Below, piece by piece: positions 1 through 64,000 of a stretch of DNA of 64,000 nt. The position numbers were made by a program, and so were the translations under genes. The DNA lies in the NCBI GenBank assembly GCA_003021105.1, contig PXRG01000006.1, forward strand, positions 1 to 64,000, in the 5' to 3' direction. The notes beneath the pieces were generated by a model, which was given only the letters and a program-made list of their open reading frames with translations, ran no database searches and had not been told where the DNA came from. This DNA is from Halobacteriales archaeon QS_1_68_17. GTDB lineage: Archaea > Halobacteriota > Halobacteria > Halobacteriales > Haloarculaceae. Within the stretch, counting starts at the first letter, position 1. Each line of letters opens with the position of its first letter.

Positions 1-1433
1 CCGCCGGTCGCCGCGGTCGGGACGGGGGTCGTCCCGCGCGTCGACGCCGCCGCCAGCGATTCCTCGTCGGCGGGGAACGTGTAGAGCCCGCCCGTCGCGT
101 CCTCCGTGCTCGGGTTCCGTCGGCTGGGCGCGACGAAAAACCCGTCGGGCACCGCCAGCCTGGCGGTCCAGAAGCTGGTGGTATCGGCGTCCCGCCAGGC
201 GGCCAGTTCGCGCGGGTTCGCGGGGTCGCGCACGTCGTGGACGCGGACCCCGCCCCGGTACCAGGACGAGTAGAGCCGGCCGCCGGCGAACTCGAAGTTG
301 TGCGCGGTGGTGTAGACGCCGCCGAACGTCGGGTCGGGCGACGGCGGCGGCTGGATCGTCGCCAGCCGGGTCGCCGCGGCCGGCTCCGAGATGTCCCAGA
401 GTTCGATCCCGCTGGGCCCGCCGACCACGCTCCCGTCGGACTCCTCGATGCCCCACGATTCGAGGCCGACCCCGAGCACCGACCCGTCCTCGGTGATGGA
501 GACGTAGTGGACGTTGCCCGGCGGCAGGATCGACTCCCGGAAGGCAGCGCCGTCCTGGAGGGCGGCCAGTTCCTCGCGCGGCTGGCCGCCCACCCGGGCG
601 ACGTACGACGGGTCGGCGGGGTCGCTGACGTCGACGAGCCAGGTCCCCGCGTCCCACTGGGCCAGGTAGGCTATCCCGTCCTGGACCCACACGTCGTGGA
701 GGACGCGGAGCTGCGGGGGGACCGCCCGCCAACGCTCGTCGTGATCGAGGATCGACCACCGCGAGACCGCGGTCGGGTCGTCGTCGCTCGCGTCGACCAC
801 GACCAGGCTCCCGGTCTCGTTGTCGGTGAGATAGACCAGGCGGTCGGCGAAAAAGCAGTTGTGGATCGGGTGGTCGGTCTCGTAGACGGCGACCCGTTCC
901 GGTGCGGCGGGATCGGAGACATCGAACAGCACCAGGGCTTCGAGGGCGTCCTGCTGTGCGTTGGCCGGCCCGACGACGGCGAGCCTGTCGCCGTCGAGTT
1001 TCACGTCGAAGATGTTTTCGAGCGGACCGTCCGCTCGGTCGGCACAGATGTTCGTCACCGACGCCAGCACCGCGGGCGCGGCGGGGTCCGAGACGTCGAC
1101 GGTCACGAACCCCGGGTCGGGCGAGTCGGCGGTGGCGTCCTCCTCGGAGACGGCGACGAACGCCGTCCGGCCCTCGTCGCCGACCACGGCCTCCTTCGGG
1201 GCGGGAACGGCGACGCTCCCGAGCGGTTCGAACCCGCGTCCGCCCGCCCCATCGTCGGGCGTTCCCGTCGTGGCGGTCGCGTTCGTCGCCCCGGCCGGCG
1301 TGTCAGTCGGGGTGCCGGTCGGCGTCTCGTGGGCCCGGGCGGCCGACGGGACGACCGCCGCTCCGGCGGCGGCGAGAAACGCTCGCCGACCGAGGCGCGG
1401 CTGTCGGTCGCGTCCCGTCTCGTGACCGCACAT
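1..1433 (-). CDS. Tat-exported LVIVD-repeat beta-propeller protein (C-terminal end lies outside the window)
   Basis: The reading frame runs from an ATG at 1433 off the left edge, so about 477 codons are visible. The N-terminus carries a twin-arginine signal (GRRAFL followed by an Ala-rich stretch ending near ARAHE), then a Thr/Pro/Ala-rich linker. After that come repeated units with a 'D(V/I)SDP..P' pattern (VDVSDPAAP, FDVSDPAAPE, VDVSDPADPS, WDISEPAAA, VRDPANP), typical of LVIVD/choice-of-anchor propellers on archaeal surfaces. No catalytic residues are evident; the role is probably extracellular binding. The opposite strand has long open frames here, but they are basic and Arg-rich, unlike haloarchaeal proteins. 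The start gives the full Tat motif. Confidence 0.85.
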   Translation of the reverse strand, partial: MCGHETGRDRQPRLGRRAFLAAAGAAVVPSAARAHETPTGTPTDTPAGATNATATTGTPDDGAGGRGFEPLGSVAVPAPKEAVVGDEGRTAFVAVSEEDATADSPDPGFVTVDVSDPAAPAVLASVTNICADRADGPLENIFDVKLDGDRLAVVGPANAQQDALEALVLFDVSDPAAPERVAVYETDHPIHNCFFADRLVYLTDNETGSLVVVDASDDDPTAVSRWSILDHDERWRAVPPQLRVLHDVWVQDGIAYLAQWDAGTWLVDVSDPADPSYVARVGGQPREELAALQDGAAFRESILPPGNVHYVSITEDGSVLGVGLESWGIEESDGSVVGGPSGIELWDISEPAAATRLATIQPPPSPDPTFGGVYTTAHNFEFAGGRLYSSWYRGGVRVHDVRDPANPRELAAWRDADTTSFWTARLAVPDGFFVAPSRRNPSTEDATGGLYTFPADEESLAAASTRGTTPVPTAATG

Positions 1434-1486
1434 ACGTCCGGGTAGGACGGAGCGCACGTATCCCTTGTGGTCGGCGCGTCGAGCGG

Positions 1487-2333
1487 CTAGTCGATCCGCG
1501 CCTCGGTGCCGGCGAGCATCTCGATGACCTGCATGACCCCGGAGTTGTCGTCCCGCTCCATGCCGTTCTGCTCCATCGACTTGTAGAGTTCGTGGGCCAG
1601 TTCGGTCGCCGGCATCGGCGCGCCGTAGGCCTCGCCCGCGTTCGTGGCGATCCGGAGGTCCTTGTACTGGTAGCCGGCGAAAAAGCCCGGTTCGAAGTTC
1701 CCCCGGATCATCCGCGGCGCGCGGTTGTCCAGCGTCCAGCACCCGGCCGCGCCGCCGCTGATCGCCTCCACGACGGCCTCGAGGTCCGCGCCGGCCTTCT
1801 CGGCGAAGACCAGCGCCTCGCTGACGGCCACCATCTGGGCCGCGACGACGATCTGGTTGCACGCCTTCGTGGTCTGGCCCGCACCGTTTGGCCCCGTGTG
1901 GGTGATCGTCTCGCCCATCACCTCGAAGAGGTCGCGGTGGTCCTCGAGCACCGCCTCGTCGCCGCCGACCATGATCGACAGCGTCCCCTCGATGGCACCC
2001 TCCTCGCCGCCGCTGATCGGCGCGTCGAGCATGTTCACGCCCAGTTTCCCGAGGTCCGCCGCCAACTGCTCGGTCACGGTGGGCGAGATTGTCGACATGT
2101 CGATCAGGGTCATCCCCTCGCTGAGACCGTCCACGATCCCGTCTTCGTCGCGCACGACCGACTCCACAACCGCCGAGTCGGGCAGGCAGGTGACGACCAC
2201 GTCGCTCCGCTCCGCGGCCTCGGCGGGCGTGTCGGCCCCCTCGCCGCCGTGGATAGCCCGCGTCGACGAGGTTCTTGGCCATCGGCAGGCCCATGATGCC
2301 GAGTCCGACGAAGCCGACCGTCTTCTCTGACAT
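1487..2333 (-). pseudogene. 3-hydroxyisobutyrate dehydrogenase / 2-hydroxy-3-oxopropionate reductase family gene, disrupted near its 5' end
   Basis: The N-terminus starts at an ATG at 2333 and encodes the NAD-binding glycine motif GFVGLGIMGLPMAKNL. After 'VDAGY' (about 2250) the frame changes: the body from about 2245 (ADTPAEAAERSDVVVTCLP onward) lies in another frame. About 15-20 residues of the second Rossmann strand, which selects the cofactor, appear to be missing. The body then runs intact to the stop at 1487 with the family substrate-loop motif DAPISGGEEGA and the catalytic-helix region GQTTKACNQ. A GTG at 2200 could initiate a 237-residue product lacking the dinucleotide fold. The family reduces or oxidises beta-hydroxyacids with NAD(P). 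Gene decay or an assembly error are both possible. Confidence 0.8.
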
Positions 2334-2438
2334 GCGCCCCCGTTCGGTCATCGGACCCAAATAGGTGCAGGGTCCCCCGCGTTCGGCGGGGTCGGCCGCG
2401 CCGGTAGGTTCAACCCTCGTGACGTGGTAGACAGGCAC

Positions 2439-2846
2439 ATGGCAACCGACCGGACCGACCCGGCCGCCGACCTCGGCGAGCGCGAGCGCGAGGCCCTCCA
2501 CCAGGTGGAACTCGGGACCGAGTGGCTCCACCGCGCCCACGGCCACCTCGTGGCGTTCCACCACAACACCGGCCACGCGATGGATCACCTCGCGGAGGCC
2601 GAACGCCTCTTCCGGGAGTGTGGCCGGACCGACATCGCCGACGCGATCAGGGACCAGTACCTCCCGCGCGGGGTCATCGACGAAGACCGGTGGTCGTACG
2701 ACGTCCTGGAGTGCTTCCAGGAGGGGTTCCTGGACGAACTTACGGCCTTCGAGCGGGAGGCCCGCCGCGAGGTGGCCGACGGCCAGCGCCACGTCGCCGA
2801 GCGCGTCCAGGAACGCGAGTGGAAGCGCCGCGCCGACCGAGAGTGA
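2439..2846 (+). CDS. Conserved haloarchaeal protein of unknown function
   Basis: An acidic, largely helical protein of 135 residues, rich in His, Glu and Arg, with no membrane segment or signal. Visible stretches are EWLHRAHGHLVAFHHNTGH, AEAERLFRECG and RWSYDVLECFQEGFLDEL; the pattern looks like a small helical bundle. I chose ATG 2439 rather than the GTG at 2424 because the acidic N-terminus begins there. The clustered His/Glu residues could bind metal, but no family motif confirms this. The gene stands alone between the broken dehydrogenase on the other strand and the SDR downstream. Confidence 0.75.
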   Translation: MATDRTDPAADLGEREREALHQVELGTEWLHRAHGHLVAFHHNTGHAMDHLAEAERLFRECGRTDIADAIRDQYLPRGVIDEDRWSYDVLECFQEGFLDELTAFEREARREVADGQRHVAERVQEREWKRRADRE

Positions 2847-2945
2847 CCGACAGCGGCCGCTCTCCCTGATCAGTCGTTACCGAGATTCTCGCCGGACGTT
2901 CGCGCCGATCACGACGGTTAAACGGTCGTGGCCCCAACCGCGGGC

Positions 2946-3683
2946 ATGATCAGTCCGGACCTCTCTGATCGGGTCTCGCTCGTGACCGGCAGCGCGACGG
3001 GCGTCGGGCGGGAACTCCTGCTGGCGATGGCCGATTGCGGGGCCGACGTGGCGGTCCACTACCGCAAGAGCGCGGAGGAAGCCGCGGCAGTCGCGGACAG
3101 GGCACGCGGGGCGGACGTCGGCGTCACGACCGTGCAGGGCGACGTGACCGACCCCGACGCGGTGAACGGACTGTTCGACCGCGTCGAGGTCGACCTGGGG
3201 ACCGTCGACGTGCTCGTCAACAACGTCGGCGCGTTCGCGCCGGTTCACTGGGAGGAGATGGCCTTCGAGACGTGGCAGACGGTCCTGGAGACGAACCTGA
3301 ACGGCACCTACCTCTGTTCGAAGCGGGCGCTCCCGGGGATGCGCGAGGCGGGCGAGGGGCGGATCGTCAACGTCGGGTACGCCAGCGGCGACCGGGCGCT
3401 GGTCAGCCCGAAGAACTTCCCGTATTTCGTCGCCAAGACGGGCGTGTTGATGTTCACCCGGATGCTCGCCGCCGACACCGCCGACGACGGCATTACCGTC
3501 AACGCCGTCTCGCCGTACGTCGTCGAGAACTCCGACGAGTTCCCCGACGACCTGCCCCGGGACCGCCCCGCGGGGTTCGCTGACCTGGCCCAGGCGGTGC
3601 TTTTCTTCCTCGACCCCGACAGCGACTACATAAGCGGCGCGAACGTCGAGATTTCGGGCGGGTGGCTGCCCGAGAAGGTCTGA
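2946..3683 (+). CDS. Short-chain dehydrogenase/reductase (FabG-like)
   Basis: A classical SDR of about 245 residues. The cofactor motif TGSATGVG lies near residue 15, the NNVGA strand motif (family NNAG) near residue 90, and the YFVAK active-site pair (YxxxK) near residue 160 after the GYASGD serine segment. The C-terminus ISGGWLPEKV matches the family end 'V.GG'. Members perform NAD(P)-dependent carbonyl/alcohol chemistry; the substrate cannot be read from sequence. ATG 2946 is preferred over a GTG 18 bases upstream because 'MISPDLSDRVSLVTG' fits the usual SDR start. There is no clear operon partner. Confidence 0.88.
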   Translation: MISPDLSDRVSLVTGSATGVGRELLLAMADCGADVAVHYRKSAEEAAAVADRARGADVGVTTVQGDVTDPDAVNGLFDRVEVDLGTVDVLVNNVGAFAPVHWEEMAFETWQTVLETNLNGTYLCSKRALPGMREAGEGRIVNVGYASGDRALVSPKNFPYFVAKTGVLMFTRMLAADTADDGITVNAVSPYVVENSDEFPDDLPRDRPAGFADLAQAVLFFLDPDSDYISGANVEISGGWLPEKV

Positions 3684-3776
3684 ACGACTCCCACGCCTGC
3701 GGTCGGGAACCGCGGGACTACGCGCGCCGACTCCCGCGCCGGAACGTTTTTTACGATACTGTAACCTTTCAGAGGT

Positions 3777-3980
3777 GTGACCGCCCACTCGACTGCCGAC
3801 GGCGAGGGCGAAGGCGGAGGCGAACGCGGGAGCGAGGAAGTGGGGCTGGCCGACCGGTTCCCGTTCCTGTGGGTGGAGGGCGCGGCCACCGGCGTCGTCG
3901 CGCTCGCGGCCGGCGTCGCCTATGCGCTGTTCTGTGGCTGGGGCGGCGGCCTCGCCGCGAGTGCCTGGCGCCAACAATAG
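3777..3980 (+). CDS. Small single-span membrane protein, unknown function
   Basis: A 67-residue frame starting with GTG at 3777. The N-terminal half is acidic (many Glu, Asp and Gly); one hydrophobic segment follows (about residues 34-55, TGVVALAAGVAYALF). A T-rich element, TTTTTTACGATACT at about 3747-3760, lies 20-27 nt before the start, as expected for a leaderless haloarchaeal transcript. The acidic composition and promoter support a real gene; function is unknown. Confidence 0.55.
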   Translation: MTAHSTADGEGEGGGERGSEEVGLADRFPFLWVEGAATGVVALAAGVAYALFCGWGGGLAASAWRQQ

Positions 3981-4041
3981 TTCTCCGATTGATAATATCA
4001 TTCAATATGTATTTAGGGCGCAGGGGCGCGTCGTACGGGTC

Positions 4042-4345
4042 ATGTTCGAGACAGATCCGGCCGACGACGAGTCGATAGCGAAGGTCTACTGCGCGGACGA
4101 GCGGGCGACGGGCGTGGCGGCGGCCTTCCCCATCGAGGACTGGGACTGGGACTGGGACTGGGACTGGGACTGGGACTGGGACTGGGACTGGGACTGGGAC
4201 TGGGACTGTCTCGATCCCGGTCGGGCGCGTGGTCGGCGTCCGGTCGCCCGTCTACGCGTCGCTGACGAAAAACGGCCGCCGGATCACCGGTTACGGCGTC
4301 ACCGACGACGAGATCGGCGCGTACGTCGACCGCTTGCCGGTGTAG
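4042..4345 (+). pseudogene. Small conserved-looking gene, frameshifted at a hexanucleotide repeat
   Basis: The ATG at 4042 begins an acidic N-terminus (MFETDPADDESIAKVYC) that runs into eleven TGGGAC units encoding alternating Trp-Asp. After the repeat this frame becomes Arg-rich and implausible. The +1 frame from about 4202 instead reads TVSIPVGRVVGVRSPVY, KNGRRITGYGVTDDEIGAY, ending VDRLPV at 4345, which has normal haloarchaeal composition and GC-rich third positions. The original junction was probably Trp-Asp-Trp-Thr-Val-Ser, so one base has changed at the 3' edge of the tract besides the expansion. A TATA-like TATTTAG lies about 30 nt upstream. The family is not recognised. Confidence 0.7.
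4138..4208 (+). repeat. Hexanucleotide tandem repeat (TGGGAC, 11 full units)
   Basis: Eleven perfect TGGGAC units occupy 4141-4206, with partial units on both sides. In frame they encode (Trp-Asp)n inside the small gene at 4042. Loss or gain of whole units keeps the frame, so the frameshift at the 3' edge is a separate event. Such perfect units suggest recent replication slippage. Confidence 0.97.
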
Positions 4346-4346
4346 G

Positions 4347-4868
4347 TCAGTTCCCCTGGATGGCGTCGATGACCATCGCGGCGGCCACGACGGCCTCTTT
4401 CGGGACGTTGCTGGTGTCCTCGATCACGATGTCGTACCGGTCTTTCAGCGACAGTCGGCCGTCGATCCAGCCGACGTGGTTGCCGTCCCGGTCCGTGATC
4501 TCGTACTTGTGGGGGATCAACTCGCCGAACGGGAGGACGTTGCGCGCGAGCGTCACCAGCGCGCCCCGGGAGATGATCTCGGCGAGTTTCGCCTCCGTCT
4601 CCACGTCGCGGATCTTCCAGGTGTCCCGGAAGATCGAGTAGTCGTTGTCGAGGATCACCAGGTTCTCGCCGGTTTGCGAGTCGGCGAGGACGTAGTTGCC
4701 CGCCACGTCGATGATCCCGCCGGCCGTGACCTCGAACACCTCGTTACCGTCGGCGTCGACGAACGGGAACTGCTCTTTGAGTTTGAACATCTTCTGTTTC
4801 CCCCGGAGGACGACGGCCCCCGACGCGTCCGTCGCCCTGTACTTGTTCCGGATCAGGCTCTGTACCAC
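4347..4868 (-). CDS. LURP-one-related family protein, 5' end separated by an in-frame TAG
   Basis: 173 residues from a GTG at 4868 match the LURP-one-related / scramblase-like beta-barrel family: VQSLIRNKY, VLRGKQKMFKLKEQFPFVD, GGIIDVAGNYVL, ARNVLPFGELIPHKYEI and the C-terminus AAAMVIDAIQGN. In the same frame upstream, a GTG at 4928 begins MNESREYDIAGLDLDDDR, which reads like the normal N-terminus, followed by TAG at 4872-4874 where TAC (Tyr) would be expected, then TVVQSL. The gene therefore looks full-length except for one nonsense codon at position 19. Translation could restart at the GTG at 4868. The molecular role of the family in archaea is not established. Confidence 0.8.
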   Translation of the reverse strand: MVQSLIRNKYRATDASGAVVLRGKQKMFKLKEQFPFVDADGNEVFEVTAGGIIDVAGNYVLADSQTGENLVILDNDYSIFRDTWKIRDVETEAKLAEIISRGALVTLARNVLPFGELIPHKYEITDRDGNHVGWIDGRLSLKDRYDIVIEDTSNVPKEAVVAAAMVIDAIQGN

Positions 4869-4963
4869 GGTCTACCTGTCGTCGTCGAGGTCCAGTCCCG
4901 CGATGTCGTACTCTCGGCTCTCGTTCACGTACGCGCCGACTGACCCAGTACAGTTGAGTCTTT

Positions 4964-5026
4964 CGTCAGTCGATCGACCCGAAATATATCCGGACTTCGT
5001 CAGTCGAGCGACCCAAATATATCCGG
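4964..5026. promoter_or_regulatory. Duplicated TATA-containing segment between the LURP-one gene and uvrA
   Basis: Two near-identical 29-30 nt copies start at 4964 and 4998 (34-nt period). Each contains an AAATATAT box (4982-4989 and 5015-5022) preceded by GTCAGTCGAnCGACCC. The second copy points at uvrA (ATG 5078). Read on the other strand, the first copy gives ATATATTT about 54 nt before the GTG at 4928. The arrangement fits a divergent promoter pair made by tandem duplication. Confidence 0.6.
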
Positions 5027-5077
5027 GTCGGTCGCAACCGACAGGATTTCACTTCCCCCGTCCCTGCGGACGGGTAG

Positions 5078-8032
<2,955 letters not shown>

Positions 8033-8220
8033 CCGCACCGAGCATCCTCTCCCCTTCCGTCGCTGACCTCCCGTCGCTCCGGCGCGGCCGGCCACCTGGT
8101 TCACTTCTCCCGGCGTTCACCGCCCGTGTCTCCGACGGTCCCGGGTGCCCAGACCTTCGCGCGGGGCCGGGCGGATCTTCCCACGCCAGCACTCATGTCC
8201 GTGGCTCCCCAACTCGGGAT

Positions 8221-9210
8221 ATGCGCATCTACGCCGCGCTGGCGGACGCGCTCCTCGTGGCGGCCCCCGGGGAGCAGGCGAGCGAACGGCTCGACGGCCA
8301 CCGGCCGGAGTGTGTCGCCGTCTCGGCGGCGGCTCCCGACCGGGTGTTCTGCGGGACCTTCGAGGCCGGCCTCTGGCGGAGTACGGACGGCGGCGACAGT
8401 TTCGAGCGCGTCGGCGCGGACGCCATCGACGCCGACGCGATCATGTCGGCGACGGTCAGCCCGCACGATCCCGCGGAGGTGTGGGTGGGGACCGAACCGA
8501 GCGCCCTCTACCGGTCGAGCGACGGCGGCGACACCTGGGAGGCGCTGCCGCCGCTGTCGGACCTCCCGACCGCCGGGGAGTGGTACTTCCCGCCGCGCCC
8601 CTCTACCCACCACGTGCGGTGGATCGAGATCGCCCCCCGCGATCCCCGGCGGCTCTACGTCGGCATCGAGGCGGGCGCGTTCCTGTTGAGCGAGGACGGC
8701 GGCCGGACCTGGACCGAGCGGCCGCCGGGATCGCGGTGGGACAACCACAGCCTGGCGACCCACCCGGACGCGCCCGGCCGGGTGTACGCCGCCGCGGGCG
8801 ACGGCTACGCCGAGTCCGGGGATAGCGGCGAGTCCTGGCGCCACCCACAGGAGGGCCTCGACCACCGATACGTCTGGAGCGTCCGGCCCGATCCCGGCGA
8901 CCCCGACACGGTGCTCGTCTCGGCCGCGCGCGGCGCGCGGTCGGCCCACTCCGCGGAGCGGGCCGAGACCTACGTCTACCGGCGGCGGGACGCCGGGCCG
9001 TGGGAGCGACTCGACGACCGCGGCCTCCCGGTCGGGTCGGGGGTCACCCGGCCGGTGCTGGCGACGACGGCCGACGGGGCGTTCTACGCGGCGAGCAACC
9101 GCGGGCTGTTCCGGTCGACCGACGCCGGCGACTCGTGGACGCGCGTCGAGACGGGCCGGCCGGAACGTTTCGCGGACGGCCCCGTCAGGGGACTAGCAGT
9201 CGTGGGGTGA
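8221..9210 (+). CDS. Asp-box (BNR-type) beta-propeller protein
   Basis: A 329-residue protein with at least five Asp-box turns: STDGGDSFE, SSDGGDTWE, SEDGGRTWT, SGDSGESWR and STDAGDSWT, spaced as in six- or seven-bladed propellers. No signal peptide or catalytic sialidase residues are apparent, so it is probably cytoplasmic and of unknown substrate. The ATG at 8221 directly begins MRIYAALADALL. It is transcribed alone, converging with the sensor kinase that ends at 9279. Confidence 0.85.
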   Translation: MRIYAALADALLVAAPGEQASERLDGHRPECVAVSAAAPDRVFCGTFEAGLWRSTDGGDSFERVGADAIDADAIMSATVSPHDPAEVWVGTEPSALYRSSDGGDTWEALPPLSDLPTAGEWYFPPRPSTHHVRWIEIAPRDPRRLYVGIEAGAFLLSEDGGRTWTERPPGSRWDNHSLATHPDAPGRVYAAAGDGYAESGDSGESWRHPQEGLDHRYVWSVRPDPGDPDTVLVSAARGARSAHSAERAETYVYRRRDAGPWERLDDRGLPVGSGVTRPVLATTADGAFYAASNRGLFRSTDAGDSWTRVETGRPERFADGPVRGLAVVG

Positions 9211-9278
9211 GGAGGGAAGCGACGGGGCCGAGACAGAGGGAAGACGACGGGTCCGAGGGAGCGATGAACTGACGGGAT

Positions 9279-11546
9279 CTACGCGGCGTCCGGCGTCCGG
9301 AACTCCAGGACAGCGACCGCGCCCTCCGGTCGGGTGTCGGCGTCGGCGGCGCCGTCCGCGCGAACCGTCCACGGCTGCCGGTCCTCGAACCAGGCGTCGC
9401 CGCCGTAGAGGTCCATCATCACGCACACGAAGTAGAGCCCGAAGCCGACCGACCCGGAGTCGTCGCCGGTCACCCGTTCCTCGAACACCGTCTCCTTGAT
9501 CTCGTCGGGGATGCCGGGACCGTTGTCGGCGATCCGGACCTGGACGCGGTCGCCGGTCCGGCGGGTCGTGACGATCACTTCGGGTTCGTCGCTGTCGTTG
9601 TGTTCGACCGCGTTCCAGAGGACGTTCTCGACGACCTCCGGGACGAGGTCGTCGCCGAGGACCGTCGTGTTCTCGGGCACGTCGATCCTGACCGTCACCG
9701 CGTCGTGTGCGGACGCGAGTTTGTCGGCCTTCCGGCGGATCGGGGCGCCGAGGTCCACCGGCCCGAGTTCGACGTTGCGCTCGTCCGTGATCGTCCGGGT
9801 CACCGACCGCACCTTCTCCGCGAGCGTCGTGATGTCGTTGCTCCAGTCCTCGACCGTCGAGAGGTACGCCGCCCCCTCCTCGTCGACGTGGTCCGCGAGC
9901 AACTCGACGTTGCCCTGGATGACCATCATCCCGTTGAGGAGGTCGTGGCGCAGGACGCTGTTGAAAAACTCCAGTTGCTCTTTGCGCTGTTCGAGCAGTT
10001 CCTGTTTCTCCCGGAGGCGTTCTTCCTTGTCGACCCGGTCGAGCGCGTTCTCGGTCGCGGTCGCCAGGATGTTTGCGAACCGGCGGTCGTCGCCGGTGAA
10101 CCCCTCGTGGCTCTCGTCGTCGCTGATCCCGAGGACGCCGTGGTCGCCCAGCGGCAGGAGGATCGAGCCGCCGATGTCGACCGGGAGTTCGCGGTCGTCG
10201 GACACTTCGATCGGTTCGCCGAGTCTCGGCTCGCCGGACTCGAAGACCGTCCAGATGTCGCTCTGGTCCGGTTCGATGACGGGATTCGACGGCCTCTCGG
10301 ACGTCTCGGCGAACGCGTCCGCCAGCGGATCGGCGAAACTGGCCGGCCGGAGCACGTCCTCGGTTTCGTCGTACAGCATGATGCCGGAGTAGGGGTACCC
10401 GAGGACTTCATCCGCGGTCTCGACGGCGATTTCGGCGACCGCGTCGCGGCTGTCGGCACCGAGGAACCGCTGGCTGGCCGACTGGAGTTTCTCCAGGGTC
10501 CGTTCGCGCTGTTTCTGGACGGTGATGTCCCGGAGGACGATCACCTCGCCCCGCTGGCGGTCGTACTGGTCCCGGATCGGCGCGGCGCTGACGTCGAACA
10601 CCTGGGCGGCCCCGCCGTCGGTCGCGGTCCCGGCGTCCGTCCACGCCGTCGCGTACTCCTCGCCCTCGCGGGCGGCGTCCAGCAACCCCGGGAGCACGTA
10701 CTCGGCGTGGTACCCGACGGGGTTCGTCTCCGCCGAGAACAGCGACTCGGCCGCGGGGTTGTACTCGATGACCGATCCGTCGTCGTCAAGCACCACGACC
10801 GGGTCCTGGATCTCGCGGAGCACGACGTCGGGTGCCAGGGGTTCGATGTCCAGCAACTCGTAGTAAAACAGCGCGAGCAGGATGACGACGGCTTCGACGG
10901 CGTAAAAGATCGGCGTCGTGTCGAGGCCGGGGTGGGGGCTGACCCCCGCCTGGAAGAGGACGTTCCCGGCGAGACCGACCAGCGCCGCCGCCAGGATGAC
11001 GGCCGTCTGCTTCCGGTAGACGTTCCGTCCGGAGACGAGAAACCTGATCAGGAGACCGAACGCGAACAAAAGCGGGAGGTAGACGAGCGCGATGATGGCG
11101 AAAGACAGCGCGGTCCGCTGGGCCACCGGCAGGGTCAGCCCGTTCGCCGTCACGAACGTGACGCTCTCGTAGAAGATACCCGCGACCAGATCGAGCAGTC
11201 CGACGACGCCGAGTCCCCCGAACCAGGCCAGCAGGAGCCGATGCCTGCGCGGGGTGAGCCACTCCTCGTGGCCGGTGTAGACGACGACGAACTCGGTGAA
11301 GTAGGCCGGCGCGAAGACGCTGGCGACCCCGATCGCCGCGAACACGGCCCGGGCGCGTCCCGGGTCGGAGACGAAGACCAGCGCGCCGAACAGGAGTCCC
11401 CAGGTCCCGGCGAAGAACGTCATTTTCGCAAACGGCTTCGCCGCTGGATGGTCGCGGTGCAACCAGGCCACGTACGCGACGGCGTAGCCGATCAGTCCCC
11501 CCGCGATCGCAACCCCGCTGACGAGAAACTCCGCGTACAACCCCAT
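9279..11546 (-). CDS. Membrane sensor histidine kinase (7TM - PAS - GAF - HisKA - HATPase)
   Basis: 755 residues from ATG 11546. The first ~240 residues contain about seven hydrophobic spans, as in the 7TM N-terminal sensor domain of haloarchaeal kinases. A PAS domain follows (about 255-370, DPVVVLDDDGSVIEYNPAAE), then a GAF-like domain (about 385-530), a phosphoacceptor segment LRHDLLNGM with His in the H-box, and an ATPase domain with N-box VLWNAVEHND, G1 DNGPGIP and G2 GFGLYF. No response regulator is adjacent, so it is an orphan kinase and the signal is unknown. I chose the ATG that opens the first membrane segment; a longer frame upstream is basic and unlikely. Confidence 0.93.
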   Translation of the reverse strand: MGLYAEFLVSGVAIAGGLIGYAVAYVAWLHRDHPAAKPFAKMTFFAGTWGLLFGALVFVSDPGRARAVFAAIGVASVFAPAYFTEFVVVYTGHEEWLTPRRHRLLLAWFGGLGVVGLLDLVAGIFYESVTFVTANGLTLPVAQRTALSFAIIALVYLPLLFAFGLLIRFLVSGRNVYRKQTAVILAAALVGLAGNVLFQAGVSPHPGLDTTPIFYAVEAVVILLALFYYELLDIEPLAPDVVLREIQDPVVVLDDDGSVIEYNPAAESLFSAETNPVGYHAEYVLPGLLDAAREGEEYATAWTDAGTATDGGAAQVFDVSAAPIRDQYDRQRGEVIVLRDITVQKQRERTLEKLQSASQRFLGADSRDAVAEIAVETADEVLGYPYSGIMLYDETEDVLRPASFADPLADAFAETSERPSNPVIEPDQSDIWTVFESGEPRLGEPIEVSDDRELPVDIGGSILLPLGDHGVLGISDDESHEGFTGDDRRFANILATATENALDRVDKEERLREKQELLEQRKEQLEFFNSVLRHDLLNGMMVIQGNVELLADHVDEEGAAYLSTVEDWSNDITTLAEKVRSVTRTITDERNVELGPVDLGAPIRRKADKLASAHDAVTVRIDVPENTTVLGDDLVPEVVENVLWNAVEHNDSDEPEVIVTTRRTGDRVQVRIADNGPGIPDEIKETVFEERVTGDDSGSVGFGLYFVCVMMDLYGGDAWFEDRQPWTVRADGAADADTRPEGAVAVLEFRTPDAA

Positions 11547-11709
11547 CTTACGGAAATCGTTACTGCTCGCCCTAAAATCTATCCTCCAGTTCCGCGAGGA
11601 ATAGCGAACACACTCGCGCCGCTTCGGGCCGGACACCCCACCGCAAAATCGCCGACGGTGGGAACGGCGAACGGACCAATTAAGCCCCCGGGTCAACTAC
11701 CGGACGGCA

Positions 11710-13215
11710 ATGACCGAGCAAGCGGCCGCGGGGACGCCCGAAGCGTACGACAGGCTCGTCGAGCACGTCAGGCGGATGACCAACGTCGGGAACGCCGCCG
11801 GGTTGCTCTCCTGGGACCAGCAGGTGATGATGCCCGAGGAGGGAACGCCGGCCCGCTCGAAACAGCAGTCCGCGCTCTCGTCGGTCCACCACGACATGCT
11901 GACCGACGACGACCTCGGGGCGTGGCTCGACGACCTCGACGGCGCGGACCTCGACGCCGACCGGCGCGCCGTCGTCCGGGAGGTCCGTCGCAAGCACGAG
12001 CGGGCCGTCAGCGTCCCCTCGGAGCTGGTCGAGCGCATCTCCGAGACGACGTCGAACGCACTCCCGGTCTGGGAGGAGGCCCGCCGGGAGGACGACTTCG
12101 CGTCGTTCGAGCCCACGCTGGCCGAACTGGTCGACCTGAAACGCGAGTACGCGGCACACATCGACCCGGACCGGGACCCCTACGAGGTGCTGTTCGAGGA
12201 GTACGAACCCTACCTGGGGATCGGGACGGCCGAGGCGGTGCTGACGACGCTCCGGGAGGAACTGGTCCCGCTGATCGAGGCCGTCGAGGACAGCGACGTC
12301 GACCCGGCCGATCCCTTCGAGGGCACCTACGACCCGGACCGCCAGGATGACCTCGCGCGGTCGGCGCTGGACGCCCTCGGGTACGACTGGGAACACGGCC
12401 GGCTCGACACCTCGACGCACCCGTTCACGATGGGCACGCAGTTCGACGCCCGCGTGACCACCCGGTTCGACGAGACCGACCCGCTCGAGGGGCTCGGCTC
12501 GACGGTCCACGAGTTCGGCCACGCGAACTACACGCTCGGCCTCCCGCGGGACCAGTACGGCACGCCGCTGGGCCAGAGCCGCGACCTGACGGTCCACGAG
12601 TCCCAGTCCCGGCTCTGGGAGAACCACGTCGGCCGCTCGCGGGCGTTCTGGGAGTTCTTCTGGCCGACGTTCACCGACCACTTCGACGTCGACGCGACCG
12701 CCCGGGAGGCCTACGAGGCGGCAAACCGCATCTACCCGGACAACCTGATCCGCGTCGAGGCCGACGAACTCACCTACCACCTCCACGTCGTGGTGCGGTT
12801 CGAGATCGAGCGCGACCTGATCCGCGGGGACCTGGAGGCCGCGGAGGTCCCGGCGGTCTGGAACGACAAGATGGAACAGTACCTCGGCATCCGGCCCGAC
12901 ACCGACGCGGAGGGGTGTCTCCAGGACATCCACTGGACCCACGGCAACTTCGGCTACTTCCCGACCTACTCGCTGGGGAGCGTCCTCGCGGCACAACTGT
13001 TCGCCGCCGCCGAGGACGACCTCGACGACATAGAGGGGAAGATCCGCGAGGGGGAGTTCGGGCCGCTCCACGACTGGCTCCGCGAGCGCGTCCACCGGCA
13101 CGGCTGCCGGTACACCACCGACGACCTGATCCGCGAGGCCACCGGCGAGGGGTTCACCGCCGACTACTTCGTCGAGTACGCCACCCGGAAGTTCGGCGAC
13201 CTCTACGACCTCTGA
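11710..13215 (+). CDS. M32 family metallocarboxypeptidase (carboxypeptidase Taq type)
   Basis: 501 residues, the usual family length. The zinc motif HEFGH (in STVHEFGHANYTLGL) lies at about residue 270, with the downstream ESQSRLWENHVGRS segment carrying the third zinc-ligand Glu. C-terminal motifs DIHWTHGNFGYFPTYSLG and IRVEADELTYHLHV are characteristic of M32. It removes C-terminal residues from peptides in the cytoplasm. The start is about 10 nt after the AATTAAG promoter-like stretch near 11679-11685. It stands alone, divergent from the 7TM kinase. Confidence 0.95.
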   Translation: MTEQAAAGTPEAYDRLVEHVRRMTNVGNAAGLLSWDQQVMMPEEGTPARSKQQSALSSVHHDMLTDDDLGAWLDDLDGADLDADRRAVVREVRRKHERAVSVPSELVERISETTSNALPVWEEARREDDFASFEPTLAELVDLKREYAAHIDPDRDPYEVLFEEYEPYLGIGTAEAVLTTLREELVPLIEAVEDSDVDPADPFEGTYDPDRQDDLARSALDALGYDWEHGRLDTSTHPFTMGTQFDARVTTRFDETDPLEGLGSTVHEFGHANYTLGLPRDQYGTPLGQSRDLTVHESQSRLWENHVGRSRAFWEFFWPTFTDHFDVDATAREAYEAANRIYPDNLIRVEADELTYHLHVVVRFEIERDLIRGDLEAAEVPAVWNDKMEQYLGIRPDTDAEGCLQDIHWTHGNFGYFPTYSLGSVLAAQLFAAAEDDLDDIEGKIREGEFGPLHDWLRERVHRHGCRYTTDDLIREATGEGFTADYFVEYATRKFGDLYDL

Positions 13216-13421
13216 GAGGGGCCCGCTCCGGGCACGCACCGCGCCAGGTCGTCGAGGCGTTTCATCTCGAAGACGAAACAGTCGGCGTCGACGGTCTCGA
13301 TGACGGCCGCCAGGGTCGTCGCGCGGCCGCGCCGCACGGCGTCGCCGTACTGTCCGTGCCGGGGCGGAACCGTCGGGGACTCTCCGGAGCCCTCGTGACC
13401 GCTCGGTTGCGCTATAGAGGT
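13203..13421 (-). pseudogene. Possible 3' fragment of an unidentified gene
   Basis: On the minus strand an open frame ending at TAG (13203-13205) has very strong GC third-position bias and reads GQYGDAVRRGRATTLAAVI, then ETVDADCFVFEMKRLDDLAR. It overlaps the last codons of the M32 gene antisense. No ATG opens the frame; only an internal GTG (13346-13348, before RRGRATTLAAV) is available, and upstream it runs into the phoU-like promoter region. I read it as the tail of a truncated gene or a very short gene; the family is unknown. Confidence 0.3.
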
Positions 13422-13475
13422 CTCTGAGACATCATACCAAGATTCACAATCGAGCCCTCGGTCGGGTGCGGGTGT

Positions 13476-14489
13476 ATGGAGACGCGGAAGGTCCAGCTGT
13501 CGGGGGGGACGACCTACACTATCTCGCTACCGAAGTCGTGGGCGGAGGAACACGGGATCGAGGCCGGGAGCGTCCTCCGGTTACATCCCGAGACCGACGG
13601 CACGCTGCTGGTCGAGTCGACCGGCGAGGACGACGACCGGGTCCGGAGCGGGCGCGTCGACGTGGCGCGACACGACGCCGCGGGCATCCGGGAGACGCTC
13701 TACGCGATGTACGCGGTCGGGTTCGACGAGATCACGCTGGTCGACCCCGCGGGCCACGACACCGGGGTCCACCGGGCCGTCGCCGACGCCGCCGGCCAGT
13801 TGAGCGGGCTCGAAGTCATGGAGGAGACCGACACCACGATCACCCTCCGGAGCCTGATCGACGCCGGGAACATCTCGATCAGGAAGAGCATGCTCCGGTT
13901 GCGGCTGACGGTGCTGGCGATGCACCGCGACGCGACGACGGCGTTCGTCGACGCCGACCCCGACCTCGCGGCCGGTCTCGCGGGCCGCGACGACGAGGTC
14001 GACAAACTGTTTGCGCTGGTCGCCCGGCACTTCCGGCAGGCGCTGTCGGACCTCCAGGAAGTCGAGAAGCTCGACCAGAGCCGGGACGCGCTGTTCGAAC
14101 ACTACCACGTGGCCCGCCAGCTCGAGCGCGTCGGCGACCACGCCGAGAAGATCGGTCGCCTCGCGGACCAGCAACCCGGCCCGCCGCCGGCAGCCCTCGC
14201 GGAGGAGGTCTCGACTTACGCCGACCGGTCCCGGCGGATCATCGAACAGGCCTCGGACGTGGTACTCTCGGACGCTGACGTCCCCGTCGCCTACGACGTC
14301 CTCGACGACGCCGCCGACCTGGGTGCCGACGTCGACGACTTCTCCCGGACGCTCTACGAGCGGGAGACCACCGGGGCGATCCACCGCGCGATCCTGGTGC
14401 TCGACAGTCTCAAGCGGACCGCCGAGTACGGCGCGAACATCGCCGAGATGGCGATCCAGCGGTCGGTCCGGGCCGGCACGCCCGAGTGA
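13476..14489 (+). CDS. PhoU-type phosphate uptake regulator with N-terminal AbrB/SpoVT domain
   Basis: 337 residues. Residues 1-50 (METRKVQLSGGTTYTISLPKSW...) are a swapped-hairpin AbrB/SpoVT DNA-binding domain. The rest is helical and contains PhoU-like repeats (HYHVARQLERVGDHAEKIG and the C-terminal AILVLDSLKRTAEYGANIAEMAI, with the family's E/D-x-x-AN-I pattern). This fusion is common in haloarchaea and is thought to act as a transcription regulator linked to phosphate transport, although no pst genes are nearby. The start fits the AbrB motif exactly. Confidence 0.9.
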   Translation: METRKVQLSGGTTYTISLPKSWAEEHGIEAGSVLRLHPETDGTLLVESTGEDDDRVRSGRVDVARHDAAGIRETLYAMYAVGFDEITLVDPAGHDTGVHRAVADAAGQLSGLEVMEETDTTITLRSLIDAGNISIRKSMLRLRLTVLAMHRDATTAFVDADPDLAAGLAGRDDEVDKLFALVARHFRQALSDLQEVEKLDQSRDALFEHYHVARQLERVGDHAEKIGRLADQQPGPPPAALAEEVSTYADRSRRIIEQASDVVLSDADVPVAYDVLDDAADLGADVDDFSRTLYERETTGAIHRAILVLDSLKRTAEYGANIAEMAIQRSVRAGTPE

Positions 14490-14538
14490 GCGTCCCGCAT
14501 CCCGGGTGCTTATTCCCGGCGGCCGCCTATCCGGGCGC

Positions 14539-15363
14539 ATGAGCGGCCTCAACCTCGACCCGGAACAACTCGACCGGTACTCCCGGCACATCATCATGGA
14601 CGACATCGGGCCGGCGGGCCAGAAGGCGTTGCTTGACTCGTCGGTGGTGGTCGTCGGCGCGGGCGGGCTCGGATCGCCGGTCGTCCAGTATCTCGCGGCC
14701 GCGGGCGTCGGACGGCTCGGCGTCGTCGACGACGACGTCGTCGAGCGGAGCAACCTCCAGCGCCAGGTGGTCCACGGCGACGACGACGTCGGCCGGCCGA
14801 AGGTCGACAGCGCCGCCGACTTCGTCGCCGCCCTCAACCCCGACGTGACCGTCGACCGCCACGAGACCCGCCTCGACCCGGACAACGTCGAGTCGCTGAT
14901 CGCCGACTACGACCTCGTGGTCGACGCCAGCGACAACTTCCCGACCCGCTATCTCGTCAACGACGCCTGTACGCTCGCGGGCAAACCGTTCTGTCACGGC
15001 GCGATCTACGAGTTCGAGGGCCAGATCGCCACCTTCACCCAGGAGGCGGGGTCGCCCTGCTACCGGTGTCTGTTCCCCGAGGCGCCCCCCGAGGGGACGG
15101 TCCCGGACTGTGCCTCGACCGGCGTCCTCGGGGTCCTGCCGGGCACCGTCGGCTGCGTCCAGGCGACCGAGGCGGCGAAGGTGTTGCTCGACCTCGGCGA
15201 ACCGCTCGACGGCCGGATGATCTTCTACGACGCCATGGACATGACCTTCGAGGAGGTGCCGATCCGCCGCAACCCCGACTGTCCCGTCTGTGGCGACGAC
15301 CCCCGGATCGGCTCCGTCCACGACGTGGAGTACACCGACACCTGTTCGGTCGGGGCGGACTGA
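14539..15363 (+). CDS. ubaA: UbaA, E1-like SAMP-activating enzyme (ThiF/MoeB family)
   Basis: 274 residues with the E1 adenylation fold: Gly-rich nucleotide motif VVGAGGLGSP (about residue 35), RSNLQRQV arginine finger segment, DASDNFPTRYLVND, and two zinc CxxC pairs (CYRC and CPVC). The catalytic Cys region is DCASTGVLG. In Haloferax volcanii the homologue adenylates ubiquitin-like SAMP proteins for protein conjugation, tRNA thiolation and molybdopterin synthesis. A JAMM-type protease of the same pathway class lies about 420 bp beyond its stop on the other strand. ATG 14539 is the natural family start. Confidence 0.94.
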   Translation: MSGLNLDPEQLDRYSRHIIMDDIGPAGQKALLDSSVVVVGAGGLGSPVVQYLAAAGVGRLGVVDDDVVERSNLQRQVVHGDDDVGRPKVDSAADFVAALNPDVTVDRHETRLDPDNVESLIADYDLVVDASDNFPTRYLVNDACTLAGKPFCHGAIYEFEGQIATFTQEAGSPCYRCLFPEAPPEGTVPDCASTGVLGVLPGTVGCVQATEAAKVLLDLGEPLDGRMIFYDAMDMTFEEVPIRRNPDCPVCGDDPRIGSVHDVEYTDTCSVGAD

Positions 15364-15436
15364 CCGCCGTCACCGATTATCAGATCCGGTACTCGGCGAG
15401 GTACGCTCAAGCCGGGGAAATCGATACCGGTGATCA

Positions 15437-15811
15437 ATGGACTTTCCCGCCGGATTCAGACTCGCCGCGCCAACGGTCCCGGTCGAACGGCCGAGCTACG
15501 TCGAGTTGGTGTTCGCCCTGGTGGTGGTCTGGGGCTTTTGCGACGCCGTGTCGACGCTGGTGGCGCTGACCGCGACCGGCACGCCGGGGCTGGAGGCCAA
15601 CCCCCTGATCCGGGTCCTGCTGGCGACCGAACCGCTCCTGTTGATCGGTCTGAAGGGGGCGGTGATGGCCTACGTCGGGGTCGTCCTGCTCGGCTGTCGG
15701 CCGCTCGTCGAGCGGGTGCCCGCCTACCGGGGCTGGCTGTTCGGAATGCTCGGGTTTGGGATCGCCGTGGTGCTGAGCAACCTCACCGTCGGGCTGCGGG
15801 CCCTGGCCTGA
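15437..15811 (+). CDS. Small integral membrane protein (DUF5658-like)
   Basis: 124 residues with about three or four hydrophobic spans: ELVFALVVVWGFCDAVSTLVAL, PLLLIGLKGAVMAYVGVVLLG and GWLFGMLGFGIAVVLSNLTVG. The pattern resembles the DUF5658 family of small archaeal membrane proteins. Its 3' end overlaps the 3' end of the convergent JAMM gene by 29 bp. Function is unknown. Confidence 0.75.
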   Translation: MDFPAGFRLAAPTVPVERPSYVELVFALVVVWGFCDAVSTLVALTATGTPGLEANPLIRVLLATEPLLLIGLKGAVMAYVGVVLLGCRPLVERVPAYRGWLFGMLGFGIAVVLSNLTVGLRALA

Positions 15812-16220
15812 CCGCCAGCCGCTCGCCGGCGAACTCCTCGCCCGTCCAGCGCCAGGACCCGACGTAGGGGTGGCCGGCGTCGAGGACGGCGATCACGTAC
15901 GACCGGCCGGGCCAGGTCGCCTGCGCCGCGTCGGTGCGGCTCGGCTCGAACGGGCCCGCGGGATGGGAGTGGTAAAAGCCCACGACCTCCCGGCCCGCGT
16001 CCTCGATTGCCTCCATCAGCGCTAGCTGTTCCTCCGGCGCGATCCCGTAGGCGCTCCGGGGCGTGGCGGCGGCGTTCTCCGCGGGGTGGACGGTCTCGAC
16101 GCGGCTCCGGTCCTCGCCGTAGGTGCCGCCGAGGACGCCGCAGACCTCCTCGGGAGCCCCGGCCTCGGCGTGGTCCAGGAGCGCGTCGTACCCGTCGGCG
16201 GCGAGTTCGATCACGGTCAC
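15783..16220 (-). CDS. JAMM/MPN+ metalloprotease (candidate SAMP desampylase)
   Basis: 145 residues forming a minimal JAMM domain. An upstream Glu (PEEVCGVLGG) and the HSHPAGPFEPSRTD segment give the E...HxHP(x)nD zinc signature in full. In haloarchaea such stand-alone JAMM enzymes cleave isopeptide-linked SAMPs. The GTG start at 16220 overlaps the TGA stop of the upstream cobalamin-binding gene (GTGA), so the two are probably translated together. ubaA lies nearby on the opposite strand. The target is inferred from family, not shown here. Confidence 0.88.
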   Translation of the reverse strand: MTVIELAADGYDALLDHAEAGAPEEVCGVLGGTYGEDRSRVETVHPAENAAATPRSAYGIAPEEQLALMEAIEDAGREVVGFYHSHPAGPFEPSRTDAAQATWPGRSYVIAVLDAGHPYVGSWRWTGEEFAGERLAVRPGPAARR

Positions 16221-17137
16221 GCGAGCGCGGCCTCCAGCGGGCGGGCCACGTCGGCGGGCGGTGCGTCGAAGGTCCCGGGGTGGAGCAGTCCCGCGAGGTG
16301 TTCGAGCGTGTCGACGAGCCGCGGCCCCGGGCGGTTGGCGTAGTGGTGGCCGTCCATCACGTAGACCCGCCCCTCGCGGACCGCCGTCAGGTCCGTCCAC
16401 CCCTCGCGTCCGGTCAGATCGGCGGCGTTGGCGAGGGTCTGGTCGATCCCGAACCCGCAGGGGGCGACCACGAGCACCTCGGGGTCGGACGCCCTGACCT
16501 CGGCCCACTCGACGGGCCGGGAGGCGGCCCCGGCCTCGCCCATCCCGTACGCCCCGCCGGCCGATTCGACCAGGCCGGGCATCCAGTGGCCCGCGACCAT
16601 GACCGGGTCCGTCCAGTCGAGCACGGCGGTCCGGGGCCTGCCCGCCCGCTCGGCCGCCGTTCGAGCGCGCTCCTCGACGGCGGCGATCCGCCCGCGGAGG
16701 TCGGCCACGAGGTCCGCCGCCCGTTCTTCGCGGCCGGTCGCCGCGCCGATCCGCTCGACGTCGTCGAGGACGTCCGCGACGGTGTGGGGATCGGTCGTCA
16801 GCACCTCCGCGTCCAGTCCGAGGTTGCGGACGGCGTCGGTCACCTGCGCGGTGTCGACCGCACAGACCTCGCAGACGCCCTGGGAGACGATCAGGTCGGG
16901 ATCGGCGTCGACCAGCGCCTCGCGGTCGAGTTCGTAGACGCCGCCGCTCGCGGTCGCGTCGGCGACCTGGCGGTCGATCTCGCCACTCGACGCCCCGGCG
17001 TCGACCCGCGACCGGACGACGCTCGGTCGCTCGGCCGCCGCCGGCGGGTAGTCGCACTCGTGGGAGACCGCGACCGGTTCCAGCCCCAGCGCGTAGACGA
17101 TCTCCGTCGCCGAGGGGAGCAGTGAGACGATGCGCAT
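16217..17137 (-). CDS. BtuF-like periplasmic-binding-fold protein (cobalamin/iron class), apparently not exported
   Basis: 306 residues beginning MRIVSLLPSATEIVYALGL, the conserved BtuF/FecB-type start. Other family features are SGEID near residue 50, the DPDLIVSQGVCEVCAV segment, LDWTDPVMVAGHWMPGLVESAGG and the C-terminal VYVMDGHHYANRPGPRLVDTLE. Residue 1 opens the first strand directly, so there is no signal peptide or lipobox, and it may act as a cytoplasmic cobalamin- or corrinoid-binding protein. No permease or ATPase genes are adjacent. It forms an overlapping pair with the JAMM gene. Confidence 0.85.
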   Translation of the reverse strand: MRIVSLLPSATEIVYALGLEPVAVSHECDYPPAAAERPSVVRSRVDAGASSGEIDRQVADATASGGVYELDREALVDADPDLIVSQGVCEVCAVDTAQVTDAVRNLGLDAEVLTTDPHTVADVLDDVERIGAATGREERAADLVADLRGRIAAVEERARTAAERAGRPRTAVLDWTDPVMVAGHWMPGLVESAGGAYGMGEAGAASRPVEWAEVRASDPEVLVVAPCGFGIDQTLANAADLTGREGWTDLTAVREGRVYVMDGHHYANRPGPRLVDTLEHLAGLLHPGTFDAPPADVARPLEAALA

Positions 17138-17281
17138 ACCCGCCGTAGGGGCCGGAGGGTGGTAAAGGCACGCGGCGGGGTTCCGTAACGACAGGATCCC
17201 AACGGCCGCACACCTCGTACCGGCCGGTGAATAGCCGGGCAACGACTCCCCACGTGCCGACCTACATTTTCAGAAATAAGG

Positions 17282-17701
17282 GTGGTGATATTAATTTTCT
17301 CGAGAATCCTCCACGTGGCGTACTGGGCAGGGCTGGTCGCCATCTTTCTGGCGAACGCCCTCCGCGACTGGAGCGTCCCCGCCGTGCTGGTCTACACGGT
17401 CGGGTTCTACGGGGCCTGGGCGATCGGTGCCGCGTTCGCCCTCAATCCGCTCGGCGAGGAGTGGCCCGTCCTGCCGATGACGCTCACCTCGTCGATCGGT
17501 GGCCGGACGCTGGTAGGCGGCCTCTGGCTGGCCGCGTCGCTGCCGGGGGTCCTGCCCGGGGCCCTGGCGACGCTGGCCGTCGCCGCCGCCTCGCCGCCTC
17601 CCGGCTCGACGGGTTCACCCTGGGGTGAACGGGCGGTGGACGACCGTCTCGACAGTACCCTCCGTCCCGACGTTGAGCATCCCGTCCCGCCGAACATTTG
17701 A
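17282..17701 (+). CDS. Membrane protein, probably a truncated remnant
   Basis: From a GTG at 17282 the frame encodes about three hydrophobic spans (ILHVAYWAGLVAIFLANAL, PAVLVYTVGFYGAWAIGAAF, TLVGGLWLAASLPGVLPGA). From about residue 105 it changes to a polar stretch (GSTGSPWGERAVDDRLDSTL) unlike the preceding membrane part. The middle motif LNPLGEEWPVLPMTLTSSI resembles haloarchaeal multi-span permease subunits, which are far longer than 139 residues. I infer 3' loss of a larger gene, with the last ~30 codons read into unrelated sequence. A promoter-like TTTTCAGAAATAAG lies just upstream. Confidence 0.45.
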   Translation: MVILIFSRILHVAYWAGLVAIFLANALRDWSVPAVLVYTVGFYGAWAIGAAFALNPLGEEWPVLPMTLTSSIGGRTLVGGLWLAASLPGVLPGALATLAVAAASPPPGSTGSPWGERAVDDRLDSTLRPDVEHPVPPNI

Positions 17702-17723
17702 GCGGTCGGTCCCAACCGCGAGT

Positions 17724-18350
17724 ATGCGCCCGACGACGAGCGGCGTTTACCGCGCCTTCGAGAGCCCGCGCGACCGCGGGGACGAGTGGCTGCTGGTCGA
17801 CGGCGAGGGCGACCCCACATACGTCGCCGCGTCGGGGTACGGGGACTCGCTCGCGGCGACCGTCGCGGGACTCCGGCCGGGCTACCGCGTGGCCGCCACG
17901 ATCGAGTGGCAGGACGACGAGGCCCGCTTTGCCGACCTGGCCGTCGAATCCCCGACGCTGTTCGCGTTCGTCGACGGGACGCCCGACATCTTCGAGGCGG
18001 CCAGAGAGACGTTCCGGGCGGGCGTCCGGGAGAACGTCGGCGTCAACTCCCGGGTGACGCGGGACACCGACGGCGACCCGAACGGCGTCCTCTACACCTT
18101 CGCCGAGCAGTCCGGTGCGCGGGACGTGTTCGCCGAGATGCGGGACGGACGGACGCCCCTGGAGCCGCTGGTCGAGAAGGCCATCGAGGGCGGCCGCGAC
18201 CCGCCGTTCGAGGTGTTCGTCCTCCGGCCCGCCGGGGACGGCGACCCGTTCGTCGTCGTCTACCTGGCCTTCGAGAAGGGCGGCCTGCTCGCGGACACCG
18301 TCCGCGACGAGTACGGCTGTCCGCGACCCGACGAACCGCTGGTCGGGTGA
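17724..18350 (+). CDS. Conserved haloarchaeal protein (DUF6663-like)
   Basis: 208 acidic residues starting at ATG 17724 (MRPTTSGVYRAFES). No signal or membrane segment is present. Features include an N-terminal beta domain ending IEWQDDEARFADLAVESPTLF and a C-terminal part with PPFEVFVLRPAGDGDPFVVVYL. It matches my recollection of the haloarchaeal DUF6663 family, but I cannot verify this. It is convergent with the DUF1684 gene, with one base between the stops. Function is unknown. Confidence 0.75.
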   Translation: MRPTTSGVYRAFESPRDRGDEWLLVDGEGDPTYVAASGYGDSLAATVAGLRPGYRVAATIEWQDDEARFADLAVESPTLFAFVDGTPDIFEAARETFRAGVRENVGVNSRVTRDTDGDPNGVLYTFAEQSGARDVFAEMRDGRTPLEPLVEKAIEGGRDPPFEVFVLRPAGDGDPFVVVYLAFEKGGLLADTVRDEYGCPRPDEPLVG

Positions 18351-18351
18351 G

Positions 18352-18912
18352 TTACCCGTCCTCGCGGCGCTTCTCGCCGGCCTCGACGGGCACGTCGAGG
18401 TGGGTCTCGGCCGGCGGGATCGGGCAGTCGTAGGTGTCGCTGTAGGCACAGAAGGGCGCGTACGCGAGGTTGAAATCGACCACGAGCGTCTCCCGGGCGA
18501 GCAGTTCGTCGGGCGCGACACCCACGTCGAGATACCGGCCGTGCTCGTAAGTCTCGGTGCCGTTCGTCGGATCCGAAAACGGGAGGAAGAGTTCCTGCTG
18601 GCCCTCCTCGTGGTAGACCGGGAGCGACCGCGCCGCCCCGGCGAGGTCGAAGCGGAGCGTCGCCACGCGGCGGTCGGTGACCGTCCGGCCGCGGGTCGTC
18701 TCCATCCGGACCGATCGGGGGGCGTCCGAGCGGTCGATCCGGGCGGTCACCCGGAACGCGGGATCGGGCGGGTAGTAGTCCAGCCCCGCGAACCCCGCCC
18801 GCTCGTCGGGCGGAATGGGCGACTGGTCGTGGTCGGCGAGGAAGGCGTCCTTCTCGCGCCGGTGGCGGTCTAACGCCTCGTGCCAGGCGTCCGCGTCGAA
18901 GTCGTCGGTCAC
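18352..18912 (-). CDS. DUF1684 family protein
   Basis: 186 residues. The family hallmark is clear: LVVDFNLAYAPFCAYSD followed by YDCPIPPAETHLDVPVEAGEK, plus the N-terminal RREKDAFLADHDQSPIPP segment. I chose the GTG at 18912 (VTDDFDADAWHEALDRHR) because upstream residues in the open frame are basic and repetitive. The function of DUF1684 is unknown; some members bind anions or small molecules in structures. It is cytoplasmic and has no operon partner. Confidence 0.85.
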   Translation of the reverse strand: MTDDFDADAWHEALDRHRREKDAFLADHDQSPIPPDERAGFAGLDYYPPDPAFRVTARIDRSDAPRSVRMETTRGRTVTDRRVATLRFDLAGAARSLPVYHEEGQQELFLPFSDPTNGTETYEHGRYLDVGVAPDELLARETLVVDFNLAYAPFCAYSDTYDCPIPPAETHLDVPVEAGEKRREDG

Positions 18913-19066
18913 GGCTGCTCCAACGGACGCGGGGCGTGTAACGGTTGTCCCCGCTCCGCGCTCTCGGCGCGCTTCCCCTTTTCTGCTCTTTCCGCGTGCT
19001 GGCCGCGTGCCCATCGGCCGGCGTCCGTGCACAAGACACAAGCGCGCCCCTTCCGTAGCGGGGGGC

Positions 19067-19429
19067 ATGTCATTCGACGCGGCAGAGGGCACCTACGACC
19101 AGATCGAGGCCCGCCTGATGAGCCACGGGGTCTACGTGACGGACCTCGATCCAGGCGGGGAGTCGGACCCGCTGGAAGTCACCTACGAGACGGTCCTGGC
19201 GACCGAGGGGGTCCCGAACCAGGACGTCGGGCGGTTGCTGAACGTCCTGCTGGCGATGCGCGAGGAGGGGTGGGAACCCGAGCGGGTCGAGGCGACCGCG
19301 ATGGACGCGGAGGGCAACTTCCTGGGCACCTGGCACGCCGAGGCCGAGTGGTTCGAGCGCCTGGAAGCGGGCGACCTCACGGAGATCGAGTTCTCCCAGC
19401 GGGTCCTCGACACGATCGAGACCGACTAG
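19067..19429 (+). CDS. Conserved haloarchaeal protein, unknown function
   Basis: 120 residues from ATG 19067, strongly acidic and mixed alpha/beta. Visible stretches are YDQIEARLMSHGVYVTDLD, TEGVPNQDVGRLLNVLLAM and AEGNFLGTWHAEAEWFERL. There is no recognisable catalytic motif. Its stop overlaps the stop of the convergent gene at 19426 by 4 bp. The frame extends upstream, but those residues are basic and lack a good start. Confidence 0.75.
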   Translation: MSFDAAEGTYDQIEARLMSHGVYVTDLDPGGESDPLEVTYETVLATEGVPNQDVGRLLNVLLAMREEGWEPERVEATAMDAEGNFLGTWHAEAEWFERLEAGDLTEIEFSQRVLDTIETD

Positions 19430-20055
19430 CAGACGGGTTTCGGGTCAAGCCCCATCGATTCGAGGGTCGTCGCGTAGTCCTCGTAGGCCCGCGCGACCGT
19501 CTCCTCGGCGGCCGCGAGCGCCGCCTCGGGGTCGCCGGGGAGCGCGTCGAGCGTCGCAGTCCCGCGGTCGACGAGTTCCCGTTCGTCGGCCCTGATCTCG
19601 CGGAACAGGTCCGCCCGCCCGCTGTCGGCCTCGTTGACGAAGAAGTTCACCACCTGGAGGAGCGTCCGCTCGCTGGCGAGCGACCGGCCGACCAGGCCGG
19701 CCGCCACGCGCTCGGCGTCGCCCTCCAGGCCCCGGAGGTAGTCGGTCACGGGATCGTCCGCCGCGTCCGGATCGCCCGGGTCGCCGTCGAGCGTGGCGAC
19801 GATCCGGTCGTAGTGATCGCCGCGCGTCGCCGCGGCCGCCTCGAAGGCCGCCCGCGCGTCGTCGTGATCGGCCGTCCCGGCCCACGCCTCGAAGCGGTCC
19901 CGGTCCCGGGCCGCCGACCGGGCGGCCGTCGCCAGCACGGTTCCGGTTTCGAGGTCGGCGTCCGTCACCGCCAGCAGCGCCTTCTCCGACCCGAGGCGGT
20001 CCAGCGCCGTCCGCTTCGACTCCTGCACGCGGTCGCGCAGTGTCTCGCCGTCCAT
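19426..20055 (-). CDS. Helical haloarchaeal protein, often labelled transcription antitermination protein
   Basis: 209 residues, almost wholly helical and Ala/Asp/Glu-rich, starting MDGETLRDRVQESKRTALDRLG. A ferritin-like four-helix arrangement is possible: paired AAATRGDHYDRI and ERTLLQVVNFFVNEADSGR helices carry His and Glu. Related haloarchaeal genes are commonly annotated as transcription antitermination proteins, but I see no RNA-binding motif to support that name. It is probably monocistronic. Confidence 0.7.
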   Translation of the reverse strand: MDGETLRDRVQESKRTALDRLGSEKALLAVTDADLETGTVLATAARSAARDRDRFEAWAGTADHDDARAAFEAAAATRGDHYDRIVATLDGDPGDPDAADDPVTDYLRGLEGDAERVAAGLVGRSLASERTLLQVVNFFVNEADSGRADLFREIRADERELVDRGTATLDALPGDPEAALAAAEETVARAYEDYATTLESMGLDPKPVC

Positions 20056-20152
20056 GAACGCGCGTCGGACGCGACCTTTTTATATGCTCCGCGAGCGGCC
20101 CGGCGAGCGGCGTATTTCGATACCTCGGTGGTGATGCCGTCTGCTGTCGGCG

Positions 20153-20554
20153 TCACCACCCCGGGGAGTCGACGTGCGAGAGGTAGCCAGCGAGGTCGGC
20201 AGTCGTAACGATCCCGAGCAGCCCCTCCTCTGGATCGACGACTGGGAGGTGGTGGATCCCCCGCTCGACCAGCCGGTCCGCGACCTCGCTGATGGGATCC
20301 TGCGCGGTGGCCGTGACGAGATCGGTCGTCATGTAGGTGCTGACGGGCGTCCGGTCTTTCGGGCGGCGCTCGGCGACGATCCGGACGAAGTCCGTCGTGG
20401 TGAGAATGCCCACGAGGTGGCCCGCCTCGTCGGTGACCAGCACCGATCCGATATCGCGGTCGAGCATCGCTTCCGCGGCGTCCTCGACGAGCGTCTCCGG
20501 CGATACGGTAAACGGATCCGGGGACATCACCCGCGCGACGTAGATGTCGTCCAT
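20153..20554 (-). CDS. Tandem CBS-domain protein
   Basis: 133 residues made of two CBS repeats: VARVMSPDPFTVSPETLVEDAAEAM...GSVLVTDEAGHLVGILTTTD and VSTYMTTDLVTATAQDPISEVADRL...HLPVVDPEEGLLGIVTTAD. Such stand-alone pairs bind adenosyl ligands and regulate partner proteins; the partner is not evident here. Inverted-repeat element A lies 43 bp upstream of the start, so the upstream regulatory region may have been altered by that insertion. Confidence 0.93.
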   Translation of the reverse strand: MDDIYVARVMSPDPFTVSPETLVEDAAEAMLDRDIGSVLVTDEAGHLVGILTTTDFVRIVAERRPKDRTPVSTYMTTDLVTATAQDPISEVADRLVERGIHHLPVVDPEEGLLGIVTTADLAGYLSHVDSPGW

Positions 20555-20596
20555 GCGCCGCGTTGGTGCGTCCGTCTTATAGGAATTGGCATCCCC

Positions 20597-20711
20597 TCAT
20601 AGTGATTGTTGGGACTCTTTACCGCCGAGAAGTCACAATTCGTGGGCTTCAGCCCGCGAACCAACCGTTCACGTGACGTGGTGGCGAAAATAATCGCACC
20701 AATCACTATCA
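20597..20711 (+). mobile_element. TIR element copy A (109 bp, TCA target duplication)
   Basis: The 109-bp body (20600-20708) begins TAGTGATTGTT and ends with its near-complement. It is flanked by TCA at 20597-20599 and 20709-20711. Relative to copies B and C it is inverted, with five or six differences over the shared 109-111 bp. The interior holds a short hairpin (GGGCTTCAGCCC). It lies between the CBS gene and the rhodanese/MBL gene and encodes no transposase. Confidence 0.92.
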
Positions 20712-20799
20712 GATGTCTCCTCGCGGTTCTCACGCGTTCCCCCCGCGGTTCTCTCGCGCTCCCGGACGGTTTATTCGCTCCCCGGGCCTACCCGGACCC

Positions 20800-21791
20800 A
20801 TGACCGAGGAGTACCCGGAACCGGAAACCGAGGTCGAGAGCGTCGCCCCGGAGACGCTGTACCGCCGGATCGCCGCCGGCGACCCGGTGCGGCTACTCGA
20901 CGTGCGAAACCGCGACGAGGTCGCGGAGTGGCGGATCGAGGGCGAGAGCGTCCGGGCCGCGACGGTCCCCTTCATGAAGTTCCTCCAGGCCGAGGTTCGG
21001 GGGACGGTGGCCGACCTGGCCGGGGAGGTCCCCGGCGAGGGGCCGATCACCGTCGTCTGTGGCCGCGGCGAGGCCAGCGCGTACGTCGCCAGCCTCCTCG
21101 ACCGGGCCGGCGTCGAGGCCCGCAACCTCGCGGACGGCATGCTCGGGTGGGCCCGCGTCTACGAGACCGTCGAACTCGACGTCGACGCCGGCGAGGCGGA
21201 CGCGACCGTCGTCCAGTACCGCCGTCCCTCCAGCGGGTGTCTGGCCTACATGGTGGTCTCGGCGGGCGAGGCGGCCGTGGTCGACCCGCTCCGGGCGTTC
21301 GCCGGGCGGTACGCCGACGACGCCGCAGAGCGCGGTGCCGAACTGACGTACGCCGTCGACACGCACGTCCACGCCGACCACGTCAGCGGCGTCCCGCGGC
21401 TGGCGGCGGAGACGGGTGCGACCCCCGTGATGTCGCGGCGGGCGGTCGAGCGCGGCGTCGTCCACGACGTTTCGACGGTCGCGGACGGGGACGAACTGAG
21501 TTCCCCGACGACACGGTCGTCGCACCCGGCCACTACAGCAAGGCGGCCGCGCCCGCGCCGGACGGGGGCTACACGGCCCGTCTCGGCGACCTCCGGGAGC
21601 GCCTGCCGGCGTTCGGGATGGACCGCGAGGCGTTCGTCGAGTGGCTCCTCGGGGACGTGCCGCCGCGCCCGGCCAACTACGAGCGCATCCTCGCCGCGAA
21701 CCTCGGACGCGAGGACGTCCCAGACGACGAGGCGTTCGAACTCGAACTCGGGCCGAACAACTGCGCGGCCTCGCCCGCGAGCGCCGACTAG
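20800..21791 (+). pseudogene. Rhodanese - metallo-beta-lactamase fusion gene with internal deletion and frameshift
   Basis: ATG 20800 opens a rhodanese domain (LLDVRNRDEVAEW; active-site loop VCGRGEAS, with the Cys at about residue 87) followed by an MBL-fold hydrolase start with the metal motif THVHADHVSG. At about 21500 the frame breaks after VADGDEL. The sequence resumes in another frame as FPDDTVVAPGHYSKA and continues to TAG at 21789-21791. About 65-70 residues, including the second metal-ligand His and Asp, are missing compared with persulfide dioxygenase-like relatives. The product cannot be an active MBL enzyme; the rhodanese half could still be made. Confidence 0.85.
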
Positions 21792-22225
21792 TCGAACGGC
21801 GCGAGGTCGCCCCAGGACCGCACCGATCCGGGACGGATCTCGATGACGGGCCGCGCTTCGAGGTCGTGGTTGGCGTACTGGTCGTACTTCGCGCGGAGCC
21901 GTGCGACCGCGTCGGCGTGGCCGTCCTCGCCGGGGTCGAGCAGGGACGCCCGGCCCCGGATCTGCACCCACCCGAGCCGCGTCCAGTCGTCGGCGTAGCG
22001 GTCGACCACCAGCGCCACCGTCGGGTTCTCGCGGACGTCCCGGACGCGGCGGAGCCGCGAGGGCCCGACCGACTTGGGTTTCTCGTCGATGGGCGTGACG
22101 ACGCGCTCGCCCGCCAGCGCGTAACAGATCGGCACCGCGTGTGGCCGGCCGTCGGCGTCGGCCGTCGCCAGCCGCCCGACGCGGGCGGACTCGACGAACG
22201 CCCGCTCGTCCTCGGCGAAGCACAT
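21788..22225 (-). CDS. Pyridoxamine 5'-phosphate oxidase-fold protein (F420/flavin reductase-like)
   Basis: 145 residues with the split-barrel fold: FVESARVGRLATADADGRPHAVPICYAL, IDEKPKSVGPSRLRRVRDVRENPTVALVVDRYADDW and WVQIRGRASLLD. The R-L-A-T and P-x-x-x-C/V pattern is typical of the PPOX-class F420-dependent subgroup (Rv0121-like). It binds a flavin or F420 and probably reduces or sequesters small substrates. Its TAG overlaps the TAG of the convergent rhodanese/MBL pseudogene through a shared CTAG. Confidence 0.85.
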   Translation of the reverse strand: MCFAEDERAFVESARVGRLATADADGRPHAVPICYALAGERVVTPIDEKPKSVGPSRLRRVRDVRENPTVALVVDRYADDWTRLGWVQIRGRASLLDPGEDGHADAVARLRAKYDQYANHDLEARPVIEIRPGSVRSWGDLAPFD

Positions 22226-22313
22226 ACCCGTCGGTCGGCCCCCGCCGACTAATACTGTGGGCCGCCGGCCCGCGGCCGACCGGGACGCCGCGGGGATCCG
22301 AACTGCCGGACCG

Positions 22314-23540
22314 TTACCGGAGCCGCCGCCAGGCCCCGAGGCCGGCGAGTACGAGCACCGCGACGGCGGCCGTCGCCGGGGTGAAGCCGGGGCCCACCAC
22401 GTCGGAGATGGCGTCCGGCTGGCTGGTAGCAGTCGCCGTCGGGGAAGGCGTCGCGGTCGGCGTCGCCGTGGGTGTCGCGGCTTCGACGCCGCGGACGGTG
22501 GCCGACGCCATCAGCGACTCCGCGCGGACGGTTACCTCGTGCGGCCCGGTCTCGGTGATCCGTACCGTGGCCTCGCCGTTCGCGTCGGTCTCGCCGACCT
22601 GTTCCCCGTCGAGGGTGACCGTCGCTCCCGCGACGCGGGAGCCGTACTCGTCGCGGACCGTCACGCGCGCCCGTTCGCCGACGACCACCCGGTCGCTCAG
22701 CGGTTCGACCGTCAGCGACGGCCGTCGGGTGATCGTGACGTTGAGCGTCCGCCGCCCCTCCCGGACCTGGACCTCGCGGGTCAGGTTCTCGTACCCGGGT
22801 TTCGAGACCGTCATCTCGATCCGCGTGTTCACCGGCACCTGGATGGTCGCCTCCCCGTCCGAGAGGGTGGCGACGTCCCCGATCCCCTCGACGGCGACGG
22901 TCGCCCCCTCGACGGCCCTGGGCGGGTCGAAGTGGTCGTCCGTGACCCGTGTTGCCACGGTGACCGATCCGCGCTCGACCCTGGCGGTCCTGGCGACGTT
23001 TCCGGTGACCGCCAGGGTGCTCCGGTTGCGCAGGTAGCCGGGCTTGTAGACCACGAGCGCGTACTCCCGTTGCTCGATCCGCCGGGTGGTGAACTCGCCG
23101 TTGGAGTCGGTGCGGCCCTCGACGACGATCGACCCCGACCGACGCAGGAGGACGATGGCGTTCCCGAGCGGGTCGCCGTCGGCGTCGACGGCGGTGACCG
23201 TCGCGGTCCCGGCGCGGGCGACCGTGATCTCGACGGGGCCCTGGCTGGCGTTCCTGACGACGTATGGGTTGTTCCGCACGTAGCGGGGGTGATCGATCTC
23301 GATGGTCGCGTCGGCTCCCGCCGGCACGTCGACCAGCGCCTGGCCGTTCGAGCGCGTTGTCTCCTGGGCCGACCCGCCCGACCACGAGACGTTCAGCGTC
23401 GCACCGCTGACCGGCTCGCCGTCCGTCGTGACGACCGACACGGTCAGCGTGACCTGCGAGGCGTCCTGGCCGGTGGCACCGACCGGCGCCGCCAGCATCG
23501 ACAGCGCCGCGAACGCGAGGGCGACAGTTGCGAATCGCAT
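22314..23540 (-). CDS. Secreted Ig-like/carboxypeptidase-regulatory-repeat protein with PGF-CTERM anchor
   Basis: 408 residues. A Sec signal peptide (MRFATVALAFAALSMLAAPVGA) is followed by four or five beta-sandwich repeats of the PEGA/CarboxypepD-reg type ('DADGDPLGNAIVLLRRSG', 'DSNGEFTT', 'GATVTLDGEQVGETDANGEA'), a Thr/Pro/Ala linker likely to be glycosylated, and GPGFTPATAAVAVLVLAGLGAWRRLR-type C-terminus (PGF motif, hydrophobic helix, basic tail). That tail is the archaeosortase-processed PGF-CTERM signal for lipid anchoring at the cell surface. Binding partner unknown. A TATATA box lies 27 nt before the start, so the transcript is probably leaderless. Confidence 0.9.
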   Translation of the reverse strand: MRFATVALAFAALSMLAAPVGATGQDASQVTLTVSVVTTDGEPVSGATLNVSWSGGSAQETTRSNGQALVDVPAGADATIEIDHPRYVRNNPYVVRNASQGPVEITVARAGTATVTAVDADGDPLGNAIVLLRRSGSIVVEGRTDSNGEFTTRRIEQREYALVVYKPGYLRNRSTLAVTGNVARTARVERGSVTVATRVTDDHFDPPRAVEGATVAVEGIGDVATLSDGEATIQVPVNTRIEMTVSKPGYENLTREVQVREGRRTLNVTITRRPSLTVEPLSDRVVVGERARVTVRDEYGSRVAGATVTLDGEQVGETDANGEATVRITETGPHEVTVRAESLMASATVRGVEAATPTATPTATPSPTATATSQPDAISDVVGPGFTPATAAVAVLVLAGLGAWRRLR

Positions 23541-23562
23541 CGCAACAACGCTCCGTAGTCAC

Positions 23563-23572
23563 GCATATATGT
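23563..23572 (-). promoter_or_regulatory. TATA box of the PGF-CTERM gene
   Basis: CATATATG, centred about 27 nt upstream of the ATG at 23540 on the minus strand. This spacing places the transcription start at or next to the start codon, the common leaderless arrangement in haloarchaea. Confidence 0.6.
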
Positions 23573-23716
23573 CTATCGTCGATTTGCGAAAAATAACGAT
23601 TGAGGCGCTAAAGTAGCCGATATCTACCAAACGGTAGCCAGTCTGTAACTTCTACTGTCGACTTCCTGTCGGACCGTTCTACACCCTCACGTCGAACAGT
23701 TCCCGGGTGGGCCGGC

Positions 23717-24658
23717 CTAGAATCCCTGTCCCCGTTCGAAGTCGGCGACGATCGCTTCGACGGCCGCGGGGTCGATCGTGGGCGTGGGTCCGGGGATAGT
23801 GCGCATCAGCGCGCCGGCGACGACACCGCGCGTGAGTGCGGTCGCGACGTCGTCGCCCGCGAGTCGCCGGCCGAGGAAGGCCCCGGCGAGGGCGGCGTGC
23901 TGGCCCGTCGGGTCCACGTCGTCGGATTCGACCCCGTCGCGCTCGTGGATAGTCGACCCCTCGACCGCGACCGCGCCCTGCCGGCCCCGCGAGACGACGA
24001 CGGTGTCGAAGTCCCACTCGGCGGCGATCGCGTGGCCCAGTTCGCGGGACTCGTCCGACCGGGCCAGCAGCGACTCCGCGCTCTCCCGCGGGGTCACGAG
24101 CACGTCGACGGCCGAAAAGAGGTCGACGAGTCGCTCGCGCCCGGCGTCGTCGAGCGCCAGCCGCGGCCCCAGCCCCAGCACCGCGGTCTCGTTCCCGCCG
24201 GCCCGCAGGATCGCCCGGCAGGTCTCGGTGAGCGTCTCCGAGCGGATCGCCGTCCGCGCACCTACGAAGACGGCGTCCCCGGACTGGACCGTCTCCATCG
24301 CCAGTTCGCCCGGCGTCGCCGTCTCGACGGCGGCCCCTTCGCGGTCGTCGAGGATCGTACTCTCGCGGGGCCTGGCTCCCCGCTCGAAGAACGTCAGGGC
24401 GGCGCGTCCCCCCTCGTCCCAGGCAATCTCCGTCTCGATCCCGTTTCCGCGGAGATGAGCGACCGCCCGCCTGCCCAGCGGCGTCGCCGGCAGCTTCGAC
24501 AGCAGCGTGGTGTCTATCCCGAGCCGACCGGCGGTCACGGCCACGGTGCTCTCCGTCCCCGTCGCCCCCACCCGGAGGGCGTCAGTGGTCTCGATACGCT
24601 CCTTCCCGCGGGGAAACAGCATGAGCGGCACGTCGCCGAACGTGACGAGATCTGACAT
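23717..24658 (-). CDS. PfkB/ribokinase-fold protein lacking the usual catalytic Asp
   Basis: 313 residues with the PfkB fold: MSDLVTFGDVPLMLFPRG, ATGTESTVAVTAGRLGIDTTLLSKLPATPLGR and a C-terminal DPTGQHAALAGAFLGRRL. In active PfkB kinases this last segment is (D/G)TxGAGDAF, with the Asp acting as catalytic base. Here the aligned position is Ala and the GAGD tetrad is replaced by GQHA. It resembles haloarchaeal 2-keto-3-deoxygluconate kinases in its N-terminal part but may be an inactive or altered relative. No sugar-catabolism genes are adjacent. Confidence 0.82.
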   Translation of the reverse strand: MSDLVTFGDVPLMLFPRGKERIETTDALRVGATGTESTVAVTAGRLGIDTTLLSKLPATPLGRRAVAHLRGNGIETEIAWDEGGRAALTFFERGARPRESTILDDREGAAVETATPGELAMETVQSGDAVFVGARTAIRSETLTETCRAILRAGGNETAVLGLGPRLALDDAGRERLVDLFSAVDVLVTPRESAESLLARSDESRELGHAIAAEWDFDTVVVSRGRQGAVAVEGSTIHERDGVESDDVDPTGQHAALAGAFLGRRLAGDDVATALTRGVVAGALMRTIPGPTPTIDPAAVEAIVADFERGQGF

Positions 24659-24683
24659 GTCCCGGCGTTCTCGTCGGACTGGT

Positions 24684-26855
<2,172 letters not shown>

Positions 26856-27079
26856 GGTGACCACCGGCTACTCATTGCCGGGGATACTCGCGGCAGGGTC
26901 TTTAGCCTGCGGTCCCGCCGCCCGCCGTCGGCGGCCGGCCGGGCACTCTAATATATATAGAGTTGTTCCAGCAGTAGAGCGTCTATCGGACCGTTCTCCG
27001 ATTAAGTCCCGAGGTCTGAGCGATCACACAGAGCTACATTCTCCTACAAACCTCTACGCTGTCCCCGTATTTCGCTCAA

Positions 27080-27382
27080 CTAGACAGTGCCGCTGGCGAG
27101 AAACAACAGAGCGTAGGAAACGCCGCCGACAGTTTTCAAGGCGACGTTGTGCATCCCGTACCAGTAGTGGATACACCCGAAGGCGACCGAGGAGGCGACG
27201 ACGTAGACCGCGGGATGGACGCCGACGAGAAAGCCCAGTCCCGCACGAAACAGCATTTCCTCCGGGAAGGCGACGAGCGCACGCTGGCCCGTCCGCACCG
27301 GGTCGACCGAACGCGACCGGATGACCCCCCCGAAGACCCGCGTCGCCAGCGCCAGATCGACAGCGTAGACGCGACAACGCAT
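27080..27382 (-). pseudogene. CPBP (CAAX/Abi) intramembrane protease remnant
   Basis: The frame encodes two of the CPBP motifs: FPEEMLFRAG (EExxxR) and SVAFGCIHYWYG (second-box His), with hydrophobic segments between them. Complete family members are 200-300 residues and carry a further His/Asn box after the second motif. Here the frame ends at LLFLASGTV, and the N-terminal spans are replaced by a short polar stretch. I read it as a gene truncated at both ends. An AT-rich stretch with ATATATATAG lies at about 26951-26960. Confidence 0.6.
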
Positions 27383-27452
27383 CTCCCTGACGTGGCCGGA
27401 ATGTTAGCCGGGGCTGCCGACAGTATATGCCCCCGGAGCACCAAGCGCGGGC

Positions 27453-27875
27453 ATGTCCCAGGGATACGACCCGTCGGACGTACCGCTCTACGAGAGCCAC
27501 GAGGTCCGCGACGAGCAGTACTACGCCGCGGAGGCCGAGGGTCGGCCGTTTTTCGCCGTCGAGCGCTACGAGGAGGGGTACGCGATCACCTACGACCTGC
27601 TGCCGGCCGGCCACGAACTGACGCCGGCGGCCACCGAGTCGGTCGCGGACCTGCTCACCGAGGAGGTCGAGGCAGTCGTCGCCGACGCCGACCGCCCGAC
27701 GACCGAGGTCAGCAAGGGCGTCAGCGCCTCGCTGGGCAGTGTCTCCGCCTTCCGGCGCGAGGCGACCGCCCGCGAGGTCGCGTCCGCGCTCTCCCGGGTC
27801 GTCCTCGACCGGAGCAACTGGGTCGAGGCCGCGCCCGACGACTCCGCGGGCGCGGCCTACCGGCACAACGACTGA
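27453..27875 (+). CDS. Conserved haloarchaeal protein, unknown function
   Basis: 140 acidic residues from ATG 27453 (MSQGYDPSDVPLYESHEV). Two halves are visible: an N-terminal segment with FFAVERYEEGYAITYDLLPAGHEL, and a helical C-terminal part VSKGVSASLGSVSAFRREATAREVA. There is no signal, membrane helix or known catalytic motif. It is convergent with the zinc-ribbon gene downstream. Confidence 0.72.
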   Translation: MSQGYDPSDVPLYESHEVRDEQYYAAEAEGRPFFAVERYEEGYAITYDLLPAGHELTPAATESVADLLTEEVEAVVADADRPTTEVSKGVSASLGSVSAFRREATAREVASALSRVVLDRSNWVEAAPDDSAGAAYRHND

Positions 27876-27910
27876 TATCGTTGCCGGGCCGTCTCCGGCG
27901 GACGCCCGCG

Positions 27911-28099
27911 TCAGGGCCGCCGGTCGGTCGCGGTGCCGTCCTCGACGTGGCTGAGTTTCTCCGCGACGACGCTGTCGACCGACGTGCCACAGTACCCACA
28001 GAACCACGACCGGCCGGCGACGCCCGACTCGACCGTCAGTTCGTCGACCGCGCGGAGCGTCGCGCCGCAGCCGTCACAGCGGTACGACGGGTCGGTCAT
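27911..28099 (-). CDS. Small zinc-ribbon protein
   Basis: 62 residues from ATG 28099 containing two CxxC knuckles (YRCDGCGATL and WFCGYCGTSV), a complete rubredoxin-like zinc ribbon. Such small haloarchaeal proteins are abundant and probably mediate nucleic acid or protein contacts; the partner here is unknown. A longer upstream frame exists but is basic and unlikely. Confidence 0.8.
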   Translation of the reverse strand: MTDPSYRCDGCGATLRAVDELTVESGVAGRSWFCGYCGTSVDSVVAEKLSHVEDGTATDRRP

Positions 28100-28243
28100 G
28101 TGGCCACCTTGGACGGCCCGGATTATAAGCGGTACTCCCTCGCCGGCAACTCTCCGCGCCGGGGCCACGCATTCCCCCACTCGGGGGAGCCGGTGACCCG
28201 CGTGCCAACCCATAACGTGCTCCGGGTCGAAAGGCGACCATCG

Positions 28244-28599
28244 ATGAGCGATCGACTCTCCTACGAGGTGGTCGTGGTGGGTGGGGGCCCTGCCGGCATG
28301 ACGCCGCGCTGTACGCGACCCGGCTCGGACACCGGACGGCAGTCTTCGAACGGGCGGGCGGCCGGCACGCGGCGGTCAGCCACGTCCACAATCTCTACGG
28401 GGTCTCGGAGGACGTCTCCGGCCGTCAGCTGGCGAAACACGCCGTCGAGCAGTTCCGGGAGTACGGCGGCGAGTACCACCTCGACGACCTCGACGCCGAC
28501 GCCGTTCCGCGGTGCCCGGCCGACCTCCGTGCGCGGATGCGCCTCGTCCGCGACCGCGAAACGCACGCCGGCCTCCGGGAACCGACGCCGGATCGCTGA
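28244..28599 (+). pseudogene. Thioredoxin reductase-like FAD oxidoreductase, frameshifted and truncated
   Basis: ATG 28244 begins MSDRLSYEVVVVGGGPAGM, the FAD-binding GxGxxG motif. One base is missing just after it: the next codons read TPRC in frame but ALYATRLGHRTAVFERAGG in the shifted frame, the expected continuation. The shifted frame carries on (VHNLYGVSEDVSGRQLAKHA) and stops at TGA 28597-28599 after about 118 residues, with sequence after YHLDDLDA no longer resembling the family. Full-length relatives have about 200 more residues, including the NAD domain and redox segment. Non-functional. Confidence 0.8.
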
Positions 28600-28690
28600 C
28601 GGACGGGCACCGATCGGGCGCGGGCACTCGGGTTCGCGGGGCAGTAGCCCGGCCGGAGGGGGTATCCGTGCGGCGACCGAAGCGGCGACG

Positions 28691-29335
28691 ATGCTGGTAC
28701 TCGGCGACGCACACGCGGGCGAGGCGGCCAAGCGGGCGGCGCTGCTGGCGGCGTACAACGACGCGAACGCCGACCTGGCGCTGCAGGTCGGTGACCTGGG
28801 GTGGTACGACCTCCCGGTCGAGACGTGGTTCGTCGCCGGCAACAACGAGAACTTCGACGTGATCGACGCCCTCCGGGACGGCGAGTCACCCGCCGGCGTC
28901 CGCAACGCCCACCTGCTCGCCAGCACGGCGGTCGACCTCCGTGGCCGTCGCGTCGCCGGCCTGTCGGGCAACTACGCCCCGACGAACTACGACCTGCCGC
29001 GCGAGAAACTCCGGGGCGACCGACGCCGCCACTTCACTCGCGGGGACGTCGCACGACTGGCCGCGGTCGACGACGTCGACGTGCTCCTGACACACGAGGC
29101 TCCGACCGGGCTGCTGTCCTACGGCTACGACCCCGGCTGCGAGCACGTCGACGACCTGCTGGACGCGACCGATCCCGACCTCTGTCTGGTCGGCCACCAC
29201 CACCGCCACCGGGCGGCCGAGATCCGGGGCTGTCGCGTCGTGAGCCTCGCGCCCGCCTGGGAGCAGTACTACACGCTCGATCCGGCAGACCTGACGCTCG
29301 ACGCTCACGAACTCCCGGCGGCCGGCGGGGGCTGA
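28691..29335 (+). CDS. Calcineurin-like metallophosphoesterase
   Basis: 214 residues with the metallophosphoesterase motif series: GDAH (family D-x-H), QVGDLGW (GD), VAGNNENFD (GN[HD/E]), LLTHEAP (H) and LVGHHHRHR (GHxH). It hydrolyses phosphomono- or diesters with two metals in the cytoplasm; the substrate is not known. The start ATG 28691 (MLVLGDAHAGEAA) opens the first strand directly. Element B and a related half-end lie immediately downstream. Confidence 0.9.
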   Translation: MLVLGDAHAGEAAKRAALLAAYNDANADLALQVGDLGWYDLPVETWFVAGNNENFDVIDALRDGESPAGVRNAHLLASTAVDLRGRRVAGLSGNYAPTNYDLPREKLRGDRRRHFTRGDVARLAAVDDVDVLLTHEAPTGLLSYGYDPGCEHVDDLLDATDPDLCLVGHHHRHRAAEIRGCRVVSLAPAWEQYYTLDPADLTLDAHELPAAGGG

Positions 29336-29380
29336 TCGCCCCGACCGGACGGCTGTGCCGCCCCGTCGCGGCTGGCAGTA

Positions 29381-29495
29381 TCATAGTGATTGTTGCGATT
29401 GTTTTCGCGACCACGTCACGTGAACAGTTGGTTCGCGGGCTGAACCCCACGAATTGTGACTTCTCGGCGGTAAAGAGTCGCAACAATCACTATCA
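29381..29495 (-). mobile_element. TIR element copy B (109 bp) on the mutS stop codon
   Basis: Body 29384-29492, with a perfect 16-bp terminal inverted repeat if the neighbouring A/T bases are counted (ATAGTGATTGTTGCGA). TCA flanks both sides (29381-29383 and 29493-29495). The right-hand TCA is the TGA stop of mutS on the minus strand, so insertion at the stop left the protein unchanged. It differs from copy C at about four positions. No coding capacity. Confidence 0.94.
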
Positions 29496-32231
29496 GTCCT
29501 CGTCTAGCTCTCGCTGCCACTCCTGGACTTTCGCCATCAACTCGACCGGCGGCGTCTCGCTGACCTCCAGTTCCCGCAGTTCGTCGAGGACCGACGCCGT
29601 CTCCGGGTCGAGCGCCGGGGCGGACTCGCCGTCACCGCTCCCGCCACCGGTTCCCGTCCCGGCCCCGGGCCCGGTCCCGCTCCCGCTCCCGGGGTCGGCG
29701 TCCCTGGCGGCGCTCCCGTCGGTCGCCACGCGTTCGTCGGCCGTGCCGGCGGCGAACTCCCCCGACCCGAGGTCGAAGACGACCTGGGTCGTGTCGTCCC
29801 CGGACCCGCTCCCCCGTACCTCGATGGCCTCGTCCCGCCGGAGGCGGTCGAGGACGTCGCGCGACCGGTCGACCACCGGTTCGGGGACGCCCGCCAGGTC
29901 CGCGACGTGGATGCCGTACGAGCGGTCGGTCGCGCCCTCCCGGACCGTCCGGAGGAAGGTGACCTCGCCCTCGGACTCGTCGGCCGCCACGTGGACGTTC
30001 TCGACGGCCGGGAGTTCGTCGCCCAGCGCGGTCAGTTCGTGGTAGTGGGTCGCAAACAGGGTGAGCGACTTGATCTCGTTGGCGATGTACTCCGTCGCGG
30101 CCCAGGCGATGGAGATGCCGTCGTAGGTCGCGGTCCCGCGGCCGACCTCGTCCAGGACGACCAGCGACTCCTCGGTGGCCGAGTGGAGGATGTTCGACAG
30201 CTCCTGCATCTCGACCATGAACGTCGACCGGCCCTGGGCGAGTTCGTCGAGCGCGCCGACGCGGGTGTAGATGCCGTCCACGAGCCCGACGCGGGCGGCG
30301 TCGGCGGGGACGAAGCTCCCGACCTGCGCGAGTAGCGTGATCAGCGCGGCCTGGCGCATGTAGGTGGACTTGCCGCTCATGTTCGGCCCCGTCACGATCA
30401 GAAAGCGCCGATCCGCGTCCATGGCGAGGTCGTTGGGCACGAAGGCGGTCGTCTGCTCGACGACTGGGTGGCGGCCGGCCTCGACGACCAGTTCCCGGCC
30501 CTCGTGGAGTTCCGGCCGGGTCCAGTCGTTCGTCACGGCGTGGGTGGCGAGGCCGGCCAGCGCGTCCACCTCCGCGAGCGCCCGGCCGACGTCCTGGAGG
30601 AGTTCCGCCCGCCCGGCCACCCGCTCGCGGAGGTCGGCGAACAGTTCGTGTTCGAGGTCGCCGCGGCGCTCCTCCAGGCGCAGGATCTCGCGCTCGCGTT
30701 CTTCCAGTTCCGGGATGGTGTACCGCTCGGAGTTCTTGAGCGTCTTGATCCGGTCGTACTCGTCGGGCACCTGGTCGGTCTCGGACTGACCGACCTGGAT
30801 GTAGTAGCCGTCCGTCTTGTTCCGGTCGACCTGGAGGTGGGTGATGCCGTGGCGGCGCTTCTCCCGCTCGTCCAGGGTGTCGATCCACTCCAGGGCGGCC
30901 TCGTGGCCCTCGATCAGCTCGTCGAGTTCGTCGTCGTAGCCCCGCCGGAACAGCCCGCCCTGCGTGACCGTACCCGGCGGGTCGTCGACCAGGGCGGCCT
31001 CCAGGTCGGCAGCCAGGTCCGCGGCGGCCCCGCGGTCGGGGCGGTCGACCACGCCGGCGAGCGGCGAGTCGGCCAGCCGGTCGCTGTCGGCGACGGCCTC
31101 GGCTATCCGTGGCAACAGCGCCAGCGTCTCCCGGACCTTGAGCAGGTCGCCCGCGTCGGCGCTGCCCGAGGTGGCGCGGCTGGCCAGCCGCGCGAGGTCG
31201 TAGGCCCCGTCCAGCAGCTCCCGGAGTCGCTCACGGGCCATCGCGGCTTCCGCGAGCGCCGCCACCGCGGACTGCCGGCGGACGAGTTCGGCCCGGTCGC
31301 GCGAGGGGCGCTGGAGCCACGCTTTCAGCCGGCGGCCCCCAGCGGCGGTGACGGTGTGGTCGACCGTGTCGAACAGCGACCCGGACCGGTCGCCGCCCAT
31401 CGTCTCGGTCAGTTCGAGGTTGCGCTGGGTCGTGGCGTCCAGTTCCACGTGGTCGGTCCCGCGGTAGGCCCGGAGCCGCGTGATCGAGGCCAGCACGCCG
31501 GCCCCCGTCTCCTCGACGTACGAGAGGACCGCGCCGGCGGCCCGGATCGCGAGCTCGTCGTCCGCGACGCCGACGCTCTCGACGGTCTCGGTCCCGAACT
31601 GCTCGCGGACGGCGTGGCGCGCTCGCCCCGGCGCGAACGCCTCCGTCGCGTGGAGCGTCAGGGCGGCGTCCGTCCGCTCGCGGAGCCGGTCCAGCGTCCC
31701 GTCGTCGGTCCGGAGGTCCGGCCCGGGAAGCACCTCGACGGGGTCGAACTTGTACAGCTCCGTCAGCGCGCGCTCGCGGGCGTCGCTCCCGTCGAGTTGG
31801 GTGACCTGGAACTGGCCGGTGGTCACGTCCGCGAACGCCAGCCCGTAGGCGTCGCCGTCCCGGACCAGCGCCGCCAGGTAGCGGGCGTCGTCGTCGGCCG
31901 TCTCCAGCACGGTCCCCGGCGTGACCGTCCGCGTGATCGTCCGCTCGTGGCCGTCCGCGGTCTCGCGCTGGTCGGCGACGGCCACCCGGTAACCCCGCTC
32001 GACCAGCGCCGTCAGGTACGGCGTCAGGTCGTCGACCGGCACTCCCGCCATCGGATACGTGGAGCCGTGGGAGGACTTCTGGGACACCTTCAGGTCGAGT
32101 TCGTCGGCGACCGTCTCGGCGTCCTCGCCGAAGAACTCGTAGAAGTCGCCACACTGCATCGCCAGCAGGTCCGCCTCGCTGTCGGCTTTCAGGGCGAAAA
32201 ACTCCCCGACGATCCCCGTCGCCTCTGTCAT
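29493..32231 (-). CDS. mutS: MutS, DNA mismatch repair protein
   Basis: 912 residues with the MutS1 architecture. The N-terminal mismatch-binding domain has MQCGDFYEFFGEDA (the family F-x-E wedge motif), followed by connector, lever and clamp domains, then the ATPase with Walker A TGPNMSGKSTYMRQ (about residue 612), LVVLDEVGRGTATYDG Walker B and ATHYHELTAL. A Gly/Ser/Asp-rich tail lies near residues 820-880. Its TGA stop is the insertion site of element B. It probably works with the MutL encoded at 24684-26855. Confidence 0.97.
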   Translation of the reverse strand: MTEATGIVGEFFALKADSEADLLAMQCGDFYEFFGEDAETVADELDLKVSQKSSHGSTYPMAGVPVDDLTPYLTALVERGYRVAVADQRETADGHERTITRTVTPGTVLETADDDARYLAALVRDGDAYGLAFADVTTGQFQVTQLDGSDARERALTELYKFDPVEVLPGPDLRTDDGTLDRLRERTDAALTLHATEAFAPGRARHAVREQFGTETVESVGVADDELAIRAAGAVLSYVEETGAGVLASITRLRAYRGTDHVELDATTQRNLELTETMGGDRSGSLFDTVDHTVTAAGGRRLKAWLQRPSRDRAELVRRQSAVAALAEAAMARERLRELLDGAYDLARLASRATSGSADAGDLLKVRETLALLPRIAEAVADSDRLADSPLAGVVDRPDRGAAADLAADLEAALVDDPPGTVTQGGLFRRGYDDELDELIEGHEAALEWIDTLDEREKRRHGITHLQVDRNKTDGYYIQVGQSETDQVPDEYDRIKTLKNSERYTIPELEEREREILRLEERRGDLEHELFADLRERVAGRAELLQDVGRALAEVDALAGLATHAVTNDWTRPELHEGRELVVEAGRHPVVEQTTAFVPNDLAMDADRRFLIVTGPNMSGKSTYMRQAALITLLAQVGSFVPADAARVGLVDGIYTRVGALDELAQGRSTFMVEMQELSNILHSATEESLVVLDEVGRGTATYDGISIAWAATEYIANEIKSLTLFATHYHELTALGDELPAVENVHVAADESEGEVTFLRTVREGATDRSYGIHVADLAGVPEPVVDRSRDVLDRLRRDEAIEVRGSGSGDDTTQVVFDLGSGEFAAGTADERVATDGSAARDADPGSGSGTGPGAGTGTGGGSGDGESAPALDPETASVLDELRELEVSETPPVELMAKVQEWQRELDED

Positions 32232-32255
32232 GTCCCTACATCTGTGCGACGCCGG

Positions 32256-33602
32256 CTAAAACGATGGGGGTTCCGCGGCGGCACCGGTCTCCCGGCGTTC
32301 GACCCGCATCTCCATCTCCGGCGCGGGCTGGAGCGTGATCTGGGGTGCCAGCGGCAGGTCGCCGCCCCGCCCCGCCTGGCCGTCCCACTCCAGGCGGTAC
32401 CGCTGGCCGACGGTCGCCAGCGTCAGCTTCGCTTCCATGCGCGCGAACTGGTCGCCCAGGCAGCGCCGCTTCCCGCCGCCGAACGGGAGATACGAGTAGT
32501 CGGTCGGGTCCGGGCCGCCGTCGGCCCACCGGTCCGGCCGGAACGACAGCGGGTCGTCGTAGAACCGCCCGTCGCGGTGGACCAGGAACGTCGAGAGGTT
32601 GATCTGCTTCCCCGCGGGAATCGTGTACTCGCCCACCTCGACCGCGCGGGTCGTCCGCCGCGGGATGGTGTGGACCGGCGGGTACAACCGCAACGCCTCG
32701 GTGAACAGCCGGTCGGTGTATTCGAGGTCGGGCAGGTCCGCGACGGTCGGGGGGTCCCCGCCGAGGGTTTCGTCGAGTTCCGCGTGGAACCGCCGCCTGG
32801 CCGCCGGGTTCGTGGCCAGCAGGTACCAGGTAAACGTCAGCGCCAGCGCCGTCGTCTCGTGGCCGGCGAAGACCATCCCCACCATCACGTCCCTGATCTC
32901 GGTCTTCGAGAGGTCGCCCCGATCGCGGGCGTCGAGCAGCGACGACAGCAGGTCTTCGCCCCTGTCGTCGCGCCGCCGCGCGATCAGGGCGTCGACCTTC
33001 GTCCCGAGGCGGTCGACGGCGCGCCGGAACCGGCGGCCGCTGGGCGTGGGCACCCAGTCGGGCAGCGCCCAGGTCGCCGGCGTGAACGCCGCGTTGAGGT
33101 CGTTCGCGGCCGCCCGGAGCTCCGTGGCCTCGTCGGCCGGCAGGCGCTCGCCGAACAGCGTCCCGAACAGCACGTCGAAGGTCAGCTTCCCCATCTCCCG
33201 CTCGACGTCGATGCTGTCGCCCGCCGTCCACCCCGCGATCCGGTCGGTCACGCACTCGGCCATCACGTCCCCGTACTGTTCGAGCGCGTCGCGGTAGAAG
33301 TACGGCTGGAGGACGTCCCGCTGGCGGCGCCACTGCTCGCCCTCCACCGAGACGATGCTGTTGCCGAACGCACGCCGGAAGTCCGCGCTCTTCCCGAACG
33401 ACTCGGCGTCGGTCACCAGCGCCCGCTCCAGCGCTCGTGGGCTCGCCAGCACGTACACGTCGCCGATGCCGACGATGTCGAGCCGGTAGACGTCGCCGTA
33501 CTGCTCCCGCGCGCGCTCGCAAAACCCCAGCGCGTCCCTGACGAACCTGACGGTGTGGCCGACCAGCGGCCGCGACGGCGGCGACGGCGGTGCCCGCGAC
33601 AT
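32256..33602 (-). CDS. Cytochrome P450
   Basis: 448 residues. Canonical motifs are present: I-helix AGHETTALAL, K-helix EALRLYPP (ExxR) and heme-binding FGGGKRRCLGDQFA with the Cys thiolate ligand. There is no membrane anchor, as is usual for prokaryotic P450s. Haloarchaeal members of this class are soluble monooxygenases of unknown substrate. The start ATG 33602 (MSRAPPSPPSRPLVGHT) gives the normal proline-rich entry. It is divergent from the arsenic cassette, 89 bp apart. No ferredoxin gene is nearby. Confidence 0.95.
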   Translation of the reverse strand: MSRAPPSPPSRPLVGHTVRFVRDALGFCERAREQYGDVYRLDIVGIGDVYVLASPRALERALVTDAESFGKSADFRRAFGNSIVSVEGEQWRRQRDVLQPYFYRDALEQYGDVMAECVTDRIAGWTAGDSIDVEREMGKLTFDVLFGTLFGERLPADEATELRAAANDLNAAFTPATWALPDWVPTPSGRRFRRAVDRLGTKVDALIARRRDDRGEDLLSSLLDARDRGDLSKTEIRDVMVGMVFAGHETTALALTFTWYLLATNPAARRRFHAELDETLGGDPPTVADLPDLEYTDRLFTEALRLYPPVHTIPRRTTRAVEVGEYTIPAGKQINLSTFLVHRDGRFYDDPLSFRPDRWADGGPDPTDYSYLPFGGGKRRCLGDQFARMEAKLTLATVGQRYRLEWDGQAGRGGDLPLAPQITLQPAPEMEMRVERRETGAAAEPPSF

Positions 33603-33660
33603 CGCTCGAACGCTCGACCCCCGGATAGTAAGCCCTGACGCTCCGGCCGGACCGGAACAG

Positions 33661-33680
33661 TTATTTGAATAGTTGTTCAA
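33661..33680 (+). promoter_or_regulatory. ArsR-type operator overlapping the ars promoter
   Basis: A perfect dyad TTGAA-6-TTCAA at 33665-33680 overlaps a TATA-like TTATTTGAA about 25 nt upstream of the arsR start (33692). The placement would let a repressor dimer block TBP access. It resembles ATA/TTGAA-type ArsR/SmtB operators. It lies in the shared intergenic region with the divergent P450, so it could affect both directions. Confidence 0.6.
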
Positions 33681-33691
33681 CTGTTCGTCCG

Positions 33692-34087
33692 ATGAGCGAG
33701 ACCGACCGGCTCCGCCGGCTCCTGGCGGACGAACTGGGGGACTGTTGCGCCGCGGACGTCGAGGGACGGCTCGACGAACTGCGCGCGCTCGAACGCGAGG
33801 CGTCGGTCGAGCGGGCCGACGAGGACGTCCGGGTCCTGTCGGTGCTGGGCGACGGGACGCGGTACCGGCTCGTCCGCCTGCTGGCGGCGGCCGACGAACT
33901 CTGCGTGTGCGAACTCGCGCCGCTGGTCGACGTCAGCGAGAGCGCGGTCAGCCACGCGCTGGCCGACCTGGCCGACGCGGGGCTGATCGACCGTCGCAAG
34001 GCGGGGAAGTGGCGCTACTACCGGGCGACCGACCGCGCCCGGGCGTTGCTCTCCGCCCTGGACGACACCCGGGAGGGAGCGGCGTGA
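33692..34087 (+). CDS. arsR: ArsR-family metalloregulator
   Basis: 131 residues. An N-terminal segment with GDCCAADVEGRLDELRALE precedes a winged helix (VLSVLGDGTRYRLVRLL...SESAVSHALADLADAGLI). The alpha-3 metal-binding motif is ELCVCELAPLV, with the two Cys of ELCVCDL-type As(III)/Sb(III) sensors. ATG 33692 is 12 nt after the dyad. Its stop overlaps the next gene's GTG. It is likely to repress this cassette until arsenite binds. Confidence 0.9.
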   Translation: MSETDRLRRLLADELGDCCAADVEGRLDELRALEREASVERADEDVRVLSVLGDGTRYRLVRLLAAADELCVCELAPLVDVSESAVSHALADLADAGLIDRRKAGKWRYYRATDRARALLSALDDTREGAA

Positions 34088-34509
34088 GCGACCCGTTGCG
34101 CGTGGCGTTCGTTTGCGTCCGGAACGCCGGCCGGAGCCAGATGGCGACGGCCTTCGCCGAGCGGGAACTCGCGCGCCGTGGCCTCGACGGCCGGGTGGAA
34201 CTGGTCACGGGGGGCACCCGCCCCGCCGACGCGGTCCACGAGGAAGTGATCGACGCCATGCGCGAGGAGGGTGTCGACCTCTCGGGGCGCACCCCGCGTG
34301 CGGTCGAACAGGACGAACTGGCCGCGTGTGACTACGTGGTCACGATGGGTTGTTCGACGCTCTCGCTGGACGGGAGCGTCGACGCCCGCGACTGGGCCCT
34401 CCCCGATCCCGGCGGCAAATCACCGGCGGAAGTGGGGGAGATCCGCGACCGGGTCCGCGAGCGCGTCGCCGCGCTGTTCGACGAACTGGAGGCGGAGCTC
34501 GATGGGTGA
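34084..34509 (+). CDS. arsC: Arsenate reductase, low-molecular-weight phosphatase family
   Basis: 141 residues starting at GTG 34084, overlapping the arsR stop (GTGA). The P-loop FVCVRNAGRSQMA gives the Cx5R signature with Cys near residue 11. DPGGKSPAEVGEIRD supplies the D-P general-acid loop, and MGCST the second-Cys region. In this operon it most likely reduces arsenate to arsenite via thioredoxin-like thiols. The 3' end overlaps arsM by 8 nt. Confidence 0.9.
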   Translation: MSDPLRVAFVCVRNAGRSQMATAFAERELARRGLDGRVELVTGGTRPADAVHEEVIDAMREEGVDLSGRTPRAVEQDELAACDYVVTMGCSTLSLDGSVDARDWALPDPGGKSPAEVGEIRDRVRERVAALFDELEAELDG

Positions 34510-35293
34510 CGACCCGCCGGACGCGGCCGACCAGCGACGGGCCGTCCGCGACCGCTACGCCGCCATCGCCGCCGGGGAAGACGGGGACTGTTGCGGGGAT
34601 GCCTGCTGTGACGACCCGGGGACGGACGCGACGCGGCTCGGCTACTCGCCGGCCGACCTCGACGCGGCCGGCGAAGCGAACCTGGGGCTCGGCTGCGGGA
34701 ATCCCGGCGCTATCGCCGACCTCGACCCGGGCGAGTCGGTGCTGGACCTCGGGTCGGGGGCGGGCTTCGACTGCCTGCTGGCCGCGCGAGCCGTCGGCGA
34801 CGCGGGACGCGTGATCGGCGTCGACATGACTCCCGAGATGGTCGAGCGCGCTCGCGGGAACGCCGCCGACTGGGACAACGTCGAGTTCAGGCTCGGGGAG
34901 TTCGCCCACCTCCCGGTCCGGACGGCGACCGTCGACGTCGTCGTCTCCAACTGCGCGATCAACCTCGCGCCGGACAAACCGCGGGTGTTCCGGGAAGCCT
35001 ACCGCGTGCTCCGCCCCGGCGGCCGCCTCGCGGTTTCGGACGTGGTGCTGACGGCACCGGTCCCCGAGGACCTCCGCGGGGACCCCGGGGCGCTGGCCGA
35101 CTGCGTCGCCGGGGCCGCGCCGATCGGGGACATCGAGGCGATGCTGACCGCCGCCGGGTTCGTCAACGTCGCGGTCGAACCCCGCGCCGACGGCGCGGCC
35201 ATCGTCGACGAGTGGGACCGCGCGCGGGACCTCGGCGACTTCCTCGTCTCGGCCCGGATCGCGGGCCGGAAGCCGGCCGACGCGGGGGCGTGA
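34502..35293 (+). CDS. arsM: Arsenite S-adenosylmethionine methyltransferase (ArsM)
   Basis: 263 residues. An N-terminal Cys-rich segment (GDCCGDACCD) is followed by LGYSPADL, the glycine motif VLDLGSGAGFDCLLAAR, VIGVDMTPEMVERAR, SNCAINLAPDK (with the family Cys that binds As) and YRVLRPGGRLAVSDVV. It methylates As(III) stepwise to volatile or less retained forms. Translation is coupled to arsC by an 8-nt overlap. The C-terminal third Cys region is shorter (DCVAGAAP). Confidence 0.92.
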   Translation: MGDDPPDAADQRRAVRDRYAAIAAGEDGDCCGDACCDDPGTDATRLGYSPADLDAAGEANLGLGCGNPGAIADLDPGESVLDLGSGAGFDCLLAARAVGDAGRVIGVDMTPEMVERARGNAADWDNVEFRLGEFAHLPVRTATVDVVVSNCAINLAPDKPRVFREAYRVLRPGGRLAVSDVVLTAPVPEDLRGDPGALADCVAGAAPIGDIEAMLTAAGFVNVAVEPRADGAAIVDEWDRARDLGDFLVSARIAGRKPADAGA

Positions 35294-35294
35294 G

Positions 35295-36368
35295 ATGGCG
35301 CTGGCCGACCTCTGGTCGATCGAACTGGTGGTCGCGGCCTTCGCCGGCGGCGCGTTCGGGGCGGCGATCGGCGCGCTCCCCTCGTTCGCGCTGGCGGGCG
35401 TGATGGTGATCGCCGGCGAGATCTACGACCTCGCCGCCAGCGGGTTCGCGGGCGGGAACGCCGCGGGCTACGCGGCCGTCGACGTCACCGGCGCGATCGG
35501 ATTCGGGCCGGTGTTGAGCCCGCACATCGCGTTCGGCGGCGGGGCGGCGGCCGTCGCCTACGCCGCCCGGAAGGACTATCTCGACGACGACTTCGACTAC
35601 CACCCGGCCAAGAACGTCACCCGCGGGCTGGGGACGCGGCCGGACCTGCTGGCCGTGGGCGGCGCGTTCGGCGTCGTCGGCCACTGGGTGGCGACGCTGT
35701 CGGCGTCGCTGGCGGTCCCGACCGACCCGGTGGCGCTCGGGGTCGTCGGCTCGGCGCTCGTCCACCGGCTCGCGTTCGGCTACCACCTCGTCGGCGACGC
35801 CCGGACCGGACTGCTGGACATGCGTCCCTTCGAGAAGGGCGAGCGCCGCGAGGAGCGGGTGGCCGCCGACGGCGGGTCCGGGGCGCGGTACGTCGTCGAG
35901 CCCTGGCTCCCCCACCAGTACCGGTGGCCCGGCGTCGCCCTGCTCGGCGTGACCGTCGGCGTCCTGGGCGGGTACGTGGCCTACGTCACGACCAGCCCCT
36001 TCCTCGCGTTCGGCATCAGCGTGGCGTCGCTGCTCTACGTCAACGCCGGCGTGCGCGAGATCCCGATCACCCACCACATCACGCTCCCCGCGAGTACTGC
36101 CGTGCTCGCGTTCGCGCCGCTGTCGGGTGCGGCGCTGACGCCCGCGGCGCTCGCCGCGGCCGTGCCGCTGTGGGTCGCGCTCGCGCTCGGCGGGGGGTTC
36201 GGTCTCGTCGGCGCGCTTGCCGGCGAATTCCTCCAGCGAATCCTCTACGCCCACGCCGAGACCCACCTCGACCCTCCGGCGGCCAGCATCGTCGTCACCA
36301 CCTTCCTGATCGCGGTCCTGGCGACGGCCGGCCTCCTCCACGACGCCGCGTGGGTGCCGACGCCCTGA
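35295..36368 (+). CDS. Polytopic membrane protein in the ars cassette
   Basis: 357 residues with about eight to ten hydrophobic spans and one cytoplasmic loop (about residues 175-200, RPFEKGERREERVAADGG). It begins one base after the arsM stop (TGA-g-ATG), so it is in the same transcription unit. The charged loop RKDYLDDDFDYHPAKNVTRG lies between spans. It is not an ArsB or Acr3 type exporter by any motif I can see; the family is conserved in haloarchaea without known function. An export or organo-arsenical role is suggested only by context. Confidence 0.8.
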   Translation: MALADLWSIELVVAAFAGGAFGAAIGALPSFALAGVMVIAGEIYDLAASGFAGGNAAGYAAVDVTGAIGFGPVLSPHIAFGGGAAAVAYAARKDYLDDDFDYHPAKNVTRGLGTRPDLLAVGGAFGVVGHWVATLSASLAVPTDPVALGVVGSALVHRLAFGYHLVGDARTGLLDMRPFEKGERREERVAADGGSGARYVVEPWLPHQYRWPGVALLGVTVGVLGGYVAYVTTSPFLAFGISVASLLYVNAGVREIPITHHITLPASTAVLAFAPLSGAALTPAALAAAVPLWVALALGGGFGLVGALAGEFLQRILYAHAETHLDPPAASIVVTTFLIAVLATAGLLHDAAWVPTP

Positions 36369-36369
36369 G

Positions 36370-37731
36370 CTAGTCGAGCGCGCCGAGGACCGCCGTCGTC
36401 CGGTCGACCAGCGTCGCGGCGTCCGGCGCGAGCAGTTTCACGATGGCCTCCTTCCCGACGGCCCCGCGGTCGATCACCGCGGCGGGCGTGCCGTCGCCCT
36501 CCGCGAACGCGCGGCGGGCACCCCACTCCATCGTGCTGCCCTCGCGTCTCGCCACCGCGTCGGGCTGTGCGTCGCGGTCGAACTCCGCGACGGCGTCGAG
36601 CACGTCGAGCGCCGCCTCCACGTCGTCGTCGAACCGGCAGTTGACCGCAAAGCGGAGGTCGGCGTCGAACTCGCGGGCCGCGAGCAGAAACCGGGCGACG
36701 TGGCTGGACGCGCCGAAGCGGACGCCGCGGTTGGGCTTGACGCCCGACAGCGTGCGCGCGATCCGACCCTCGACGGCCGCGGTCTCGGCGGGCACCTCGG
36801 CGTAGGGGGTCGCGCCGACGACGTTCATTCCGACCTCCGGGACGAGCGGGCTCACGTCCCGGTCGACGAACGTCTCGACGACCCGCTCGACGGCCTCCGC
36901 AGTGGGCTGGCGCTCGGCCCGCTCGCGGGCCGCGACGGCGTGGTGGACGCTGCCCGGCCCCTGCCCGACGTCCAGCGGGTACCGGACGGCCCGCGCCAGC
37001 AGGTCGATGCCCGCGCCGACCGCCGCCGGGAGGTCGTCGCCGTGGGCCAGCCGCGTGGCGATGGCAGACGAGAGCGTACAGCCCGAGCCGTGGGTCGCGT
37101 CGGTCCCGATCCGCGGGTGGACGAACGTCTCGACGCCGTCGTCGGTCACGAGCACGTCTACCACCTCGTCACCGGGCACGTGGCCGCCCTTGACGAGCGC
37201 GGCCTCCGTGCCCATCTCGACGATCCGTTCGCCCGCCTCGACCGCGCTGTCCTCGTCGGCGACCGCGACGCCGGTCAGCACCTCCGCCTCGTCGGCGTTG
37301 GGGGTCACGACGGCCGACTCGGCGATCAGGCCCTCGTAGGCCGCCTCCGCGGCGGGTTCGAGCAGGCGGTCGCCCGAGGCGGCGACCATCACCGGGTCGA
37401 CCACCAGCGGCGGGAGGTCGTCCGCGTAGCCGGCCACCGTCTCGACGATCTCGGCCGTCGCCAGCATCCCGGTCTTGGCCGCCGCGAGGTCGAAGTCCGA
37501 CAGGACCGCCGCCAGTTGCGCCTCGATCTCCGCGACCGGGAGGAGGTGCGTGCTCTCGACGCCCCGGGTGTTCTGGGCGGTGACGCTCGTGAGCACGCTC
37601 GTCCCGAACGCGCCGCCCGCCTCCATCGTCTTCAGGTCGGCCTGGATGCCCGCGCCGCCGCCGGAGTCGCTGCCCGCGATCGTCAGCGCTACCGGCGGCG
37701 AGACCGGCGCTGGCTGTCGCGTGTCTGGCAT
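36370..37731 (-). CDS. ThiD-ThiN fusion: HMP(-P) kinase / thiamine-phosphate synthase
   Basis: 453 residues. Residues 1-270 are Thi[53 protein letters not shown] and the [16 protein letters not shown] active-site loop. Residues about 280-453 are ThiN, the archaeal thiamine-phosphate synthase domain ([44 protein letters not shown]). The fusion catalyses successive steps of thiamine biosynthesis. ATG 37731 opens MPDTRQPAP. The neighbouring AIR-synthase-like gene is on the same strand. Confidence 0.93.
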
Positions 37732-37846
37732 GCCGCCGGCTACGACCGGCGAATACAAATCGGTGGTGGTGGCGCGACACGGAAGCGACAGGGCGCGGAC
37801 GCGGTCGCGTCGCTCCCGGGGAGATTCGCGGTCGTCCAGCGACCGA

Positions 37847-38872
37847 TCACTCCGCTTCGAGTTTCCCCATGTACTCCTCGAAGGTCGCCCAGAAGGGGTC
37901 GACGCCAGGGTGTTCGGTGTACTCGCCGTCGACGTAGACGCCGGAGCCCTCGCTGACCTGTCCCACGTCCGCCGCGGGGATGCCCTCGTCGTCGAGGGTC
38001 GCAAGCACGTCCTCGACGCCGGACTCGGGAACCGTCAGCAGGAGCGTCCCCTCGCTGATCGACGACCAGGGATCGACGTCGAAGAACTCGCAGGCGGCCA
38101 GGACGCCCGGCTGGACCGGCACGGCGTCGCGTTCGACGTCGATCCGGACGCCGGCGGCGCGGGCCATCTCGTAGAGGCCGCCGTAGATGCCACACTCCGT
38201 GGCGTCGTGCATGGCAGAGACGGGGCCGGCGGCCGCCGCGGTCAGGGCGTCGCGGACCGGGCTCATGTCGTAGAAGCGGTCCGTGGCGGCGTCGACGGCG
38301 TCGTCGTCGACCGTCCCGCGCATCAGCGACTCGAAGGTGATCGACAGCAGGCCCGTCGCCTCGATGGCGGGGCCTTTCGTGATCACCACGCGGTCCCCGA
38401 CCCGCGCGCCGTCCGGCCGCACGAGGTCGTCGAACGCGCCGACAGAGACGGCGGTCGCGCCGCCGACCATCGGGTAGTTACAGCCGGCGTAGCGGGCGGT
38501 GTGCCCGGTGACCACCGAGACGCCCAGTTCCCGGGCCTCCCGGTCGAAGGTCGACCAGACGGTCTCGAACTGGTCGTCCGTGATCTCCGGCGGGAGGTTG
38601 AAGTCGACGCTGAGGTGGGTCGGCCCCAGTCCGGAGACCGCGACGTCGCTGACGAGGATGTGGAACGCGAACCACGCCGCCCGCTCGAACCCCAGCGAGG
38701 GCATCACGAAGATGGGGTCGGTCGCCATCGCCACCGCCCGCCCCCCGACGTCCACGACGCCGAAGTCGACGCCGTGTTGCGGGCCGAGGGCCACGTCCTC
38801 GCGGTCGGCCCCCAGGTGCGGGTAGATGTACTCGTCGAAGAACTCGCGGTCGGCTTTGCCCAGATCGCTCAT
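37847..38872 (-). CDS. AIR synthase-related protein (PurM/ThiL/HypE superfamily)
   Basis: 341 residues. The PurM-like fold is evident from [41 protein letters not shown] (N-terminal dimer strand), [29 protein letters not shown] and [19 protein letters not shown] (C-terminal domain). It lacks the exact metal motifs of ThiL or PurM that I would need to assign a reaction. Similar stand-alone genes in methanogens and haloarchaea are of unknown substrate. It sits upstream of thiDN on the same strand, a weak hint toward thiamine or phosphate chemistry. Confidence 0.82.
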
Positions 38873-38917
38873 CGCCCGTGCTACGACCGCGGTGTAGTAA
38901 GTCCTGCCCCTGTCGCG

Positions 38918-39373
38918 TCAGTCCGGCGGCGGGAGCGGTTTCTCCATCTCGACGTGCGGGATGCCGGCCTCCGCGAACTCCCCGCTGACGGTCTCGTAAC
39001 CGAGGCGGCGGTAGAACGCCTCGACGTGGCGCTGGGCGTGGAGCGTCAGGGTCGCCAGGCCCTCCGCGGCGGCCGTCGACTCGACGGCGTCCATCAGCGC
39101 CCGGCCCAGTCCCTCCCCGCGGACCCGGGACAGGACCGCCACCCGCTCGACCTTCCCGGTCGCGGGACCGACGGGCCGCAACCGCGCCGCACCGATCGGT
39201 TCGCCGTCGCGGTAGGCGACGAAGTGGACCGTCCCGGGGTCGTCGTCGTGGTCGTCGCGTTCCAGGTCCGCGGGGACGCCCTGCTCCTCGACGAAGACCC
39301 GGCGGCGGACGGCGAGCGCGTCCGCTCGCTCACCGCCGGTGGTAGCCCGGCGGACGGTCCGGTCGGCACCCAT
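38918..39373 (-). CDS. GNAT N-acetyltransferase (ElaA-like)
   Basis: 151 residues with the GNAT acetyl-CoA motif [16 protein letters not shown], the N-terminal [24 protein letters not shown] typical of ElaA-like members, and C-terminal [12 protein letters not shown]. The acceptor is unknown. ATG 39373 lies 25 nt downstream of CTTTGTATT read on the minus strand, which would suit a leaderless transcript. The promoter segment is present twice upstream. Confidence 0.88.
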
Positions 39374-39398
39374 ATCGCCCCGTAAGTGACCGGGCAAT

Positions 39399-39486
39399 AC
39401 AAAGCCCAGTGGTGTGCTCCCGGGAGGGGGCGAACCGCTACCGGGCGCGGTTCCTCCGCAACACAAAGCCAGTGGTGTGCTCCCGG
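39399..39486. repeat. Direct repeat pair upstream of the GNAT gene
   Basis: ACAAAGCC(C)AGTGGTGTGCTCCCGG occurs at 39399-39423 and 39463-39486, 64 nt apart, identical but for one extra C. On the minus strand the copy nearer the gene overlaps the CTTTGTATT promoter element. It looks like a duplicated promoter or regulator site. A shorter related ACACAAAGC is present at 40130-40138. Confidence 0.7.
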
Positions 39487-39636
39487 ACGCACTGTGTCCC
39501 CGAGCGCGTCCGGGACGCGAGCGCACGCGATTCAAGTATTCAAGTTCGTCCCCGGCGTACCGGACGCGTGGTGAACCGCTCTCTCTCCGGGAAGACGGCC
39601 GTCCGCCGGCCCCACGCGAACCGCGAGGTGAGGTGA

Positions 39637-40095
39637 GTGCGCGTCGCCGTCGCGGGCACGTTCGGCCCGCTCCACGACGGCCACCGCGAACTGTTCCGGG
39701 CCGCCCTCCGGGAGGGCGACGACGGCGTCCTCGTGGCGCTGACCGGCGACGCGTTCGCAAACCGGACGCGCGACCGCGCGGTGCCGTCCTTCGAGGACCG
39801 GAAGGCCGCAGTCGAGGACGCGGTCCGCGACCTCGACCGGTGGGGCCGCGACGTCGAGATCCGCCGTCTCGAGGACGAACACGGGATCGCGGCCGACGAC
39901 CCGGCGCTCGACGCGCTCGTGGTCTCGCCCGAGACCGCCCCCGAACTGGCCGCGATCAACGAGCAACGGCGGGCGCGGGGACTCGACCCGCTCGAAGGCA
40001 TCGTCGTCCCGTATGTGATCGCCGACGACGGCGACCGCATCTCGTCGACCAGGATCGCTCGCGGCGAGATCGACGACCACGGCCGCGTCCGGTGA
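39637..40095 (+). CDS. coaD: Archaeal phosphopantetheine adenylyltransferase (CoaD family)
   Basis: 152 residues from a GTG at 39637, preceded by GAGGTGAGGTG. The nucleotidyltransferase motif GTFGPLHDGHRELF (T/HxGH) is at residues 7-20 and the ISSTRIARGEI motif is at the C-terminus. The central VVSPETAPELAAINEQRRARGLDPLE matches the eukaryotic/archaeal PPAT subgroup. It makes dephospho-CoA from 4'-phosphopantetheine and ATP. Confidence 0.93.
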   Translation: MRVAVAGTFGPLHDGHRELFRAALREGDDGVLVALTGDAFANRTRDRAVPSFEDRKAAVEDAVRDLDRWGRDVEIRRLEDEHGIAADDPALDALVVSPETAPELAAINEQRRARGLDPLEGIVVPYVIADDGDRISSTRIARGEIDDHGRVR

Positions 40096-40598
40096 ACCGC
40101 CCCGATTATCATATCCAATAACTGCAACACAAAGCTTATGTCATATCGCCGCCCTCGTTCCGGTACTGGCACAGAACAGTGCCAGATCCCCACCCCACCA
40201 CCCAACCCCACTCCCATTTCTCTTTGCGCTGACCGATCAGTCACCTCTATCGTCGGACCGACAGTCGCGTCCGGTGCCAGCACCACGCTAGAGAGTCACA
40301 GACAATTATATTGGCTAACGACGTCTAGGGGGAATAACTCCATTAAAGAGTATTAACATTATAGACCATAACATTTTTTTACTGAGATATTGTCCCCCGA
40401 CACGCACATGACACGCGGGACGCCCCGCGCTGGCGACGCGCACAGCGCCGGGACGCGACGACCGATCGCCCGTGGTGGCCCCGTCGACGGCGACGGGACC
40501 GCGACAGTTCCGGCGGAGTTCGTCCGCGCGGGTTCCCGCGTTGCAACTGCCCGAAGGCCGGCACGGTGCCGGTACGTGCGGGCACACAGGTGACACAC
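40096..40598. other. Intergenic region between coaD and aceA
   Basis: About 500 bp without a confident gene. It holds the hairpin at 40166-40185 and an AT-rich block (about 40300-40390) with TATA-like ATTATAG and TTTTTTTACTGAG that could drive aceA with a leader of about 200 nt. An open frame at 40408-40593 (61 residues, basic, ending 5 nt before aceA) has no clear third-position bias and is probably untranslated leader. Confidence 0.5.
40166..40185 (+). terminator. Hairpin downstream of coaD
   Basis: CTGGCAC-AGAACA-GTGCCAG forms a perfect 7-bp stem with a 6-nt loop, 71 nt after the coaD stop, followed by a pyrimidine-rich stretch (about 40186-40225). It could help transcript termination or processing; archaeal termination mainly depends on U-tracts, so this is tentative. 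Confidence 0.35.
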
Positions 40599-41642
40599 AT
40601 GGTCGAAGACCTCGTTAACGACACGGAATCGATGATCAGGGACGTCGACAACAGCGCCGCGCGCGAACTCCGCGAGATGCTCGACTCGCAGGATTACGTG
40701 TTCGCGCCGGGCATCTACCACGCGCTGGACGCGCGGTTGGCCGAGATGGCCGGTCTCGACGCCGCCTACATGAGCGGCTACTCGACGGTGCTGGGCCAGT
40801 TCGGCTTCCCGGACCTGGAGATGGTGACGATGACCGAGATGGTCGAGAACGCAAAGCGGATCGTCGAGGCGACGAACCTGCCGGTGATCGCGGACTGTGA
40901 CACCGGCTACGGCGGCATCCACAACGTCCGCCGGGCGGTCCGGGAGTACGAGAAGGCCGGCGTCGCCGCGGTCCACATCGAGGACCAGACGACGCCCAAG
41001 CGGTGTGGCCACATCGCCGGCAAGCAGATCGTCCCCCGCGAGGAGGCCGAGGCCCGCTTTTCGGCGGCCGTCGACGCCAAGCAGGACGAGGACACCGTCG
41101 TCATCGCCCGCACGGACGCTTACGGGTCGGCCAACGGCGACTGGGAGGAACACCTCGAACGCGGCCGCATCTACGCGGACGCCGGCGTCGACCTCGTCTG
41201 GCCGGAGATGCCCGATCCGTCCCGCGAGGACGCCATCGCCTACGCCGAAACGCTCCACGAGACCCACCCCGAGGTCGACCTCGCCTTCAACTACTCGTCG
41301 TCGTTCGCCTGGTCCGAGGAGGACGACCCCCTGACGTTCGGGGAACTGGGCGACCTGGGGTACAAGTACATCTTCGTCACGCTCTACGCGCTCCACTCCG
41401 GCGCACACGCGGTCTACGAGGACTTCCGGAACCTCGCGGAGAACGACGAGGAGGCGCAGTTCGACCTGGAGCAGCGGTACCTGGGCCACGAGACCGAGAG
41501 CCACCACGAACTCTCCTTCGTCCCGCGGTTCCAGAACATCGAGGCCAGGTTCGACCCCGAGGCCAGGGATCGCCGGGAGGAGTCGGCCGGTTTCAGCGAC
41601 GACGAGGAAGAGGCGGTCATCACCAGCGAGGGCGACGACTGA
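40599..41642 (+). CDS. aceA: Isocitrate lyase (haloarchaeal AceA)
   Basis: 347 residues of the PEP mutase/isocitrate lyase superfamily: [43 protein letters not shown] (metal Asp residues), [20 protein letters not shown] with the KRCGH catalytic-Cys signature, and ARTDAYGS. It cleaves isocitrate to glyoxylate and succinate. Malate synthase follows 130 bp downstream, so the glyoxylate bypass is complete here. ATG 40599 is preferred over an upstream ATG at 40566, which adds an unusual Val/Thr-rich start. Confidence 0.95.
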
Positions 41643-41735
41643 TCGGGACCGGGCGATAGCGGCTCCCGCCCTCGCCCCATCCAGCCGCGGCTACTGCCGT
41701 TCTCCCGCCGCTGTCTGTCGATTCGATTCGGCCAG

Positions 41736-41745
41736 TTTTAATATT
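41736..41745 (+). promoter_or_regulatory. TATA element of aceB
   Basis: TTTTAATATT lies about 30 nt before the ATG at 41774, within the 131-bp gap after aceA. It gives aceB its own promoter, with an almost leaderless transcript. Confidence 0.55.
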
Positions 41746-41773
41746 GGTCGAGTAGTTTCTGCGAGTGCCACAC

Positions 41774-43072
41774 ATGAACGTATCAGACCAGAGCCGGGAG
41801 TTCGTGCGGACGTTTTTCACCACGCCGACGGCCGTGGAGGGCGAGGACGACTCCGCTAAGATGCTCCGGAGCGCGGTCGGGTTGCGCGGGATGGAGGCAC
41901 CCGACGTCTGGGTGCCGGACAACGAGGACGCGACCGCGCCGAACATGCGCGACGAGGGCGCACAGAACATCATCGACGTCGTCGCCGAAGACGGCGCTGA
42001 CTTCCCGGGCGAGATCCACCCCCGGGTCGTCTGGCACCGCGACGACTCCGGCACTCGCTACAAGGGGTTCGAGCACATACGCGAGATCGCCGACCCCGAC
42101 AACAGCGCCGTCGAGCACATCGACGGGTTCGTCATCCCCGAGGTCGGCGACATCGACGACTGGAAGAAGGCCGACGAGTTTTTCACCATCGTCGAGAACG
42201 AGCACGGCCTCGAGGAGGGGAGCCTCTCGATGTCGGTCATCATCGAGTGTGGCGCGTCCGAACTCGCCATGGGGACGCTCCGCGAGGAGATGGGCAAGCC
42301 CTCGAACAACCTCCAGCGCCTCTTTTTGCTGGTCAACGGCGAGGTCGACTACACCAAGGACATGCGCGCTATCACGCCTACCGGCGAGTTGCCGCCGTGG
42401 CCGGAACTGCGCCACAACACCTCCCGGGCGGCCAGCGCCGCCGGCCTGATCGCGGTCGACGGCCCCTACGACGACATCCGCGACGTCGAGGGCTACCGCG
42501 AGCGCATGCGCGACAACCAGGCCAAGGGGCAACTCGGCATCTGGTCGCTGACTCCCGGCCAGGTCGTCGAGGCCAACAAGTCGCCGCTGCCACCGCGTGA
42601 GGGCTACTGGCTGCTCGACGCCGACGGCCGCGAGGTCGCACTCGAATCCGAGGACGGCGTCGAGGTCTACGACGGCGAACGGGTCTCGCTCTCGGAGACC
42701 GACGCCGGCTACCGCCTGACCGTCGGCGGCGACGAGATGGAACTCGACGGGGACGAACTCCGCGAGGAACTGCTCGATTTGCTGTCGTACGTCCCGAGCA
42801 TGGACGACATCGTCGACTCCATGGAGGAGTTCGAGGCGGCCAAGGAGGCCGGCAAGGGCGCGATCGCGATGACCCAGGCGGCGACGGTCCGCATCGACGG
42901 CGTCGAGGTCGACGTCAGCCGCGACCGGATGTGGGACGAGGCCACCTACCAGGCCCTCCAGACGCCTATCTCGCTGTTCCAGGACGTCTACCGGAACCGC
43001 CCCGACCAGCACGACGACCTCGCCGAACTCTACGGCGAGGACGTCGTCGAGCGCGCGATGAACGTCGGGTAG
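41774..43072 (+). CDS. aceB: Malate synthase, haloarchaeal class H
   Basis: 432 residues. It differs from bacterial malate synthases A and G and matches the haloarchaeal form in length and motifs: FFTTPTAVEGEDDSAKMLRS, DVWVPDNEDATAPNMRDEG, RVVWHRDDSG, SVIIECGASELAMGTLREEMG and TQAATVRIDGVEVDVSRDRM. It condenses glyoxylate with acetyl-CoA to malate in the glyoxylate bypass with AceA. ATG 41774 is 30 nt from its TATA box. Confidence 0.95.
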   Translation: MNVSDQSREFVRTFFTTPTAVEGEDDSAKMLRSAVGLRGMEAPDVWVPDNEDATAPNMRDEGAQNIIDVVAEDGADFPGEIHPRVVWHRDDSGTRYKGFEHIREIADPDNSAVEHIDGFVIPEVGDIDDWKKADEFFTIVENEHGLEEGSLSMSVIIECGASELAMGTLREEMGKPSNNLQRLFLLVNGEVDYTKDMRAITPTGELPPWPELRHNTSRAASAAGLIAVDGPYDDIRDVEGYRERMRDNQAKGQLGIWSLTPGQVVEANKSPLPPREGYWLLDADGREVALESEDGVEVYDGERVSLSETDAGYRLTVGGDEMELDGDELREELLDLLSYVPSMDDIVDSMEEFEAAKEAGKGAIAMTQAATVRIDGVEVDVSRDRMWDEATYQALQTPISLFQDVYRNRPDQHDDLAELYGEDVVERAMNVG

Positions 43073-43234
43073 ACGCCGCGGTCCCGATCGAGCCCGACGA
43101 TCCCGGCCGATCGGCGTCCCGGTTCCGCCCCGGGGCGCGACCTCGGCCGGCACGGCAACCGGTCGCCACGCGTTCGCGGCCCGCCCCGCCCGGCGGGACT
43201 AACGTTTTTACTGCGGATCACTAACGGGCAACCC

Positions 43235-43909
43235 ATGAGGTTCGTCATCGTCGGGTACGGTCGGGTCGGCATGCGGACTGCGCGGACGCTCAAATCCGAG
43301 GGGCACGAGGTCGCCATCGTCGAGCGCGACCCCGGGAAAGCCGACCGCGCCCAGAAAGACGGGTTCGTCGTCGTCGAGGGGGACGGGGGACAGGAGGAGG
43401 TCCTCGAACAGGTCGGGCTGGACGACGTGGACGCGATCGGCGGCCTGACCGGCGACCTCAACACGAACTTCTCGGCGTGTATGGTCGGCAAACACCACGG
43501 CTGCCGGACCGTCCTCCGGATCGACGAGGACTACCGCGAGGAGATCTACAAGAACTACGCCGCGGACGTCGACGAGGTGATCTACCCCGAGCGCATCGGC
43601 GCGGCCGGCGCGAAGACGGCCCTGCTCGGGGGCGATTTCAACGTCCTGGCGGACCTCACGGAGAAACTCACGGTCGCCAGCGTCCGGATTCCCGACGACT
43701 CGCCCGTGATCGGCCGGCGGGTCATCGAGGTCGACCTCCCGGGTGACGCCCGGATCTACGCCCACGGCCGGCAGAGCGAACCGATGTCGATCCCGCTCCC
43801 CCGGACCCGCATCGAGGCCGGCGACAGCATGGCGATCATGGCGGCACCCGACCTGCTGCCCGACATCCGGGCGCACCTCCGGGGCGAGAGCATCGAAGAG
43901 ACGGCCTGA
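43235..43909 (+). CDS. TrkA-type NAD-binding potassium transport regulator
   Basis: 224 residues. The RCK/TrkA-N domain begins MRFVIVGYGRVGMRTARTLKSEGHEV with a GxGxxG motif and acidic strand-2 end (VERD); GLTGDLNTNFSACMVGK follows. A TrkA-C domain (about residues 140-215, KLTVASVRIPDDSPVIGRRV) completes it. It gates a K+ channel or TrkH-type transporter in response to nucleotides; no such transporter gene is adjacent. Its TGA stop is the insertion site of element D. Confidence 0.92.
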   Translation: MRFVIVGYGRVGMRTARTLKSEGHEVAIVERDPGKADRAQKDGFVVVEGDGGQEEVLEQVGLDDVDAIGGLTGDLNTNFSACMVGKHHGCRTVLRIDEDYREEIYKNYAADVDEVIYPERIGAAGAKTALLGGDFNVLADLTEKLTVASVRIPDDSPVIGRRVIEVDLPGDARIYAHGRQSEPMSIPLPRTRIEAGDSMAIMAAPDLLPDIRAHLRGESIEETA

Positions 43910-43992
43910 TAGTGATTGCTGTAAGCCAGTACCGGATCGACCGCACGACGAACCGCGGTCGACACGGTAATTCGTTACAGCAATCAGTATGA
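43907..43992 (+). mobile_element. TIR element D (80 bp) on the trkA stop codon
   Basis: Body 43910-43989, with ends TAGTGATTGCTGTAA and its complement (one mismatch). TGA flanks it at 43907-43909 and 43990-43992; the left TGA is the trkA stop. The interior (GACCGCACGACGAACCGCGGTC) contains an imperfect inner palindrome and is unrelated to copies A-C. No coding capacity. Confidence 0.9.
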
Positions 43993-44166
43993 CGGGTCCC
44001 CCCCCGGTCATTTCTCCGCGAGCGTCGAAATCCCCGGACGTTCTCTCTCCGTGACGAAAACGGTTGGCCGGGCGCGCCGTGGGAGGATGGGAAACTGAGG
44101 CCGGTAGTCGCGCGCCCAGGTCGAGTCGATCCGGCGACGGCACTTAAATCCGCGTCAGACGAACGC

Positions 44167-44310
44167 ATGACGGGAGCCGGATCGACGGGATCCGGCGGAT
44201 CCTCGCCACCGGACGGGGACTCGCGCGGCCGCGCAGCCGTCGGGGGATCTAGCCGATTTCGGTTGCCGAGCGGTCGACTGGATACGCCGAACGGTTTCTG
44301 GAAAGAGTGA
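44167..44310 (+). CDS. Possible 47-residue small protein
   Basis: ATG 44167 opens a Gly/Ser-rich frame (MTGAGSTGSGGSSPPDGDSR) ending FWKE. A good TATA element, CACTTAAATC, lies at 44141-44150, about 20 nt upstream, somewhat close. The frame ends 25 nt before the transporter GTG. It could be a leader peptide or a chance frame; third-position bias is weak. Confidence 0.25.
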   Translation: MTGAGSTGSGGSSPPDGDSRGRAAVGGSSRFRLPSGRLDTPNGFWKE

Positions 44311-44335
44311 TGTATTTCCCCGGAATACGGTTTCT

Positions 44336-45427
44336 GTGGCCATTCGAGTTCGATTTCCCGTCGACCGCAGGATCTCCCTCTCGGTTTCGGAACTCACGGG
44401 GGCGCTAGGTGATTCGATTACAGTCCTCCCGGTCGTCGTGGCCCTGGGCGCGCTCACGCCGGCCTCGCTGCCCCACATTTTCCTCCTGTTCGGCGTCTTC
44501 CAGGTCGTCTGGGGGCTCCGGTACGGGCTGCCGGTCTCCGTCGAGCCGATGAAGGCGCTGGCCGGCCTCGCCATCGCCGGGACGCTCGCGTACGGCGAGT
44601 TCGTCGCCGCGGGCCTGCTCGCGGGCGGCGTCCTGCTCGTGGTCGGCGCGACGGGCACGCTCGGCCGGGTCGAGCGGTTTGTCGGCCGGCCGGTCGTCCG
44701 GGGCGTCCAGTTCGCGGTGGCGCTGTTGCTCGCGCGGGCGGGCCTGGACCTCGCGCTCGGGGGTCCCCGCCTCGCGCTGGCCGGGGCCGCGGTCGCGGGC
44801 GTCGTCGCGCTCGCGGGCTACCGGCGGGCGAGCGCCCTCGCCGTCCTCGGGGTGGGCACGGCGCTGGCGGTCGCCGCGGCCGGACTGCCTGCCCCCACGG
44901 TTCCCGCGCCGACCCTGTTCCCGTCTGGCGGGCCGGCGCTCACGGTCGGGGCGCTGGAGGGGACCGCCGCACAACTGGCGATGACCGTCGGCAACGCCGC
45001 GGTCGCCACCTCGCTGTTGCTCGGCGACCTCTTCGACGCCCGGGTGTCCGCCGACGACCTCTCGACCAGCATGGGCGCGATGGACCTGCTGGCAGTCCCG
45101 CTCGGCGGCCTGCCGATGTGTCACGGCAGCGGCGGGCTGGCGGGCAAGTACGCCTTCGGTGCCCGGACCGGCGGCGCGAACGTCGTCCTCGGGGTGCTGT
45201 ACGCCGGCGCGGCGCTCGCGGCCGGCCTCTGGTCGGACTTCCCGATGGCGATGCTGGGGGTCCTCCTGGGGCTGGTCGCGCTCGAACTCGGCCGGGTCGC
45301 GCTCGCCGGCGACCGCCGCCTCCTGGCGGTCGCCGTCGGCGTCCTCGGGGTGGTTACGAACGTCGGTCTCGCGCTCGTCGCCGGTGTCGGCTACTGGGTC
45401 GTCGAGCGCCGGGTCGCGGACCGGTGA
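44336..45427 (+). CDS. Molybdate/sulfate transporter-like membrane protein (MOT1 type)
   Basis: 363 residues with about ten hydrophobic spans. The paired SLC26-like motifs of MOT1-type transporters are visible: LTGALGDSITVLPVVVALG near the N-terminus, YGLPVSVEPMKALAGLAIAG (P-x-Q/E-P-M-K), and the second-half LPLGGLPMCHGSGGLAGKYAFGARTG. These Gln/Pro-rich loops form the oxyanion path in the family. No ATPase or binding protein is adjacent, in keeping with a secondary transporter. The start GTG 44336 is the first in frame. Confidence 0.88.
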   Translation: MAIRVRFPVDRRISLSVSELTGALGDSITVLPVVVALGALTPASLPHIFLLFGVFQVVWGLRYGLPVSVEPMKALAGLAIAGTLAYGEFVAAGLLAGGVLLVVGATGTLGRVERFVGRPVVRGVQFAVALLLARAGLDLALGGPRLALAGAAVAGVVALAGYRRASALAVLGVGTALAVAAAGLPAPTVPAPTLFPSGGPALTVGALEGTAAQLAMTVGNAAVATSLLLGDLFDARVSADDLSTSMGAMDLLAVPLGGLPMCHGSGGLAGKYAFGARTGGANVVLGVLYAGAALAAGLWSDFPMAMLGVLLGLVALELGRVALAGDRRLLAVAVGVLGVVTNVGLALVAGVGYWVVERRVADR

Positions 45428-45457
45428 GTTTTCACCGCCGGCCGCCCCACCACCGGT

Positions 45458-45550
45458 ATGACCTGGGCCGACCTGTTCGACCGTGCCGCCCGGTACGGCG
45501 TCGACCGCGAGACGATCAGCGAGCGGCTGGCGGCCCGGCGCGATGACTGA
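45458..45550 (+). CDS. 30-residue protein overlapping the PIN-like gene
   Basis: ATG 45458 encodes MTWADLFDRAARYGVDRETI, ending ERLAARRDD, an acidic amphipathic helix-turn-helix-sized peptide with normal codon bias. Its last codons overlap the ATG of the next gene (8-nt overlap), which implies translational coupling. The frame reads like the small partner that often precedes such PIN-like genes, so it may be conserved rather than chance. Confidence 0.5.
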   Translation: MTWADLFDRAARYGVDRETISERLAARRDD

Positions 45551-46019
45551 TACCGCTCCAGACCCCGCCCGGTTCGTCGCCGACGCGGACGTGCTCGCGG
45601 CGGACCTGCTGGTCGATGGTCCTGCCCGCGAGGCGCTCGACATCGCGCGGGCCCACTCGTGGGTGACGCTGGTCGCCAGCGACCACCTGCTGGACGACGC
45701 CGAGGCCGTCGTCGCGGCGTGTGCCGACCCGGACCTGGCGGCCGACTGGCGGACGAAAGTCGAGCGGCTCCGGGACCCCGTCGACCATCCGGCGGGGGAC
45801 CACCCCGCCCTGGCCTCGGCCTACCGGGGCGAGGCGGTCCACCTCCTGTCCTACGACGCGGCCCTCGCCAGCGCGAAGACCGGCGCGGCTCTCCGGGAGT
45901 ACATGGACGTGAGCGTCCGTCCCCCCGACGCGTTCGTCTGCCTGTTCGATCCCGCCGCCATCTACGAGGTCGCCGTCGGCGGCAGCTACCCCGGTCCCGA
46001 CCGCGACCCGCGCGCGTAG
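45543..46019 (+). CDS. PIN-like domain protein (DUF7384-like)
   Basis: 158 residues. The N-terminus RFVADADVLAADLLVDGPAREALD has the Asp pair pattern of PIN nucleases. AHSWVTLVASDHLLDDAEAVV and HLLSYDAALASAKTG (family strand-4 Asp) continue the fold. The C-terminus is DAFVCLFDPAAIYEVAVGG. It resembles haloarchaeal DUF7384. Whether it is an active nuclease is unclear; acidic positions are partly conserved. Coupled to the 30-residue frame upstream. Element E follows 7 bp after the stop. Confidence 0.75.
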   Translation: MTDTAPDPARFVADADVLAADLLVDGPAREALDIARAHSWVTLVASDHLLDDAEAVVAACADPDLAADWRTKVERLRDPVDHPAGDHPALASAYRGEAVHLLSYDAALASAKTGAALREYMDVSVRPPDAFVCLFDPAAIYEVAVGGSYPGPDRDPRA

Positions 46020-46026
46020 CCACTGC

Positions 46027-46140
46027 TCATACTGGTGGCTGTAAGTACGTAAAAACTCGAATTGAGAATCCAGGCGGAAAGAGTCTGTCTCCGCAGATAG
46101 CAGAGACTGGTGAGTAAAAGAATTACAGCCACCAGTATCA
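46027..46140 (-). mobile_element. TIR element E (108 bp) on the ITPase stop codon
   Basis: Body 46030-46137 with perfect ends TACTGGTGGCTGTAA / TTACAGCCACCAGTA. TCA flanks both sides (46027-46029 and 46138-46140), and the right TCA is the TGA stop of the ITPase gene on the minus strand. The AT-rich interior is unrelated to the other elements. No coding capacity. Confidence 0.92.
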
Positions 46141-46797
46141 GTCCGCCGGTTCGCGTTCGGCGAACCACTCGCCGAACTTCGCCAGCGCTCGGCCGCGGTG
46201 GGAGACGGCGTTTTTCTCCTCGCGGGACATCTCGGCGAAGGTCCGGCCGTCGTATTCGAAGATGGGGTCGTAGCCGAACCCTCCGTCGCCCCGCGGCGGG
46301 ACGACGGTGCCGGGAACGACGCCCTCGAACAGCTTGACCGGGCGGCCGCCCTCGCCGTGGCGGACCTGGTCGTCGGTCGTGGCCCGCCCGCGCTCGTCGG
46401 CGGCGACGTCCTGGCCCCGGCGGCCGCGGTCGACCGGCTCCGGGGTGGCCGCGAAGTCGCCGCCGTCGCAGTAGGCGATCACGCATCGGAACCGTGCCCG
46501 CTGGCTGTCCTCCCGGGCGACCAGTTCCTGGACCCGCTCGATGCCGAGGGTGTCCTCGGCGTACGCGGAGTACGGTCCCGGGAACCCCCCGAGGGCGTCG
46601 ACGAACAGCCCGGAGTCGTCGACGATCACCGGCTCCCCGACCTCCCGGTAGGCCTCCCGCGCGCCGCGGGCGGCGACGGCCCCGATGTCGTCGCTCTGGA
46701 CCTCCGTGTAGTCGAAGTCGAACTGCACGACCTCGTCGCCGACGTACTCGCGGGCCTCGGCGACTTTCCCCTCGTTTGTCGTGACGAACCGGAGCAT
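46138..46797 (-). CDS. Non-canonical purine NTP pyrophosphatase (RdgB/HAM1, ITPase)
   Basis: 219 residues. LRFVTTNEGKVAEAREYV (substrate-loop TxNxxK), VIVDDSGLFVDALGGFPGPYSAY and DGGFGYDPIFEYDGRTFAEMS, KNAVSHRGRAL are the family motifs in order. An insertion of about 35 charged residues (PVDRGRRGQDVAADERGRA) lies between the core strands, longer than in bacteria. It hydrolyses ITP, XTP and dITP to keep the pools clean. The TGA stop coincides with element E. Confidence 0.93.
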   Translation of the reverse strand: MLRFVTTNEGKVAEAREYVGDEVVQFDFDYTEVQSDDIGAVAARGAREAYREVGEPVIVDDSGLFVDALGGFPGPYSAYAEDTLGIERVQELVAREDSQRARFRCVIAYCDGGDFAATPEPVDRGRRGQDVAADERGRATTDDQVRHGEGGRPVKLFEGVVPGTVVPPRGDGGFGYDPIFEYDGRTFAEMSREEKNAVSHRGRALAKFGEWFAEREPAD

Positions 46798-46916
46798 ACC
46801 GCCGCTGGGGACCGGGCGGAAAAAGAGCCGTCGGTTTGCCCGTCGCCCGTCGCCCGGAACGTCGCCACTCCGCGGTACGTGGTTTCGACGGGATTTCGAC
46901 GTGAGCGTCGACCGGA

Positions 46917-47183
46917 CTAGTCGACGACGACCTCGACGGGTTCGTCCTCGGCGACCGTCTCCTCGCCGCGCTGTCGCTCGTGCCACAGCAGAGCGCCGGC
47001 GACCAGCAGGACCACCCAGGACCGCCAGCTGGCCAGGTTGAGCGTGTACCCGATGCCGAACGGCTTCTCGACCAGCATCCCCTCGCCGGGCCGCCAGTAG
47101 GACGCCAGCAGCCGCCGGACGCTCGGTCGCTCGAAGTTGTACGGCACGCCGAAAATCTCGCCTGACTGCGGTCTGTCGGCCAT
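46917..47183 (-). CDS. DUF5808 family small membrane protein
   Basis: 88 residues beginning MADRPQSGEIFGVPYNFERP, then SYWRPGEGMLVEKPFGIGYTLNLASW and one hydrophobic span (SWVVLLVAGALLWHE), ending in an acidic tail. This matches the DUF5808 pattern. Function unknown; it is a single-gene unit. Confidence 0.82.
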   Translation of the reverse strand: MADRPQSGEIFGVPYNFERPSVRRLLASYWRPGEGMLVEKPFGIGYTLNLASWRSWVVLLVAGALLWHERQRGEETVAEDEPVEVVVD

Positions 47184-47340
47184 GCCTCACTCTATGACAG
47201 GCACCGTTAAGTTCTTTTCTGGTAGCACGGCCACGGAGGAACGATACGTCCTGTGGTAGCACGGACCGGACGAGGCTTCCCGCGGTCGGACGCGTCCGCG
47301 GGACGAACGTTTATCCGGGACAACCGGACAACCCCGGCCC

Positions 47341-48579
47341 ATGCTGCCGGGCGTCAGGATCGTCTTCGCACCGTCGGCCGCGGTGCTGGCCGTCACGTTC
47401 GTCGGTGGCGGCGTCGCTCTCGGGACCGTCAGCGGGCTCGTTCCCGGACTGCACGCCAACAACTTCGCGCTGTTTCTGGCGGCCGCCGCGCCGGCCGTGC
47501 CCGGTCCCGGCCGGTTCGTCGGGGCCGCGATGCTCGCAGCCGGCGTCACGCACACCTTCCTCGACGTCGTGCCGGCGCTGGCGCTGGGCGTCCCGGACCC
47601 CGCGATGGCGGCGTCGGCGCTCCCGGGCCACCGGCTCGTGCTCGCGGGCCGGGGCCGCGAGGCGCTCCGGCTGTCGGCGCTCGGCAGCGGGCTGGCCGTC
47701 GTGGCCGCGGCTCCGCTGGCGGTGCCGGTGACGGAACTGATGGCCGCGGTCTATCCGTCGCTCCGCGCGCGGCTGCCGCTGGTGCTTGTCGGCGTCGCCG
47801 TCACGCTCGTGGCGACCGAGCGGACCCGCCGGGCGCGATTCGGCTGTGCAGCCGGGCTGGCCGCCAGCGCGGCCCTCGGGCTGGTCGTGCTCGACCTGCC
47901 CGCGACGGGACTCGTCGACGCGGGCGGCCTGCTCGCGCCGCTTTTCGCCGGCCTGTTCGGCGCGCCGGTGCTGGTCGAGTCCCTCGGCGGCGAGGGCGTC
48001 CCGGCCCAGTCGGACGCTGGCGTGACCAGCCGCCCCCGGGCAGTCGTCGGCGTGGCCGCCGCCGGGACGCTCGCCGGTGCCGCCGTGGGGTATCTCCCCG
48101 GCGTCTCCAGCGCCGTTGCGGCCACCGTGGCCTTGCTCGCCGTCCCCCGCCGGATCGGTGCCCGCGGGTTCGTCGTGACCACGAGCGCGGTCAACACGGC
48201 CAACGCCGTCTTCGCCCTGTTCGCCCTGCTGGAACTGGGCACGCCGCGGACTGGCGTGCTGGTCGCGCTCGACGACGCGGCGGTGCCGCTGTCGCCGCCG
48301 CTGTTGCTCGGCGGCGTCGCGCTGGCGGCCGCGGCCGGCTTCGTCCTCGTCGTGACCGCGGGCGACCGCTACCTCCGGACCGTCGGTCGCCTGGACAACA
48401 CCCGGCTCTCGCTGGCCGTGCTGGCACTGCTCGCGGTCGTCTCGTTCCTGTTTGCCGGCCCCGTCGGCGTCGGCGCGTTCCTGCTGGCGGGGATCGTCGG
48501 CCTCGTGCCCGCCAGGGCGGGCGCGCGCCGCGCGAGTCTCATGGGGGTGCTGATGGGACCGCTGATCGTCGGCGGCTGA
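47341..48579 (+). CDS. TctA/DUF112-type permease
   Basis: 412 residues with about ten to twelve spans, rich in Gly, Ala and Val. The two repeated TctA motifs are visible: GTVSGLVPGLHANNFALFLAA in the first half and GAAVGYLPGVSSAVAATVALL in the second, each with the family G-x-x-P-G loop. It is the large membrane subunit of tripartite tricarboxylate-type transport; TctB- or TctC-like partners are not adjacent. Haloarchaeal members often occur alone, and the substrate is unknown. Confidence 0.85.
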   Translation: MLPGVRIVFAPSAAVLAVTFVGGGVALGTVSGLVPGLHANNFALFLAAAAPAVPGPGRFVGAAMLAAGVTHTFLDVVPALALGVPDPAMAASALPGHRLVLAGRGREALRLSALGSGLAVVAAAPLAVPVTELMAAVYPSLRARLPLVLVGVAVTLVATERTRRARFGCAAGLAASAALGLVVLDLPATGLVDAGGLLAPLFAGLFGAPVLVESLGGEGVPAQSDAGVTSRPRAVVGVAAAGTLAGAAVGYLPGVSSAVAATVALLAVPRRIGARGFVVTTSAVNTANAVFALFALLELGTPRTGVLVALDDAAVPLSPPLLLGGVALAAAAGFVLVVTAGDRYLRTVGRLDNTRLSLAVLALLAVVSFLFAGPVGVGAFLLAGIVGLVPARAGARRASLMGVLMGPLIVGG

Positions 48580-48911
48580 CCACTCGTGGGGATGCTGACG
48601 GGACCGCCGTTCGCCCGCCCGTTCGACGCCCCCTTTCGTCTCCCTCCGGCCGCCGCAGGCCCTCGGGAAGGTCGACCGCGAGTCGTGACATCGTCCGGTT
48701 CCCTTGCTATCTGGACAACAGGTCACCTGAAGGTCAGTCAGGCGCACGTTCGATATCTCTCGAAAACGGCCGGCAAGGGCCGCGAGCGGACGATCGGGCG
48801 AAGTTGTTTCCTATAGATATACGATAAATGAGTTTCCGACCGCGCTAATTGCGGTTGCGATCGGCCGTATGAACTATTATCATTGAAAATAACAGGCTCT
48901 ACAGAGCCAGG
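48580..48911 (+). promoter_or_regulatory. Intergenic region with palindrome before the tandem paralogues
   Basis: About 330 bp without a supported gene; a short frame at 48586-48816 has no coding bias. Just before the next start are an AT-rich box (about 48872-48890, AACTATTATCATTGAAAAT) and a perfect palindrome GGCTCT-AC-AGAGCC at 48895-48908, three bases before ATG 48912. The palindrome could be an operator or an RNA hairpin masking the start. Confidence 0.45.
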
Positions 48912-50279
48912 ATGTACGCCGCCAGGGACGCCGGCGACGAGGACCGCGAACTGCTCGGACGGACCGGGCAGGGCGGGGTGTTCTCGAAGGGGTGGGTCAG
49001 CGAGCAACCGCTCGCGGCGTATCTCGGCGGGGGAGAGACGGCCCGGTTCGTCGTCGCCAACAGGCGGGCGGGCGTCGAGCGCCGGGGCGACGCCGGCGTG
49101 GACCGCTACCGTCCCGGGAGCGGCTACCGCGCGTTCGCGGTCCTGACGGCCAGGCGGGTGCTGTTCGTCGTCGGGGACGGGGCCGACTCCGGCGACTGGT
49201 CGGCGTCGATCCCGTACGCGGAACTCGGGGCGGTCGACCTCCGGAGCGGGGTCTTCCGGCAGGCGTTCCAGTTCTCGACGACATCCGGCGTCATCTGGCG
49301 GTTCCCGGTCCGGGACAGCGACGACCTCGACCGCGCGGCCGCGTACGCGAAGCGCGCGGCGGGGACCTGGGCGCGCGTCGAGTCGCGGTTGAACGAGGCG
49401 AGCAGAGCGGTGGTGGCCGTGGCGGACTACCTCGACCGCGGGGCCCACGACCGGGCGACCGCGGCCCTCGAACGCGCCGACGAGTCGATCGACGACGCCC
49501 GCGGGGCGCTCGCGTCCTTCGACGACGGGATCGCCCCACTGGCCCGTCGCGTCGGGAACGCCGAACAGCGGCTCCGCCGGGCGCGGCTGGACGAACGCGT
49601 CAGCCGGGCGCGACGCCGGATCGAGGCGGGCGAATCGCGCTGGCGCGACCAGGCGTACGACGCGGCCTACGGGGCCTTCGCGGACGCCCACGACCTGTAC
49701 CTGGCGGCCGTCCGGATCGCGTCGGACCTCCCCGGGAATCCGGAGCCGGGCGTCGGGGACCTCCTCGCCGGCCTCGATCGGGTCCAGCGGAAGCTCGGCC
49801 AGCTCCGGCGCGCGCCGTTCCGGCGGGCCCGACAGCTCCACGAGCGCGCCGAGGCGACCGCCGACCCCGAACTGGCCGCCGACCGCTGGGACGAGACCCT
49901 GGAGGCCTACCGGACCGCGCTGGTCCTCGACTGGGGGCGGGACGCGAAACGGTTCGCGGGCGACCGGGAGACCGTCGTGACGGGCGTCGAGCGGGCCGTC
50001 GAGGCCATCGGCCGGACCAGGCGAACACTCGCCGACCGGGCTACAGAGGCGGGCGACCGCCACGCTGCCGCGGGCCGGGAGGAACGCGCCCGCGAGCAGT
50101 ACGCCGCGGCCGCCGATCACCTCCGGCGGGCGCTGGCCGTCGCCCGCGAGTACCGGCCGGACCGGACCGGCGACCTCGAACGGCGGCTGGCGGCCGTCGA
50201 GGCTGAACTCGACCGCCACGACCGGCCCGCGGAGGACGCCGAGGACGAGTCGCCCGGACCGGTCGCCGGCGACGGGTAG
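48912..50279 (+). CDS. Beta domain plus helical-repeat protein, unknown family, tandem paralogue 1
   Basis: 455 acidic residues. About residues 20-160 form a beta-rich domain (ARFVVANRRAGV, GYRAFAVLTARRVLFVVGDGADSG, IPYAELGAVDLRSG, IWRFPV) that reads like a bacterial PH or GRAM-type module. The remaining 290 residues are long helices rich in Ala, Arg, Glu and Asp, with tetratricopeptide-like spacing (RWRDQAYDAAYGAFADAHDLY; AADRWDETLEAYRTALVLDWG). No membrane span is present. It shares order and motifs with the gene at 50488, so the pair arose by duplication. Role unknown. Confidence 0.8.
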   Translation: MYAARDAGDEDRELLGRTGQGGVFSKGWVSEQPLAAYLGGGETARFVVANRRAGVERRGDAGVDRYRPGSGYRAFAVLTARRVLFVVGDGADSGDWSASIPYAELGAVDLRSGVFRQAFQFSTTSGVIWRFPVRDSDDLDRAAAYAKRAAGTWARVESRLNEASRAVVAVADYLDRGAHDRATAALERADESIDDARGALASFDDGIAPLARRVGNAEQRLRRARLDERVSRARRRIEAGESRWRDQAYDAAYGAFADAHDLYLAAVRIASDLPGNPEPGVGDLLAGLDRVQRKLGQLRRAPFRRARQLHERAEATADPELAADRWDETLEAYRTALVLDWGRDAKRFAGDRETVVTGVERAVEAIGRTRRTLADRATEAGDRHAAAGREERAREQYAAAADHLRRALAVAREYRPDRTGDLERRLAAVEAELDRHDRPAEDAEDESPGPVAGDG

Positions 50280-50487
50280 CTGTCGGCCGCCGTATCAGTT
50301 CTTTTCCGTCGACTCGTGCCGTTCGCCGAATCGGCTCCCTTCTGCCGGATCGGCCCGTTCGTCGAATCGGTCCCCTTCCGACTGCTCGTCGACACGAGCG
50401 ACCGGGACTCGATTATCAACATGTGAAACAAACGAACGGTTCTTAGGTTCCGGCCGGATCATAGCCGATACTAGGTGTACACGATGG

Positions 50488-51756
50488 GTGGCGCGTGGGA
50501 AGCCGACCGGGAGGGGACCGGCAGGATCGACCCGGGTGTTCGTCGTTTCGAACCGACGGAAGGGGCTGACTGTCGAACGGGACGGCACATCGACGACTGT
50601 CAGGCCGGACTCGGGGGCGATGGCAGTCGCGGTCGTCACGAGCGCGCGCACGCACTTCGCCGTCGGCGGGGCCGGCGACGAGGGGGACTGGCGCGAGGCG
50701 ATCCACCATGCGGAGGTCGCGGACGTGACGGTCCGCCGGACGCTCGTCCGGACGAACAAGCTGTCGGTGACGACCCGGGACGACGCCACGTACCGGTTCT
50801 ACGTCCCACGCGGGACGGTGCTCTCGAACCTCTCGTCGTATCTCGCCGAGGTCGTCGACTGCTGGGGGACGGTCGAGGGACACCTCTCCCGTGTCGAGGG
50901 CCGCATGGCCGCGATCGAACGGCACCTCGAGTCCGGGGAGATCGAGGACGCCCACGCCACCTACCGGGACCTCGACCAGTCGCTCGAACGGGCGCGCGAC
51001 GCGGCCGACGCGTTCGGCGCGCGGCCGGACGGTCCGATCTCCCGTCGCATCGAGTCGGTGGCGACGGAACTCGATCGCTCGCTGGCGACGTGTCACGCCC
51101 GTCGCGGGGACCAGATCGCCGACCGGGGGGAGAAACACTGGGCGCGCGGCGAGTACGAGCGCGCCCACGAACTGTTCCGGGCCGCCAGGTCGCAGTACGA
51201 GCGGGCACTGTCGATCACGGAGCGACACGACGTCTCGGCTCCGGAGGTCGAGCGCCGGCGGGCGGACCTGCTCGACAGGCTGGACGAACTGGAGGCCGAA
51301 CCGCTCGGCCGGGCCGAGCGCGCCCGCTCGCGGACGATGGCGACCGACGATCCGGGCCGGGCGGTGTCGGCCTGGCGCGAGGCGCTCGACCGGTACCGGC
51401 AGGTGCTCGAACTCGGCTGGGGCGACCCCGGGGCGACCTTCGACGGTGACACCGACGCCCTCCGGTTCCAGATCTCTTGGATCGTCGGGCGACTGCTCGC
51501 GGCCCGCCGGTCGTACGCTGCCGAACTGGTCGGCGACGCCGAGGCCGCCACGCGCGACGACCGCCCCGAGCGGGCCCACCAGTTACTCACCGCGGCCGCC
51601 GAACAACTCGGGGCGGCCCGCGACCTCTCACGGGAGTACCGGACCGGCGACCCGGCGGAGGTCGAACGGGAGATCAGGACAATCGAACGAAAGCTCGACC
51701 GAACCGACCGGCGGGCCTGGACGCCCGACTTGCACAGGACCCCGGCCGCCGAGTGA
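50488..51756 (+). CDS. Tandem paralogue 2 of the beta/helical-repeat protein, 5' end possibly shifted
   Basis: 422 residues. It repeats the layout of its neighbour: RVFVVSNRRKGLTVERDG, VAVVTSARTHFAVGGAGDEG, YRFYVPRG, then long helices ending with REALDRYRQVLELGWG and AARDLSREYR, both shared with paralogue 1. The first ~30 residues of paralogue 1 have no counterpart. The GTG-start leader (ARGKPTGRGPAGS) is basic, whereas an ATG at 50484 in another frame gives an acidic leader (MGGAWEADREGTGRID), so a one-base shift may have altered the start. The TGA stop is the site of element F. Confidence 0.78.
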   Translation: MARGKPTGRGPAGSTRVFVVSNRRKGLTVERDGTSTTVRPDSGAMAVAVVTSARTHFAVGGAGDEGDWREAIHHAEVADVTVRRTLVRTNKLSVTTRDDATYRFYVPRGTVLSNLSSYLAEVVDCWGTVEGHLSRVEGRMAAIERHLESGEIEDAHATYRDLDQSLERARDAADAFGARPDGPISRRIESVATELDRSLATCHARRGDQIADRGEKHWARGEYERAHELFRAARSQYERALSITERHDVSAPEVERRRADLLDRLDELEAEPLGRAERARSRTMATDDPGRAVSAWREALDRYRQVLELGWGDPGATFDGDTDALRFQISWIVGRLLAARRSYAAELVGDAEAATRDDRPERAHQLLTAAAEQLGAARDLSREYRTGDPAEVEREIRTIERKLDRTDRRAWTPDLHRTPAAE

Positions 51757-51836
51757 TACTGTCGGCTATACTCCCTCGAAGGGTTTCGGCACCCGCGGTG
51801 CCGAATATCTTCACGACGGTATAGCCGACAGTATGA
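51754..51836 (+). mobile_element. TIR element F (77 bp) on the paralogue 2 stop codon
   Basis: Body 51757-51833, with perfect ends TACTGTCGGCTATA and TATAGCCGACAGTA. TGA flanks both sides (51754-51756, 51834-51836); the left copy is the stop codon. An inner hairpin (GGCACCCGCGGTGCC) is present. In RNA it would form a long stem directly after the gene. Confidence 0.92.
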
Positions 51837-51840
51837 GCCG

Positions 51841-52197
51841 TCACTCGGGACTTAGCTCGGCCAGCAGTTCCTCGGCGAGCTGGGACCGGCGGTACCGGAC
51901 GGTCCGGTTCCGACGGTCGAACTCCACCAGCCCCGCCTCCTCGAGGACTGGCAGGTGGACGTGACCCAGGCCGATCCTGATGGTGTCCCGCGGCGGCTCC
52001 ACCCGCCCCACGAGTTCGGCGGCGAGTTCCGACACGGTCGCGGTCCCGTCGGGCGAGCCGACGAGATAGCGAAGCACCTCCCGCCGCGACCGGGCCGCGA
52101 GACCTCTGCAGATGTCGTCGACTGTCCCGTCGTGCGGTCTGGCGAGGTGAGTCCCGCTCCCACCGTCCTCAACCGGGTAGATATGCTCGTCTGACAT
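51841..52197 (-). CDS. Winged-helix transcription regulator (DUF7344-like)
   Basis: 118 residues from ATG 52197 (MSDEHIYPVEDGG). The core is one winged helix: DDICRGLAARSRREVLRYLVG, ATVSELAAELVG, DTIRIGLGHVHLPVLEEAGLVEFD and NRTVRYRRS in the wing. It lacks any ligand domain. The form is typical of the many haloarchaeal HTH proteins of DUF7344 type. The target is unknown; the gene faces the tandem paralogues tail to tail. Confidence 0.85.
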   Translation of the reverse strand: MSDEHIYPVEDGGSGTHLARPHDGTVDDICRGLAARSRREVLRYLVGSPDGTATVSELAAELVGRVEPPRDTIRIGLGHVHLPVLEEAGLVEFDRRNRTVRYRRSQLAEELLAELSPE

Positions 52198-52293
52198 CAC
52201 CCTGTGGTAGGACAGGACACATGATAATGATTTGTGAGACACCGTATGACGAATCGAAACTATTGTCTGACGTGACCGCACCGAGCCGGCGGG

Positions 52294-53523
52294 TCAGCGC
52301 GCCTCGACGGTTACCCACGTCGTCACGACGCCCGCGAGGCCGACGACGACGGCGAACCCGAACACGACGGTGTACCCGCCCGCGACGCTAATCAGTTCCC
52401 CGACGACGACCGGCGCGACGAACGACCCGAGCCAGCCGGTGACACTCACAAGCGAGATGGCAGTCCCCGCCACGTTCGGCTCGGCGAACTCCTGGACGAA
52501 CTGGTAGAGGAGTCCGAACTGCATCTGGATGAAAAAGCCCGCGACCACCAGGCCGACGACGAAAAGCGGCACCGTTCCCACGGGAGCCAGAAGCGCCGCG
52601 AGCGCCACCGCGCCCAGAAACGAGACGAAAAAGACCGGCCGCCGCCGCCGGCCGAGCGGCCCGTCGGAGAGCCAGCCGCCGACGGGCCGGGCGAGCAGCC
52701 CGACCGCGGGGAACAGCGCGACGAACAGGCCGCTGTCGGCCAGCGAGACGCCGAACGCCTCGGTCAGGTAGGTCGGCATCCAGCTGTTGTACAGCATGTA
52801 CAGCGAGTACCCCAGAAACGAGAGCAGCGCCACCAGGAGGACGTTCCGGTCCGTGAACATCCGCCTGAAGTCGGTGCCGCCCGGCAAGGCCAACTCGGTC
52901 TCGACGTCGGCGAGCGCGACCCGGCCCTGGAGGAGGTAAAACAGCAGCGCGAAGGCCAGTCCGATCGTCGCGTACACCGGGAAGACCGCGGGCCAGGAGA
53001 GCCGGTCGGCCACGAGGGGGGCCGTCAACTGGCCGAAGGCGTATCCGATCGGATACCCGGTGATCAGGACGGCCACGGCGGTCGCCCGCCTTGACTCGGG
53101 GAACGCGCTGGTGATCACGTTAGCGCCGACCACCCAGAGGATGAAGACGCCGATGCCACCGACCAGCCGGGAGGCCACGAGCGAGAGGAAGGCCCCGTCG
53201 GTCGCGGCGGCCCACCCCCACGCGCCGCCGACGAAGATCAGGACGCCGGCGACCAGCACCGCCACCCGGCTTTTCACGCGGTCCAGGTACATCCCGAGGG
53301 GCAACCCGAGGACGGTCGCGGACACCTGCGGGAGCGACACCAGCGCCGCGCCCGCGCTCTTGCCGATCCCCATCGACGGCATGATGATCGGCAGCAGGCT
53401 CGCGGGCGCGATCACGTAGCTGCCGACCGAGAGCAGGATGAACCAGCCGGCGACTAGCAGCCCCGCCGCGCGCGGCACGGCGACGCGGGCCACGGTCCGG
53501 CGGACGCTCGCAGTCGGTTTCAC
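52294..53523 (-). CDS. MFS transporter
   Basis: 409 residues with twelve hydrophobic spans. The inter-helix 2-3 motif GMYLDRVKSRVAVLVAG (G-x-x-x-D-R-x-x-R/K) and its second-half echo GWLSDGPLGRRRRPVFF identify the major facilitator superfamily. It resembles the NNP/anion-cation symporter-like haloarchaeal group, but the substrate cannot be assigned. Transcribed alone. Confidence 0.92.
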   Translation of the reverse strand: MKPTASVRRTVARVAVPRAAGLLVAGWFILLSVGSYVIAPASLLPIIMPSMGIGKSAGAALVSLPQVSATVLGLPLGMYLDRVKSRVAVLVAGVLIFVGGAWGWAAATDGAFLSLVASRLVGGIGVFILWVVGANVITSAFPESRRATAVAVLITGYPIGYAFGQLTAPLVADRLSWPAVFPVYATIGLAFALLFYLLQGRVALADVETELALPGGTDFRRMFTDRNVLLVALLSFLGYSLYMLYNSWMPTYLTEAFGVSLADSGLFVALFPAVGLLARPVGGWLSDGPLGRRRRPVFFVSFLGAVALAALLAPVGTVPLFVVGLVVAGFFIQMQFGLLYQFVQEFAEPNVAGTAISLVSVTGWLGSFVAPVVVGELISVAGGYTVVFGFAVVVGLAGVVTTWVTVEAR

Positions 53524-53674
53524 GAACGGAGTTCGGCGATCCCGGACAACAATCTATCGGCTTCCGTTGACGATCGTCCGAACCATGTTTCGGACGGGAA
53601 CCGGCCGCTATCCCGCGGTGGCTCCTGACCGAAGCTCCTCACTCGGCAGTCGTATCAACGTAATATAACTTTCG

Positions 53675-54922
53675 CTACGGGTCTCGCTCCCGGATTTCGA
53701 ACCGCGCCCCGCTGTCGTCGGCGTCGGTGACCGTCACGCGCCAGCCGTGGGCGTCGGCGACTGCCTCGACGATGCTCAGCCCGAACCCGGTCCCTCCGTC
53801 GGAGGTCGAGTAGCCGGACTCGAACACCCGGTCGCGCTCTTCCGGGGGAATGCCGGGACCGTCGTCGGCGACGTAGAAGCCGTCGGGCAGGTCGCCGACG
53901 GTCACGGTCACGTCCGGCCCGGCGTGGTCGACGGCGTTGCGAAAGAGGTTCTCCAGTAGTTGCCGGACGCGGGTATCGTCGGCCTGGATCGAACCCTCGG
54001 CGTCGACCCGGAGCGTCGCGGCCCCCGTCTCGACGACGTCCCAGCCGTCCCGGACCGTCGCCGCGAAATCGAGCGATTCGCGGTCGACCGCCGCGTCGCC
54101 GTGGCGGGCCACCGCCAGCAGGTCGTCGATCAGCGCCGCCATCCGGTCGTGTGCCCGCGCGACCGCTTCGAGGTGTTCGCTGTCGCGTCGCTTTCGTTCG
54201 AGTTCCAGCCGACCCGTGGCCACGTTCAGCGGGTTCCGGAGGTCGTGGGAGACGATCCCCGCGAACTCCTCGAGCCGGTCGTTCTGGCGCTCCAGTTTCC
54301 GCTTTGCCTCCGTGGTCGCCCGTACCTGCTCGTCGAGGGCCTCCCGCATCTGTGCCAGTTGGTTGACCTGGTCCATCACTTCGATGTCGCCCTCGTCGAG
54401 GATGCTCTCGGCGAAGTCGTACTCCGCGCGGGCCGCGAGGTCGCCCTCCTGGTAGGCGGTCAGCGTCCGCCTCAGTTCGTCGATCAGGTGTTCCATCTCC
54501 CGGCGCTGGCGCTCGGAGTCGGACCGCTGCTGGACGAACTCGAAGGCTCCGGCCAGGTCGCCGTCCCGGTAGAGCGGCACCGCGATGAACCACACCTCCG
54601 CTCCCGACCCGCCGACGATGGTGCTGGTGTCCTCGTAGGTCGGCTGGTCCGGCAGTCGCAAGAGCGCGTACTCGCTGTCGGCCCGCCCGACGTCGTAGAC
54701 CTCGTCGGCGTTCCGCGGGTGAGCGAGCACCTTCTCGGCGAGGATCGTTTCCCTGTCGCCGTCGTAGACGTACTCGCCGATCCTGTCGCGGTTCTCGATT
54801 TCGGCGCGCTCGATTTCGAGCAGGTCCTCGATCGCCTCGTTCCAGACGACGACGTTCCCCTCGGCGTCGAGGATCACCGTCGGGATGTCGAGCGCCCGAA
54901 ACGCGGTCTCGAAGTCAAGCAT
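53675..54922 (-). CDS. Cytoplasmic PAS-domain sensor histidine kinase
   Basis: 415 residues from ATG 54922. PAS at about 1-115 (IPTVILDAEGNVVVWNEAIEDLLEI), a helical HAMP-like linker (AEYDFAESILDEGDIEVMDQVNQLAQMREALDEQV), HisKA with FAGIVSHDLRNPLNVA (phosphoacceptor His near residue 230) and HATPase with NLFRNAVDHAG, ADDGPGIPPEERD and GFGLSIVEAVADAHGW. No transmembrane segment, so it senses an internal signal such as redox or a ligand in PAS. No response regulator is adjacent. Directly follows a frameshifted small gene. Confidence 0.93.
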   Translation of the reverse strand: MLDFETAFRALDIPTVILDAEGNVVVWNEAIEDLLEIERAEIENRDRIGEYVYDGDRETILAEKVLAHPRNADEVYDVGRADSEYALLRLPDQPTYEDTSTIVGGSGAEVWFIAVPLYRDGDLAGAFEFVQQRSDSERQRREMEHLIDELRRTLTAYQEGDLAARAEYDFAESILDEGDIEVMDQVNQLAQMREALDEQVRATTEAKRKLERQNDRLEEFAGIVSHDLRNPLNVATGRLELERKRRDSEHLEAVARAHDRMAALIDDLLAVARHGDAAVDRESLDFAATVRDGWDVVETGAATLRVDAEGSIQADDTRVRQLLENLFRNAVDHAGPDVTVTVGDLPDGFYVADDGPGIPPEERDRVFESGYSTSDGGTGFGLSIVEAVADAHGWRVTVTDADDSGARFEIRERDP

Positions 54923-54958
54923 CGCCCAGTTTCCTCCGGCCACCCAAGTGGCCGCCCG

Positions 54959-55208
54959 CTACCGCTTCCGGTCCGGAATTGTTCGGGTCGGGCGCGACAG
55001 TCCGATCTCGGTGACGACCCCGCGGGTGCGGTCGAGTCCGTCGCCGGCACACGCCCCGGCCGCCGACCCCACGACCGCGACCGTCGTCCTCCCACACGGC
55101 CGGCAGTGCCATCGCGATCCCCGGGACGGTGGCCTCCGCGTCGGGGACCATCTGGGCGTACTCCGGCGTTTCCGACCCGTCCGTGGGAGTAAATAGGCGG
55201 GAAACCAT
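54959..55208 (-). pseudogene. Small unidentified gene, frameshifted
   Basis: ATG 55208 encodes MVSRLFTPTDGSETPEYAQM and VPGIAMALPAVWED. At about 55080 the frame with GC-rich third positions changes: the continuation is TVAVVGSAAGACAGDGLDRT...VVTEIGLSRPTR, ending TAG at 54959. The first frame, read on, becomes Arg-rich and ends overlapping the kinase start. A one-base shift (or short deletion) is the simplest reading. The family is not recognised. Confidence 0.5.
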
Positions 55209-55431
55209 ACGTTCTCTACACCGTGTGCGTAAATAAACACTACGCAGTTTTTCTGGGTCGGGAGCGGTCGGTTCGCCCGTGCCGCCGAGTCCTCGGACGG
55301 TCGGGAAGGTCGTCCTCGGCAGACGACGCGCCGAGTCCTGCTCGCTTCGCTGTGCGCGTCTCGTCCGGTTCAAATCCGCACGTCCACACAGCTGGCGCTG
55401 GCGACTCACGACGTTCGTCGCAGTCGCCAGC
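55209..55431. other. Intergenic stretch before the integrase remnant
   Basis: About 220 bp with no supported gene. It has an AT-rich patch (GTAAATAAACACTACGCAG, about 55229-55247) that may hold the promoter of the small broken gene. Further right, CGGTTCAAATCCGC (55367-55380) matches the T arm of tRNA-Val in inverted orientation. Confidence 0.4.
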
Positions 55432-56016
55432 AGAAGTTCACGTACGTTCGTCGGGAGCATACGCTGTTTGATACTGATTGTTGCGATTGTTTTCGCAACC
55501 ACGTCACGTGAACGGTTGGTTCGCGGGCTGAAGCCCACGAATTGTGACTTCTCGGCGGTAAAGAGTCGCAACAATCACTATGAGTTGCTGTGGCATACGG
55601 GCGGTCGAATCGGAACGGCACGGGCGCTCGACTTGCAGGACTTCGACCGCGAAAACGAATGGCTTGAGATTATCCACCACCCCGATACTGGCACACTCTC
55701 GAAGAACGGGGAGCGTGGCGAGCGGTTCATCGCCCTGAATGAGCGAGTGTGTGAGATACTGACCGACTGGATTGAGACGAACCGCCCCAACGTGGAGGAT
55801 GAGCACGGACAGAAACCCCTGTTTGCTTCGTCTGCGGGCCGCGCCCGCAAGACGACGCTACGGCGGACAGTCTACCGCGTATCTCAACCGTGTTTCTCTG
55901 CCGACTGTTCTCACGACCGCGACCCCGCGGAGTGTGACGCGAAGGGCTACGACGGTGGGAACCGCTGTCCAAGCGGGATTGACCCCCATACCATTCGACG
56001 GTCGGCTATTACATGA
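55432..56016 (+). pseudogene. Tyrosine recombinase (integrase) fragment, split by element C
   Basis: Left of element C the frame reads KFTYVRREHTLFE; right of it, ELLWHTGGRIGTARALDLQDF. Joining at the duplicated TGA restores one frame (TTT GAG TTG), so the element landed inside the gene. The remainder matches haloarchaeal integrases: HHPDTGTLSKNGERGERFIAL, TLRRTVYRVSQPCF with a Cys/His insert, and GIDPHTIRRSAIT, carrying the box-II H-x-x-R. The catalytic Tyr region is missing; a TGA at 56014 follows. The N-terminal SAM-like domain is also gone. It sits 63 bp from tRNA-Val, the usual attachment context. Confidence 0.82.
55469..55583 (+). mobile_element. TIR element copy C (109 bp) inside the integrase gene
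   Basis: Body 55472-55580, in the same orientation as copy B and differing at about four positions. TGA flanks it at 55469-55471 and 55581-55583. Here the target TGA was within TTTGAGTTG of the integrase frame, showing that the target triplet need not be a stop codon. Confidence 0.94.
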
Positions 56017-56079
56017 TTTAAGCAGGAAAGACAGCGAACCCGTCGCTGTCTGGCAAATACCGTGAAAGAGTGCAGGAAG

Positions 56080-56154
56080 TGGGTTCGGGCGGATTTGAAC
56101 CGCCGGCCTCCTCCATGTCAAGGAGGTGTCATAACCGACCTAGACCACGAACCC
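56080..56154 (-). tRNA. tRNA-Val (GAC)
   Basis: A 75-nt cloverleaf on the minus strand. The acceptor stem GGGTTCG (56154-56148) pairs with CGAACCC near 56087-56081 with discriminator A. The anticodon loop TTGACAT gives GAC, reading Val GUC/GUU. The T arm is GGCGG-TTCAAAT-CCGCC. No intron and no encoded CCA. Its 3' end faces the integrase remnant, consistent with an old integration site. Confidence 0.93.
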
Positions 56155-56309
56155 GCGCCGGTGTGCAGTCGAACCTAACCCGCAGTGGTAATTGAAGGTT
56201 TCGGAATGGGCGACCGCCCGGGGGGTCCTGCGGGCGACCGTCCCGATATCCTTAAGTTCACGTACGGATTTGTCCATCGTAACACGAACCTGTACACTGG
56301 TGGTCCCAA

Positions 56310-57317
56310 ATGGAGGAATACATCAAGCGAGTGACCGACGGAGACGACCTGACGCAGGCGGAGGCACGCGCCGCGGCGACGGCGATCTTCGAGGAGGCGA
56401 CGGAGGCCCAGATCGGCGCGTTGCTGGCGGCCCTGCGGGCGAAAGGCGAGACGGAGACGGAGATCGCGGGTTTCGCGGAGGGGATGCGCGGGGCGGCGCG
56501 GACCATCGCGCCCGACCGGTCGCCGCTGGTCGACACCTGCGGGACCGGCGGCGACGACTACGACACGATCAACGTCTCGACGACCAGCGCGATCGTCGCC
56601 AGCGGCGCGGGCGTGCCCGTCGCCAAGCACGGCAACTACTCGGTATCCTCCTCGTCGGGGAGCGCCGACGTGCTGGAGGAGGTCGGCGTGCAGGTCGACG
56701 CCGAACCGCCGGCCGTCGAGCGGGCCATCGAGGAGCGGGGCATCGGGTTCATGCTCGCGCCGGTGTTCCACCCGGCGATGAAGGCCGTGATCGGGGCGCG
56801 GAAGGAACTGGGGATGCGGACCATCTTCAACGTCCTCGGGCCGCTGACAAACCCCGCTGGCGCGGACGCACAGATCGTCGGCGTCTACGATCCCGAGTTG
56901 GTGCCGGTGCTGGCCCGCGCGCTCGCCCGGATGGACGTCGAGCGCGCGCTCGTCGTCCACGGGTCCGGACTCGACGAGATCGCCGTCCACGACGCGACGA
57001 CCGTCGCGGAGGTCGACGGCGACGAGATCGAGGAGTACACGCTCGCGCCGGGCGACCTCGGTCTCGACGAGCACCCGATCGACGCGGTGGCCGGGGGATC
57101 GCCCGAGGAGAACGCCGCCGACCTCCGGGGCATCGTCGCGGGCGACGTGACCGGGGCCAAGCGGGACATCATCCTCGCCAACGCCGGCGCGGCCATCTAC
57201 GTCGCGGGCGAGGCCGACAGCCTCGAGGCGGGCGTCGAGCGGGCCCGCGAATCGATCGACTCGGGCGCGGCCGCCGACTGCCTGGCCGACCTCAGGACGG
57301 TCGAGACCGAGGTATGA
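56310..57317 (+). CDS. trpD: Anthranilate phosphoribosyltransferase
   Basis: 335 residues. VDTCGTGGDDYDTINVST (PRPP-binding GTGGD), VPVAKHGNYSVSSSSGSADVLE and the metal-binding HPAMKAVIGARKELGMRTIFNVLGPLTNP are the family motifs. Transfers phosphoribosyl to anthranilate, step 2 of tryptophan synthesis. First gene of trpDFEG, with ATGA overlap to trpF. A CTTAAGTT promoter element lies about 55-60 nt upstream (56251-56258). Confidence 0.97.
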   Translation: MEEYIKRVTDGDDLTQAEARAAATAIFEEATEAQIGALLAALRAKGETETEIAGFAEGMRGAARTIAPDRSPLVDTCGTGGDDYDTINVSTTSAIVASGAGVPVAKHGNYSVSSSSGSADVLEEVGVQVDAEPPAVERAIEERGIGFMLAPVFHPAMKAVIGARKELGMRTIFNVLGPLTNPAGADAQIVGVYDPELVPVLARALARMDVERALVVHGSGLDEIAVHDATTVAEVDGDEIEEYTLAPGDLGLDEHPIDAVAGGSPEENAADLRGIVAGDVTGAKRDIILANAGAAIYVAGEADSLEAGVERARESIDSGAAADCLADLRTVETEV

Positions 57318-57955
57318 CGCGGGTCAAGATCTGCGGTCTCACCCGCGAGCGGGACCTGGAGGCGGCCGTCGGGGCCGGCGCGGACGCGGTCGGTCTCATC
57401 GCGGCGGTGAGCGTCGAGACGCCCCGGGAGATACCCGTCGAGCGGGCCGCCGCGCTCGCCGACGCGGTCCCGCCGTTCGTGACGGGCGTGCTGGTGACGA
57501 TGCCCGAGACCGTCGAGCGCGCGGTCGAACTGGTCGAGGCCGTCGGGCCCGACGCCGTACAGGTCCACGGCACGCTCGCGCCCGGCGAGGTGGCGACGCT
57601 TTCCGACGCGGTGCCGGCCGCGACGCTCGTGGCCCTGGCCGCCGACGACCCGGAGACCGACGCCTACGCGGCGGCGGCGGACGCGCTGGTCGTCGACTCG
57701 GTCGACGAGCAGGGCGGCGGCGGGACGGGCGAGACGGCCGACTGGGACCGCACCCGGACGCTGGTCGCGGACCTCGACGCGCCGGTCGTGCTGGCCGGCG
57801 GGCTGACCCCGGGGAACGTCGCCGCGGCTATCCGGACGGTCGAACCGTACGCGGTCGACGTGGCCAGCGGCGTCGAGCGCGAGGGCGGCGTGAAGGATCA
57901 CGACGCGGTACGCGAGTTCGTCGAGCGGGCCACCCGCGCCCCGGTGTCAGCATGA
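57314..57955 (+). CDS. trpF: Phosphoribosylanthranilate isomerase
   Basis: 213 residues of TIM-barrel type: RVKICGLTRERDLEAAVGAGADAVG (catalytic Cys near residue 7), GPDAVQVHG, ALVVDSV, GGGGTGETADWDRT (general-acid Asp region) and VLAGGLTPGNVAAAI. Acidic, cytoplasmic, third enzyme step of the pathway. Overlaps trpD and trpE by 4 nt on each side (ATGA). Confidence 0.96.
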   Translation: MTRVKICGLTRERDLEAAVGAGADAVGLIAAVSVETPREIPVERAAALADAVPPFVTGVLVTMPETVERAVELVEAVGPDAVQVHGTLAPGEVATLSDAVPAATLVALAADDPETDAYAAAADALVVDSVDEQGGGGTGETADWDRTRTLVADLDAPVVLAGGLTPGNVAAAIRTVEPYAVDVASGVEREGGVKDHDAVREFVERATRAPVSA

Positions 57956-59595
57956 CCGCGAGCGCGCGCCTGGATACCACGCGCGAGGAGTTCCGTTCCC
58001 TGGCCGACGCCGGCGGGCCGGTCGTGGTCCGGGCGGCGACAGACGTCGACGCCGGGGTCGATCCGCTGTCGGCGTACGCCGCGCTGACCGGCCGAACCAC
58101 GGACGTCGACTCCCCCGAGTACGCCTTCCTGCTGGAGAGCGCCGAGAAGGTCGCGTCAAGCGACCCCGACGGCGCGTTCGCCCCCACCCGCGAGGACCGC
58201 CACGCCCGCTACTCGTTTGTCGGCTACGACCCCGAGGCCGTCGTGACGGTCGACCCCGACGGGGTCGACGTCGAGGTGTTCGCCGACCGGTACGGTCGGT
58301 TCCTCGATCCCGGCGACGGCGACACGCTCGACGTGCTCCGGGGGGCGCTACCCGAGGTCGAACTGCGGGGGTTCCCGGACTCCGACCGCCAGCACCTCGA
58401 GGGCGGGCTCGTGGGATTTTTGTCCTACGACGCCGTCTACGACCTCTGGCTCGACGAGGTTGGGCTGGACCACCCGACCTCGCGGTTCCCGGACGCCCAG
58501 TTCGTCCTGACGACGCGGACGCTCGTGTTCGACGAGGTGTCCGGGACGGTGTCGCTGGTGTTCACGCCCGTCCTGGGGCCGGACGACGACGCCGGGGCCT
58601 GCTACGACCGCCTGGTCGCGGAGGCCGACCGCGTCGCGTCGCTGCTCGCGGCGGCCGAGGACCCCAACACCGGCGGCTTCCGCCGGGACCGGGAGACGGC
58701 CGGCCCGAAAGACGAGTACGAGGCGGCGGTCCGGCGGGCCAAAGAGCACGTCCTCGACGGCGACATCTACCAGGGAGTCGTCTCCCGGACCCGGGAGCTG
58801 TACGGCGATGTCGACTCCCTGGGGTTCTACGAGGCGCTCCGTGCGGTCAACCCCTCGCCGTACATGTACCTGCTGGGGTACGACGGGCTGACCATCGTGG
58901 GCGCGAGTCCGGAGACGCTCATCTCGGTGCGGGGCCGCGAGATCATGAGCAACCCGATCGCGGGCACCTGCGACCGCGGGTCGAGCCCCGTCGAGGACCG
59001 ACGGCTCGCCGGCGAGATGCTCGCCGACGGGAAGGAGCGCGCCGAGCACACCATGCTCGTCGACCTGGCGCGCAACGACGTGCGCCGCGTGGCCGAACCG
59101 GGGTCGGTCCGGGTCCAGGAGTTCATGAACGTCCTCAAGTACAGCCACGTCCAGCACATCGAGAGCACGGTGACCGGACGGCTGGCGGACGACGCGGACG
59201 CCTTCGACGCGACGCGGGCGGCGTTCCCCGCCGGGACGCTCTCGGGCGCGCCGAAGATCCGGGCCATGGAGATCATCGACGACCTCGAACGCGCCCCCCG
59301 CGGCGTCTACGGCGGCGGCGTCGGCTACTACTCCTGGAACGGGGACGCCGACTTCGCCATCGTCATCCGGACCGCAACCGTCGAGGACGGGGACGGTCCC
59401 TACACCGCCGACCGCGACGACGACCGCGACCGCGTCACGGTCCGGGCCGGCGCTGGCATCGTCGCCGACAGCGACCCCGGGAGCGAGTACGACGAGACCG
59501 GAAAGAAGATGGACGGCGTCCTGGCCGCGCTGGAACGCATCGAGCGGCCGGCCGGCGGCGCACGCGACGAGCGCGATCAGGAGGTACGACGGTGA
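57952..59595 (+). CDS. trpE: Anthranilate synthase component I
   Basis: 547 residues. The LLESAE motif near residue 60 is the tryptophan feedback-binding site. The chorismate-binding part has GDIYQGVVSRTRELYG, NPSPYMYLLGYDGLTIVGASPE, NPIAGTCDRG, EHTMLVDLARNDVRRVAEPGSV and AGAGIVADSDPGSEYDET. Makes anthranilate with TrpG. Stop overlaps the trpG GTG. Confidence 0.97.
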   Translation: MTASARLDTTREEFRSLADAGGPVVVRAATDVDAGVDPLSAYAALTGRTTDVDSPEYAFLLESAEKVASSDPDGAFAPTREDRHARYSFVGYDPEAVVTVDPDGVDVEVFADRYGRFLDPGDGDTLDVLRGALPEVELRGFPDSDRQHLEGGLVGFLSYDAVYDLWLDEVGLDHPTSRFPDAQFVLTTRTLVFDEVSGTVSLVFTPVLGPDDDAGACYDRLVAEADRVASLLAAAEDPNTGGFRRDRETAGPKDEYEAAVRRAKEHVLDGDIYQGVVSRTRELYGDVDSLGFYEALRAVNPSPYMYLLGYDGLTIVGASPETLISVRGREIMSNPIAGTCDRGSSPVEDRRLAGEMLADGKERAEHTMLVDLARNDVRRVAEPGSVRVQEFMNVLKYSHVQHIESTVTGRLADDADAFDATRAAFPAGTLSGAPKIRAMEIIDDLERAPRGVYGGGVGYYSWNGDADFAIVIRTATVEDGDGPYTADRDDDRDRVTVRAGAGIVADSDPGSEYDETGKKMDGVLAALERIERPAGGARDERDQEVRR

Positions 59596-60200
59596 GCGCC
59601 GCGGACGCGACCGCCGACCGCCAGCGGGTCCTCTTCGTCGACAACTTCGATTCTTTCACCTACAACCTCGTGGAGTACGTCAGCGAGCACGCCGACACCG
59701 AGGTCGTCCGGAACACCGCCGGCCTCGACGAGGTCCGGGCGGCCGACCCGGACGCCATCGTGATCAGTCCCGGGCCGGGCCACCCGAAGAACGACCGCGA
59801 CGTCGGCGTGACGGCCGACGTCCTCCGGGAGGTCAGCCCGACGGTGCCGACGCTGGGCGTCTGTCTCGGCCTCGAAGCCGCCGTCTACGCCTACGGCGGG
59901 TCGGTCGGCCGCGCCCCCGAACCGATCCACGGGAAGGCCTTCCCGATCGATCACGACGGCGAGGGCGTCTTCGACGGCCTCGACCAGGAGTTCCGCGGCG
60001 GCCGCTACCACTCGCTGATCGCGACCGAGGTCCCCGACTGCTTCGAGGTGACCGCCACGACGGAGTCGGCCGACGGGACCGAACTCGTGATGGGGATCCG
60101 CCACCGCGAGTACCCCATCGAGTGCGTCCAGTTCCACCCCGAGAGCGTGCTCACGGCCGTCGGTCACGACGTGATCCGGAACTTCCTGGCGACCGTCTGA
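59592..60200 (+). CDS. trpG: Anthranilate synthase component II (glutamine amidotransferase)
   Basis: 202 residues, GTG start overlapping the trpE stop. Class I amidotransferase: VLFVDNFDSFTYNLVEYV, ISPGPGHPKN, TLGVCLGLEAAVYAYGG with the nucleophilic Cys, and ECVQFHPESVLT with the catalytic His and Glu. LEA replaces the more common HQA after CLG, as seen in other haloarchaeal TrpG. Supplies ammonia to TrpE. Confidence 0.96.
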   Translation: MSAADATADRQRVLFVDNFDSFTYNLVEYVSEHADTEVVRNTAGLDEVRAADPDAIVISPGPGHPKNDRDVGVTADVLREVSPTVPTLGVCLGLEAAVYAYGGSVGRAPEPIHGKAFPIDHDGEGVFDGLDQEFRGGRYHSLIATEVPDCFEVTATTESADGTELVMGIRHREYPIECVQFHPESVLTAVGHDVIRNFLATV

Positions 60201-60233
60201 CGCGCGGTCGCCGGGGACGCGCCCGGGGACCGC

Positions 60234-60443
60234 CTACACCGGAAGCCCCGCCCACAGAATGCCGAACCCGAAGCCGAGAACCCCGAGCAGCCACAGCACC
60301 ACGACGACCACGATGCCGATGAGGAGCAGCCGCCAGGCGAGGCTCAGCAGGAAGCGCCCGACCAGCAGGATCAACGCCAGCACGAGCAGCGTCCCGAGGA
60401 TGCCGGGAGCCGACGCCAGCGGACCGAGCTGTAACGGTAACAT
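60234..60443 (-). CDS. Small membrane protein, unknown function
   Basis: 69 residues from ATG 60443 (MLPLQLGPLASAPGILG). Two hydrophobic segments almost fill it: TLLVLALILLVGRFLLSLAW and LLLIGIVVVVVLWLLGVLG. Transcribed toward trpG, from which it is convergent by 33 bp. No motif. Confidence 0.7.
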   Translation of the reverse strand: MLPLQLGPLASAPGILGTLLVLALILLVGRFLLSLAWRLLLIGIVVVVVLWLLGVLGFGFGILWAGLPV

Positions 60444-60736
60444 TGCTGATGTGTTGGTCGGGGTGGGACATAAGTCTGTGGGCCCGGCTATCTCCACCCG
60501 AAAACCCCCTCTCGTTTCGACTGCGATTTCGCAAGACGGCGACGCGTTGGCCGGCCGACAGTTTTACTTTCACCCCGGTCTACTCACCATTAAGAAGCCC
60601 GCAGGACTGTATGACAGCGTGCGCGTCGCGCCGAAGCGACGCGAAAGTATACAAAAAGTTACATCTATCTGTGGACGCGACACTCTCCAGACGAAAGGGT
60701 TAATTAGCACCCGAGAATACGGGATTTCCAGCAAAA

Positions 60737-60814
60737 ATGACAGGAACACGGTCCGCACGGAACCGGCGAATCGACGGTCGACCGACCGCCAGCGGCGGGG
60801 GAGCGATCCGATGA
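60737..60814 (+). CDS. Possible 25-residue leader peptide of nrdJ
   Basis: ATG 60737 begins a short basic frame (MTGTRSARNRRIDGRPTASG) whose TGA overlaps the nrdJ ATG (CGATGAGC). A TTAATTAG promoter-like element lies about 30 nt before it (60701-60708). It could couple translation or be chance; a GGGGGAG near 60797 could serve as an nrdJ ribosome-binding site. Confidence 0.3.
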   Translation: MTGTRSARNRRIDGRPTASGGGAIR

Positions 60815-63800
60815 GCAAACACGACCTCTCCGCGGGCGAGTTGACCCTCCCGATCAAACGAACCGAGGGCGACACCCTCGAAGAGCGGCTGACCGGCAAC
60901 GCCTACCACAACATCCTCCCGGCGCGATACCTCCGCCAGGACGCCGACGGGAACCTCGTCGAAAAGCAGGAGGACCTTTTCGAGCGCGTCGCCGAGAACA
61001 TCGCGCTGGCCGAGGCCGTCTTCGAGGCCGAGAAACGCGGCGTCGAGGTGTCGGTCACGCCCGCCCAGCTCAAGCCCGACCACCCCCGGCGGGACGAACT
61101 GGCCGCGGAGGTGTTCGGGACGGGCGTCTCCGCGGACGACGACGTCGAGACGCGGCTGACCCCCCACAACGTCAACAAGTTCGCCTACGAGACGGTCGTC
61201 CCCGAACTCCCCGACGGCGTCCGCGAACACGTCGAGTCCGTCGCCGCGGAGTTCCGGGAACTGATGGAACAGCTTTCGTTCATGCCGAACAGCCCGACCC
61301 TGATGAACGCGGGCGACGAACTCCAGCAGCTGTCGGCCTGCTTCGTCGACTCGCCCGACGACGACATCGACGACATCCACCAGACGGCCCGCGAGGCCGC
61401 GCAGGTCTTCCAGTCCGGCGGCGGCATGGGGTACGCGTTCTGGCAGCTCCGTCCGTACGGCGACCCCGTCGGTTCGACTGGAGGTATCGCGTCCGGGCCG
61501 ATCACGTTCATGCGGACGTACGACCAGATGTGCTTTCCTCCGGACACGAAAATCCTAACGCCGGACGGTCACCGTCCGATAGAGGCCTTGGAGAGGGGCG
61601 ATCTGGTCATCGATGAGAACGGGGACCCACAACCGGTCACCGACACGATGGAACGGTACGTCGACGAGGAAATCGTCGAGATCGTTCCGGAACGGCTGAA
61701 CGAGCCGATCCGTGCGACCGGCGAGCACCCGTTCAAGGTCGTCCGGGACGACGGATTCGAGTGGGTCGATGCCCGCGATCTCACGGACGAGGACGTACTC
61801 GTTCTCGGTCACGCGAGCGACGACAACGACCTCACGCTCGATGAGTCGGTCGCGCTCTCGGAGTTGGCCTCGGGCCCGCTCGTGTTCGCCGACGGCGGTG
61901 TCAGGATCAACCGCGAATACTACGGGACTGACAAGGGCCCCCGACCGCAATCGATCGACTCGAAGGTGCCGGTTTCGGCGCTGGCCACGATAGCGGGCTG
62001 GTATCTCGCGGAGGGCTGTGTCGTCTATCGTCGCGGTATTCCGAGCGAAGTCACGTTTACGCTCCACGCTGACGAGAAAGAGTCCGCGGAGGAAATAACT
62101 GAGGCGCTCGACTCGTTCGGTGCTCCGTCACGAATCGAGGTCGTCGACGACCGCAACACGCTCCACGTTCACTCCGAGAGCGCGAGTTTCGCGCAGCTCG
62201 TCGAGGAGCTATTCGGGACGGGAGCGTCTGAGAAGGAAGTCCCCCAGTTCCTCTGGAACGCGCCCGTCGAGACACAGGCTCGCGCCGTCGAGGCGCTGTT
62301 CGACGGCGATGGAACGATGGAACGCCGCGGGAAGAGTCAGCGGGTACAACTCCAGTTGACATCGGAACGGATAGTCGATTGGGTGTTCCAAGTCGGACTG
62401 CGCTGTGGCGTCCAGTTCTCCCGTCACAGCAGGGTTCCCGACGGCCGTCAGCCGACCCACTGGCTGAGTGCGAGCGTTAGCACAGCTCTCGGGACGCCCC
62501 TCGCGCGGCTCTTCGACGACGTGTCGGACGATTTCCGGGCCGTCGATAGGACGAAGCGGGCGAACGGATGCGACGTCGCCGCTATCGACTCTGTCGAGCG
62601 GGTTCCGTACGAGGGGCCGGTTTACAACGCCGAGGTTGCCGACACACACACCTACGTCGCGGAAGACGTCGTCGTCCACAACTGCGAAACGATCGCCCAG
62701 GGCGGGAAGCGCCGGGGGGCGCAGATGGGCGTCATGCGAGTCTCCCACCCGGACGTCATCCAGTTCATCCACGCCAAGAACAAGGACGTCTCGCTGGCCC
62801 ACACGCTGAAACTCAACGACCCCGACGACTACACCCACACCTCCTTCACGGAGGCCCTGGAGGAGGCCCGCGAACTCATCGACGACGGGGGGCGGGTGCC
62901 CAAGCACCTCCGGAACGCCGTCGAGGGCCACCTCTCGAATTTCAACATCTCCGTGGGCGTCACCGACGACTTCATGGACGCCCTCGAAGCGGGCGAGGAG
63001 TTCACCTTCACCAACCCCCGGACCGGCAAACCACACGTCGCCACGGAGGGAACCAAGGAACTGTACGGCATGTTCGGCCTCGGCGAGTACGTCGAGGTCG
63101 GCGAGGTGCTGTCGATCCCGGCCGAGTTGATCTGGGAGCGGATCATCGACGGCGCACACGAGAACGGCGAACCGGGCGTGATCTACCTCGAACGGGTCAA
63201 CGACGAACACTCGTTCGACGTCGACAAACACCCCGACCACCGGATTCTGGCGACGAACCCGTGTGTCACCGGCGAGACGCTCATCAGCACCGAGGACGGA
63301 CTCGTTCCCGCCGAGGAACTCTACGAGCAGGGCGTCGCTCGGGACGTCATAGTGGACGGACGCCTCAGCGACGACCGCGTGAAAGAAGCCAGCAGCGTCT
63401 ACAAGACGGGCGAGAAAGACGTTTACGAGCTGACGACCGAGGAAGGGTACGAACTCCGACTCACGGCCGACCATCGCGTGATGACGGCCGACGGCTGGGT
63501 CGAAGCACGAAACCTCGAAGCCGGCGATACGGTCCATATCCAGAATCGAAAGGGACAGTTCGGACAGCACGGCCGTGCGGAAGAAGGGCGCGTGCTCGGC
63601 TGGCTCGTCGGGGACGGCCACCGCAAGGACGGCGAAGAACGGGCCGTCCTGAACTTCTACGACGAGGACGCCGAAATCCCGGAGCAGTTCGCAAACGACG
63701 TCAACGAAGTCGTGCGCGAACCGATCGGAAACGCCGACTACGAGATCGGCGTCAACGAGATCGAACGGGGTGACGAGTACCGCGGTGCGGAGGCAATCGA

Positions 63801-64000
63801 ACAGCGCGTTCGGTCGTCGAGGCTCTACGAGGTGGCCGAAACCGCGGGTCTCGTCGAGGAAAAACTCCAGGTCCCCGATGCGGTCATGCGCGGAAGCGAG
63901 GAGATGGCCCGCGGCTTCCTGCGGGCGCTCTTTACCGCCGACGGGAGCGTCCAGGGTTCAGTCGAGAAGGGAGTCTCCGTTCGACTCGCCAGTGTGGATA
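60811..64000 (+). CDS. nrdJ: Adenosylcobalamin-dependent (class II) ribonucleotide reductase with two inteins, 3' end outside the window
   Basis: 1063 codons are visible from ATG 60811. Extein pieces are residues 1-240 (LTGNAYHNILPARYL, FMPNSPTLMNAG, LSACFVDSPDDDI, VFQSGGGMGYAFWQLRP), 625-817 (ETIAQGGKRRGAQMGVMRVSHPDVIQF, LSNFNISVGVTDDF, ending HRILATNP) and the remainder beyond the window. The conserved NPCGEQ active-site segment is cut by intein 2. The enzyme makes deoxyribonucleotides without needing oxygen. No B12 riboswitch is recognisable upstream. Confidence 0.95.
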   Translation, partial: MSKHDLSAGELTLPIKRTEGDTLEERLTGNAYHNILPARYLRQDADGNLVEKQEDLFERVAENIALAEAVFEAEKRGVEVSVTPAQLKPDHPRRDELAAEVFGTGVSADDDVETRLTPHNVNKFAYETVVPELPDGVREHVESVAAEFRELMEQLSFMPNSPTLMNAGDELQQLSACFVDSPDDDIDDIHQTAREAAQVFQSGGGMGYAFWQLRPYGDPVGSTGGIASGPITFMRTYDQMCFPPDTKILTPDGHRPIEALERGDLVIDENGDPQPVTDTMERYVDEEIVEIVPERLNEPIRATGEHPFKVVRDDGFEWVDARDLTDEDVLVLGHASDDNDLTLDESVALSELASGPLVFADGGVRINREYYGTDKGPRPQSIDSKVPVSALATIAGWYLAEGCVVYRRGIPSEVTFTLHADEKESAEEITEALDSFGAPSRIEVVDDRNTLHVHSESASFAQLVEELFGTGASEKEVPQFLWNAPVETQARAVEALFDGDGTMERRGKSQRVQLQLTSERIVDWVFQVGLRCGVQFSRHSRVPDGRQPTHWLSASVSTALGTPLARLFDDVSDDFRAVDRTKRANGCDVAAIDSVERVPYEGPVYNAEVADTHTYVAEDVVVHNCETIAQGGKRRGAQMGVMRVSHPDVIQFIHAKNKDVSLAHTLKLNDPDDYTHTSFTEALEEARELIDDGGRVPKHLRNAVEGHLSNFNISVGVTDDFMDALEAGEEFTFTNPRTGKPHVATEGTKELYGMFGLGEYVEVGEVLSIPAELIWERIIDGAHENGEPGVIYLERVNDEHSFDVDKHPDHRILATNPCVTGETLISTEDGLVPAEELYEQGVARDVIVDGRLSDDRVKEASSVYKTGEKDVYELTTEEGYELRLTADHRVMTADGWVEARNLEAGDTVHIQNRKGQFGQHGRAEEGRVLGWLVGDGHRKDGEERAVLNFYDEDAEIPEQFANDVNEVVREPIGNADYEIGVNEIERGDEYRGAEAIEQRVRSSRLYEVAETAGLVEEKLQVPDAVMRGSEEMARGFLRALFTADGSVQGSVEKGVSVRLASVD
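61531..62682 (+). other. Intein 1 in NrdJ (384 residues, LAGLIDADG type)
   Basis: Starts with Cys1 after TYDQM and ends VVVHN before Cys+1 of CETIAQGG. Block A CFPPDTKILTPDGHRPIEAL, block B GEHPFKVV, blocks F/G VYNAEVADTHTYVAEDVVVHN are intact. LAGLIDADG helices are LATIAGWYLAEG and ARAVEALFDGDGT, each retaining an acidic catalytic residue. Splicing and homing endonuclease functions are both plausible. Confidence 0.93.
63262..64000 (+). other. Intein 2 in NrdJ (partial, LAGLIDADG type)
   Basis: Begins at Cys1 (CVTGETLISTEDGLVPAEEL), directly after ATNP within the NPCGE active-site loop. Block B is LTADHRVMTADGW. LAGLIDADG helices RVLGWLVGDGH and ARGFLRALFTADGS are present with catalytic Asp residues. 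The C-terminal splice junction lies beyond the window. Confidence 0.93.

Follow-up and report, generated by a model that had tools for sequence, protein, structure and literature searches.

Two adjacent paralogous genes, p1 and p2, in a haloarchaeal metagenome-assembled genome (MAG; G000, 2.07 Mb, 60.8% complete) belong to a protein family that none of the libraries used names at full length. Of 102 salactin loci, at least 46, spread over six genera, have a family member immediately downstream of the salactin gene in the same orientation. Salactin is a dynamically unstable archaeal actin that forms filaments. A preliminary description of the window (the whole 64-kb stretch of DNA analyzed here) had proposed that the pair may represent an undescribed system. 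This holds for the family and its salactin link, for which the papers searched gave no description, but not for the PH and TPR-like folds or for salactin, all of which are already known.

Tandem paralogs, predicted folds, and family range

The pair and its predicted domains are placed as follows.
48912..50279, plus strand: p1, a 455-aa full-length paralog with an N-terminal LLxxTGxGG segment, a PH-type beta domain, and four long helical hairpins
49041..49310, plus strand: PH-type beta domain of p1 (residues 44-133; AlphaFold strands, PDB matches, bPH_3)
49326..50222, plus strand: helical array of p1 (residues 139-437; TPR-like hairpins; AlphaFold, Foldseek)
50488..51756, plus strand: p2, the second paralog, without the N-terminal segment (start uncertain, GTG at 50488)
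50530..50808, plus strand: PH-type beta domain of p2 (residues 15-107; AlphaFold strands)

The two genes are neighbors on one strand and their products are 32% identical over 410 aa (BLASTP, E = 3e-40), which bears out the earlier claim of adjacent tandem paralogs. Both look coding from their GC content by codon position (0.81/0.56/0.93 in p1 and 0.74/0.55/0.89 in p2). The relatives of the window's genome include Halorientalis, which is assigned to the Haloarculaceae, and Halosimplex; the tandem pair is present in Halorientalis too and is therefore not new to the window. The second copy had been described as losing its 5′ end. It does lack the N-terminal segment of approximately 30 residues that p1 has, as well as an in-frame ATG (the in-frame start is a GTG, the one ATG close by, at 50484, does not share its frame, and the upstream frame stays open with no ATG), but the PH fold of p2 is complete in the model. 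The LLxxTGxGG motif is missing from the Halorientalis second copies too.

Phylogenetic analysis grouped p1 with the first copies of Halorientalis (moderate fork support, 87/72). All salactin-adjacent members lie in the same portion of the tree as p1, and p1 falls among these members, several of the forks there being weak. Both p1 and p2 sit on long branches. Strict orthology of p2 with the Halorientalis second copy was set aside, as the tree does not group them, with the grouping itself not rejected (AU P = 0.158). The dN/dS ratios of the family copies in Halorientalis (0.24 to 0.35) indicate that purifying selection acts on both copies.

AlphaFold models computed from alignments of 15 (p1) and 14 (p2) homologs reached mean pLDDT values of 86.7 and 89.6, respectively, and predicted the same fold in both proteins, in agreement with the beta domain and helical tail that they had been said to share. 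The element order is identical, with nine strands followed by about nine long helices arranged as four TPR-like hairpins. In the p1 model, the strands (residues 44-133) and the subsequent helix (139-175) form a beta barrel closed by a C-terminal helix, as expected of a PH fold. Foldseek comparison with the PDB matched this beta part to isolated eukaryotic PH domains of USP37, SSRP1, and GRK2 (target-normalized TM of about 0.56 to 0.62) and the helical part to TPR superhelices. The Foldseek E-values are modest (best, 9e-4), so the matches back the fold, not homology; a sequence search of the PDB gave no useful match. The p1 hairpins exceed the length of the canonical 34-residue TPR in the AlphaFold model, the Pfam matches to TPR repeats stay below cutoff in p1 (TPR_12, E = 0.7) and p2 (TPR_2, E = 0.11), and one relative passes the cutoff for TPR_11.

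The pair had also been said to have no recognizable family, which is true of the full-length proteins but not of the PH part. The latter reaches Pfam bPH_3 (PF14470) at 15.9 bits in p1, below the curated cutoff of 23 bits, while orthologs exceed it (24.7 bits at locus L061 and 27.6 bits at L149, the Halorientalis orthologs passing); p2 has no Pfam match to bPH_3. The bacterial and archaeal bPH_3 proteins have the same beta domain as the p1/p2 family. However, PF14470 spans the PH domain only, whereas the helical arm, the LLxxTGxGG N terminus, and the salactin neighborhood belong to the p1/p2 family.

Of 148 Haloarculaceae genomes, 100 matched a profile of 20 family members (E = 1e-8), a few of them through weak, short matches; a scan of genome contigs using p1 alone gave no match, and alignment A1 was too diverged for a pattern search. 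In a class-wide sample of 244 genomes, only the Haloarculaceae yielded the full architecture, and matches elsewhere were largely confined to the PH part; salactin in other haloarchaea thus manages without full-length members. Genomes carry several family paralogs each, at unrelated places next to L10e, KsgA, or SUF genes (gene names read by eye). Many long members, salactin-adjacent ones included, carry a C-terminal Mrr_cat domain (PF04471, E down to 1.4e-14), which Pfam does not find in p1 or p2. Read by eye in the members inspected, this Mrr-like domain has no lysine at the QxK position of the D...(E/Q)xK motif and appears to be without the nuclease motif. The same N-terminal LLxxTGxGG segment and PH module also head haloarchaeal proteins of 720 to 1840 aa (L166-L174) that contain HHH and other domains and as many as 15 HNH_repeat units.

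The salactin neighborhood and the absence of salactin from the window locus

Salactin recurs directly upstream of the family gene in relatives, recognized by PF25229 (E = 4.5e-188) and above the cutoff of NCBIfam NF053533, and is not homologous to the family. The gap between the two genes measures 116 to 578 nt across the at least 46 loci, mostly 350 to 500 nt. At least four further loci, all of one genus, carry the two genes convergently, approximately 3 to 5 kb apart. The outer flanks change from genus to genus (Halorientalis has CorA/TctA and a methyltransferase, Halosimplex has trp genes, and other genes occur elsewhere), and salactin and the family gene remain together even in some genera where FlaD/E has been lost, inverted, or set apart. 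The neighborhood survey thus found neighbors that are nonrandom in relatives, and the proposed scaffold pair survives the random-neighbor check that the earlier description had set for it. The frequency with which a family member comes next after salactin makes the filament part of the earlier "membrane- or filament-associated scaffold" a fair lead.

Among complete Haloarculaceae genomes in a first survey, both genes were present in 14, salactin only in 6, the family only in 0, and neither in 7 (Fisher P = 0.0019, uncorrected for relatedness). Adjacency has been lost in many genomes without visible compensation, and salactin occurs without the family gene as well; at five loci (L177-L181), neither a family gene nor a family remnant was detected beside salactin.

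The gap between salactin and the family gene holds a small antisense gene of about 43 to 70 codons with a conserved tryptophan-rich C terminus (e.g., L061, L066, L130-L132, and L141). It has no Pfam match, its promoter is conserved, it comes with a CAGACG/CGTCTG-like inverted sequence, and its dN/dS ratios in Halorientalis are 0.29 to 0.68. The gap, of approximately 380 nt, also carries a promoter-like box of its own before the family gene, which argues against a single transcript of salactin and the family gene. A ACTCATTA-like box is the conserved upstream item when p1 is compared with 18 relatives, and it precedes the ATG by 39 nt in the window as it does in Halorientalis.
48873..48882, plus strand: promoter-like box ACTATTATCA, 39 nt before the p1 ATG; ACTCATTATCA in Halorientalis

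In many genomes, the arrangement extends into a wider cassette, in which CheW and ParA genes are divergent from the FlaD/E-like gene, salactin, the small gene, and the family gene; this cassette may link salactin to chemotaxis or archaellum positioning. Loci with salactin, a FlaD/E-like gene, and a divergent ParA gene include L066, L067, L134, L136-L138, and L140-L143, and in most of them ParA overlaps a CheW gene with an N-terminal extension. No partners of salactin are named in the papers searched. Salactin has been implicated in DNA partitioning, and its neighborhood in Halobacterium is reported to show poor synteny and to give no functional lead (PMC10746226). Unlike that of Halobacterium, the Haloarculaceae neighborhood is informative: through it, salactin is tied to ParA, CheW, and FlaD/E-like genes and gains a candidate partner that is concrete and structurally defined.

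The window differs from this arrangement at the following features.
47341..48579, plus strand: TctA-family gene, adjoining the small-gene remnant here (deletion scar) and standing before CorA, FlaD/E-like, salactin, and p1-like genes in Halorientalis
48539..48691, minus strand: truncated small-gene remnant (local score, 76); the similarity ends near 48583, beside the TctA stop codon
48726..48743, no strand: remnant of the small gene's conserved promoter sequence, CCTGAAGGTCAGTCAGGC against CCTAAA..CAGTCAGAC

The Halorientalis order is TctA, CorA, FlaD/E, salactin, small gene, first copy, methyltransferase, and second copy, while that of the window is TctA, small-gene remnant, p1, and p2. The methyltransferase between the two Halorientalis copies is type IIG-like (L061:6990-9164; same place in L129-L133) and is not in the window. 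The gene upstream of p1 is thus TctA instead of salactin, and salactin was not found at the window locus or in the recovered 61% of the genome. p1 nevertheless shares its clade, the promoter box, the TctA and trp synteny, and the small-gene remnant with salactin-adjacent members. The local score of the remnant against the Halorientalis small protein (76) compares with a mean of 42 and a maximum of 61 for 393 other window pieces. A single deletion that took out CorA, FlaD/E, and salactin along with the final codons of the small gene is the simplest reading, although the MAG may instead be misassembled here.

Comparable losses were found in three sister MAGs, of which G016 (L062) retains only a salactin tail (17 aligned residues, 76% identical), G027 (L063) has salactin in two pieces, and G007 (L065) has a broken FlaD/E and no salactin. 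The site also lacks salactin in Halorientalis sp. G119, which has a lower-scoring copy at a different location. The p1 ortholog is open and near full length in all four genomes. Salactin appears to have been lost repeatedly in this group (G016, G027, and G007); these three and the window's own genome are incomplete MAGs, and salactin absence applies to their loci and recovered sequence. At the window locus the pair has outlived salactin and must by now either have another partner or be in early decay.

Proposed role and competing explanations

A cytoplasmic adaptor working with salactin is, tentatively, the most likely role of a p1-type member, a rating that follows from the position behind salactin and the PH-plus-arm architecture. 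The PH module would dock on a partner, either the salactin filament or the membrane or cell pole, and the rigid helical arm would hold cargo, plausibly chromosomal DNA. The Mrr-like C-terminal domain of many relatives, seemingly nuclease dead, may help to hold that cargo. The main points against this adaptor role are that salactin and the family gene each occur alone and that a separate promoter-like box lies in the gap; the paralogs at unrelated loci and the restriction of full-length members to the Haloarculaceae also count against it. The strongest rival, which is possible but less likely, is a generic PH/TPR adaptor that is functionally unconnected to salactin and stays next to it passively, as a carryover from one ancestral arrangement. 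Paralogs at unrelated loci (L10e, KsgA, and SUF), the uncompensated loss of adjacency in many genomes, and the independent loss of salactin and the family gene all favor it. However, the adjacency persists in six genera though both outer flanks change, and the intervening small gene and promoter box persist too.

A DNA-linked or genome defense protein, in which the PH module carries DNA-acting domains, is unlikely. The C-terminal Mrr_cat of many members, the methyltransferase between the two Halorientalis copies, and the large HNH_repeat and HHH proteins headed by the same N-terminal module point in that direction. However, no PADLOC model matches p1 or p2 (the one match in L129 involves the Mrr part only), the Mrr domain appears to lack the catalytic QxK, and the loci, flanked by trp and housekeeping genes, appear chromosomal and syntenic. 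Least likely of all the readings is that p1 and p2 are decaying, nonfunctional leftovers after salactin loss. The locus has indeed lost salactin, FlaD/E, and the end of the small gene, p2 is without its N-terminal segment and in-frame ATG, and the branches of both genes are long; yet the reading frames of both remain long and open, their codon structure is haloarchaeal, and their predicted folds are complete, and in the three sister MAGs whose salactin loci have decayed, the p1 orthologs are all intact.

ParR/AlfB-type adaptors (ParMRC) are encoded beside an actin-like filament gene and link the filament to cargo DNA. By analogy, the proposed working mode of the p1/p2 family would resemble that of these adaptors of bacterial plasmid actin segregation, although library searches found no sequence relation and p1 has no Mrr-like domain. 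An extension of the salactin adaptor role, which we regard as improbable, would make the family the missing cargo adaptor of salactin in the Haloarculaceae. Its PH module would sit on the filament or pole, followed by the helical arm and, in many members, a DNA-binding pseudo-nuclease tail; the whole would be an archaeal counterpart of ParMRC-type segregation wired to the ParA/CheW/FlaD-E polar motility cassette. The overlap of the ParA-type ATPase gene with an N-terminally extended CheW gene in the cassette of relatives recalls the polar chemotaxis anchoring by ParC-ParP in Vibrio (PMC5706961). The likeness is one of layout only, and ParA and CheW are not at the window locus.

Palindrome and flanking elements

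Specific control of the pair had been proposed through a perfect palindrome before p1 and a helix-turn-helix regulator beside an inverted-repeat element at the end of p2.
48895..48908, no strand: palindrome GGCTCT-AC-AGAGCC, 6-bp arms with a 2-nt spacer
51756..51834, no strand: element F, an inverted-repeat element of approximately 80 bp with 16-bp arms, between convergent gene ends

The palindrome was rejected as an operator, since inverted repeats of its shape are at chance level (51 in the 64-kb window) and it is absent upstream of the start codon in 18 aligned relatives, where nothing palindromic is kept at its position. No homolog of the downstream HTH (DUF7344) gene is present among the genes called at 58 related loci, so neither its link to the pair nor a part as dedicated regulator was upheld. 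Element F is a real inverted repeat but is not specific to p1 and p2, and it was discarded as a part of the pair. It is one copy of a dispersed inverted-repeat element of 79 to 115 bp with arms like ATACNGNNGGNTGTAA, often at gene ends. Other copies of this type lie at 46029-46138 and 29383-29493 of the window, at loci L062, L075, L080, and L096, and elsewhere in the window's genome. Positions 45543-46019 of the window encode a DUF7384 protein (Pfam E = 8.5e-73), a member of an uncharacterized haloarchaeal family.
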